NCBI GenBank assembly: GCA_017561085.1
Contig: JAFZDQ010000017.1
Span: 1 to 36,610, forward strand
Source: Lachnospiraceae bacterium
Lineage (GTDB): Bacteria; Bacillota; Clostridia; Lachnospirales; Lachnospiraceae
DNA: 36,610 nt
Reading direction: 5' to 3'
Of this stretch, positions 1 through 36,610 are shown one piece after another. Under the pieces are notes generated by a model. That model made no database searches, was not told the origin of the DNA, and saw only the letters and a list, made by a program, of their open reading frames with translations. Within the stretch, counting starts at the first letter, position 1, and each line of letters starts with the position of its first letter. A program made the position numbers and the translations under genes.

Positions 1-342
1 AAACTGATTGCGGAGATCTTGGATAAGCTGGATTATGAAGGCAGCCTGATTTATGACGAGTATCCCGACAGGTGGCAGCTTTACAAGCTTTCCATGGATA
101 TTTTAGACCGTATCAAGCGGGAAGAACAAAAAGAAAAGATGACAAAAATAAAACCCGTAAATCCGGATGTGCCCGGAATGCCGGGAAATAATCCGGAAAT
201 GAACGGAAACGGACCGGGCAATGCGCTTGTTGCGGAAAACGAAGAAAAGTGGGAGTGGATTGGTGATTTGATTCAGATTTTACTTTTCTATGAAATCTAT
301 AAAAGAAGACACAATTCCCGTCGCGGGTTTTTAAAGTTTTAG
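1..342 (+). CDS. C-terminal part of an unrecognised protein (5' end outside window)
   Basis: The frame is open from base 1, so the gene almost certainly starts upstream; the TTG at 19 has no ribosome binding site in view. The visible 113 residues begin with a short acidic/aromatic stretch (KLDYEGSLIYDEYPDR), then a Pro/Gly/Asn-rich linker at about residues 50-75 (repeats of PGMPGN / MNGNGPGN type). They end with a hydrophobic-aromatic segment (WIGDLIQILLFYEIY) and a basic tail (KRRHNSRRGFLKF). I do not recognise the family. The tail could lie against a membrane or be a protein-protein contact. A hairpin with flanking A and T runs follows 25 bases after the stop, so it looks like the last gene of its transcript. 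Confidence 0.6.
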   Translation, partial: KLIAEILDKLDYEGSLIYDEYPDRWQLYKLSMDILDRIKREEQKEKMTKIKPVNPDVPGMPGNNPEMNGNGPGNALVAENEEKWEWIGDLIQILLFYEIYKRRHNSRRGFLKF

Positions 343-366
343 TTGAGGTTTTAGGAATAAATCAGT

Positions 367-403
367 AAAATATAGTCATAACGTATCGTTATGGCTATAT
401 TTT
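367..403. terminator. Rho-independent terminator, possibly bidirectional
   Basis: Two 17-base arms (367-383 and 387-403) pair perfectly except for one G-U, around a 3-base TAT loop. The arms start with AAAA and end with TTTT, so the hairpin could terminate in either direction. It follows the first gene and ends right before the ATG at 404, which argues against that ATG as a real start. Confidence 0.6.
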
Positions 404-424
404 ATGGAGCCAAGGAGAAAAACG

Positions 425-1567
425 GTGGAAGAATTAAAAGCGAAATTAAGCGGAATGCTTTCCGATAAATTATATCAGGTCATTATCAGCAATCCCCGGG
501 AAAAGGGCGGTGTCCAAAAGGTGAAAATCCGTCCCGTTTTGGTGAAAAATGAACTATGCTTTCAAGAGACGAAAACCATAGGACCCCAGGTGTTTCATGA
601 AAACTTAAGCCGGGAGGAAGCACTCTTTCGCATCATGGAGCATATGTCTGCCTTTAAGCAGCTTGAGGCGGAGTCTACGGAAGGGAAGCTGACAGCCCTT
701 GTCAGTAAAAAGGGCAAGGTGACCGTGAAACTGTCCGCAAAAGGAAAATCAAATGCGAAAAGCGGACCGGATTTGTCCCATAACCGTGCCAAGAAATATA
801 TTCTGGAGGAAGGAAAGCCGGTGCCCTTTTTGGTGGAGCTGGGTGTCCAGACCAAGGAAGGGGCTATTGTCCGTTCCCGTTATGACAAATTCCGCCAGAT
901 TAACCGGTATCTGGAATTTGTGGAAGATATTTTGCCGGTTTTTGAAAAAGATGAATGCATACATATTATTGATTTCGGATGCGGGAAGAGTTATCTGACT
1001 TTTGCACTTTATTATTACCTGCATGAATTGAAAAAGTATCAGGTTTCCATTACCGGACTTGATTTGAAAAAAGATGTGATTGCCCATTGTAACAGTCTGG
1101 CACAGAAGTACGGTTATTCGGGACTTACCTTTTTGCATGGAGATATTGCGAAGTTTGAGGGTGCCAACGCAGTGGATATGGTGGTTACTTTGCACGCATG
1201 CGATACAGCAACGGACTACGCCCTCAAAAAAGCAGTGGATTGGGGCGCTAAAGTGATTTTTTCCGTGCCCTGCTGTCAGCATGAAGTGAATGCCCAGATT
1301 CAGAGTGCAGACCTTGCGCCGGTCCTTAAGTACGGCCTGATTAAAGAGAGACTGTCTGCCCTTTTGACAGATGCCATCCGGGCGAATCTTTTGGAAGAGG
1401 CCGGATACGAAACGCAGATTCTGGAATTTATCGATATGGAGCACACCCCTAAGAATATTTTAATCCGTGCCGTGAAAGGCAGGGAAAAGGCGGATACCGG
1501 AATCGGAGGATTAACCAATACATTGGGTGTGAATACTACCTTACAAAAGCTTTTTGATGAAAAGTAA
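425..1567 (+). CDS. class I SAM-dependent methyltransferase (Methyltransf_32 / METTL25-like)
   Basis: This is a cytoplasmic Rossmann-fold methyltransferase of 380 residues. SAM-binding motif I is IIDFGCGKSYLT (acidic D at residue 183). It is followed by the GLDLKKDV strand-2 motif, VVTLHACDTATDYAL, and VPCCQHE with paired Cys at 283-284. This combination of HACD and C-C-Q/H motifs is characteristic of the Methyltransf_32 family, which includes eukaryotic METTL25/RRNAD1; the substrate is unknown, with RNA plausible from family resemblance only. The first about 150 residues are a basic N-terminal domain (KGKVTVKLSAKGKSNAK). I chose GTG 425 because AAGGAG sits 7 bases upstream. The in-frame ATG at 404 has no RBS and abuts the terminator hairpin. 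The next gene begins 23 bases downstream, probably in the same transcript. Confidence 0.85.
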   Translation: MEELKAKLSGMLSDKLYQVIISNPREKGGVQKVKIRPVLVKNELCFQETKTIGPQVFHENLSREEALFRIMEHMSAFKQLEAESTEGKLTALVSKKGKVTVKLSAKGKSNAKSGPDLSHNRAKKYILEEGKPVPFLVELGVQTKEGAIVRSRYDKFRQINRYLEFVEDILPVFEKDECIHIIDFGCGKSYLTFALYYYLHELKKYQVSITGLDLKKDVIAHCNSLAQKYGYSGLTFLHGDIAKFEGANAVDMVVTLHACDTATDYALKKAVDWGAKVIFSVPCCQHEVNAQIQSADLAPVLKYGLIKERLSALLTDAIRANLLEEAGYETQILEFIDMEHTPKNILIRAVKGREKADTGIGGLTNTLGVNTTLQKLFDEK

Positions 1568-1590
1568 AGAAAAAACATAAGGGAGCATCA

Positions 1591-4125
1591 ATGAAGAAGT
1601 TTCTAATCAAAGGAGCCATTGTACTTGCGGTTTTTATCGCGGCTCTGTTTACCATAAGTAATATTATGAATAAAGGCAATACCGACATGACTACAGAGAT
1701 GGCGCAGGCGACCTTTCCGGTAATCACGTTGCATCATGGTGGCTGGGAGATCAATGAACTTCACGGCTATGGGGATGAGATGGACGTCAATTACATGAGG
1801 GAATGTATCACACCCTTAAGTGTGGGAAGGAAGCTGAATTTGACCATGGATACTCATGCACGGCAGATTCGGGAGCTTTCCTTTGAGGTAAGAAGTATTG
1901 ACGGCGAGAGACTGATTGAAAATTCCAAGGTGACGGATTATGAAGAGGCAGGCGGAATCCTGACGGCAAGCCTGCAACTGAAGGACCTCATCGAGGATAA
2001 TAAAGAGTATATGCTGGTGATTCTGGTGAAGATAAACGGGGGACAGGAAATCCGTTATTACACCAGAGTGATTCATGCGGAAGAGTTTTATACGGCGGAA
2101 AAGCTTGACTATGTGATGGATTTTTCCGGCAAAACCTTTGATAAAGAGCAGGCAAAGGAACTGACCAAGTATTTGGAATCCAGCTCCAAAGGGGATAATA
2201 CCACCTTTGCCAAGGTAGATATCCACAGCAGCTTTAAGCAGGTAACCTGGGGCGATTTGAACGTGGAGCGGCTTACTTACCCGAAGGTTACCATCCGGGA
2301 ACTTTCTTCCCAGACAGGCAGCTTTTTGCTGAAATATTATGTAGGAATTAAAGAAGGAAAAAGAACCGGCTACTTTGCGGTAGAAGAATTTTATCGAGTG
2401 CGTTATACCGCGGAGCGTATGTATCTGCTTGATTTTGAAAGACGTATGGAGCAGATTTTTGATACGGAAAGTGATGTGTTCGGAAACAGCAGCATTGACC
2501 TTGGTATCATGGGTGATGAGGTGGCCCTGAAAGAAAACGAAGGCGGTAATGTGATTGCGTTTGTTGCAGGGAACAGACTTTTTTCTTATAACGTAGTAGA
2601 CCACAAACTGGCATTTTTGTTTGGTTTTTATAATAGTGAAAATAAGGATGAGCGTGCCCTTTATGACCAGCATCGGATTCAGATTTTGAATGTGGATGAG
2701 GGCGGTAATGTGACATTCATGGTTTATGGGTACATGAACCGCGGACGCCATGAGGGCAAGACGGGTATTTCGGTATTTTATTATGACGGTACCGTAAATA
2801 CCACGGAAGAGCTTATTTATATACCGTATTACAAAGCACCCGAGTTATTGCTTGCGGAGGTTGAGCAGCTTTCTTTTGTCAACAGGGACGGAACGGTTTA
2901 TCTGATGATTGATAATGCCATTTACGGAATCAACGTGGTGAGCCGTATGTGCGAGACCATTGTAAAGAATCTGCAGGAGGGCTGTTATCAGGTTTCTGAC
3001 AGTAACCGAATGATGGTGTGGCAAAAGGGCAATAAGCTTTATGAAGGCAAGGAACTGGTACTGATGAATTTAAATACCGGAAGACAGACCGTAATCAGTG
3101 CCGGCAGGGATGAAGTGATTGCACCCATCGGTTTTATGGGTGAGGATCTGATTTACGGAATTGCCAGGGAGAATGATATCGTCCTTGATGATACCGGAAA
3201 TATTGTTTTCCCCATGTATTGCGTGAAAATCCAAAATGAAACCGAAGGAATCTTAAAGACCTATATTCAGGAAAATGTGTACGTCATAAAGGGAAGCGTA
3301 GAAGAAAACCAGATTATCCTAAACCGTGTAAAAAAGGATGATGACGGTGAATATGAAACCATTCCGGATGACCATATCATGAATGCGGAAGTGGCTGAAA
3401 AGATGATAAATAATCTGGAAGTGGTAGCCATTGATGTTTATGAGAAGATTACCAGAATCAATCTAAAGAACGAAGTGGCAAAGACCGCGGTGAAGATTCT
3501 TACCCCCAAGGAAGTATTGTTTGAGGGCGGCAGAAACGTTTTATTCGAAGAACAGGATGTGACGCTGCAAAGATATTATGTGTATGGCAAGGGCGGCATG
3601 GAAGGAATTTTCATGGATGTCGGCAATGCGGTAAACCTCGCCTATGACGTCTCCGGCGTGGTGGTGAATGATGCCGGCGGCTATGTATGGCAAAAAGGCG
3701 GCCGCAGTACCAAGAACCAGATTATGGCCATCAAGGGTGAAAAAGCAACCGAAGAAAAGAGTGCCCTTGCGGTATGTCTGGATACCATGCTGGAATTTGA
3801 AGGAATCAGCCGGAATGTGCCACAGCTTTTGCAGAGCGGGGAAACCGTCATTGAGATTTTGGAAACCAATTTGGAAAGTGCCAAGGTGATTGATTTAACC
3901 GGTTGCAGCTTGGATGCGGTTCTGTATTATGTAAACCAAGATATTCCGGTGCTGATTATGTTAGAGGATGGAAGCGCTGTCCTTTTGATTGGCTTTAATG
4001 AAAAAAATACGGTAGTAATGAATCCTGAAAACGGAGAAGTATATAAGGTGGGAATGAACGATTCCAAGGAATGGTTTGAGCAGAACGGAAACAGATTTAT
4101 TACTTATATCAGGACAGATTCCTAA
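1591..4125 (+). CDS. large membrane-anchored exported protein with a degenerate C39-like C-terminal domain
   Basis: This 844-residue protein starts with a single N-terminal membrane segment (KKFLIKGAIVLAVFIAALFTI) with a positive cytoplasmic end and no lipobox, so the bulk should be outside the cell. The long middle (about 60-700) is beta-rich with repeating blade-like stretches (for example NVIAFVAGNRLFSYNV, GTVYLMIDNAIYGINV), suggesting a propeller; that is inference. The last about 120 residues (SALAVCLDTMLEFEG ... IPVLIMLEDGSAVLLIGF ... VMNPENGEVY ... WFEQNGNRFITYI) follow the order of C39-type papain-like peptidase domains. However, the usual Cys and His positions appear to be Ser, so catalysis looks lost. 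The start has AAGGGAG 8 bases upstream. I do not know the function; a wall or surface scaffold or binding role is possible. A strong terminator follows at 4174. Confidence 0.7.
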   Translation: MKKFLIKGAIVLAVFIAALFTISNIMNKGNTDMTTEMAQATFPVITLHHGGWEINELHGYGDEMDVNYMRECITPLSVGRKLNLTMDTHARQIRELSFEVRSIDGERLIENSKVTDYEEAGGILTASLQLKDLIEDNKEYMLVILVKINGGQEIRYYTRVIHAEEFYTAEKLDYVMDFSGKTFDKEQAKELTKYLESSSKGDNTTFAKVDIHSSFKQVTWGDLNVERLTYPKVTIRELSSQTGSFLLKYYVGIKEGKRTGYFAVEEFYRVRYTAERMYLLDFERRMEQIFDTESDVFGNSSIDLGIMGDEVALKENEGGNVIAFVAGNRLFSYNVVDHKLAFLFGFYNSENKDERALYDQHRIQILNVDEGGNVTFMVYGYMNRGRHEGKTGISVFYYDGTVNTTEELIYIPYYKAPELLLAEVEQLSFVNRDGTVYLMIDNAIYGINVVSRMCETIVKNLQEGCYQVSDSNRMMVWQKGNKLYEGKELVLMNLNTGRQTVISAGRDEVIAPIGFMGEDLIYGIARENDIVLDDTGNIVFPMYCVKIQNETEGILKTYIQENVYVIKGSVEENQIILNRVKKDDDGEYETIPDDHIMNAEVAEKMINNLEVVAIDVYEKITRINLKNEVAKTAVKILTPKEVLFEGGRNVLFEEQDVTLQRYYVYGKGGMEGIFMDVGNAVNLAYDVSGVVVNDAGGYVWQKGGRSTKNQIMAIKGEKATEEKSALAVCLDTMLEFEGISRNVPQLLQSGETVIEILETNLESAKVIDLTGCSLDAVLYYVNQDIPVLIMLEDGSAVLLIGFNEKNTVVMNPENGEVYKVGMNDSKEWFEQNGNRFITYIRTDS

Positions 4126-4173
4126 GAACGGCTGAAGAAGTAATCAGAAATAAAAATTGAAAGTCAGAAACTG

Positions 4174-4200
4174 AAAAACGCCGTATTTTCGGCGTTTTTT
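4174..4200 (+). terminator. Rho-independent terminator
   Basis: A GC-rich stem (AACGCCG / CGGCGTT, loop TATTTT) is preceded by A's and followed by six T's. It ends the methyltransferase / exported-protein transcript. Confidence 0.85.
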
Positions 4201-4207
4201 GGGCTCC

Positions 4208-4274
4208 GCAACCAATAGTTTCCCCTTTTTCAACCCAGAATTGGTAGTGCAACCAAGGAAGAAACCGCTATAAT
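4208..4274 (+). promoter_or_regulatory. promoter and likely operator of the XRE/DUF4097 operon
   Basis: A perfect -10 hexamer TATAAT is at 4269-4274, with no good -35 hexamer 17 bases upstream. Covering that place is an inverted repeat TTGGTagtgcaACCAA (4241-4256). One half-site, GCAACCAA, is repeated at 4208-4215 and 4249-4256. Position and symmetry suit autoregulation by the XRE protein encoded just downstream; that is inference. Confidence 0.5.
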
Positions 4275-4331
4275 CACCTCATAAGGCGGCCGAGAAAAGC
4301 ATTGAAAAAGAGGAGAAAGGCAGAAGAAAAA

Positions 4332-5147
4332 ATGAATATTGAAATTGCAAACAGATTAGTACAATTAAGAAAAGGAAACAATTTATCCCAGGAAGCTTTA
4401 GCAGAAAAATTAGGAATCAGCAGACAGGCAGTCAGCAAATGGGAACGTGCGGAAGCATCTCCTGATACTGATAATTTAATTTTACTGGCAAGGCTCTACG
4501 GTGTATCTTTAGATGAACTTCTTTCTACCGAGGATGAGATTCCCATGCCGGAAAAAGAAGAATCCTTCCAAAATGATTACACGGAGAAAGAGACGCATTC
4601 CTATAATCAGGATGAGAAGGCTGAATATGTACATATTGGTTTAAGCGGTATACACGTAAAAGACAAAGGCGAAGAAGTACATGTGGGCTGGAACGGAATC
4701 CATGTGACGGAACGTGGTGGTGATAATGTCCACGTAGACAAAAACGGTGTGTATGTAAACGGAGAAAGAAAAGATAAAGAATGGATTTCCCATCATGCTC
4801 ATTTTCCGATTGCCGTGATTGTGGTTATTGCTTACCTGATAATCGGTTTAGTATATGGAGCGTGGCATCCGGGTTGGTTGATTTTCTTCCTGATTCCGAT
4901 CGGACATTCCCTTATGGAAGCGTTTGAACACAAGGATGCGACCCGCTTTGCTTATCCCGTATTGGCAACACTGGCTTATTTGTGCCTGGGATTCTTTAAA
5001 GGGATGTGGCATCCCGGTTGGGTGCTCTTTTTGACCATTCCTTTATACTATTCGCTGGTTTCCTATTTCAAGGCATTGGCGGAAAGACGCAGAATGAAGA
5101 ACGATGCTAAAGCACAGCAGGAGGGTGGAGCCGGTGAAGAACAGTAG
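4332..5147 (+). CDS. XRE-family regulator with membrane-embedded C-terminus
   Basis: This protein has 271 residues. Residues about 5-60 are a clear XRE helix-turn-helix (LAEKLGISRQAVSKWERAEASPD). An acidic linker follows, then three copies of a short beta motif (VHIGLSGIHV, VHVGWNGIHV, VHVDKNGVYV; about 105-145). Last come two similar hydrophobic blocks (about 158-245), each containing G-x-WHPGW, giving about four membrane passes. It is probably a DNA-binding protein held at the membrane that senses the envelope. ATG 4332 is preferred because the HTH begins there; a TTG at 4302 is in frame but has no RBS. The gene overlaps the DUF4097 gene by 14 bases, so the two are translationally coupled and probably act together. 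Confidence 0.85.
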   Translation: MNIEIANRLVQLRKGNNLSQEALAEKLGISRQAVSKWERAEASPDTDNLILLARLYGVSLDELLSTEDEIPMPEKEESFQNDYTEKETHSYNQDEKAEYVHIGLSGIHVKDKGEEVHVGWNGIHVTERGGDNVHVDKNGVYVNGERKDKEWISHHAHFPIAVIVVIAYLIIGLVYGAWHPGWLIFFLIPIGHSLMEAFEHKDATRFAYPVLATLAYLCLGFFKGMWHPGWVLFLTIPLYYSLVSYFKALAERRRMKNDAKAQQEGGAGEEQ

Positions 5148-6123
5148 TATTTTTTGGACCACACTAATCATGATTCCGCTTCTTGTCGCAGTATGCGTGG
5201 GAGTAGTCCACAGTGCGAAGGAACGGGAAGAAAACGGCGGACAGCAAGGCTATGGAACTGCCAGCCTTAGAAATGAAATTAAAATTCCGGCATCGGAAGC
5301 GGATGCTTTAGAAATTATTTACACCAGCAAAAATATCAAAGTATATCCGGCTACAGCGGATGAAATTGTAATTAAAGAATATTTATATAGCGGCAGAGAG
5401 GATGCGAAAGCAACCGTCAGCCATGATGAAACGGAAAGCGGTAAAAAACTGGTAACCGTAACCGGTGCTAAGTTGCAGGCAGAAGAAATTTTCCTGATGG
5501 GTATCGGGGAGCGGATTGAAGTATATTTACCAAAAGCGGCAGTGGAGTCTTTAACCATTCGTACCAATAGCGGGAATATCAGTTGTGAGGATTCCGGATT
5601 TGCGTTGCAGGCAAAGGGAGTAAACGTGCAGGCAAGCAGCGGAAACTTAAGATGGCTGAATACCACGGCTGATGAAATTACTTTTACCACCAATAGCGGA
5701 AATATCGATGCAGAAAATTTAAGTGGTGAAGTATCAGCGAAAGCCGGCAGCGGAAATATTCACGTTGGAAATATTGCCGGAAGTATGACTGCGAAGACAG
5801 GCAGCGGAAATATCCGGATTGAAGAACTGGCAGGCGCAGGAAACGCAGAAGCAAACAGCGGATCCGTACATATAGCGGTAATTGAGCTTACGGGAAATCT
5901 GGAAATGAATACAGGAAGCGGAAGTATAGGAGCCGTGCTGCCGAAAGATGCAGAGTTTGTGCTGGAAGCACAGGCAGGCAGCGGAAAAGTCCGTACCGGT
6001 TTTGATGAAAAAGTTATCTATAACGAAAAGCATAATCGTGCAGCCGCTACGATCGGCAACAGCCCTGCTTTATCTGTGAAGGCCGATGCCGGAAGCGGAA
6101 ACATTAATATTACTTATCAATAA
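5134..6123 (+). CDS. DUF4097-family beta-repeat protein, membrane-anchored
   Basis: This 329-residue protein has an N-terminal membrane segment (IFWTTLIMIPLLVAVCVGVV) and then an extracytoplasmic domain built of short beta repeats. These are marked by SGNI/GSGNI turns (TNSGNIS, SSGNLRW, TNSGNID, AGSGNIH, TGSGNIR, TGSGSIG, AGSGKVR, AGSGNIN), the signature of the DUF4097 putative adhesin/bactofilin-like fold. I chose GTG 5134: AGGAGGG lies 8 bases upstream, inside the end of the XRE gene. The longer in-frame ATG (5104) lacks an RBS. Families of this kind are often cotranscribed with XRE or PadR regulators and are thought to take part in envelope stress responses; the exact role here is unknown. 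Confidence 0.85.
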   Translation: MKNSSIFWTTLIMIPLLVAVCVGVVHSAKEREENGGQQGYGTASLRNEIKIPASEADALEIIYTSKNIKVYPATADEIVIKEYLYSGREDAKATVSHDETESGKKLVTVTGAKLQAEEIFLMGIGERIEVYLPKAAVESLTIRTNSGNISCEDSGFALQAKGVNVQASSGNLRWLNTTADEITFTTNSGNIDAENLSGEVSAKAGSGNIHVGNIAGSMTAKTGSGNIRIEELAGAGNAEANSGSVHIAVIELTGNLEMNTGSGSIGAVLPKDAEFVLEAQAGSGKVRTGFDEKVIYNEKHNRAAATIGNSPALSVKADAGSGNINITYQ

Positions 6124-6172
6124 CTATTTGATTTTAAGCGTACGATTTCATCATGTTTGAAATATAGTCAGC

Positions 6173-6670
6173 TTAGTTTTCGTAAAATAACTTCCCGGCA
6201 TATTTTTGCAGGGAAAAAAGAAGCAGCATACCCAGCACGCCGCAGGAGATGATTTCTCCGATGGTTACGGTGACAAAGGAAAACCAAAGCGGTCTGATGC
6301 CGTATGCATAGAAAAGCACCAAGGGCACAATGACAGCGTTAGCCACAATAGGAGGCACGGGCGCAAGCCATTTGAACCTACGGAGTTTACGGGTAAAAAT
6401 CGCCCCGATTAAGGTTGCCAGGGAACCGAAAATAATATCCGGAAGTGCGCAGCCTGTCAAAACATTAGACAGAATACACCCGATGAAAAGGCCCGGAACG
6501 GCAGCAGGGGTGAAAAAGGGAAGAATGGTAAGTGCTTCTGAGAAACGTACCTGAATGGCTGAGGAAGCAAGTCCCAGTCCATTGGCAATAAAAGTGAGCA
6601 CCACATAGAGTGCAGCAATCATGGCAGCTTCTACAAGCTGCTTTGATTTGTTTAAAGACTTGTTTTTCAT
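6173..6670 (-). CDS. queT: QueT family queuosine-precursor transporter
   Basis: This 165-residue integral membrane protein has about five to six hydrophobic segments. It carries the QueT-type signature IQVRFSEALTILPFFTPAAVPGLFIGCILSN followed by a Gly/Ala-rich helix and a basic loop (FTRKLRRF). QueT is the substrate-binding S component of an ECF transporter that imports preQ1/queuine-type precursors for tRNA queuosine modification. The shared ECF energising module is not in this window. The identification is strongly supported by a preQ1-I riboswitch directly upstream whose tail overlaps the SD. The start ATG (6668-6670) has AAAGGAG about 10 bases upstream. It is monocistronic, diverging from the GH63-like gene. 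Confidence 0.92.
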   Translation of the reverse strand: MKNKSLNKSKQLVEAAMIAALYVVLTFIANGLGLASSAIQVRFSEALTILPFFTPAAVPGLFIGCILSNVLTGCALPDIIFGSLATLIGAIFTRKLRRFKWLAPVPPIVANAVIVPLVLFYAYGIRPLWFSFVTVTIGEIISCGVLGMLLLFSLQKYAGKLFYEN

Positions 6671-6679
6671 ATGAAAATA

Positions 6680-6724
6680 TCTCCTTTAGTTTTGTTTTAC
6701 GAGTGGAAGGTCTCGAACACTCGG
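6680..6724 (-). promoter_or_regulatory. preQ1-I riboswitch
   Basis: Read on the minus strand, a short stem GAGTG/CACTC closes a loop beginning GTTCGAG. This matches the GUUC-N-AG core of class I preQ1 riboswitches. An A-rich tail ending AAAACTAAAGGAG follows. In this class the tail folds back into the loop when preQ1 binds. Here the tail runs straight into the Shine-Dalgarno of queT, so the switch should act on translation, shutting off the importer when preQ1 is plentiful. Confidence 0.88.
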
Positions 6725-6772
6725 TTAAAGCCCAATATCGACCTTGTTTTTGGGGCATTAGTGACGGAATTA

Positions 6773-6800
6773 AGTATAACACCCAAATAAAAATTGTCAA
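6773..6800 (-). promoter_or_regulatory. sigma-A promoter of queT
   Basis: On the minus strand TTGACA (6795-6800) and TATACT (6773-6778) are separated by 16 bases. Initiation would fall about 45 bases before the riboswitch stem. Confidence 0.75.
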
Positions 6801-6964
6801 GAAAAATACTATTTTCTCATCAATCTATGATATACAGAAGGGCAGTTTTCGCAGTAAAATAAAGAGGTACAGTGCGCGGAGATGATGATGTAGTAATGAG
6901 ACTTGCGCGCGCTAAGAACTGTGCGGATGAGGTACTTGTTTGATTTTCGTTGGAGGGGACAAGG

Positions 6965-8899
6965 ATGAATTATCAGGAATTAAAAAAGGAATATATAAAG
7001 GGCTGGCACACCTGGAATGTGCGAAGCGTCCTTTCCCATGTGCATATGCCGGACGGTTTTGCACTGAATGTGGCTTTTAAGGAATACAGAGAGGGACACT
7101 ATCTGAAGGAGACGCTGGTGGGACGTTTCCCGGATGAATACCGACGGATGCAGGCTGAGGTGGCTTTTCCCGGCGTACATGCTTTTGATGAGTCTTATAC
7201 CGAGATGTCTGTGAAATGGTGCGACATGGAGATTTTAGTGGAGTCAGCCACCGTAGAGGACGAACTGGTACTCCTTATTACACCCGTGAAAAAGCAAATA
7301 AAACCGGCTATGTTGGTATTAGAGGGAGGTTACCTATGGGGGCGTCCCGGCTGGGTGGAAAGAAGCGGAGATACGCTGGTAGGTCATAGTCTGCCCGCGG
7401 GTGACGGGTCGCTGAGAGAACACGGAGCGGTTGCAAGCCACGATACGGTTATAAGTCATGACGCTGCCGGTGACAGAGTAGTTTACACCACAGGTACTTT
7501 TATGGAGGATCATAATATCCCGGTGCAGACGGCCTTTTTGTCGGTGGTATTGGATGGCCCCGTGGCCTTTTCTTCAGGGGTAAAAAGAGACCTTACGGAA
7601 GTGCAGGAACTGATGAAAAAAAGACGCACGGAGCACAAGGAAAAATCCTTTGCAAAATACGGCGAAATGCAGGAAATGTATGAAGCCCTGGAAAGTGCAT
7701 TAAGCTGGGATACGGTTTATGATGCCAAGCATGACAGGGTGGTTTCTCCTGTCAGCAGACTTTGGAGTATATCAAGCGGCGGGTATGTGCTTTTTTGCTG
7801 GGATAATTTCTTTGCGGGCTTCATGGCAAGCCTGGGCAACAAGGCGCTTGCTTACAGTAACTTAAGAGAAATCCTGAATGAACAGACCAAGGACGGTTTC
7901 GTGCCGAATCTGGCATATGCTACGGGGCAGGTCAGCGCAGACCGTTCCCAGCCGCCGGTAGGCAGTACCATGCTGCTGGAAACCTACCGCCGATTTGGAG
8001 AAAAGTGGATCGTAGAGGATATGTACGACGATTTGCTCCGTTGGAATGACTGGTTTACTTCTCAGCGTATGAATGAAAGCGGTGCCCTTTGTTGGGGAAG
8101 TAATGAAATTCCCGTACTGTTCGGAAACCGTTGGGAGTCAGACGGCGTGCACGCTACCTTCGGCGCGGCCTTAGAAAGCGGGCTGGATAACTCCCCCATG
8201 TATGATGATATTCCTTTTAACAAGGAGACCAACCGGCTGGAACTTGAAGATGTGGGGCTGACCGGTTTATATATCAGGGACTGCCGTTCCCTGATGGAAC
8301 TGGCAGAAATTATCGGGCGTAACGATGATATTCCTAAGTTGCAGGAGCGGATGAAGCGTGCCTGCGCGGGACTTGAGAATCTTTGGGATGAGGAGAATGG
8401 TTTTTATTATAACCGCCGAACCGACACGGGAGAATTTTCGAGACGGATAGCGCCTACTAACTTTTATGCCCTGTTTTCTCCGGAGGTGTCCGTGGAGCGG
8501 CAAAGACGGATTGCGGATGAGCATTATTATAATCCGGAAGAGTTTTACGGAGAGTGGATGCTGCCTTCTATCGCCAGAAATGATGCGGCTTATTTGGACC
8601 AGGAATACTGGAGAGGAAGAATTTGGGCGCCTCTTAATTTCCTTGTGTATCTGGCACTTGCGGGCACGGAACTTTCTGATGTGCGTGCGGATTTGGCACA
8701 AAAATCCAAGAAGCTCTTTATGAAGGAGTGGACCGAGCATCGTCATGTGCATGAGAATTATTCTGCCCTTACCGGCGAAGGTTGCGACTCCGGAAACAGC
8801 GATAAGTTTTATCACTGGGGCGCACTGCTTTGCGTCATTGCTATGACTGAGGCAGGGTATATTGAAGAGTTGGGAATGCCGCTGGAAGGAGAAATATAA
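6965..8899 (+). CDS. GH63-like (alpha/alpha)6 glycoside hydrolase
   Basis: This 644-residue protein has no signal peptide and is therefore cytoplasmic. An N-terminal beta-sandwich-type region is followed by a catalytic barrel, with motifs of the GH63 / MGH1-type glucosidase group: LFCWDNFFAGFMA, DRSQPPVGS, ESGLDNSP, RGRIWAPLNFLVY and HENYSALTGEG...FYHWGALL. By comparison with GH63 and trehalases, Asp408 in ESGLDNSP should be the general acid and Glu597 in HENYS the base. The substrate is uncertain, but an alpha-glucoside or alpha-mannoside oligosaccharide is likely. I chose ATG 6965 (GGAGGGG 6 bases upstream) over the in-frame TTG at 6950, which overlaps the RBS. Its stop overlaps the ATG of the kinase-like gene (TAATG), so the two are coupled. 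Confidence 0.85.
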   Translation: MNYQELKKEYIKGWHTWNVRSVLSHVHMPDGFALNVAFKEYREGHYLKETLVGRFPDEYRRMQAEVAFPGVHAFDESYTEMSVKWCDMEILVESATVEDELVLLITPVKKQIKPAMLVLEGGYLWGRPGWVERSGDTLVGHSLPAGDGSLREHGAVASHDTVISHDAAGDRVVYTTGTFMEDHNIPVQTAFLSVVLDGPVAFSSGVKRDLTEVQELMKKRRTEHKEKSFAKYGEMQEMYEALESALSWDTVYDAKHDRVVSPVSRLWSISSGGYVLFCWDNFFAGFMASLGNKALAYSNLREILNEQTKDGFVPNLAYATGQVSADRSQPPVGSTMLLETYRRFGEKWIVEDMYDDLLRWNDWFTSQRMNESGALCWGSNEIPVLFGNRWESDGVHATFGAALESGLDNSPMYDDIPFNKETNRLELEDVGLTGLYIRDCRSLMELAEIIGRNDDIPKLQERMKRACAGLENLWDEENGFYYNRRTDTGEFSRRIAPTNFYALFSPEVSVERQRRIADEHYYNPEEFYGEWMLPSIARNDAAYLDQEYWRGRIWAPLNFLVYLALAGTELSDVRADLAQKSKKLFMKEWTEHRHVHENYSALTGEGCDSGNSDKFYHWGALLCVIAMTEAGYIEELGMPLEGEI

Positions 8900-9771
8900 T
8901 GAAATTAACGGATTTTGCAGAAGTGAAGAAAATTGAAAAGGGATGGTCTCATGAGCAAAAGTTTCAGGTGACGGACCAAGAAGGTGTGAATTACCTGCTC
9001 AGAATTTCGCCTATGGAGCAGTACGAACAAAAGAAAGCTGAGTTTGAAAATATGCAGAAGGTTTCAGCACTTGGAATTCCCATGTGCCAACCTATTGAGT
9101 TTGGTACTTGCGAAGAAGGTGTATATTCTTTGCAAAGCTGGATTGAAGGGACAGATGCGGAAGAAGCAGTTAAATCACTTGAGGATAAGGAAGTTTACCG
9201 CTATGGTTATGAGGCCGGAGAAATACTGAGTAAGTTACATTCTATTGAAGCACCGGAAGGAATTTATGAATGGGAACCTTTCTTCAATCAGAAGATGAAT
9301 CGTAAAATAGAGAATTATCAAAACTGTCCGTTAAAATATGAAAAAGGAGAGTTATTCATTAACTTTATTGATGAGAATCGTCATTTGTTAAAAGGGCGTC
9401 CGGTTACCTATCAGCATGGAGATTATCACATCGGAAATCTGATGATAGATAAAGACGGAAATCTGATAGTGATTGACTTTAACAGGAATGAATACGGTGA
9501 TCCGTGGGAAGAATTCAACCGCATCGTTTGGTGTGCGCAGAAAGCCCCCTTATTTGCGACCGGCATGGTGGATGGATATTTTGGCGGTGAAGTTCCTATG
9601 GAATTTTGGAAACTGCTGGCACTGTACATATCCAGTAATACTTTATCTTCCTTACCTTGGGCGATTCCGTTCGGAGAGGATGAAATTGCGGTGATGCAAA
9701 AGCTGGCAAGTGATGTTTTGGAATGGTATGATGATATGAAGAATGTTGTGCCGAAGTGGTATAAAAGATAG
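8899..9771 (+). CDS. aminoglycoside phosphotransferase (APH) family kinase
   Basis: This 290-residue protein has the APH/choline-kinase fold. The catalytic loop is HGDYHIGNL (Asp175 as base) and the metal-binding motif is VIDFNRNEYGDPWEEF (Asp193). The N-lobe carries YLLRISPMEQYEQKKAEFENM, and a conserved Trp/Gly segment SWIEGTDAEE follows. The family phosphorylates small hydroxyl compounds, from antibiotics to sugars and choline. Because it is coupled (1-base overlap) to a cytoplasmic glycoside hydrolase, a sugar or glycoside substrate is at least as likely as an antibiotic. This sequence alone does not support calling it a resistance gene. Confidence 0.85.
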   Translation: MKLTDFAEVKKIEKGWSHEQKFQVTDQEGVNYLLRISPMEQYEQKKAEFENMQKVSALGIPMCQPIEFGTCEEGVYSLQSWIEGTDAEEAVKSLEDKEVYRYGYEAGEILSKLHSIEAPEGIYEWEPFFNQKMNRKIENYQNCPLKYEKGELFINFIDENRHLLKGRPVTYQHGDYHIGNLMIDKDGNLIVIDFNRNEYGDPWEEFNRIVWCAQKAPLFATGMVDGYFGGEVPMEFWKLLALYISSNTLSSLPWAIPFGEDEIAVMQKLASDVLEWYDDMKNVVPKWYKR

Positions 9772-9775
9772 ATTG

Positions 9776-9795
9776 AAGTAATTCAAGCATTACTT
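9776..9795. repeat. small inverted repeat after the APH gene
   Basis: AAGTAAT and ATTACTT flank a 6-base centre. No T run follows, so it is not a standard terminator. It may be an operator or a weak RNA hairpin between the APH gene and the XRE gene at 9912; nothing else is evident in 9796-9899. Confidence 0.3.
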
Positions 9796-9911
9796 GAGGT
9801 ATATAAAAGTGTAAACTCAACCATCACTTGCTGTACATCTGTGTACGGAAGACGTAGACTGGCAGTGTAAACACCGGTGAAAACGAATTCCAAATGAAAA
9901 GAGGTTGTAGA

Positions 9912-10814
9912 ATGTTTGATACAAATAAGGTTGCAAGTAATATTAAGAATGCAAGAACCAAAATGAATATGACACAGATGAATTTAGCTGATGAGATGGG
10001 GGTTAGTTATCAGGCGGTTTCCAATTGGGAAAGAGGAAATTCTATGCCGGATATTTCCAAATTGCCGGAGCTGTGTAAAATTTTGAATATCAGTTTTGAG
10101 GAGTTGGTCGGAGAACGGACCGCAGAAACTACTGTAGCGGAAAAACTGATGCAGGATGAGGATGCCGATGTCACCTTAGAAGAAATGGCGCAGGTAGGCC
10201 AGCTTATTAAGCCGGATAAAATAGAGCAAAAAGTAAATGAAGAGATTGACAAAGGCAAAAAGATTCCTTTTTCAACATTGGTGTGTCTGGCTCCATTTAT
10301 GGATAGGGAGACCTTAAATCGGCAGGCGGAGGAACTGGCAGAAAAGAATATTAAAAAGCTCAGTATCATTGCTCCCTTTATTGATAGAGAAACAATGGAC
10401 AGAATTATTGATAAAAGCATTCAGAAGGAACAACTTGATGTGAAAAGAATCGTTTCGATTGTACCTTTTTTATCAAGCACGTCCATACAGAAAATTGCAG
10501 ATTATTTAGTTGCGCATGGACAGTCAAGGAAGCTTGTTGCACTTGCCCCGTTTATGGGAAATGTTACGTCTGCGGGTACTTCTGCATGTGAAATGCCTGA
10601 CGTGCAGATGGAGTCGGATGAAGTTAATGAAATGGTGGAATCCGATGCAAGCGGTGTCGATTTACCCTATGCTGCGTTGGATTATTTGAACGAGGATGAG
10701 GTTGCGGAGATTGCATTTGCAGCGTTGGAAGCAGGCAAGCCTGTTGATTGTTACTTAGATTATATGAAGGAAGAGGATATTAAGAGATTGATGTTGAAAG
10801 CATTAGAAAAGTAA
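9912..10814 (+). CDS. XRE-family regulator with C-terminal APF repeats
   Basis: This 300-residue protein has a helix-turn-helix at residues about 7-62 (LADEMGVSYQAVSNWERGNSMPDISKL). After an acidic linker there are four related helical units opening at residues 126, 153, 183 and 211 (LAPFMDRETL, IAPFIDRETM, IVPFLSSTSI, LAPFMGNV), spaced 27-30 residues. An acidic C-terminal helical region (ALDYLNEDEVAEIAFAALE) follows. The repeats look like a superhelical protein-interaction or ligand domain of unknown partner. ATG 9912 has AGAGG 7 bases upstream; the in-frame ATG at 9894 does not have one and adds residues outside the HTH. No membrane segment is present. A strong two-way terminator follows. 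Confidence 0.8.
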   Translation: MFDTNKVASNIKNARTKMNMTQMNLADEMGVSYQAVSNWERGNSMPDISKLPELCKILNISFEELVGERTAETTVAEKLMQDEDADVTLEEMAQVGQLIKPDKIEQKVNEEIDKGKKIPFSTLVCLAPFMDRETLNRQAEELAEKNIKKLSIIAPFIDRETMDRIIDKSIQKEQLDVKRIVSIVPFLSSTSIQKIADYLVAHGQSRKLVALAPFMGNVTSAGTSACEMPDVQMESDEVNEMVESDASGVDLPYAALDYLNEDEVAEIAFAALEAGKPVDCYLDYMKEEDIKRLMLKALEK

Positions 10815-10843
10815 TTTGAGATAAGAAGTTATTAGAAGCATGT

Positions 10844-10881
10844 AAAAAATACTCTCAAGTAGAAACTTGAGAGTATTTTTT
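10844..10881. terminator. bidirectional terminator between convergent XRE genes
   Basis: Two perfect 17-base arms (10844-10860 and 10865-10881) flank a 4-base loop, with A6 on the left and T6 on the right. It serves the plus-strand XRE gene (ends 10814) and the minus-strand XRE gene (ends 10936). Confidence 0.9.
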
Positions 10882-10935
10882 ATTTTGAAATTTATTGGGT
10901 GATTAAGAAGTCTGTGTTTACCTGTAGATTTCGAT

Positions 10936-11253
10936 TTAGTCTGTCCAGATTTCAATCGTCTTTAATAGCTTTTCTTTTTCTGTCGTATCTAATTTAGTAA
11001 TAGCCTGATACAATTTCCGGTCCAGTGCGGTTTCCGAATATTCCGGTTCTAATTCGCCCACCAGGGAATCCAAAGAGCAGCCTACTAATTGTGCATAATA
11101 GGTCAGTATGCGCAGGGACATAGCGGTGCGGTTATTTTCCACGTTGCTGATATAACCCGGAGTGACACCCAAAGCTTCAGCCACCTGATTTTGGGTAAGG
11201 CCGTTTTTGATTCTTAAGTCTTTTATCAATGCTCCATAGTTTTCAGATTCCAT
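10936..11253 (-). CDS. small XRE-family regulator
   Basis: This 105-residue protein is essentially a single helix-turn-helix at residues about 8-65 (VAEALGVTPGYISNVENNRTAMSLRIL). An acidic linker and a short C-terminal helix (AITKLDTTEKEKLLKTIEIW), probably for dimerisation, follow. AAAGGAG lies 8-9 bases before the ATG. It resembles SinR/immunity-repressor-sized proteins. It is divergent from the antitoxin/toxin pair at 11457, and TATACAA-type boxes lie between them, so it may regulate itself. Its target genes are not evident. Confidence 0.85.
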   Translation of the reverse strand: MESENYGALIKDLRIKNGLTQNQVAEALGVTPGYISNVENNRTAMSLRILTYYAQLVGCSLDSLVGELEPEYSETALDRKLYQAITKLDTTEKEKLLKTIEIWTD

Positions 11254-11267
11254 GTGATGTACTCCTT

Positions 11268-11336
11268 TTGTATATTAAATATAATAAAAGTATACAATAA
11301 ATATTGCTTGAAATAAATAGATTAATAGTATACAAT
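11268..11336. promoter_or_regulatory. three TTGTATA/TATACAA boxes upstream of the small XRE gene
   Basis: TTGTATA at 11268-11274 and TATACAA at 11291-11297 and 11329-11335 form an inverted and a direct arrangement in an AT-rich stretch. The first is within 25 bases of the XRE start codon. They are plausible repressor half-sites; the AT-richness lowers confidence. Confidence 0.4.
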
Positions 11337-11403
11337 ATATTCAATAAATATATATCGTGTGAATGGCGGAATGATTAAGTGAAAAATATAGTAGAAATGA
11401 ATA

Positions 11404-11432
11404 TTGATAAGTGTAGGAATTGGTTATACTAT
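11404..11432 (+). promoter_or_regulatory. promoter of the antitoxin/toxin pair
   Basis: TTGATA (11404-11409) and TACTAT (11427-11432) lie 17 bases apart, 24 bases ahead of the antitoxin ATG. An overlapping TATACT at 11425 gives an alternative -10. Confidence 0.5.
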
Positions 11433-11456
11433 TATAAGTAGAGAAGGAGTGATATT

Positions 11457-11627
11457 ATGACACCTTTAGCGAAAACCAATGCGGTGATTACGAATAGTGG
11501 AAATGATAGTTATATAGAGAGAAATTTTGATGCTTTATACTGTGAATTAGAAAAGGGTATACAGAGCATGAAAAAGGGTGAAGTATATACTATTGAAGAA
11601 GCATGGGAGGAAATTGACAAGATTTAA
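11457..11627 (+). CDS. small antitoxin-like protein of a type II TA pair
   Basis: This is a 56-residue ORF with AAGGAG 7 bases before the ATG. The start MTPLAKTNAVITNSGNDSYI and the acidic helical tail (YTIEEAWEEIDKI) fit a short Phd/RelB-like antitoxin, with an N-terminal DNA-binding strand and a C-terminal toxin wrap. The decisive support is context: two bases after its stop begins a ParE/RelE-like reading frame. The partner is broken by a stop codon, so this antitoxin may now act alone or against a toxin encoded elsewhere. Confidence 0.65.
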   Translation: MTPLAKTNAVITNSGNDSYIERNFDALYCELEKGIQSMKKGEVYTIEEAWEEIDKI

Positions 11628-11629
11628 GG

Positions 11630-11968
11630 ATGATTAAACCTGGGAAGTATAAGGTTCTCTTGTCAATGGATGCGATTCAAGATATTGCCGATATCAAAAC
11701 CTATATTTTGGAAAAATTCAAATTTAGGGAATACGCGATAAAGTTTTCAAAAGAAATTAAGAAAGCAATTAAATCATGAGCCACGTTTGCAGAAGGATAT
11801 GAGAAGTCAGGATATGTAATTGAAGGCTTAGAGGTATTCTACAAACCATATAATACATATATGATTTTCTTTGTGGTAGAGAATGCTAATGTGATAGTTA
11901 TTAGAGTATTAAAGGACAGAATGCATTGGCAAGGAATTATTAGACGAATAAAAAAGATAAACAGATAA
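11630..11968 (+). pseudogene. ParE/RelE-family toxin interrupted by an in-frame TGA
   Basis: Reading from ATG 11630 gives 49 residues (KYKVLLSMDAIQDIADIKTYI ... KKAIKS), then TGA at 11777-11779. The same frame then continues without a gap for another 62 codons (ATFAEGYEKSGYVIEGLEV, VFYKPYNTYMIFFVVENANV, IRVLKDRMHW) to TAA at 11966. Ignoring the TGA, the total length (about 112) and the final beta strands are those of ParE/RelE toxins. One base change (for example TTA to TGA, matching the usual Leu after KS) would explain it. The peptide made should be truncated and inactive, unless this is a sequencing error. Confidence 0.75.
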
Positions 11969-11972
11969 TCGG

Positions 11973-12007
11973 AAGGTGTGGCATTTATTGCCGCACCTTA
12001 TTTTTTT
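11973..12007 (+). terminator. Rho-independent terminator of the TA locus
   Basis: AAGGTGTGGCA / TGCCGCACCTT (11 bp with one G-U) is followed by seven T's, right after the toxin frame. Confidence 0.85.
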
Positions 12008-12011
12008 GTAA

Positions 12012-12200
12012 GTCATATCCCCTCAGCGTACTGGAATCCCTACAATTCGTAGAGAATTGAAAGGGGTAAACAATCTTTTGATATTCTGCAGAACACCACG
12101 TACAAGAAGAGAAATATGTGAGTATTTAGGATTATCATCTGTCACTTATGCAATTGAAAAATGCAGTTTTCATAGAACGAATAGTGTACCAATCTGCTGA
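12012..12200 (+). pseudogene. remnant of an ATP-binding HATPase_c_4 / RecG-like protein
   Basis: An open frame without a start codon encodes ...RTGIPTIRRELK and then, directly, LLIFCRTPRTRREICEYLGL followed by SSVTYAIEK. GTGIPTI-type sequence and a tail with PRTR-x-EI-x-EYLGLSS are familiar from the C-terminal part of AlbA_2/HATPase_c_4 proteins. There they are normally separated by about a hundred residues or more. Here they are joined and then run into a stop at 12198, as if the gene was deleted internally and at the front. No RBS or start is present. The identification is by memory of the motif and is tentative. Confidence 0.35.
12013..12032. repeat. 20-bp exact copy of the spoIIID upstream sequence
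   Basis: TCATATCCCCTCAGCGTACT occurs here and at 23083-23102, the -35/spacer region and left hairpin arm in front of spoIIID. The flanks differ. Downstream here there is no CATACAAT -10 box and no matching right arm. Confidence 0.8.
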
Positions 12201-12219
12201 AAGTATGTATTTATATAAA

Positions 12220-12294
12220 CGATACATTAATGAGAGATATTTTTTGAAGTAACGGAAACGGAGGGGGATAAACATCTGCTCATTTAATGTATCG
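12220..12294. repeat. imperfect inverted repeat around a 35-base centre
   Basis: The left arm 12220-12238 (CGATACATTAATGAGAGAT) pairs with 12274-12294 (complementary except for two one-base bulges). The arms are about 19-21 bases. The centre is purine-rich with a G run. It could be an RNA hairpin, or the ends of a small decayed element in this gene-poor stretch. I see no coding capacity. Confidence 0.5.
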
Positions 12295-12317
12295 GAATGG
12301 TCAAAGGGGTGCAGGTC

Positions 12318-12389
12318 TTATGCACGATATAAATTGTGCTTGAAAAAATCTGCATAAAAGGTAAGTAATTTTTCAACAAAATCCTTCAT
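12318..12389 (-). CDS. 23-residue ORF with a strong RBS, unknown
   Basis: On the minus strand AAAGGAGG lies 8 bases before an ATG, an almost ideal translation start. It opens a 23-codon frame beginning MKDFVEKLLTFYADFF and ending TAA. The peptide is amphipathic, aromatic and near neutral, with a hydrophobic face. It has no Cys and no signal-peptidase site. Candidates are a small membrane-active or signalling peptide, the remnant of an AgrD-like leader (those often begin MK-x-F/L-x-KLL), a leader peptide, or a chance ORF. Two TTGGCTA direct repeats 21 bases apart lie upstream, an arrangement typical of LytTR regulators. Confidence 0.4.
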   Translation of the reverse strand: MKDFVEKLLTFYADFFKHNLYRA

Positions 12390-12448
12390 GTTAGCTTCCT
12401 CCTTTCTGTTTTCTTGAGATAAGCATAAAATGTGAATGAAAATAATGC

Positions 12449-12476
12449 TAGCCAAATTGTTTTAAAAAGTAGCCAA
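12449..12476 (-). promoter_or_regulatory. direct repeats upstream of the 23-residue ORF
   Basis: TTGGCTA occurs twice on the minus strand (12449-12455 and 12470-12476), exactly 21 bases apart. A weak -10 (TATGCT, 12422-12427) and no good -35 lie between these repeats and the RBS. Two same-face half-sites upstream of a weak promoter suit an activator such as a LytTR protein (known period 21-22 bp). Confidence 0.4.
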
Positions 12477-12634
12477 TTCTTGCAAATTCAAAAGCTGCGT
12501 ATATTTTGAAAAGTCTTGAGTATAGAGGCTTTACTTGCTGTTTAATCTTTTACTTGCATACAAAAAGTGTATATATAAAAATCGTAAATGATGAATAAAT
12601 AAGGAGAAAAACAAGAAAAAGTAACAAGTGTATA
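12477..12634. other. AT-rich stretch, no gene seen
   Basis: No ORF with an RBS was found in either strand. The only structure noted is a direct repeat TTTACTTGC at 12530-12538 and 12549-12557 (19-base period). An AAGGAG near 12601 is not followed by a start codon. Confidence 0.4.
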
Positions 12635-12694
12635 ATTTTGTGCATGTTTTATCTGAAATATGATATGTATTTTCTTTTTGCAAATGAATATAAT
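12635..12694 (+). promoter_or_regulatory. promoter of the HPr-like gene with shared 36-bp upstream element
   Basis: A 36-base element at 12635-12670 (core TTTTGTGCATGTTTT, then TATGATATG) matches 32 of 36 positions with 14003-14038, in front of the permease gene. It ends where a -35 hexamer would be, and a TATAAT -10 is at 12689-12694. This layout is typical of an AraC-type activator site. The AraC gene at 13063 lies between the two copies. Confidence 0.75.
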
Positions 12695-12771
12695 CATAAT
12701 TGTAAAAAGGTTACTGCCAAGCCAACCAAGGTTTGGTCAATAAATAGCATACATATAGGGAGGTAATTATT

Positions 12772-13002
12772 ATGCAGTCAGTACAAGTTTCTATTAACAC
12801 TGTTGAGAGGGTAAAGGCATTCGTTAATGACATTACTAAGTTTGAATATGATTTTGATTTGGTTTCAGGTAGATATGTAGTTAATGCCAAATCTATCATG
12901 GGTATATTCAGTTTAGATATTGGAAAACCGATTGAATTAAATATCCATACAGAAGATAATACAGATGAAGTTCTTGAAGCTTTAGCAGCATATGTGATCT
13001 AG
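12772..13002 (+). CDS. HPr-like protein lacking the phosphocarrier histidine
   Basis: This 76-residue protein matches the HPr fold. The regulatory-serine motif is well kept (AKSIMGIFSLDI, Ser41, equivalent to Ser46 of HPr), and the C-terminal helix (DEVLEALAAYV) is as in HPr. The usual active-site segment GIHARPA is replaced by TVERVKA, so the His15 that carries phosphate between EI and EII of the PTS is absent. The only His in the protein is near residue 59. Like Bacillus Crh, it could act only in regulation through Ser phosphorylation by HPr kinase. The RBS is GGGAGG. It has its own terminator and shares a promoter element with the lactose operon. Confidence 0.75.
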   Translation: MQSVQVSINTVERVKAFVNDITKFEYDFDLVSGRYVVNAKSIMGIFSLDIGKPIELNIHTEDNTDEVLEALAAYVI

Positions 13003-13008
13003 ATAAGT

Positions 13009-13049
13009 AAAAAGAGCAACGTGATGATTTTCATTCGTTGCTCTTTTTT
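13009..13049. terminator. terminator of the HPr-like gene, probably two-way
   Basis: AAAAAGAGCAACG and CGTTGCTCTTTTTT pair around a 14-base loop. T runs exist for both strands, and the AraC gene ends 14 bases beyond on the minus strand. Confidence 0.85.
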
Positions 13050-13062
13050 GATGGATAATCAA

Positions 13063-13917
13063 TTATAGATTAATATTCTTACGATATTCGGAAGGTGACA
13101 GACCTTTTGCCTTTTTGAATATTCGGCTAAAATACAGTGGATTATCATAACCCACTATCTGTGCAATTTCAGTTATGTTATAGGAAGAATCATGCAGTAG
13201 AATTTCAGCATTGTATATTCGTTTGGATAGAATATACTGCATTGGTGTTGAACCGGTGCAGTGTTTAAAGGTCCGGATAAACCAACTGACGCTGACATGA
13301 TTATTTTGTGCATATTCATCAATGCTGATATCTTCACTGTAGTGTTCGTTGAAATACAAAGTGGCTTTATCAATTTCTTCCACAAGATGGGTATTGTCTG
13401 CTTTTAAGGAATTAATAAAATACCTATTTAGCATGATGAAAATTTGTCTTAGATACATTTCCAGCATTTCTGCGTAATTTTCCTTACACATTTGTAGTTC
13501 GTTTATCATAGTCCGGAACAAATTTTGGTAATCCAGACCGGAACCACAGTAAAAAACTCTTTTGTCGTCGGTTAATCCGTAGGAACGCAGTATATTTGTA
13601 ACATTTCCCCCTGTAAAGTGTACCCAGTACACTTCTGTCTGATCTTCCCCGTAATACTCGTATTTTTGAGGTTCTTTCGGCCGGTATAGTACCATATGAC
13701 CGGCAGTTACAATTTTTTCTTTTCCATCAAAATGGAAGTGCGCTTTTCCGGCAGCGATATACAGTAATTGGAAATCCAAGCGGCCACGAGGTCTCCATGT
13801 GGGCAATTTTGGTTTGGTGTAAAGACGATATGTTCCACAGCTGGTAACAATCAGAGGTTTGGATTTATCTTTGATGTCTTGAATGGAATTGTTAAGATAA
13901 GCATTATTTGCATACAT
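13063..13917 (-). CDS. AraC-family regulator, likely activator of the lactose/galactose locus
   Basis: This 284-residue protein has an N-terminal cupin-type sugar-sensing domain (about 30-130; FQLLYIAAGKAHFHFDGKE, GHMVLYRP, YWVHFTG). The C-terminal double HTH is at about 185-280 (ISIDEYAQNNHVSVSWFIRTFK and the conserved NITEIAQIVGYDNPLYFSRIFKK, GLSPSEYRK). The RBS TAGGAG lies 8 bases before the ATG. It is transcribed away from the permease operon. A 36-bp repeat found once on each side of the gene, ahead of both neighbouring plus-strand promoters, is the obvious binding-site candidate. The inducer is unknown; lactose, allolactose or galactose is likely from context. Confidence 0.9.
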   Translation of the reverse strand: MYANNAYLNNSIQDIKDKSKPLIVTSCGTYRLYTKPKLPTWRPRGRLDFQLLYIAAGKAHFHFDGKEKIVTAGHMVLYRPKEPQKYEYYGEDQTEVYWVHFTGGNVTNILRSYGLTDDKRVFYCGSGLDYQNLFRTMINELQMCKENYAEMLEMYLRQIFIMLNRYFINSLKADNTHLVEEIDKATLYFNEHYSEDISIDEYAQNNHVSVSWFIRTFKHCTGSTPMQYILSKRIYNAEILLHDSSYNITEIAQIVGYDNPLYFSRIFKKAKGLSPSEYRKNINL

Positions 13918-14002
13918 AATGGTCTCCTATAAAAGTAAGTGACTTTTCAGAGGGTAACAGAAGTTTTATAAGTAAACGTAAAGTAATTAAGGTAATTTTA
14001 TC

Positions 14003-14063
14003 ATTTTGTGCATGTTTTGTCTAATATATGATATGGATTAATTTAACTTATTTTTTATATACT
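14003..14063 (+). promoter_or_regulatory. promoter of the lactose/galactose operon with shared 36-bp element
   Basis: Positions 14003-14038 hold the second copy of the element seen at 12635. A TATACT -10 lies at 14058-14063, almost the same distance downstream as in the first copy. No consensus -35 is visible, as expected for an activator-dependent promoter. Confidence 0.75.
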
Positions 14064-14119
14064 TATTATAACAAAGCAAAAAGCTACGGATGAAGTAATG
14101 GAAATTAAGGAGGTACGTT

Positions 14120-15481
14120 ATGTTGGAAGAAAAGAAATACCTTAAATGGTATAACAAAGTAGGTTACGGTTCGGGTGACATTGCAGGAAATGTGGTATAT
14201 GCATTCCTTACATCCTTCGTAATGATTTATTTAACCGATACAATCGGGTTAAATGCAGGAGTTGTTGGTACATTGATTGCTGTTTCGAAATTGCTGGATG
14301 GTGTATCAGACATATTCTTTGGTTCGATGATTGATAAGACCAAGAGCAAGATGGGTAAGGCAAGACCCTGGATGTTCTATGGATTCTTTGGATGTGCACT
14401 TACATTGTTCGGTGTTTTTGCAATTCCCACTAATATGGGACAGACGGCACAGTATGCATGGTTCTTTATTGCCTATACTTTATTGAATGCAGTATTCTAT
14501 ACAGCTAATAATATTGCATATGCAGCACTGACATCACTTGTAACCAAGAACAGTAAAGAACGTGTAGAAATGGGTTCTTTCAGATTCATGTTCTCATTTG
14601 GTACAAACCTGTTAATCCAGTCAATTACCTTTGGAGCAGTTGAAGCTCTTGGCGGTGGAGCTGCAGGATGGAGAGCAATCGCAATTATTTATTGTATTGT
14701 AGGTATTATTACGAATACACTTTCCTGTTTCTCAGTTAAGGAGCTTTCAGATGAGGAACTTAGAGATGGAGAAGTTGTGGATGAAACAGATAACAAGCTT
14801 TCATTTGTGCAGACATTCAAGCTTCTTGTAACAAACAGATATTTTGTTATGATTTGTGTTATCTACATTCTTCAGCAGTTGCGTGCTGCAATGTTAAGTG
14901 TTGGCACCTATTTTATGACTTATGTACTGCTCAATCAAAAGATGTTTGGTGTTTTCTCATGGGCGATTAATATTCCGTTGATTCTGGCATTGATGATTAC
15001 ACCTACCTTGGTTGCTAAGGCAAAAGGAATGTATAAGGTAAATAAATACAGCTATATTTTTGCAACTGCCTGTCGTTTAGGAATTGTTGCTGCCGGATAT
15101 ATGGGAAGTATTCCTTTGATGCTGGTATTTACTATATTAACATCCCTTGGTGAAGGTCCTTGGCAGGGCGATGTGGGTGCGGTTATTGCTTCCTGTTCAG
15201 AGCATACATATCTTAAGACAGGAAAGCGAATTGATGGTTCCATGTTCTCCTGCACATCATTCGGAACAAAGCTTGGCGGTGGTATTGGTATTGCTCTTTC
15301 AGGATGGTTGCTTGATATGAGCGGATACATTAACAATGGAGCAGTTCAGCCGGATAGTTGTATCAGTATGATGAGCGTGATGTATCTTTGGTTACCGTTT
15401 GCATTTGACCTGATTATTACAGTTATTCTGTTCTTCTTAAATGTGGAAGGTGCTAATGAAAAGTTAAAAGAGAATAAATAG
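14120..15481 (+). CDS. GPH-family (MelB/LacS-type) sugar:cation symporter
   Basis: This 453-residue protein has about twelve membrane segments. The N-terminus carries the GPH signature (NKVGYGSGDIAGNVVYAF, then LLDGVSDIFFGSMIDKTKSKMGKARPWM), where the conserved Asp residues bind the coupling cation. It lacks the extra PTS EIIA-like domain of streptococcal LacS. Followed directly by lacL, lacM and Leloir genes, it is very probably the lactose (or other beta-galactoside) importer. AAGGAGG precedes the ATG. It is first in a long run of tightly spaced genes. Confidence 0.9.
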   Translation: MLEEKKYLKWYNKVGYGSGDIAGNVVYAFLTSFVMIYLTDTIGLNAGVVGTLIAVSKLLDGVSDIFFGSMIDKTKSKMGKARPWMFYGFFGCALTLFGVFAIPTNMGQTAQYAWFFIAYTLLNAVFYTANNIAYAALTSLVTKNSKERVEMGSFRFMFSFGTNLLIQSITFGAVEALGGGAAGWRAIAIIYCIVGIITNTLSCFSVKELSDEELRDGEVVDETDNKLSFVQTFKLLVTNRYFVMICVIYILQQLRAAMLSVGTYFMTYVLLNQKMFGVFSWAINIPLILALMITPTLVAKAKGMYKVNKYSYIFATACRLGIVAAGYMGSIPLMLVFTILTSLGEGPWQGDVGAVIASCSEHTYLKTGKRIDGSMFSCTSFGTKLGGGIGIALSGWLLDMSGYINNGAVQPDSCISMMSVMYLWLPFAFDLIITVILFFLNVEGANEKLKENK

Positions 15482-15489
15482 TTATCAAC

Positions 15490-15522
15490 GATAGCCTCTA
15501 GAGTATTCCTTTAGGGGCTATC
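15490..15522 (+). other. intercistronic hairpin between permease and lacL
   Basis: GATAGCCTCTA and TAGGGGCTATC (11 bp, one G-U) enclose an 11-base loop just ahead of the lacL RBS. No T run follows, so it is unlikely to terminate fully. It may protect an mRNA end or set relative expression of permease and enzyme. Confidence 0.55.
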
Positions 15523-15544
15523 AATAGAAAGTGAGGAATACGAG

Positions 15545-17446
15545 ATGAATGCAGATATTAGATGGCTTGATAATCCGGAAGTATTTAGAATAAATCAAAT
15601 GGCTGCACATAGCGATCATGATTACTATCTGAATTATGAAGATATGAGCAAGCAGAATCGGAAATTAACACAGTCCTTGAACGGACAGTGGAGCTTTTGC
15701 TTTAGCAAGAATGCAAAAAGCAGACCTGTTAATTTTTATGAGGAAGGTTACGATATCAGCGGTTTCGATAAAATTATGGTGCCGGGACATATTGAACTGG
15801 CAGGATATGACCAGATCCGATATATCAATACCATGTATCCATGGGAAGGAAAAGAATATCGTAGAGGGGCCTATTCATTGGATTGTGCGGGAAACGGAGC
15901 TGGAATGTTTAGTGAGGCAGAATACAATCCGGTTGGTTCTTACGTTACTAAGTTTGACTTAAATAGTGAACTTTGTGGGAAAAAAATTACCATTTGTTTT
16001 GAAGGTGTAGAACAGGCAATGTATCTGTGGTTGAATGGTAAGTTCGTAGGATACGCAGAAGACAGCTTTACACCGTCAGAATTCGATTTAACACCATATA
16101 TAAAAGAAAAAAATAATGTGTTAGCAGTTGAAGTGCACAAGATGTGTACAGCAGCTTTTCTGGAGGATCAGGATTTCTTCAGATTCTTCGGAATTTTTAG
16201 AAATGTATCCTTAAAGGCAATTCCGGACGTTCATGTAGAAGATATGTGGCTGAATCCGATTTTAAATCGTGACAATGAAAGCGGAAAGCTCGAGGCAACC
16301 ATTCGTGTATCAGCAGTAGCAAATAAAAAGGTAAATGCCCGAATCATTATGAAAGATATTGCTGGTTGCGAGGTGGTGAACAGTAAAATTGATTTGGAAG
16401 AGCATGATGATTATTTGACCGGTTTTGTGTCAACAGATATTAAGAATGTTATTAAGTGGGATAACCACAGTCCTTATCTTTATAAAACATTTATTGAAAT
16501 TACAGACGAGGATGGCGTTCTTTTAGAGGTTGTTCCTTACAAGGTTGGATTTAGAAGAATTGAGATTATTGATAAAGTAATGTATCTGAATGGAGAAAGA
16601 CTTGTAATTGTTGGAGTTAACAGACACGAGTGGAATCCGAAAACAGGTAGATGCATTAACATTGATGATATGATTTCTGATATGAATTGCATGAAGAGGA
16701 ACAATATCAATGCTGTCAGAACCTGTCATTATCCGGATCAGATTCCGTGGTATTACATGTGTGATGAAGCAGGTGTTTATGTTATGGCTGAGACAAACCT
16801 GGAAAGCCATGGTTCATGGCAGAAATTGGGAGCAGTTGAACCGTCCTGTAATGTGCCTGGTTCTCTGCCACAGTGGAGAGAGGTTGTAGTGGATCGTGCA
16901 AGAAGTAATTATGAGACTTTCAAGAACCATACTTCAATTTTGTTCTGGTCTTTAGGAAACGAATCCTATGCAGGAGACGATATTGAAGCGATGAACAAGT
17001 TCTTTAAGGATAAGAACGATGGCAGACTGGTTCATTATGAAGGTTCTTTCCATAACAGAGCATACGAAGATACGATTTCTGATATAGAAAGCCGTATGTA
17101 TGCAAAGCCTTATGAGATTGAGGAGTATTTAAGTGCTAATCCTAAGAAACCATATCTGTTATGTGAATATATGCATGACATGGGAAATTCACTTGGAGGA
17201 CTTGGTTCTTACATGAAGCTGATTGATAAATATGAAATGTATCAGGGTGGATTTATCTGGGATTTCATTGATCAGGCACTTTTAGTAAAAGATGAAGTTA
17301 CCGGAAGAGAAGTTCTCAGATACGGTGGCGATTTTGATGACAGACCTTCAGATTATGAGTTCTCCGGTAATGGAATTGTTTTTGCGGATAGAAGAGAGAA
17401 ACCGGCAATGCAGGAAGTGAGGTATTATTATGGAATGTACATCTAG
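15545..17446 (+). CDS. lacL: beta-galactosidase large subunit, GH2
   Basis: This 633-residue protein covers the sugar-binding, immunoglobulin-like and TIM-barrel parts of a GH2 beta-galactosidase, but not the C-terminal domain, which is the next gene. Motifs are GIFRNVSL, GVNRHEWNP, AVRTCHYPDQ, FWSLGNES with the acid/base Glu473, and LCEYMHDMGNS with the nucleophile Glu541. The length and the exact 17-base overlap with the small-subunit gene match the LacL/LacM heterodimers of lactic acid bacteria (known family feature), so this is a natural split, not a frameshift. There is no signal peptide. It hydrolyses imported lactose to glucose and galactose for GalK. Confidence 0.93.
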   Translation: MNADIRWLDNPEVFRINQMAAHSDHDYYLNYEDMSKQNRKLTQSLNGQWSFCFSKNAKSRPVNFYEEGYDISGFDKIMVPGHIELAGYDQIRYINTMYPWEGKEYRRGAYSLDCAGNGAGMFSEAEYNPVGSYVTKFDLNSELCGKKITICFEGVEQAMYLWLNGKFVGYAEDSFTPSEFDLTPYIKEKNNVLAVEVHKMCTAAFLEDQDFFRFFGIFRNVSLKAIPDVHVEDMWLNPILNRDNESGKLEATIRVSAVANKKVNARIIMKDIAGCEVVNSKIDLEEHDDYLTGFVSTDIKNVIKWDNHSPYLYKTFIEITDEDGVLLEVVPYKVGFRRIEIIDKVMYLNGERLVIVGVNRHEWNPKTGRCINIDDMISDMNCMKRNNINAVRTCHYPDQIPWYYMCDEAGVYVMAETNLESHGSWQKLGAVEPSCNVPGSLPQWREVVVDRARSNYETFKNHTSILFWSLGNESYAGDDIEAMNKFFKDKNDGRLVHYEGSFHNRAYEDTISDIESRMYAKPYEIEEYLSANPKKPYLLCEYMHDMGNSLGGLGSYMKLIDKYEMYQGGFIWDFIDQALLVKDEVTGREVLRYGGDFDDRPSDYEFSGNGIVFADRREKPAMQEVRYYYGMYI

Positions 17447-18383
17447 AAAATTAAGAGTAGTGTATGGCGATTATACCCTTGGCGTTCACGGAGAAGGTTT
17501 TGACTATATTTTTTCCTATGCACAGGGCGGTTTGGAGTCTATTGTAAAGAATGGGTATGAGTGGTTATACCGTTGCCCTAAGCCTACATTCTGGAGAGCT
17601 TTGACGGATAATGACAGAGGAAGCAAGTTCCATATTAAGAGTGGCAGTTGGCTTGCAGCAGACATGTTTATTGACTGCAAGGATGTAGAAGTTATTACAG
17701 ACGGAGTTTCACAGGGCAAACCGGTTGCACCGGAAAACAATAAATATGGTGCCGATGTATTTGCTGAAAATGTGATTGTAAAATACATTTATGAAACCAT
17801 CACAACTCCTATGACTACTGTAGAAGTGACATATAATGTTGCATCTAATGGGAAAATCACAGTAGATGTTCTGTATAAGGGTGCAAAAGGATTGCCGGAG
17901 CTTCCGGTATTTGGTTTACGGTTTATCATGCCTACTTTGGCTGATAAATATATGTATGAAGGACTTTCCGGAGAAACATATCCGGATCGCATGGCAGGAG
18001 GCGTAAAAGGGGTTTATGAGATAGATGACTTAAGTCTGACACCATATCTTGTGCCCCAGGAATGCGGTATGAGAATGGGTACCGATTGGCTTGAAGTGAC
18101 AAGACACACCAGTCTTAATAACAGCAGAAAAGACAATTCGGCACAGACATTAAGAATTGAAAAGAAGAATGATACATTTGCATTCTCCTGCCTTCCTTAT
18201 ACAGCAAGCGAGATTGAGAATGCAACACACCATGAGGAACTTCCGCCTGCAAGAAGAACGGTGCTTTGTGTATATGGTGCGGTAAGAGGTGTTGGTGGTA
18301 TTGACAGTTGGGGAAGTGATGTGGAAGAGGCATATCATATTAATGCAGAAGAAGATATCACATATTCCTTTGTGATTTGTTAG
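17430..18383 (+). CDS. lacM: beta-galactosidase small subunit
   Basis: This 317-residue protein corresponds to the C-terminal Bgal_small_N domain of LacZ (YDYTLGV-type opening, FSYAQGGLESIVKNGYEWL, PTFWRALTDNDRGSKFH, GLRFIMP, YPDRMAGG). In LacZ-type enzymes this domain completes the active-site pocket, so LacL needs it. GAGG lies 7 bases ahead of ATG 17430, within the end of lacL, so translation is coupled. The length equals that of known LacM proteins. Confidence 0.92.
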   Translation: MECTSRKLRVVYGDYTLGVHGEGFDYIFSYAQGGLESIVKNGYEWLYRCPKPTFWRALTDNDRGSKFHIKSGSWLAADMFIDCKDVEVITDGVSQGKPVAPENNKYGADVFAENVIVKYIYETITTPMTTVEVTYNVASNGKITVDVLYKGAKGLPELPVFGLRFIMPTLADKYMYEGLSGETYPDRMAGGVKGVYEIDDLSLTPYLVPQECGMRMGTDWLEVTRHTSLNNSRKDNSAQTLRIEKKNDTFAFSCLPYTASEIENATHHEELPPARRTVLCVYGAVRGVGGIDSWGSDVEEAYHINAEEDITYSFVIC

Positions 18384-18402
18384 AAAGAAATGAGGTGTTA
18401 GG

Positions 18403-19680
18403 ATGCAGACAGAAGTAATGATTAAGATGATTGAAAATGGTGAGTTAGACGATAGGTTATTAGATATCTATGTGGATGCTACGAAGCTTGTATACCAGAA
18501 GGGGCGTTATATTAACGCCATAAGATGTTTTGAAACATACTATGGAGCAAGTGATGTTAATATTTTCAGTGCACCGGGAAGAAGTGAGGTCGGTGGAAAT
18601 CATACGGACCACCAGCATGGAGAAGTTCTGGCTGCATCCATTAACCTTGATACAATAGCTGTGGTACGGGCAACTGAGGACAAGCAGATTAAGATTATAT
18701 CAGATGATTATGATGAAGTGGTTATTTCCTTGGATGATTTAGAAGCAAAAGAAGAGGAAAAAGAAACCACAATAGCATTAATAAAAGGTGTTCTGGCAGG
18801 TTTCGTGGAAGGTGGACATCAGATTGGCGGTTTTTGTGCCTATGCTACAAGTGATGTACTGATAGGTGCAGGACTTTCCTCTTCCGCAGCTTTTGAAACA
18901 TTAATCGGAACCATTCTCTCCGGTTTATATAACAATATGAGTGTTTCGCCGGTAGAAATTGCCATGATTGGACAGTATGCAGAGAATGTATATTTTGGAA
19001 AACCATGCGGTCTTATGGACCAGATGGCATGCTCGGTTGGAAATCTGGTCCATATTGATTTTGAGAATCCGAAAGATCCGAAGGTTGAGAAGCTGGACTT
19101 CAATATGAGCGAGCATGGTTACAGCTTATGTATTACAGATACGAAAGGTTCCCATGCGGACCTGACCGCTGAATATGCAGCAGTACCGCAGGAAATGAAG
19201 GCTGTAGCAAATTATTTTGGTAAGGAAGTTTTGCGCGATGTTACTTATGAGGAAGTTTTCAGAGAAATTGCAACACTTAGAAAGACTCTTGGCGACAGAA
19301 GCGTACTTAGAGCAGTGCATTTTCTGCGTGAAAATGAAAGAGTGGTAAAGGAAGTAAATGCTCTGAAGTGGGGCGATATGAATCTGTTTTTGGATAACGT
19401 AAAGGAGTCAGGAGATTCTTCCTTTAAGTATTTACAGAATGTGTATTCCAGTAATGATGTGGAAAACCAGAATATTTCAATCGCCTTGATGATGAGTGAT
19501 GTGTTGCTTAAGACGGAAGGTGTAAGCAGGGTTCATGGAGGCGGATTTGCCGGAACCATTCAAGCTTTTGTGAAAAATGATTTTGTAGCAAATTATAAGG
19601 AGAATATGGACCATATTTTTGGAGAAGGTTCTTGTAAAGATTTAAGAATCAGAAAATATGGTGGAATGAAAGTATTATAA
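18403..19680 (+). CDS. galK: galactokinase
   Basis: This 425-residue GHMP kinase has the galactokinase signature APGRSEVGGNHTDHQHGEVL near residue 50, the phosphate-binding loop IGAGLSSSAAFE, and the C-terminal VHGGGFAGTIQAFV. It phosphorylates galactose at C1 with ATP. It lies 19 bases after lacM and 16 bases before galE. At 425 residues it is somewhat longer than the common 390; the extra length is an N-terminal helix region before the signature. Confidence 0.93.
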   Translation: MQTEVMIKMIENGELDDRLLDIYVDATKLVYQKGRYINAIRCFETYYGASDVNIFSAPGRSEVGGNHTDHQHGEVLAASINLDTIAVVRATEDKQIKIISDDYDEVVISLDDLEAKEEEKETTIALIKGVLAGFVEGGHQIGGFCAYATSDVLIGAGLSSSAAFETLIGTILSGLYNNMSVSPVEIAMIGQYAENVYFGKPCGLMDQMACSVGNLVHIDFENPKDPKVEKLDFNMSEHGYSLCITDTKGSHADLTAEYAAVPQEMKAVANYFGKEVLRDVTYEEVFREIATLRKTLGDRSVLRAVHFLRENERVVKEVNALKWGDMNLFLDNVKESGDSSFKYLQNVYSSNDVENQNISIALMMSDVLLKTEGVSRVHGGGFAGTIQAFVKNDFVANYKENMDHIFGEGSCKDLRIRKYGGMKVL

Positions 19681-19696
19681 GAGGAGGATGTAAGCG

Positions 19697-20680
19697 ATGA
19701 GAATTTTAGTATTAGGCGGTGCCGGATATATCGGTTCACATACGGTTTATGAGTTGATTGATGCCGGACACGAAGTGATTGTAATTGATAATTTATTAAC
19801 AGGATTTAAGGCAGCGGTACATCCGAAAGCAAAGTTTTATGAAGGTGACATTAGAGATAAAGCGTTTTTGGACGAAGTTTTCAGCAATGAAAAAATCGAC
19901 GGAATTATTCATTTTGCCGCAAGTTCTCAAGTTGGAGAAAGTATGGTTGACCCGTTGAAATACTATAATAACAATCTGTGTGGTACAGAGATTTTGTTAG
20001 AGAGTATGGTAGAACATGGAATTGATAAGATTGTATTTTCCTCAACTGCTGCAACCTATGGTGAGCCGGAAAGTATTCCGATTTTGGAAACAGACAGGAC
20101 AGAACCTACCAATTGTTACGGAGAAACAAAGTTGTCCATGGAAAAGATGTTCAAATGGACATCGAAAGCACACAATTTAAGATATGTATCCTTAAGATAT
20201 TTTAATGCCTGTGGTGCCCATCCAAACGGATTGATTGGAGAAGCACATAATCCGGAGACACACTTGATTCCATTGATTTTACAGGTTCCAAATAGTAAAA
20301 GAGAATATATATCTATTTACGGAAATGATTATGACACAAAGGATGGCACTTGTGTAAGAGATTATATTCACGTAAATGATTTGGCGCAGGCACATATTCT
20401 TGCAATGGAATATCTGGCGAAGGGCGGAGAAAGTGATGTCTTTAATTTAGGCAATGGCGTAGGATTTACGGTTAAGGAAGTAATTGATGTGGCAAGGGAA
20501 GTTACCGGTCATTCCATTCCGGCAAAGGAAGAACCCAGAAGAGCAGGAGATCCATCTACACTGATTGCATCCAGTGCAAAAGCAAAGACGATTCTTGGCT
20601 GGAATCCGAAATATGCGGATTTGCATACGATTATTAAAACTGCATGGGAGTGGCATGTTAACCATCCAAGTGGATATTAG
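19697..20680 (+). CDS. galE: UDP-glucose 4-epimerase
   Basis: This 327-residue extended short-chain dehydrogenase has NAD-binding GGAGYIGSHTVYEL at the start, the catalytic Ser/Thr in FSSTAATYG, the YxxxK pair in NCYGETKLSMEKM, and RYFNACGAHPNG as in GalE. It interconverts UDP-galactose and UDP-glucose. GAGGAGG lies upstream of the ATG. It lies between galK and galT in the operon. Confidence 0.93.
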   Translation: MRILVLGGAGYIGSHTVYELIDAGHEVIVIDNLLTGFKAAVHPKAKFYEGDIRDKAFLDEVFSNEKIDGIIHFAASSQVGESMVDPLKYYNNNLCGTEILLESMVEHGIDKIVFSSTAATYGEPESIPILETDRTEPTNCYGETKLSMEKMFKWTSKAHNLRYVSLRYFNACGAHPNGLIGEAHNPETHLIPLILQVPNSKREYISIYGNDYDTKDGTCVRDYIHVNDLAQAHILAMEYLAKGGESDVFNLGNGVGFTVKEVIDVAREVTGHSIPAKEEPRRAGDPSTLIASSAKAKTILGWNPKYADLHTIIKTAWEWHVNHPSGY

Positions 20681-20702
20681 GATGGAAAAAGGAGGTTTTG
20701 GT

Positions 20703-22187
20703 ATGGATAAATTGATTTCAGAATTAGTAAGCTATGGAATTCAAAATGGACTGATAAATGTAGAAGATAAAACATATGTTGTAAACAGACTGTTAGAGGA
20801 GTTTGGAAAAAAGGATTTTACATGGAGTGAGGTGCCGGTAAGACCTATACATCAGATTCTTGAAGACATGATGTCTTACTCCATAGATATGGGCATCTTG
20901 GAGGATGATTCCATTACAATTAAGGATTTGTTTGATACCAAGATCATGGGATTGATTACACCCATGCCTTCGCAGGTAAGGGCACAGTTTAAGGAATTAT
21001 ATGCTGAAAATCCCAGACTTGCCACCCAATTTTATTATAAATTCAGTCAGGATACCAACTATATCCGGAGAGACAGAATTGTGAAAGATGAGAAGTGGAC
21101 CACGGATACAGAGTATGGACAGATTGATATTACCATTAATCTGTCTAAGCCGGAAAAAGATCCAAGAGATATAGCAAAGGCTGCTTCACAGAAGAAAAAT
21201 GACTATCCCAAGTGCCTGCTTTGTGAAGAAAACGAAGGATATGCCGGACATTTGAGTCACCCTGCAAGACAGAATCATAGAATCATTCCTGTGATGCTTG
21301 CAGGATGTGATTACTATTTTCAGTATTCACCTTATGTGTATTATAACGAGCACTGTATTGTATTTAATAAAGAGCACGTTCCTATGAAGATTGATAAAGA
21401 TGTGTTTAGGAAAATCCTTGATTTTGTGAGACAGTTTCCTCACTACATAGTAGGTTCTAATGCGGATCTGCCGATTGTTGGAGGCTCTATATTAAGTCAT
21501 GATCATTTCCAGGGAGGCTCTTATCAGTTTGCTATGGCAAAAGCTCCTTATGAGTATATGTTTAAGATAAACGGATATGAGGATGTAACAACAGGTATTG
21601 TAAAATGGCCCATGTCTGTTATTAGATTGCAAAGCGAGAGTATGGAGAGAATGGTGGAACTGTCGGATTGCATTTTAAAAGCATGGCGTGGATACACAGA
21701 TGAAGATGCATTTATCTTCAGTGAAACCAATGGCGAACCGCATAATACCATTACACCTATTGCGAGAATGAATGGTAATTTATATGAGATGGATTTAGTA
21801 CTTCGTAATAATATTACTACAAAAGAGAAGCCATGGGGCGTATATCATCCGGATGAGAAGCTTCATCATATCAAGAAAGAGAATATCGGTCTGATTGAAG
21901 TTATGGGACTGGCTATTTTGCCCGCACGATTGAAAAAGGAAATGGCTTTATTAGAAGAAGCTATTTTGGCAGGAAAAGATATAAGAGCAATTGAAGAAAT
22001 CGAAAAGCATGCAGATTGGGTAGAGCAGTGGCGTGATAATTATGACATCACTTCAGATAATATCAATCAGATACTCAAGGATGAAATCGCAAAGGTGTTC
22101 GTAGAGGTACTGGAATGTGCGGGTGTGTATAAGCGTACAGAGGAAGGGCAGAATGCATTTAAGCGATTTGTTTCTTCTTTAAAATAA
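20703..22187 (+). CDS. galT: UDP-glucose-hexose-1-phosphate uridylyltransferase, class II
   Basis: This 494-residue protein is of the Firmicutes class II GalT type, with motifs CLLCEENEGYAGHLSHPARQNHRIIPV and PIVGGSILSHDHFQGGSY (active-site His pair). I chose ATG 20703: AAGGAGG lies 7 bases upstream, and the protein starts MDKLISELVSYGI as in the family. A longer in-frame reading to 20565 would overlap galE by over 100 bases and is not supported. It transfers UMP from UDP-glucose to galactose-1-phosphate. Confidence 0.92.
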   Translation: MDKLISELVSYGIQNGLINVEDKTYVVNRLLEEFGKKDFTWSEVPVRPIHQILEDMMSYSIDMGILEDDSITIKDLFDTKIMGLITPMPSQVRAQFKELYAENPRLATQFYYKFSQDTNYIRRDRIVKDEKWTTDTEYGQIDITINLSKPEKDPRDIAKAASQKKNDYPKCLLCEENEGYAGHLSHPARQNHRIIPVMLAGCDYYFQYSPYVYYNEHCIVFNKEHVPMKIDKDVFRKILDFVRQFPHYIVGSNADLPIVGGSILSHDHFQGGSYQFAMAKAPYEYMFKINGYEDVTTGIVKWPMSVIRLQSESMERMVELSDCILKAWRGYTDEDAFIFSETNGEPHNTITPIARMNGNLYEMDLVLRNNITTKEKPWGVYHPDEKLHHIKKENIGLIEVMGLAILPARLKKEMALLEEAILAGKDIRAIEEIEKHADWVEQWRDNYDITSDNINQILKDEIAKVFVEVLECAGVYKRTEEGQNAFKRFVSSLK

Positions 22188-22220
22188 AAGGGTAGTAACT
22201 TTTGCAGAGGAGATGAATAA

Positions 22221-23021
22221 ATGTATCCTTCGTATGAAACAAGAAGTAAGGAAATTGCTTACGAATATAAAGATTCCGTGCATGTACCACCACATTTGCA
22301 TGAAGCAATTGAGGTGGTTTATGTAACAAAGGGAAGCGTAGAACTAGGTGTAGGACAAAATCTATACCATTTGAATGAAGGTGATTTAGGGGTTGTATTT
22401 CCGAATGTTATTCATCACTATCAGGTTTTTTCAAAAGGAGAAAATAAGGCAATATATTTGTTTATCGCCCCTTCTTTATTTACAGGATTTTTGGACGATT
22501 TTAAATTGTACTGTCCAGAAAATCCTGTAATAGCGAAGCAAAATCTTCAAAGGGACATTGTATCTGCTGTTAAGATGCTTACTCAAATAGAGGATGAGAA
22601 CTCTATTATGGGTCACGCTTATGCACAAATAATACTTGCGTATGTATTCACAACCGTGAAATTGGTAGAGAAGGATTCGGTTACGGAAAATAATCTAATT
22701 ACGAATGCTGTATCATACGTAGCTGCGAATTTCAGAGAAAGTATATCTCTTGAAAAGATGGCACGGGATTTAGGAGTAAGTAAATACGTTCTTTCCCGTA
22801 TGTTTGCTAAAACTTTTCACTGTAATTTTTGTAAATATATAAATAAAACGAGACTTAATTATGTGGTTTCTTATTTAGAAAATACAAATATATCAATTAC
22901 CGAATTATGCTTGGAGTGTGGCTTTGATAGTCAGAGAACTTTTAATCGGGTTTTTAAAGAAGAATATAAAATGACACCAAGAGAATATCGAAAACGATTA
23001 ACAATAATTAATAGGGCTTGA
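22221..23021 (+). CDS. second AraC-family regulator
   Basis: This 266-residue protein has a cupin domain (about 20-85; HVPPHLHEAIEVVYVTKGSVELGVG, GDLGVVFPNVIHHYQ) and a C-terminal double HTH (about 165-262; ISLEKMARDLGVSKYVLSRMFAK and ITELCLECGFDSQRTFNRVFKEEYKMTPREYRKR). AGAGGAG precedes the ATG. It sits 33 bases after galT as the last gene of the lac/gal run, so it is probably cotranscribed. It may adjust this operon or a related one. Its HTH differs clearly from the AraC at 13063, so it need not share the 36-bp site. Confidence 0.88.
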   Translation: MYPSYETRSKEIAYEYKDSVHVPPHLHEAIEVVYVTKGSVELGVGQNLYHLNEGDLGVVFPNVIHHYQVFSKGENKAIYLFIAPSLFTGFLDDFKLYCPENPVIAKQNLQRDIVSAVKMLTQIEDENSIMGHAYAQIILAYVFTTVKLVEKDSVTENNLITNAVSYVAANFRESISLEKMARDLGVSKYVLSRMFAKTFHCNFCKYINKTRLNYVVSYLENTNISITELCLECGFDSQRTFNRVFKEEYKMTPREYRKRLTIINRA

Positions 23022-23082
23022 TAGCTTTCTTCGCATTTGGCAGTAATGTGAAGATCGTGATAGAAAAATCAATTGCAATTAT

Positions 23083-23111
23083 TCATATCCCCTCAGCGTA
23101 CTTCATACAAT
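23083..23111 (+). promoter_or_regulatory. sigma-E-like promoter of spoIIID
   Basis: CATACAAT at 23104-23111 is the consensus mother-cell sigma-E -10 box, and TCATATC upstream is a fair -35; the spacing is 14 bases. Bacillus spoIIID is a sigma-E gene (established), so this fits. Initiation would be near 23117-23120. Confidence 0.65.
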
Positions 23112-23134
23112 GTAAAAAAGTATTCTGAGGGGAT
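23087..23134 (+). other. inverted repeat that can sequester the spoIIID SD
   Basis: ATCCCCTCAG (23087-23096) pairs with CTGAGGGGAT (23125-23134). A further 5 bp (TACTT/AAGTA) pair inside after a 2x2 mismatch. The right arm contains the GAGGGG SD of spoIIID. The left arm lies upstream of the predicted sigma-E start, so only read-through RNA would form the hairpin. Confidence 0.7.
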
Positions 23135-23139
23135 TTCCT

Positions 23140-23400
23140 TTGAAAGATTATATTGAAGAGCGAGCAATGAACATTGCCAACTATATTATTGAAAACAATG
23201 CAACCGTACGTCAGACCGCTAAGGCATTCGGTATCAGTAAATCCACAGTACACAAAGACGTCACCGAGCGTCTTATGCAGGTCAATCCGACCCTTGCCAG
23301 GGACGCCAGGAAGGTGCTTGATATCAATAAATCAGAGCGTCACATCCGCGGTGGTCTGGCCACCAGGGAAAAGTACCTGCACAGGCAGGAATTTACATAA
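23140..23400 (+). CDS. spoIIID: sporulation transcriptional regulator SpoIIID
   Basis: This 86-residue protein is clearly SpoIIID-like from end to end: MKDYIEERAMNIANYI, the HTH TVRQTAKAFGISKSTVHKDV, TERL, and the basic tail SERHIRGGLATREKYLH. In Bacillus it acts in the mother cell after sigma-E, activating and repressing many sporulation genes. It starts with TTG at 23140 (GAGGGG SD 6-7 bases upstream); no ATG fits the conserved N-terminus. The length is close to the 93 residues of B. subtilis SpoIIID. Confidence 0.93.
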   Translation: MKDYIEERAMNIANYIIENNATVRQTAKAFGISKSTVHKDVTERLMQVNPTLARDARKVLDINKSERHIRGGLATREKYLHRQEFT

Positions 23401-23440
23401 AAACCTACATAATCTTCGTAAATGTCCTTATCCTCCTTTA

Positions 23441-23469
23441 TTGTATGAAGAAACGAATTGTAGTATAAT
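23441..23469 (+). promoter_or_regulatory. promoter of the K+ channel gene
   Basis: TTGTAT (23441-23446) and TATAAT (23464-23469) are 17 bases apart, just ahead of the GGAGGG RBS. Confidence 0.6.
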
Positions 23470-23489
23470 AAATAGCGGAGGGTACACCA

Positions 23490-24713
23490 ATGAACAAGAA
23501 AAAATGGCTTCGCCGCAGGAAACGTTTATTTGAGATATTAGAGGTTGGTAATGACTTAGATCATGCCAGCAGGGCATATGACTTTTTCAGTGCATTTATG
23601 ATTGTGCTGAATCTTGCAGTCAGTATCATGTATACCTATGACAAGTACAGATTGCAATGCGGTCCGGCGCTGCTTTGGATAGAGCGTATTACCGTAGCGA
23701 CCTTTGCTGCAGACTATTTTCTGCGGATTTTTACGGCATGGTTTTTGTACGAAGATGAAGATGATATGACGGATGTAAAGGCGGCCCGCAAATATGTGTG
23801 CTCGGGAACGGGTATTATTGATTTGCTGTCCTGGCTTCCTTATTTTTTGCCTATCTTTTTCCCGTCGGGAACCGTTGCATTCCGTATGATCCGAATCGTA
23901 AGGATTTTCAGACTGTTCCGTATTAATGCTTATTATGATTCCCTGCATGTCATTACACAGGTTATTTATGGAAAGCGGCAGCAGCTTGTTTCTTCTGTAG
24001 TTTTGATTTTGATATTGATGATTGGTGCCAGCCTTTGTATGTACAGCTTAGAGCATGAGGCCCAGCCGGACGTGTTCCAAAATGCTTTTTCCGGTATCTG
24101 GTGGGCAGCATCTACGCTACTTACCATAGGTTATGGTGATATTTATCCCGTAACCATCATGGGAAAGGCGCTGGGAATCGTCATTTCCTTCCTGGGAGTG
24201 GGTATGGTTGCCATTCCTACCGGTATTATTTCCGCCGGATTCGTAGATATGTACGCAACCATTAAGAGAAGACAAGAGTACGGCTATGAGGCCGATATGC
24301 AGTTTATTAAGGTCCACATTGAAGAAGGGGACAAATGGGAAGGCAAGAGAATCGCCGATTTGGCTTTTCCCTCCGGACTGATTGTCGCCTTGTTGAAGAG
24401 GGATGAAGAGGTCATTATTCCCAGAGGTGACATCATCATTCAGGCAGATGACATGATTGTACTTGGTGCAATCCCGTATAAAGAAGTAATGAACGAACAT
24501 ATTTCATTAAAAGAAGTTGTTCTCAAAAAGCAAAACCCGTGGACCGGTATGAAAATCAAGGATTTGGATATTTCCAGACAATCCGTAATTGTATTGGTGA
24601 AGAGACGCAATAAGTCGCTGATTCCCCATGGAAATATGATACTGGAGCCGGGTGACAGAGTATTTTTGTACACGAAGTTACATCTGGCAGATGCGAGCAC
24701 GATAGAGATTTGA
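23490..24713 (+). CDS. voltage-gated-type potassium channel with two C-terminal RCK_C domains
   Basis: This 407-residue protein has six membrane segments in the first about 250 residues. They include an S4-like helix with regularly spaced Arg (FRMIRIVRIFRLFRIN) and the K+ selectivity filter TIGYGD (residues 212-217). The cytoplasmic tail holds two TrkA_C/RCK_C-like modules at about 278-330 (GKRIADLAFPSGLIVALLKR...VLGA) and 350-400 (GMKIKDLDISRQSVIVLVKR...FLYTK). There is no Rossmann-type RCK_N between pore and tail, so gating by NAD(H) is unlikely, while a small ligand bound by the RCK_C pair is possible. It has its own promoter. Confidence 0.9.
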   Translation: MNKKKWLRRRKRLFEILEVGNDLDHASRAYDFFSAFMIVLNLAVSIMYTYDKYRLQCGPALLWIERITVATFAADYFLRIFTAWFLYEDEDDMTDVKAARKYVCSGTGIIDLLSWLPYFLPIFFPSGTVAFRMIRIVRIFRLFRINAYYDSLHVITQVIYGKRQQLVSSVVLILILMIGASLCMYSLEHEAQPDVFQNAFSGIWWAASTLLTIGYGDIYPVTIMGKALGIVISFLGVGMVAIPTGIISAGFVDMYATIKRRQEYGYEADMQFIKVHIEEGDKWEGKRIADLAFPSGLIVALLKRDEEVIIPRGDIIIQADDMIVLGAIPYKEVMNEHISLKEVVLKKQNPWTGMKIKDLDISRQSVIVLVKRRNKSLIPHGNMILEPGDRVFLYTKLHLADASTIEI

Positions 24714-24764
24714 TATTAAAAATAGAAATCCGGGGATGAAATACATAAGAGGAGACAGTTTTTT

Positions 24765-25838
24765 ATGGGTATGAAAAAAGCAATTGCAGCACCTTTTACA
24801 AAAGGGGTTAATTTTACCAACTGGCTGGAGTTTAAGACGGCGGAGCAGATAGATGCGTCTTATTTTACCAGGCAGGATTTTGAGAATGCGAAGAAATTAG
24901 GCTGTGATGTAGTGCGACTGCCGATTCACTTTGAGAAGATTTGTGAAGGGATGCCGGATTACGAAATCCCGGAAAAGGTGTTTGGTATCTTGGATAATGT
25001 GGCAGCATGGGCGGAAGAACTTCAGATGTATGTGATTTTTGACTTCCACAATGCCACGGATACGGATTCCCGGACCTCAGATGATGTAGAAAGCGTACTT
25101 ACACCTATTTGGAAGCAGGTGGCTACCCGTTATCAGGATGCCACGGAATATTTGATTTTTGAGCTGATGAATGAACCTCACGGCATTGATGTGCCTCTTT
25201 GGAACGGTATCATTGAGCGTGTGTTTAAAATGGTGCGCAGTATTGACAGGAAGCATTATATCGTAGCAGGCGGTGCGGATTGGAACAGCTTTGCGGCGAT
25301 GAAAACATTACCCGATTTTCAGGATGATAAAGTGATTTATACCTTCCACTTTTATGACCCGCATACCTTTACCCATCAGGGAGCACCCTGGTGCCATATG
25401 GAGCGTGTGACAGGCATTCCTTTTCCTTATGATGCGGACAAGATGCCGCCTCTTCCGGAGAATCCCACGGAATTGGAAAAGGAGCGTTTTGCCGATTATC
25501 CGAAGCACGGTACGTTAGATGCTGTGATTCAGTATTTTGACCAGTATGTGGAATTTAGTGTGGAGAGAAATGCGCCGGTATTTTGCGGCGAGTTCGGTTG
25601 CTTTATCCCGTTTATCGAGCATGAGCAAAGAGTGAACTGGTACAGTCTGGTGACCGGTCTGTTAAAAGAAAGAGGTATTGCCCGTACTAGCTGGGACTAC
25701 TATGGCGGCTTCGGATTATTTAAAAAGGAAGCGCTGGGATTTGGTCCGCAGGGTGAGAGGAAACTACTTTCTTTCCCCGAGGATTTGGATATGGACGTAG
25801 TGAAGGCGTTGGGTCTTTCCTTAGAAGTGAATGAATAG
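24765..25838 (+). CDS. GH5-family glycoside hydrolase, cytoplasmic
   Basis: This 357-residue TIM-barrel protein has the GH5 catalytic Glu pair: acid/base Glu137 in ELMNEPHG and nucleophile Glu276 in FCGEFGCF. Conserved VVRLPIHFEK, IFDFHNAT and YTFHFYDPHTFTHQG are also present. Most GH5 cellulases and mannanases are secreted, but no signal peptide is visible (MGMKKAIAAPFTKGVNFTNW goes straight into the barrel). It probably cuts imported oligosaccharides such as cello- or manno-oligomers; the substrate cannot be read from the sequence. It stands alone between the channel and the aminotransferase. Confidence 0.88.
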   Translation: MGMKKAIAAPFTKGVNFTNWLEFKTAEQIDASYFTRQDFENAKKLGCDVVRLPIHFEKICEGMPDYEIPEKVFGILDNVAAWAEELQMYVIFDFHNATDTDSRTSDDVESVLTPIWKQVATRYQDATEYLIFELMNEPHGIDVPLWNGIIERVFKMVRSIDRKHYIVAGGADWNSFAAMKTLPDFQDDKVIYTFHFYDPHTFTHQGAPWCHMERVTGIPFPYDADKMPPLPENPTELEKERFADYPKHGTLDAVIQYFDQYVEFSVERNAPVFCGEFGCFIPFIEHEQRVNWYSLVTGLLKERGIARTSWDYYGGFGLFKKEALGFGPQGERKLLSFPEDLDMDVVKALGLSLEVNE

Positions 25839-25853
25839 GCCGTGAAAAAATAG

Positions 25854-25885
25854 AAATATAAAAAAGTATAAATATAAAAAAGTAT
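25854..25885. repeat. two tandem copies of a 16-bp AT-rich unit
   Basis: AAATATAAAAAAGTAT is repeated exactly twice, back to back. A weak GC-rich hairpin (CCCCGGATTTGTCCGG) follows at about 25898-25913 but has no T run. Confidence 0.7.
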
Positions 25886-25944
25886 TATTAAAAGAGCCCC
25901 GGATTTGTCCGGTGCTAAGAATACATCGAGGAGAATGATTTGTC

Positions 25945-27123
25945 ATGCCCAAATTAAGTGACAGAGTATATACCTTTACGGATTCCGTAATCCGTCGTAT
26001 GACGCGAATCAGTAATGCTTACGGAGCCATCAATTTATCACAGGGTTTTCCTGATTTTGACCCTCCTGCGGAGATTACACAGGCGCTTGCAGAGGCAGCA
26101 GTAAAGGGACCCCACCAATATTCCATTACCTTTGGAGCCAAGAATTTTAGGGATGCCCTTGCAGTCAAGCAGAGCAAGGCCATCGGCAGGGAAATCAATC
26201 CCGATACGGAAATCGTGGTAACCTGTGGCGGAACGGAAGCCATGATGTGCGCTATGATGACCATTTGTAATCCCGGGGACAAAGTGATGGTCTTTTCACC
26301 GTTTTATGAAAATTATGGCGCGGATGCGATTTTGTCGGGAGCAGAGCCTATTTATATCCCTCTGGTACCGCCTGCTTATGATTTTGATATTTTCCTTATT
26401 GAAAAAGGATTTAAAGAAGGTGCCAAGGCGATTATTGTCTGTAATCCGTCCAATCCCTGCGGTAAAGTGTTTACGAAGGAAGAACTGACAGCGATTGGGG
26501 AACTGGCAGTGAAATATGATGCTTTCGTGGTAACCGATGAGGTTTATGAGCATATTGTATATGCGCCTTATGAGCACACCTATATGTCAGCCCTGCCCGG
26601 TATGTATGACCATACCATTACCTGTAATTCCCTGTCCAAAACCTATTCGGTGACGGGCTGGAGACTGGGGTATGTAATCGGGCCCGAGGCGATAATAGAG
26701 CATGCGAAAAAGGTACATGACTTTTTGACGGTGGGAGCGGCGGCACCCCTTCAGGAGGCGGCCACGGTAGGTCTTGAATTCCCTGCCTCCTACTATGAGG
26801 AATTGCAGGCTGTTTATACCGAAAAGAGGGATTATTTCCTGAAAGGGCTGGATGAAATCGGTCTTAAGCACAATGTGCCCCAGGGGACCTATTTCGTAAT
26901 GGTAGACATTAGTGAGTTTTTGGCGTTGCCGCAGTTTGAAGGATTTACGGACTTGGAATTTTGCGAGTGGATGATTCAGAATGTGGGCGTGGCAGCAGTG
27001 CCCGGTTCCAGCTTCTTTAAGGAGGATGTGAATCATTTAATAAGGTTCCACTTCGCCAGAGGCAAAGAGACCATTGATGAAGCATTAAAAAGGCTTGCGA
27101 AGCTGAAAGAACTGACAGCGTGA
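25945..27123 (+). CDS. class I/II PLP-dependent aminotransferase
   Basis: This 392-residue fold-type I aminotransferase has INLSQGFPDFDPP at the substrate pocket, CGGTEAMMCAM for phosphate, NPSNPCGKVF, VTDEVYEHIVY and the Schiff-base lysine Lys232 in CNSLSKTYSVTGWRLGY. A C-terminal arginine in LIRFHFARG binds the substrate carboxylate. It resembles the kynurenine/methionine/aspartate aminotransferase subgroup. The amino-donor specificity cannot be decided here. An isolated gene with GAGGAG before the ATG and a terminator after it. Confidence 0.88.
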   Translation: MPKLSDRVYTFTDSVIRRMTRISNAYGAINLSQGFPDFDPPAEITQALAEAAVKGPHQYSITFGAKNFRDALAVKQSKAIGREINPDTEIVVTCGGTEAMMCAMMTICNPGDKVMVFSPFYENYGADAILSGAEPIYIPLVPPAYDFDIFLIEKGFKEGAKAIIVCNPSNPCGKVFTKEELTAIGELAVKYDAFVVTDEVYEHIVYAPYEHTYMSALPGMYDHTITCNSLSKTYSVTGWRLGYVIGPEAIIEHAKKVHDFLTVGAAAPLQEAATVGLEFPASYYEELQAVYTEKRDYFLKGLDEIGLKHNVPQGTYFVMVDISEFLALPQFEGFTDLEFCEWMIQNVGVAAVPGSSFFKEDVNHLIRFHFARGKETIDEALKRLAKLKELTA

Positions 27124-27160
27124 GTATTGATTTAGTATGAAAAGACAGAAAAATAAAAAT

Positions 27161-27193
27161 AAGCATGGCAGGGAAACTGTCATGCTTGTTTTT
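27161..27193. terminator. terminator between convergent aminotransferase and LuxR genes
   Basis: AAGCATGGCAG / CTGTCATGCTT (11 bp, one G-U) has A-rich sequence on the left and a T run on the right, so it suits both strands. Confidence 0.85.
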
Positions 27194-27195
27194 GA

Positions 27196-28284
27196 TTAAT
27201 AATTAATTTTCTGGGCTATTGACACCAACTGTTTTCTGGAAGAAACACCTAATTTACCGTAAATGTTTTTGTTGTGGAATTTTAGAGTATTTTCCTTGAT
27301 GTTTAGCATTACCATAATTTCCTTGGTGGATTTTTGATCCAGATAGAAACGAAAGATGGAAAGCTCTGTTGGTGTAAGGGATGCAATGCCGGCAATAAAT
27401 TGGTTATACATTTCCTCATCTGTTGAAGGAATTGTAGTGTCAGCCGTCAAAGTGCTGCTGGGGTTATCCGGACTTTGGACGGGCAATAGTTCATCCGTGA
27501 TGTTAATGTTGTCGCTTGTACCGATGTTCGTTATCCGGCGGGCTTGTTCTTTTAACAGTATATGCAGACCAAGTAGGAACATTTCGGTGATAACATAGGA
27601 AACAGAAAGAATTTCAAAGTTAATATCTACGAACTGCTCCATCAGCCAAACTCCGATATTTACAAAAACTGCAATAGTCAGAATAGCAGCATGACCGGTG
27701 GATTCCAGTCGTTTTTGGGCAATGCTGTACGCAATTGCAACAATCATCAGACCAAAATAACTAAACAGGTAAATATAGTACAGAAAATGCCAGGGACCGT
27801 ATATTTTTTGCAGCGTGGAGACGCCGTCCAGGATTTCTAAAGATACTTCCCGGTAGTAGATATCCAGGTACCCGGGGGTTATAGCGATGAAAAGCACGAA
27901 AGCACTAAAACATATAAGTAGCAGGGTCCCCCATTTTCGTGACTTTACTTTACATACATTCAAAATAATCATGAGCATGGATAAGGGCAGGCAAACAGAG
28001 CCTAAATAAGAAATTCGGTTTGCCCAAAGTGCTTCTGCCAGTGTACTTGAAACCGCAAGAGCCAAATAGCCCACATTCACAATTAATACAGATGAAAATA
28101 ATGCAAGAAACCAAGGCTCCTTCTTTATTGTCAGGCAGCAATATAAAACCAGTAAAAGCAAAGAAAAAACTGCCATAATACCATAGATAATGGAAAGGCC
28201 GACTGCTTTTCCTTCTATGGTGTTGCAACCTGCTAATAAAAACAGAAATAGCAGAGACGAAAAAGTTATCAACAATTTCTTCAT
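27196..28284 (-). CDS. 7-TM-type membrane sensor fused to a LuxR helix-turn-helix
   Basis: This 362-residue protein begins with MKKLLITFSSLLFLFLLAGC, a lipobox-like LAGC with Cys20. About seven hydrophobic segments follow (to about residue 230), in the style of the HisKA_7TM sensor domain. Instead of a kinase, the C-terminus (about 300-360) is a LuxR-type HTH (LTPTELSIFRFYLDQKSTKEIMVMLNI, NTLKFHNKNIYGKLGVSSRKQLV). This makes it a one-component membrane-bound transcription factor. I chose 28284 because GGAG lies 7-8 bases upstream and it gives a proper signal; the longer frame to 28347 has no RBS. It diverges from the repeat-protein gene at 28485, its likely target, across a palindrome-rich gap. 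Confidence 0.8.
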   Translation of the reverse strand: MKKLLITFSSLLFLFLLAGCNTIEGKAVGLSIIYGIMAVFSLLLLVLYCCLTIKKEPWFLALFSSVLIVNVGYLALAVSSTLAEALWANRISYLGSVCLPLSMLMIILNVCKVKSRKWGTLLLICFSAFVLFIAITPGYLDIYYREVSLEILDGVSTLQKIYGPWHFLYYIYLFSYFGLMIVAIAYSIAQKRLESTGHAAILTIAVFVNIGVWLMEQFVDINFEILSVSYVITEMFLLGLHILLKEQARRITNIGTSDNINITDELLPVQSPDNPSSTLTADTTIPSTDEEMYNQFIAGIASLTPTELSIFRFYLDQKSTKEIMVMLNIKENTLKFHNKNIYGKLGVSSRKQLVSIAQKINY

Positions 28285-28365
28285 AATAAACTCCAAAAAA
28301 CAATTAATATGTGAGTATAGAATAGCATAGTTTTGTATTTTCGTCAAAAGAACAGTAAACGGATT

Positions 28366-28435
28366 CCCACACTTTTTCCCACACTTTTTTCAAATATGTG
28401 AAAGTATCCCACACTTTATATTATATAAAGTGTGG
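28366..28435. promoter_or_regulatory. CCCACACTTT repeats and 27-bp palindrome in a divergent promoter region
   Basis: CCCACACTTT occurs at 28366, 28378 and 28408, and its inverted form AAAGTGTGG at 28427-28435. The last pair belongs to a perfect palindrome with 13-base arms around one T (28409-28435). The palindrome's centre is TATA-rich, so it probably covers a -10 region. These are convincing operator sites, with the LuxR-type neighbour the first candidate to bind them. Confidence 0.8.
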
Positions 28436-28484
28436 CGACATTTTCCGGTGGATTTAGGATAATGGAAAAAAGGAGGTTGGGGTA

Positions 28485-31400
28485 ATGAAGATAAGAAGAT
28501 TGAAACAAGCTTTTTGTGTGTTTTTGGTTTTAGTAATGATGATAAGTGCGATTCCTATGTCTGTGCTTGCAGCGGAAGAAACGCCTATAACAGAGGAAGA
28601 GCCTGTGGCGGAGGAAATACCTATGGCAGCAGAAGAGCCTGTGGCGGAGGAAATACCTGTGGCGGAGGAAACATCTGTGGCGGAGGAAACACCTGTGGCG
28701 GAGGAAACACCTGTGGCAGCAGAGGAGCCTGTGGCGGAGGAAACACCTGTGGCAGCAGAAGAGCCTGTGGCGGAGGTGCTTCTTGAAGAAGCCCCGGTGG
28801 AAGAGGAGGAACCGTCTGAAGAAGAATCTGTCGCAGCGTCTGGAGCAGAGGAAGATGAATTTTCGTTACAGGGCGAAAGTGCCAGAATTAAAATCAGTGA
28901 AGTGGAAGCATATACCTACGTTCCCGTAGGTGGTAGGGAAGCTGATTTTACAGCCTGGACTTTAACAGAAGGTGCCAGAATATATACGGAAGCGAAATAT
29001 TCGAATACCTATCATGGAGTACGTTGGTATGACGTGACGGATGAAACCTATTTACAAGAAGGAGATAGGTGGATAACGGGACATAGCTATAAAGTATTTA
29101 TTTATTTGTTTGTGAATAATTATTCTTATGAATTTGCAGTAACAACAGCAGCCGGAGAAGGACAGGTGTCGTTAATTCCTGATACACTAACGACAATCAA
29201 TAATGAATATGCAAAGTTATATTCGATTTATGATACGCGACCGACTTCAGGATATATTGCATCGTATACCTTCCCGGCATGTGAAACGGCGCCTCCTGAT
29301 ATTACACAGGTGGGAGTGGAAAACCTGACAAAGCCGGTTGCCGGTCAAATGATAGACTTTGATGTCACGTTGGCGGGAGAAGGTTATCAATTTAGCTATG
29401 AAACTGAAAGTCATTATACGAACGGTCTTTTATGGTATGACTATACCGGTGGAAACTATGTAAAAAAAGGAGATACCTATAAAGCCGGTCATGAATATTG
29501 GTTGATTATTCCGATTAGTCGGAAACAGCCTTATCAATTTGCGGTAGGAGAAGACGGAAAGAGTACTATGACTGCAACGAGTATTGCGGATGAGACTTAT
29601 GTGATAGATCCGTATTCTCCGGGGGAGCCGCAAAAGAGAATGGAGATTCATTGTGAATTTGCAGCAGTGAAAGAACCCATTAAGAATGTTGCCATAAAAG
29701 GTATCAACGAGCCTGTGGAAGGAAAAACGCCGGATTATTTTGCGGAGGCTTTAGAGCCGGATTTATATGGAATACCGGTGAAAGCGTTGGAGCCCATTGT
29801 CTGGTATGAGGATGGGGATATTATGGAGCCTACCGATACCTTTCAGGACGGATGCGTCTATGCGGTGGGGATTGATATTTATGCAAAAGACGGAAATTAT
29901 TTTCAAACGGATGACAACTCCCCTATAGTCGTAGGAACCTTAGATGGAAAAACAGCTCAAGTAAGAAAAGCTTATGAACAGAATGCTGCTGAAATTGTTG
30001 AGTTGTATTATGTTTTCGGAGAGTGTCCGAATCGTGTGATTGAAGAAGTGCTGATTACAGGTTTGGAAGAACCGATTCCCGGAAATTATCCGGATTATAC
30101 GGCTACTGTATGTGAGGAACTTTATTATATTCCTAAAAACAATTATCCGTCTTACGGAGATTATTTTGAAAAACTGAACGGCATTTATTGGTATGATGAA
30201 ACTGACGATAGAAGAATCTACAATACGGAAACATTTATCGCAGGACATGATTATTCTGTAGGTATAGATTTATCAATTTCAGATGTAAGTTCGTATGTTT
30301 TCGATACGGATGAAGATAATCAAAGCCATGTAACTGTTACGATACAGAACAATTACGGTAATGAAATCCCACAGACTACCGAGGCTCTGGCAAAAGCGAG
30401 CAATGGTTTTTGGGAGCATACTGTCAAATGTTATTTCCCTTGGGAGTTACTGCAAATGGGTTCTGTAAAAATATATGATATTGAACATCCGACCGCAGGA
30501 AAGAAGCCTGATTTTGAGGGGAATGTTGAGCATGATAATTTAATTGAAATTGATAGTGTGGAATGGTTTAAGGAGAATGGCACTGCGGTAGCTGCCACGG
30601 AGTTATTTGAAGCGGGCGAAAAATATACCCTGGAGGTAACTTTAAGGCCGGTGCAGTATGATTCGGCAGATGCCTGCAAATTTGTTACGAATGGTGCATA
30701 TGTCCTGATTAACGGAAGCGTTTACGGAGATATTTCAAATCAGAAAATCGAAGTAACAACAGGTGCTAACGGAGAATGGATGAAACTTCGTGCGGTTTAT
30801 ATCGGACAGAAGGAAGCTGATTATATTCCGATAGAATCCTTATCTTTTGAGAATTCATGTATCTTTTGGGAACCGTATAATGGTGGATCCGTAGGGTTAA
30901 AAGTTTTTCCCGATAACGCAAACTATCAGGAAATAGTATATACTTCTTCAGATCCTTCTGTAGTGGCAATTGTAGACCGTTATGGTCCGTTAGCCCTTCA
31001 GCCCGGTGTTGCAATCATTACTGCGTCTACAAGAGACGGGAAAAAGAGCGCACAGGTTTTAGTTTGGGTGTCTGATGATGGTTCCGGCTGGCCGGAGGAA
31101 TTTGTGAATGTTCTGGCTATGTTTAATGAAATTCAGCCGATTAACGGATCTAATTATAAAGAAGAAATTCAGGATGTACGAAAAGCCGGAGAAGCATATA
31201 GTGCACTGGGGAATGATTTGAAAAAACTGTTGGGATTCTATCAAATGCTTCCAAACAGTTATGAAGGACAATTGTATAATCGCTTTTTAGAGGCCGAAGC
31301 CTATTACAAAGAAATGGGGCTGTGGAGTACAAACATTCCGGTTCAGACCTACAGCGGAAAGGCCATCAAACCTTCTTTTCAAGTATATTATGGACTGACC

Positions 31401-33143
31401 TTATTAAAGTCCGGTAAGGACTATAGTGTAGAATGGGTCAATAATATAAATGCAGCAAAAAGTAGTTCCCTTAAAGCACCCAAAGCGGTAATTACGGGCA
31501 AAGGCAACTTTAAGGGATCGTTGGAAAAGAAATTTACCATCGAACCTATCAATTTGAGTGAATACTCAACGAATAAAGAGTTGCAAAAAATCTTTAAGGT
31601 CAGTCCCATAATAGTAAAGCATACCGGTAAAAAAATCAAAAGTGAACCGGTAATCAAATTAAACGGAAAACTGATTGAAAAGAAATCGAAGCAATATCAG
31701 TTATTATACGAGGAGCCTTTTGAAGGAGCCTATAGGGATGTGGGAGAATGGCAGATTACCATTGTCGGTTCCGGAAAGAATTTCGTGGGAAGCACGACGG
31801 TGACACAAACCATTTCCCCGAAGCTGCTTACCAAGGCGACGATTACCTTAGATAAAGAATCCTATACATACAACAATGTTACCGGTGTTACTTATCCTAA
31901 AAAGGTAGTAGTTAAGGATGGTAAAAAGACGCTGACAGAAGGTACGGATTATCAGCTGAGTTACAAAAACTGCGGAAAAATAGGAACAGCAACCGTGGTG
32001 GTTACGGGCTGTGGAAATTATAGCGGTAATAAGACTAAAACATATCAGATTAAAGGAATCAAGCTGACTGCAGAGATGGTTACCCGGATGAAAAACTTTA
32101 CTTATGACGGGGAGTCCCAAAATGTGGAGCAGAATGTCAATTACAAGTTGTCTTATAAAGGTGTTGAATTAATTAGAGGCACGGATTATACGGTATCTTA
32201 CTCCGGAAACAGGACAAATGCAGGAACATTTAAGGTGATTTTTAAAGGAATCAATAAGTATAGTGGTTCCGTGACCAAGACTTTTTCTATAGGAAGTGCA
32301 TCCGTATCAGGTGTACAGGTGTCTTTGAATAATATTGACAATGTAACCTTTGCAAAGAATGGGGCAAAGCCTAAGCCGGCTGTGTATTTCCAAGGGAACC
32401 TTTTGACGGAGGGAAAAGATTATATAGTCACCTATGTAAATAATAAAAAGGTTGCATCAAAGGATAGTAAAAATGCACCTTACTTCTATATTACGGGTAT
32501 AGGAAACTTTAAGGGAAGTACAAAGAAAAATCCGGTTAAGTTTAGCATTGTAGGGGCTCCGCTTAATTTATTTACGCAAATAAAGGTGGGGGATCTGCTG
32601 TATGTGAATGAGAAGAATAATTATGTGCCTACGGTTACTTTAACAGATCGTACCAGCGGAAAGAAACTGGTGAAAAAGACGGACTATAGCGCTACCTATA
32701 GTTATGAAATTTGGGATCCGGGGATGTCAGCTTATCGCAAGTTGACTAAGAATAAGGTAACCACTGCTGATTTTGACGGAGATCGTGTTAAAATGCGCGT
32801 TACGGTTACGGGAAAGAATAATTATTCCGGAACGATAAGTGCTGAATATGAAATCTACAAAAAGAATATTACTTCCCTGACAGTAGAAAAAATACCGAAT
32901 CAGGTTTATACTGGAAAAGTGATTGAACCGGAAATTACAGTCAGCAGGAAAGTAAAGGAAGGCAAGAAGTATGTTTACTATCCTGTGGATGTAAGTAACT
33001 ATGAAGTAAAATATCAAAACAATATTAAGAAGGGAACTGCAACAGTACTCCTTTATGGAAAGGGAGAATACGGTGGCGTTAAGAAAGTAACCTTTACAAT
33101 TACCGGTCAGAAAATGAAATGGTGGAACATTTTCGATAATTAA
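28485..33143 (+). CDS. large secreted repeat protein (surface or matrix protein)
   Basis: This 1552-residue protein has a Sec signal peptide (KIRRLKQAFCVFLVLVMMIS ... VLAA, cut near residue 29-30). Next is a Glu/Pro/Ala/Val-rich segment to about 115 made of VAEETP/VAAEEP units. About five divergent repeats follow (about 130-780), each with P-x-x-G-x-x-P/A-DF, a WYD/WYE/WFK strand and an F-x-AGH/G-x-x-Y motif. A Big_2-like Ig domain is at about 775-865 (YTSSDPSVVAIVDR...GVAIITAST), and a helical part at 868-945. Seven repeats of the type YSGK...GTDYTVSYxNN...GTxxVTGxGNYSG..xxFxI run to the end. There is no LPXTG, S-layer homology or other anchor, so it is released or held by an unknown contact. 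AAGGAGG precedes the ATG. Confidence 0.88.
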   Translation: MKIRRLKQAFCVFLVLVMMISAIPMSVLAAEETPITEEEPVAEEIPMAAEEPVAEEIPVAEETSVAEETPVAEETPVAAEEPVAEETPVAAEEPVAEVLLEEAPVEEEEPSEEESVAASGAEEDEFSLQGESARIKISEVEAYTYVPVGGREADFTAWTLTEGARIYTEAKYSNTYHGVRWYDVTDETYLQEGDRWITGHSYKVFIYLFVNNYSYEFAVTTAAGEGQVSLIPDTLTTINNEYAKLYSIYDTRPTSGYIASYTFPACETAPPDITQVGVENLTKPVAGQMIDFDVTLAGEGYQFSYETESHYTNGLLWYDYTGGNYVKKGDTYKAGHEYWLIIPISRKQPYQFAVGEDGKSTMTATSIADETYVIDPYSPGEPQKRMEIHCEFAAVKEPIKNVAIKGINEPVEGKTPDYFAEALEPDLYGIPVKALEPIVWYEDGDIMEPTDTFQDGCVYAVGIDIYAKDGNYFQTDDNSPIVVGTLDGKTAQVRKAYEQNAAEIVELYYVFGECPNRVIEEVLITGLEEPIPGNYPDYTATVCEELYYIPKNNYPSYGDYFEKLNGIYWYDETDDRRIYNTETFIAGHDYSVGIDLSISDVSSYVFDTDEDNQSHVTVTIQNNYGNEIPQTTEALAKASNGFWEHTVKCYFPWELLQMGSVKIYDIEHPTAGKKPDFEGNVEHDNLIEIDSVEWFKENGTAVAATELFEAGEKYTLEVTLRPVQYDSADACKFVTNGAYVLINGSVYGDISNQKIEVTTGANGEWMKLRAVYIGQKEADYIPIESLSFENSCIFWEPYNGGSVGLKVFPDNANYQEIVYTSSDPSVVAIVDRYGPLALQPGVAIITASTRDGKKSAQVLVWVSDDGSGWPEEFVNVLAMFNEIQPINGSNYKEEIQDVRKAGEAYSALGNDLKKLLGFYQMLPNSYEGQLYNRFLEAEAYYKEMGLWSTNIPVQTYSGKAIKPSFQVYYGLTLLKSGKDYSVEWVNNINAAKSSSLKAPKAVITGKGNFKGSLEKKFTIEPINLSEYSTNKELQKIFKVSPIIVKHTGKKIKSEPVIKLNGKLIEKKSKQYQLLYEEPFEGAYRDVGEWQITIVGSGKNFVGSTTVTQTISPKLLTKATITLDKESYTYNNVTGVTYPKKVVVKDGKKTLTEGTDYQLSYKNCGKIGTATVVVTGCGNYSGNKTKTYQIKGIKLTAEMVTRMKNFTYDGESQNVEQNVNYKLSYKGVELIRGTDYTVSYSGNRTNAGTFKVIFKGINKYSGSVTKTFSIGSASVSGVQVSLNNIDNVTFAKNGAKPKPAVYFQGNLLTEGKDYIVTYVNNKKVASKDSKNAPYFYITGIGNFKGSTKKNPVKFSIVGAPLNLFTQIKVGDLLYVNEKNNYVPTVTLTDRTSGKKLVKKTDYSATYSYEIWDPGMSAYRKLTKNKVTTADFDGDRVKMRVTVTGKNNYSGTISAEYEIYKKNITSLTVEKIPNQVYTGKVIEPEITVSRKVKEGKKYVYYPVDVSNYEVKYQNNIKKGTATVLLYGKGEYGGVKKVTFTITGQKMKWWNIFDN
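28570..28790 (+). repeat. in-frame short-unit repeat in the secreted protein gene
   Basis: Units of about 18 bases (GTGGCGGAGGAAACACCT and variants with GCAGCAGA) are repeated about ten times, encoding VAEETP/VAAEEP/VAEEIP. Unit length is a multiple of three, so slippage would change spacer length but keep the frame. This G-rich tract also produces a meaningless Gly/Cys-rich reading in another frame. Confidence 0.85.
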
Positions 33144-33160
33144 TTTGACCGAATCAGAAA

Positions 33161-33200
33161 GCCCCCGGCCTTTTGTTTTGAAAGACCGGGGGCAGTTTTT
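33161..33200 (+). terminator. Rho-independent terminator
   Basis: GCCCCCGG/CCGGGGGC, extended by CTTT/AAAG after one mismatch, is followed by AGTTTTTAT. It lies just after the repeat-protein gene. Confidence 0.85.
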
Positions 33201-33231
33201 ATAGGATAGTGATATTGGGCGGATTATGGTA

Positions 33232-34278
33232 TTACTGGAACAACTGCAAGATAATCATCACAATCCAGAATACGCAGTAAAGAATCATTCCCAGGTTCAA
33301 GATTACGGTCGAGAAGCGTTTGCCTTTTTCGATGGTTACTTCTCCTGCGTTTAAGCGGAATTTCTTCGCATTTACAATGAAGATAATGATTCCGGCAAAT
33401 ACAATTGCAAGGATGAAGATAAGATAAACACCAAAGAGTGCGATGCCGCCAACGTTCTCGGTGAGAAGTTTTATCAGTTCAGCTTCATCGGTGATGGTTT
33501 CCAGCTTCTCGGCAAGTTCCATAAATCCGCTCTTATTAAGTACCAGTAATCCGAGGATGGAACCCATAAAGTTCTGAATCATATGAAGAATGATGGTATA
33601 AATCAGTTTGCCGGTCTTTACGTAAATGAAAGCAAAGAACATACCAAGCACAAAAGCATAAGAGAACTGAATCAGGTTGCCGTGGAAGAAACCAAAGGTC
33701 AGGCCGGAAAAGACGATGGCAACACCTTCACCGAATTTCGCGGTTCTGTCAACTAAGTATTTACGGAACAGTAATTCTTCCATGATAGGTGCACAGATAA
33801 CGATGATAAAGAAGTTTACCAAAGGGTTAATGTTGGAAGTAACTTCCATCAGAACATTCTGTACGGGGCTCTGTTTGATCACGCCGATGATAGTGGTAAT
33901 TACATTACCGATGATATTGCAAACATAAGTTGCTGCGTAGGTCATCAGGAAAGCTACGAATACATGAAGGGGCTTCATTTTTTTCTTTTCCAAAGTAACG
34001 GCAGGCACCATCTTCAGCATCAGGAAGATAATGGGGAATGCAACAACATACATCGGCAGCATACCTACCAGGAAGGAAAGGCTTCCGTTTTCAGCGATGG
34101 CAGGTACATTTTCAGAGAGCTTCATGGCAAGAATCTGTACTGCGTAGATTAAGAGGGTGCTGGCGAATAAAATCAGCCCCAGTTTTGAAAAATACTTTCT
34201 GCTCATTTTCGTGTCCGCAATATTAGTTTGCGTACTGTTTGTTTCTGTAGTGATTGTTTCCATAGTGTTTGTTTCCAT
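33232..34278 (-). CDS. CPBP-family intramembrane metalloprotease (CAAX/Abi type)
   Basis: This 348-residue membrane protein has about eight hydrophobic segments. It carries the family motifs: EELLFR (Glu167, Glu168, Arg172), FGFFHGN (His199) and LHMIQN (His232, Asn236), which together hold the metal and water. The N-terminus (residues 1-25) is a Thr/Asn/Glu-rich hydrophilic stretch. In bacteria such proteins serve in bacteriocin self-immunity, peptide maturation or unknown proteolysis; no bacteriocin gene is nearby. AAGGAG lies 9 bases before the ATG. Another hydrophobic hairpin follows the active-site region. Confidence 0.88.
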   Translation of the reverse strand: METNTMETITTETNSTQTNIADTKMSRKYFSKLGLILFASTLLIYAVQILAMKLSENVPAIAENGSLSFLVGMLPMYVVAFPIIFLMLKMVPAVTLEKKKMKPLHVFVAFLMTYAATYVCNIIGNVITTIIGVIKQSPVQNVLMEVTSNINPLVNFFIIVICAPIMEELLFRKYLVDRTAKFGEGVAIVFSGLTFGFFHGNLIQFSYAFVLGMFFAFIYVKTGKLIYTIILHMIQNFMGSILGLLVLNKSGFMELAEKLETITDEAELIKLLTENVGGIALFGVYLIFILAIVFAGIIIFIVNAKKFRLNAGEVTIEKGKRFSTVILNLGMILYCVFWIVMIILQLFQ

Positions 34279-34336
34279 TGTGAATTCTCCTTATATTATT
34301 TATTTATATGTTTTTCTATGAATTTTTGGTACCGGG

Positions 34337-35398
34337 TTATAAAAACATGGCGGTTAAAACACCGATCACAGCACCCAGTACGAAGCAACTTAATAAATAT
34401 AAAAGAGAGGCTAACGCAGGTGAGATGATGCGGAGGTTTTCGTTACCGTTTTCCCAGGGAAGGGCTTCTTCACTGAACGGTCTTTTGTAAATGAGCAGGT
34501 TCTTTTCCACTACTGCTACGGGAGTCAGACCGTATTTTGCAGCATTTGCAATACTTGCTTCATACCAGTTAAGGCTTTGGAACATAATGTCCTTGCTTTC
34601 GTCCTTGTAAGTTTTGTTTTCCTGTTTCAGGCGCTTCTTCATATTGCGTTTGGTATCAACGAAGTAATTGTATCTGTCCTCATCTTCTTCAAAAATATAG
34701 TGACCGTCTTCGTAGGTTTTTAGGGCAAGACCGTTTTCGCTTTTTTCCTGAAGATAAACGCGAAGCTGCTGAACTTTGTTAAAGCGCTTCTTTTGGCGAT
34801 ATTTCTTGTACTGTTCCCATTCCTTACGGCTCATCAGAAATTCCTGATAGAATGTTTGCCCCATTTTCATATTGAAGTAGAGGATGAACAGTTCAACCAG
34901 CATAAGGATTACATAAAGCCACATAAGTCCCCGCTGGGTATCAGGTGAATCTCCAAGCACATAAAAGAAAAGAACGTAAAAGGCTGACATTACCAAAAGT
35001 AAGATTAATAATCCAAGGGAACTTTCCACGGAGTAGAACTGGCGGTAACGTTGTGCACGGTCCATGCGCAGTTCCGGTGTATCATAAAACTCATCGGTTT
35101 CATCGCCGGCTTTATCCTTTACGAAGTAGTAGTTCATGGATTCATCGTGAGTAACCTGCTTCCAGCCGAACTGGGAAGTGATATCCAGGGCTCTCGCTTT
35201 CGCAGTAAGTTCTGCTATGGTAGGGCGGGCGCTGATGGCAAAACGCTCGACTTCATATACTTTTTCACAGGGCTCGCATTCGGTAAAGTGATAAATGATT
35301 CCCAGGGTAAGGTTGTTTAACAGATATCCTTTCCGGGCCATTTCCTCTAACCAGTCTCTTTCTTTATATAAGCTTAAAAACCATTTAACTCTAATCAT
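34337..35398 (-). CDS. DUF2812 membrane protein
   Basis: This 353-residue protein opens with the DUF2812 signature (KWFLSLYKERDWLEEMARKGYLL ... YHFTECEP ... YEVERF). A paired membrane hairpin is at about 130-180 (LGLLILLLVMSAFYVLFFYV, GLMWLYVILMLVELFILYF) and a third membrane segment is at the very end (LASLLYLLSCFVLGAVIGVL). The charged middle part is cytoplasmic. Its ATG lies 8 bases inside the PadR gene, so the pair is coupled. This PadR-DUF2812 pairing is common in Firmicutes, and the PadR protein probably controls it. The biochemical role is unknown; envelope stress sensing is a guess. Confidence 0.88.
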   Translation of the reverse strand: MIRVKWFLSLYKERDWLEEMARKGYLLNNLTLGIIYHFTECEPCEKVYEVERFAISARPTIAELTAKARALDITSQFGWKQVTHDESMNYYFVKDKAGDETDEFYDTPELRMDRAQRYRQFYSVESSLGLLILLLVMSAFYVLFFYVLGDSPDTQRGLMWLYVILMLVELFILYFNMKMGQTFYQEFLMSRKEWEQYKKYRQKKRFNKVQQLRVYLQEKSENGLALKTYEDGHYIFEEDEDRYNYFVDTKRNMKKRLKQENKTYKDESKDIMFQSLNWYEASIANAAKYGLTPVAVVEKNLLIYKRPFSEEALPWENGNENLRIISPALASLLYLLSCFVLGAVIGVLTAMFL

Positions 35399-35723
35399 TT
35401 CCTTCCCCTCCTAAAATTTTCTGACCGTTTTCGCATTGCTGGCGCAGGCGGTCTACTTCCATCAGCAGAATGGCCTTGCCGTCGTCAGTAATCTGATAGG
35501 TTTTCTTTCCGTCCTCTTCCGTAACGACGCTGATCATCTTGTCCTCTACCAGTCGTCCTAACATAGTATAAAGAGTACCGGTGCCCATCTTCAGACGTTC
35601 GTTGGTCAGTTCCCTTACAAATTTCATAATGCCGTAGCCGTGGTTCGGTGTCAGCAGTGCCAGAAGCGTATAAAAAATGGTTTCTGTCATGGGACAATAT
35701 TTTTTCAGTAGTTTGTCTTCCAT
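35391..35723 (-). CDS. PadR-family transcriptional regulator
   Basis: This 110-residue protein is of the short PadR (PadR-s2) type: a winged helix (PMTETIFYTLLALLTPNHGYGIMKFV, MGTGTLYTMLGRLVEDKMI, GKKTYQITDDGKAIL) and a C-terminal dimerisation helix. AGGAGG is 8 bases before the ATG. It overlaps the DUF2812 gene by 8 bases. Several ATGTC/GACAT inverted repeats precede it, matching the ATGT...ACAT type of PadR operators, so it probably represses its own operon. Confidence 0.92.
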   Translation of the reverse strand: MEDKLLKKYCPMTETIFYTLLALLTPNHGYGIMKFVRELTNERLKMGTGTLYTMLGRLVEDKMISVVTEEDGKKTYQITDDGKAILLMEVDRLRQQCENGQKILGGEGND

Positions 35724-35743
35724 AAGCGCTCCTCCTTAATAAG

Positions 35744-35852
35744 TGACAGATAAATTGTCATAATTTGAGAATATGTCATTGTTGTATTTTATGTCTCTGC
35801 GCGACATGTTCATTCTCGACGTGTCGAGGCTCGACATGTCTTATGTAGACAT
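35744..35852. promoter_or_regulatory. cluster of PadR-type inverted repeats
   Basis: ATGTC-N7-GACAT occurs at 35791-35807 and at 35836-35852, and TGACA-N7-TGTCA at 35744-35760. TCGACgtGTCGA lies between them at 35816-35827. The first two share arms and spacing exactly. The distal copy touches the -10 of the padR promoter. Confidence 0.75.
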
Positions 35853-35879
35853 AGTAACGCGGTTGGTAACAGATGTCAA
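35851..35879 (-). promoter_or_regulatory. sigma-A promoter of padR-DUF2812
   Basis: On the minus strand TTGACA (35874-35879) and TACTAT (35851-35856) are separated by 17 bases; the -10 overlaps one inverted repeat. Confidence 0.75.
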
Positions 35880-35939
35880 TATATTTTTAAAAAAATTTTT
35901 TGAGGACTATTTTGGGCGGGGGGATTTCCCCTTTTGCGG

Positions 35940-35968
35940 TTGACGTAAACTGCCTCACATACTATAGT
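35940..35968 (+). promoter_or_regulatory. promoter of the DUF1349-like gene
   Basis: TTGACG (35940-35945) and TATAGT (35963-35968) are 17 bases apart, about 50 bases ahead of the ATG at 36021. Confidence 0.7.
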
Positions 35969-36020
35969 TAAATATGAACTTTTATGAGTTTTTTACGAAA
36001 GAAAAATAAGGAGAAACGGT

Positions 36021-36610
36021 ATGGATTTCAAAGAATTTAAATGGGTAAATGAAAGCAGTGCAGAGTACAAGGACGGAGTGCTTACAGTATATGCGCCTGC
36101 AGAGACGGATTATTTTAACAGTCCCGTAAAAGAAAACGGGGCATTTCCGGAGCTTGTGGCTTCCGCTTCTTTGTATTATACGGAACTGACGGGGGATTTT
36201 GTATTTAAGACAAAGGTAGAATTAGAGTTTAAAAATACCTATGATGCAGCGGCACTTTTGGTATATGAAAATGAAAATGTATGGGCAAAGTTAGCCCTTG
36301 AAAATTCAGACCTTCCCTGTAAAAAGCCCGCGGTGGTATCAGTGGTAACCAACAGGATTTCCGATGATTGTAACGGTCCTGTCAGAGATGCAAACTATGT
36401 ATGGCTGCAGGTTTCCAGAGTGGATGATTGCTTTGCCTTCCACTATTCTGCCGATGGTAAGGAGTATCAGATGGTACGTGTATTTACCCTCCCTGTAGGA
36501 AAGACCGTGAAGGTTGGATTTGAAGCGCAGGCGCCCATGGGAGAAGGCGGAGAGAGATATTTCAGCGATATCGTGATTGAAAACAAGCGCGTGGAGAATA
36601 TCAGGGCAGG
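36021..36610 (+). CDS. DUF1349-like protein (3' end outside window)
   Basis: AAGGAG lies 7 bases before ATG 36021, and the frame stays open to the window end (196 codons). The sequence (FKWVNES, DYFNSPVKENGAFPELVASA, FVFKTKVELEFKNTYDAAALLVY, VWAKLALENS, VWLQVSRVDDCFAFHYSADGKEYQMVRVF, KVGFEAQAPMGEG) follows the concanavalin-like fold of the DUF1349 family, the group typified by yeast YBR2-like and bacterial beta-sandwich proteins. Such proteins are about 190-210 residues, so only a few codons are missing. There is no signal peptide. It may bind or cut carbohydrate; the role is unproven. It diverges from padR, and its promoter lies beyond the PadR repeats. Confidence 0.75.
   Translation, partial: MDFKEFKWVNESSAEYKDGVLTVYAPAETDYFNSPVKENGAFPELVASASLYYTELTGDFVFKTKVELEFKNTYDAAALLVYENENVWAKLALENSDLPCKKPAVVSVVTNRISDDCNGPVRDANYVWLQVSRVDDCFAFHYSADGKEYQMVRVFTLPVGKTVKVGFEAQAPMGEGGERYFSDIVIENKRVENIRA

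Follow-up and report, generated by a model that had tools for sequence, protein, structure and literature searches.

How could spoIIID, the gene for a mother-cell regulator, stay silent when a cluster of sugar-utilization genes lies upstream and points the same way? The question arises from the 36,610-nt stretch of Lachnospiraceae DNA analysed here (the window). The 86-residue ORF starting at 23140 is SpoIIID (PF12116, 142.8 bits with a cutoff of 27; TIGR02844, 133.2 bits with a cutoff of 111.5). From 14120 through spoIIID all genes run in one direction: a transporter, the β-galactosidase chains, galK, galE, galT, an AraC-type regulator and spoIIID itself. A simple scan of the + strand between 22000 and 23500 found no terminator-like site (with loops capped at 8, it would not see the hairpin described below), and the interval from the AraC gene to the spoIIID promoter gave no separate terminator either. 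Read-through from the lac/gal cluster into spoIIID is thus plausible. Leaky SpoIIID in growing cells would likely be harmful, because SpoIIID helps switch the mother-cell programme. The initial annotation had placed a lac/gal operon upstream, and the cluster is indeed present in the window, but the link is local: the upstream neighbour varies among congeners, an assessment made from the lengths and directions of ORFs alone.

Two observations concern the surroundings of the locus. The β-galactosidase at 15545–18383 is encoded by two overlapping ORFs (large, 633 residues; small, 317 residues), an arrangement that we take to resemble LacL/LacM. An 18-bp hairpin at 27151–27197 (−23.5 kcal/mol) lies between two converging genes, has T-rich sequence 3′ of it on the + strand, and is likely a two-way terminator.

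The features of the locus are as follows (A1 and A2 are two sets of leaders from relatives, defined below).
14120..22187, + strand: lactose/galactose cluster (sugar transporter, β-galactosidase large and small chains, galK, galE, galT), the presumed source of read-through
22221..23021, + strand: AraC-family regulator, the last upstream gene, co-directional with spoIIID (ORF and profile)
23083..23090, + strand: −35 element TCATATCC, by match to the σE consensus; GTCATAA at this place in the A1 consensus
23087..23103, + strand: left arm of the hairpin (outer part 23087–23096, inner part 23098–23103), overlapping the −35 element and spacer, 5′ of the predicted start
23103..23112, + strand: −10 element TCATACAATG, in the hairpin loop, by match to the σE consensus; CATA invariant in A1 and A2
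23118, + strand: predicted transcription start, 7 nt past CATACAAT, placed from the −10 position
23118..23134, + strand: right arm of the hairpin (inner part 23118–23123, outer part 23125–23134), kept in the gene's own transcript
23127..23132, + strand: Shine-Dalgarno (SD) sequence GAGGGG, inside the right arm, from the sequence and the SD-opening analysis
23134..23141, + strand: T-rich spacer from the SD into the TTG; possible weak terminator tail (terminator score −16, under the threshold)
23140..23400, + strand: spoIIID, sporulation transcription factor with a TTG start, by SpoIIID profiles

The promoter of spoIIID is enclosed by an inverted repeat. The initial annotation had paired ATCCCCTCAG (23087–23096) with CTGAGGGGAT (23125–23134) around a σE-like −10 box, and its coordinates are exact. 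These outer 10 bp are real, but the stem is longer: beyond a C97/U124 mismatch, a further six pairs, one of them G-U, join 23098–23103 with 23118–23123, so that 16 of 17 positions pair between 23087–23103 and 23118–23134. The left arm covers the end of the −35 element and the spacer, the −10 element lies within the loop, and the SD is in the right arm. The σE consensus of Bacillus subtilis is given as TYATATTT / KCATANANTN in the excerpted text of PMC3416734. The −35 element matches it at 6 of 8 positions and the −10 element at every fixed position. The −10 core CATACAAT occupies 23104–23111; in 199 of 213 leaders the −10 box begins 33–40 nt 5′ of the start codon. RNA spanning 23087–23146 has a predicted folding energy of −22.5 kcal/mol (z −6.1), and none of 200 shuffled sequences was equally stable.

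The rarity of such a stem was considered as evidence and dropped, since stems of 17 bp with one mismatch or none are common by chance in 36 kb: the window holds 25 rows of them (9 distinct places), compared with 6–12 rows in six shuffled versions. The hairpin is judged to be beyond chance because of its position and conservation, not because of the stem alone. The window gave no Rfam 15 match at the gathering score and no match in the plasmid collection.

The arrangement suggests how one leader could serve two kinds of transcript. RNA entering from the upstream co-directional genes would carry both arms, fold into the 16-bp hairpin and yield little SpoIIID. σE polymerase would start near 23118, where the right arm begins; its transcript would therefore keep the right arm only and would be translatable. 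Since the gene's own RNA would lack the left arm and read-through RNA would have both, translation would depend on the promoter used, and the mother-cell regulator would be insulated from vegetative read-through. Two defining features of promoter-dependent SD-sequestering leaders are found here: an SD placed in a helix by the predicted fold, and an internal promoter whose inferred start lies 3′ of the left arm. We consider it probable that promoter choice decides spoIIID translation in this way, with the start site, the read-through and the effect on translation being what we infer; the basis consists of the sequence, predicted folds, conservation, co-variation and a link with upstream gene direction.

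In predicted folds, opening the SD costs 20.3 kcal/mol in the read-through RNA of the window and 6.1 kcal/mol in the RNA starting at 23118. The initial annotation had called the SD of the latter free; the cost does fall steeply, but the SD is not fully free and the word was too strong. The residual cost of about 6.1 kcal/mol reflects the weak pairing that GAGGG can form with UCCUU a short way downstream.

To examine this property across relatives, spoIIID leaders were gathered from same-genus genomes, from GTDB contigs titled mainly Lachnospiraceae, and from same-family genomes at about one per genus. The 219 loci included 214 with a recognised N-terminus and 202 distinct leaders, of which 191 were analysed after 3 were dropped for contig ends and 8 because a −10 was missing within 60 nt. 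The energy needed to open the SD hexamer was computed for three RNAs per leader: one extended by 50 nt 5′ of the predicted start, one beginning at that start, and the extended one with its upstream half shuffled. The median costs were 10.9, 4.0 and 5.5 kcal/mol, respectively. At least 57 of 60 upstream-half shuffles were beaten by 128 of the 191 leaders, and all 60 by 93; the corresponding counts were 35 and 13 for 420 starts of other genes at the same loci. The remaining 63 spoIIID leaders fail this test. Within the genus, 24 of 27 leaders pass, including that of the window, and the other three fall narrowly short (4–5 of 60 shuffles), so that the loss of complementarity in close relatives that would have spoken against the initial annotation is mostly not seen. 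Hairpins of this kind are not unique to spoIIID. Among 969 gene-like starts on a 1.08-Mb contig from a genome of the genus, hairpins that hide the SD as strongly as at spoIIID fall in the top 1–2%; that genome's spoIIID ranks 14th, and a difference of at least 12 kcal/mol occurs at 3 of the 969 starts (the window value is 14.1).

The hairpin occurs in two geometries. Its centre lies either about −8 from the start, with the left arm on the −35/spacer region as in the window, or about −2, with the left arm on the −10 box. Both are found in close relatives; one leader of the same genus (L009) is shifted towards the −10 flank. Set A1 comprises 42 of the 53 leaders with a centre at −8 plus L009, L034 and L067, and set A2 comprises 65 of the 97 with a centre at −2. 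Cells altered on both sides with pairing retained number 26 in A1 and 31 in A2, compared with 13.2 and 13.3 after shuffling (0 of 500 shuffles in each case), although these counts lean towards pairing because the members were picked by eye for a common geometry. The number of pairs ever altered on both sides is not clearly above shuffles (A1, 5 versus 4.6; A2, 7 versus 5.5, 88 of 500), and a wobble asymmetry favouring the plus-strand RNA is mild and significant in A2 only. The shuffle test and the gene-start and orientation counts are independent of the choice of A1 and A2. The arm-swap comparison used all 53 and 97 leaders: set against the average fit of left arms taken from other genomes of its class, a leader's own left arm matches its right arm better in 40 of 53 (−8) and 81 of 97 (−2). 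Hiding of the SD in read-through RNA, as originally proposed, is supported by predicted folds, shuffles, co-variation and arm-swaps.

An insulating hairpin would be expected to be weaker at loci whose upstream gene is divergent. Leaders pass the shuffle test in 102 of 134 loci with a co-directional upstream gene and in 21 of 51 with a divergent one; 32 of 134 co-directional leaders thus fail. Six of the 191 leaders, whose upstream ORF was missing or more than 600 nt away, are left out of this test. In phylogenetically independent pairs, the co-directional member is higher in 28 of 42 (one-sided Wilcoxon, p 0.003), with heuristic ORF calls that include some short ORFs and a spoIIID gene tree of 240 nt sites. 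These comparisons give good but not final grounds to believe that hairpin strength follows upstream direction.

The same structure could act on transcription. The hairpin might mainly be an intrinsic terminator of the upstream operon, with a T-rich tail running into the TTG. Insulation would then be transcriptional, and RNA started within the hairpin would likewise lack the terminator. The T fraction of the SD-to-start spacer is 0.57 in hairpin leaders, 0.40–0.46 in those without a hairpin and 0.24 in 437 control starts; TTG is the start codon in 142 of 191 leaders. Immediately 3′ of the G run, the T fraction is 0.68 with a hairpin and 0.53 without (p 2e-5). With its T-rich spacer and TTG start, the hairpin therefore looks terminator-like in some relatives, its tail extending into the start codon. 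By a terminator score with provisional coefficients, 24 of 128 hairpin leaders, 1 of 63 others and 5 of 1146 shuffled sequences exceed 0, and scores are slightly higher in co-directional loci (p 0.04). A separate terminator is found in 5 of 27 co-directional loci without a hairpin, compared with 6 of 96 with one (p 0.06). On the other hand, 104 of 128 hairpin leaders score under the threshold, as does the window, where the T-tract stem test with tail TTTCCTTTG gives −16, and the T fraction is alike in co-directional (0.64) and divergent (0.60) loci (p 0.35). Given the window's score and the 24 of 128 leaders that pass, SD hiding is put first and termination is regarded as a second layer in a minority; that termination is the main function appears unlikely. 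The insulator proposed at the outset, with promoter-dependent translation, is partly supported by the comparative tests, including the two geometries and the co-directional contrast, with the amendment that termination may contribute in some relatives.

A palindrome over a promoter could also be a DNA operator, or an autoregulatory site for SpoIIID, with the RNA pairing incidental. SpoIIID of B. subtilis acts on its own promoter. The arms overlap the −35 element, the spacer and, in other relatives, the −10 box, and some relatives carry AAAAACAAGT after the −10, which fits a SpoIIID consensus. A protein site would be expected to conserve letters, however, whereas the arms co-vary and still pair, the two geometries place the left arm about 8–10 nt apart relative to the promoter, and hairpin strength tracks upstream gene direction; by eye, the leader in the window lacks the SpoIIID motif beside its start site. 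We regard an operator as quite improbable. Still less probable, and already disfavoured, is chance complementarity combined with shared ancestry and no function. Stems of this size do arise by chance in a 36-kb window, the congeners are related and 63 of 191 leaders fail, but the shuffle tests, gene-start controls, co-variation, independent pairs and arm-swaps all argue against it, as do a second gene with the same layout (a PdaB-like deacetylase, below) and a separate case, L266, in another family of the class.

Translational insulation by promoter choice is an established mechanism in phage T4 gene e, and has been proposed for B. subtilis sigG. According to the excerpted text of PMC3014915, long early RNAs of gene e fold and hide the ribosome binding site, giving about 100-fold less lysozyme, while late promoters just 5′ of that site produce RNA in which the 5′ portion of the fold is missing. 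The gene e leader, like those of soc, 49 and I-TevI, shows, in that excerpt, the same promoter-dependent hiding as proposed here; it differs in being a phage gene whose late promoters are read with the phage sigma factor gp55 and in timing lysis rather than sporulation. In B. subtilis, a large leader hairpin of sigG (spoIIIG) was proposed to act against read-through from PspoIIG (excerpted text of PMC5942855). Like spoIIID, sigG encodes a sporulation regulator, but its product is a forespore sigma factor and it follows a single named operon, whereas spoIIID here is a mother-cell gene with varying neighbours and two arm positions. A closer parallel in gene identity is usd, upstream of spoIIID in B. 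subtilis and needed for spoIIID translation (excerpted text of PMC4474612, citing Decatur 1997). There too, as far as that excerpt goes, the leader controls translation of the same gene, but through a small upstream ORF in the σE transcript; the predicted leader here, about 22 nt, is too short for a usd-like ORF. Intrinsic terminators share a GC-rich stem and T-rich tail with 24 of 128 hairpin leaders; the spoIIID hairpin differs in its long loop holding the promoter and, in the window, in its score under the threshold. Among the titles listed by open-licence literature searches, none reported this promoter-in-hairpin arrangement at spoIIID. What seems new is the family-wide spread, the two geometries and the link with neighbour direction.

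The modelled cost of SD opening in the gene's own transcript (family median 4.0 kcal/mol; 6.1 in the window) compares with a median of 1.3 kcal/mol for control gene starts. The value of 6.1 together with the TTG start suggests that translation may be damped even from spoIIID's own promoter; such a damping effect was shown for a small leader hairpin of sigG in B. subtilis (excerpted text of PMC5942855).

The −10-in-hairpin layout is also seen at other places. Covariance models of both geometries, run over 20 genomes (the window's own and relatives), matched spoIIID leaders and other places. Of six such places examined (L298–L301, L303 and L304), four have a −10 in the hairpin; the script found no −10 match in L303 and L304. 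In the window's own genome, one hairpin-promoter place precedes an interrupted PdaB-like polysaccharide deacetylase gene (TIGR02764, 145 bits with a cutoff of 237). Of 32 candidate deacetylase loci, 21 were tested, the rest having no motif, start or SD; 9 of the 21 leaders pass at no more than 5 of 100 shuffles, 7 of them at 0, with starts chosen by best SD and in some cases uncertain. Most spoIIID leaders from beyond the family lack the hairpin: 9 of 56 pass at no more than 3 of 60 shuffles, 5 at 0, with a median z of −0.02. This set derives from 69 loci (L220–L288), of which 8 were unrecognised by the start pattern, 3 lacked a start codon at the expected place, one (L243) repeats a same-family genome and one (L230) is at a contig end. 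A few separate cases do occur there, among them L266, which has a 16-bp stem around the −10, directly 5′ of the start codon. SD-hiding leader hairpins are also seen at other genes of a same-genus contig, G003:C11, for example at 77824, 106048, 334559 and 166259 (all − strand). By eye, some of these have promoter-like elements between the arms, and one ORF looks like SpoVAD; these genes are possible further insulated promoters.

Several same-genus genomes carry spoIIID in two pieces; in the N-terminal pieces observed, the break follows the SKSTVH codons. G005:C13 (L401) and G020:C80 (L402) have the two pieces on a single contig, 4–9 kb apart, and a large serine recombinase lies beside the C-terminal piece (confirmed by Pfam in L402, by likeness in L401). 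The pieces are on different contigs in G010 (L409) and G018 (L412); G026 (L403), G033 and G035 (L416) have an intact spoIIID and one extra piece, and G016 (L415) has the N-terminal piece only. The N-terminal pieces of L401, L402, L403, L409, L412 and L415 retain the leader hairpin. The split looks like a skin-type element in the gene; genes named as so interrupted in the literature excerpts consulted are sigK, spsM, spoVFB, gerE and yabG. The PdaB-like gene of the window's genome is likewise in two pieces, G000:C5:11218–11871 and 15801–16058 (L400), about 3.9 kb apart. Between them lie a serine recombinase (L400:3194–4690, Pfam) and an ORF resembling, by eye, a restriction endonuclease.

A promoter-dependent hairpin would let spoIIID live downstream of active sugar operons. 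For Lachnospiraceae-type spore formers the wider proposition, to which we give an even chance, is a general device: σE promoters set in SD-sequestering, partly terminator-like hairpins, letting a developmental gene stay silent behind any vegetative operon. Such hairpins would have been assembled on repeated occasions, their 5′ arm covering either the −35/spacer or the −10. They would serve spoIIID and at least the PdaB-like deacetylase gene, and would relax when the upstream neighbour turns away. The contrast between co-directional and divergent loci would then offer a natural experiment on what transcriptional read-through costs under selection. If true, this would explain how spoIIID sits beside varying neighbours in the family and would provide a simple sequence signature by which further insulated developmental genes could be found; growth-phase RNA-seq reads over such genes would then not in themselves mean protein.
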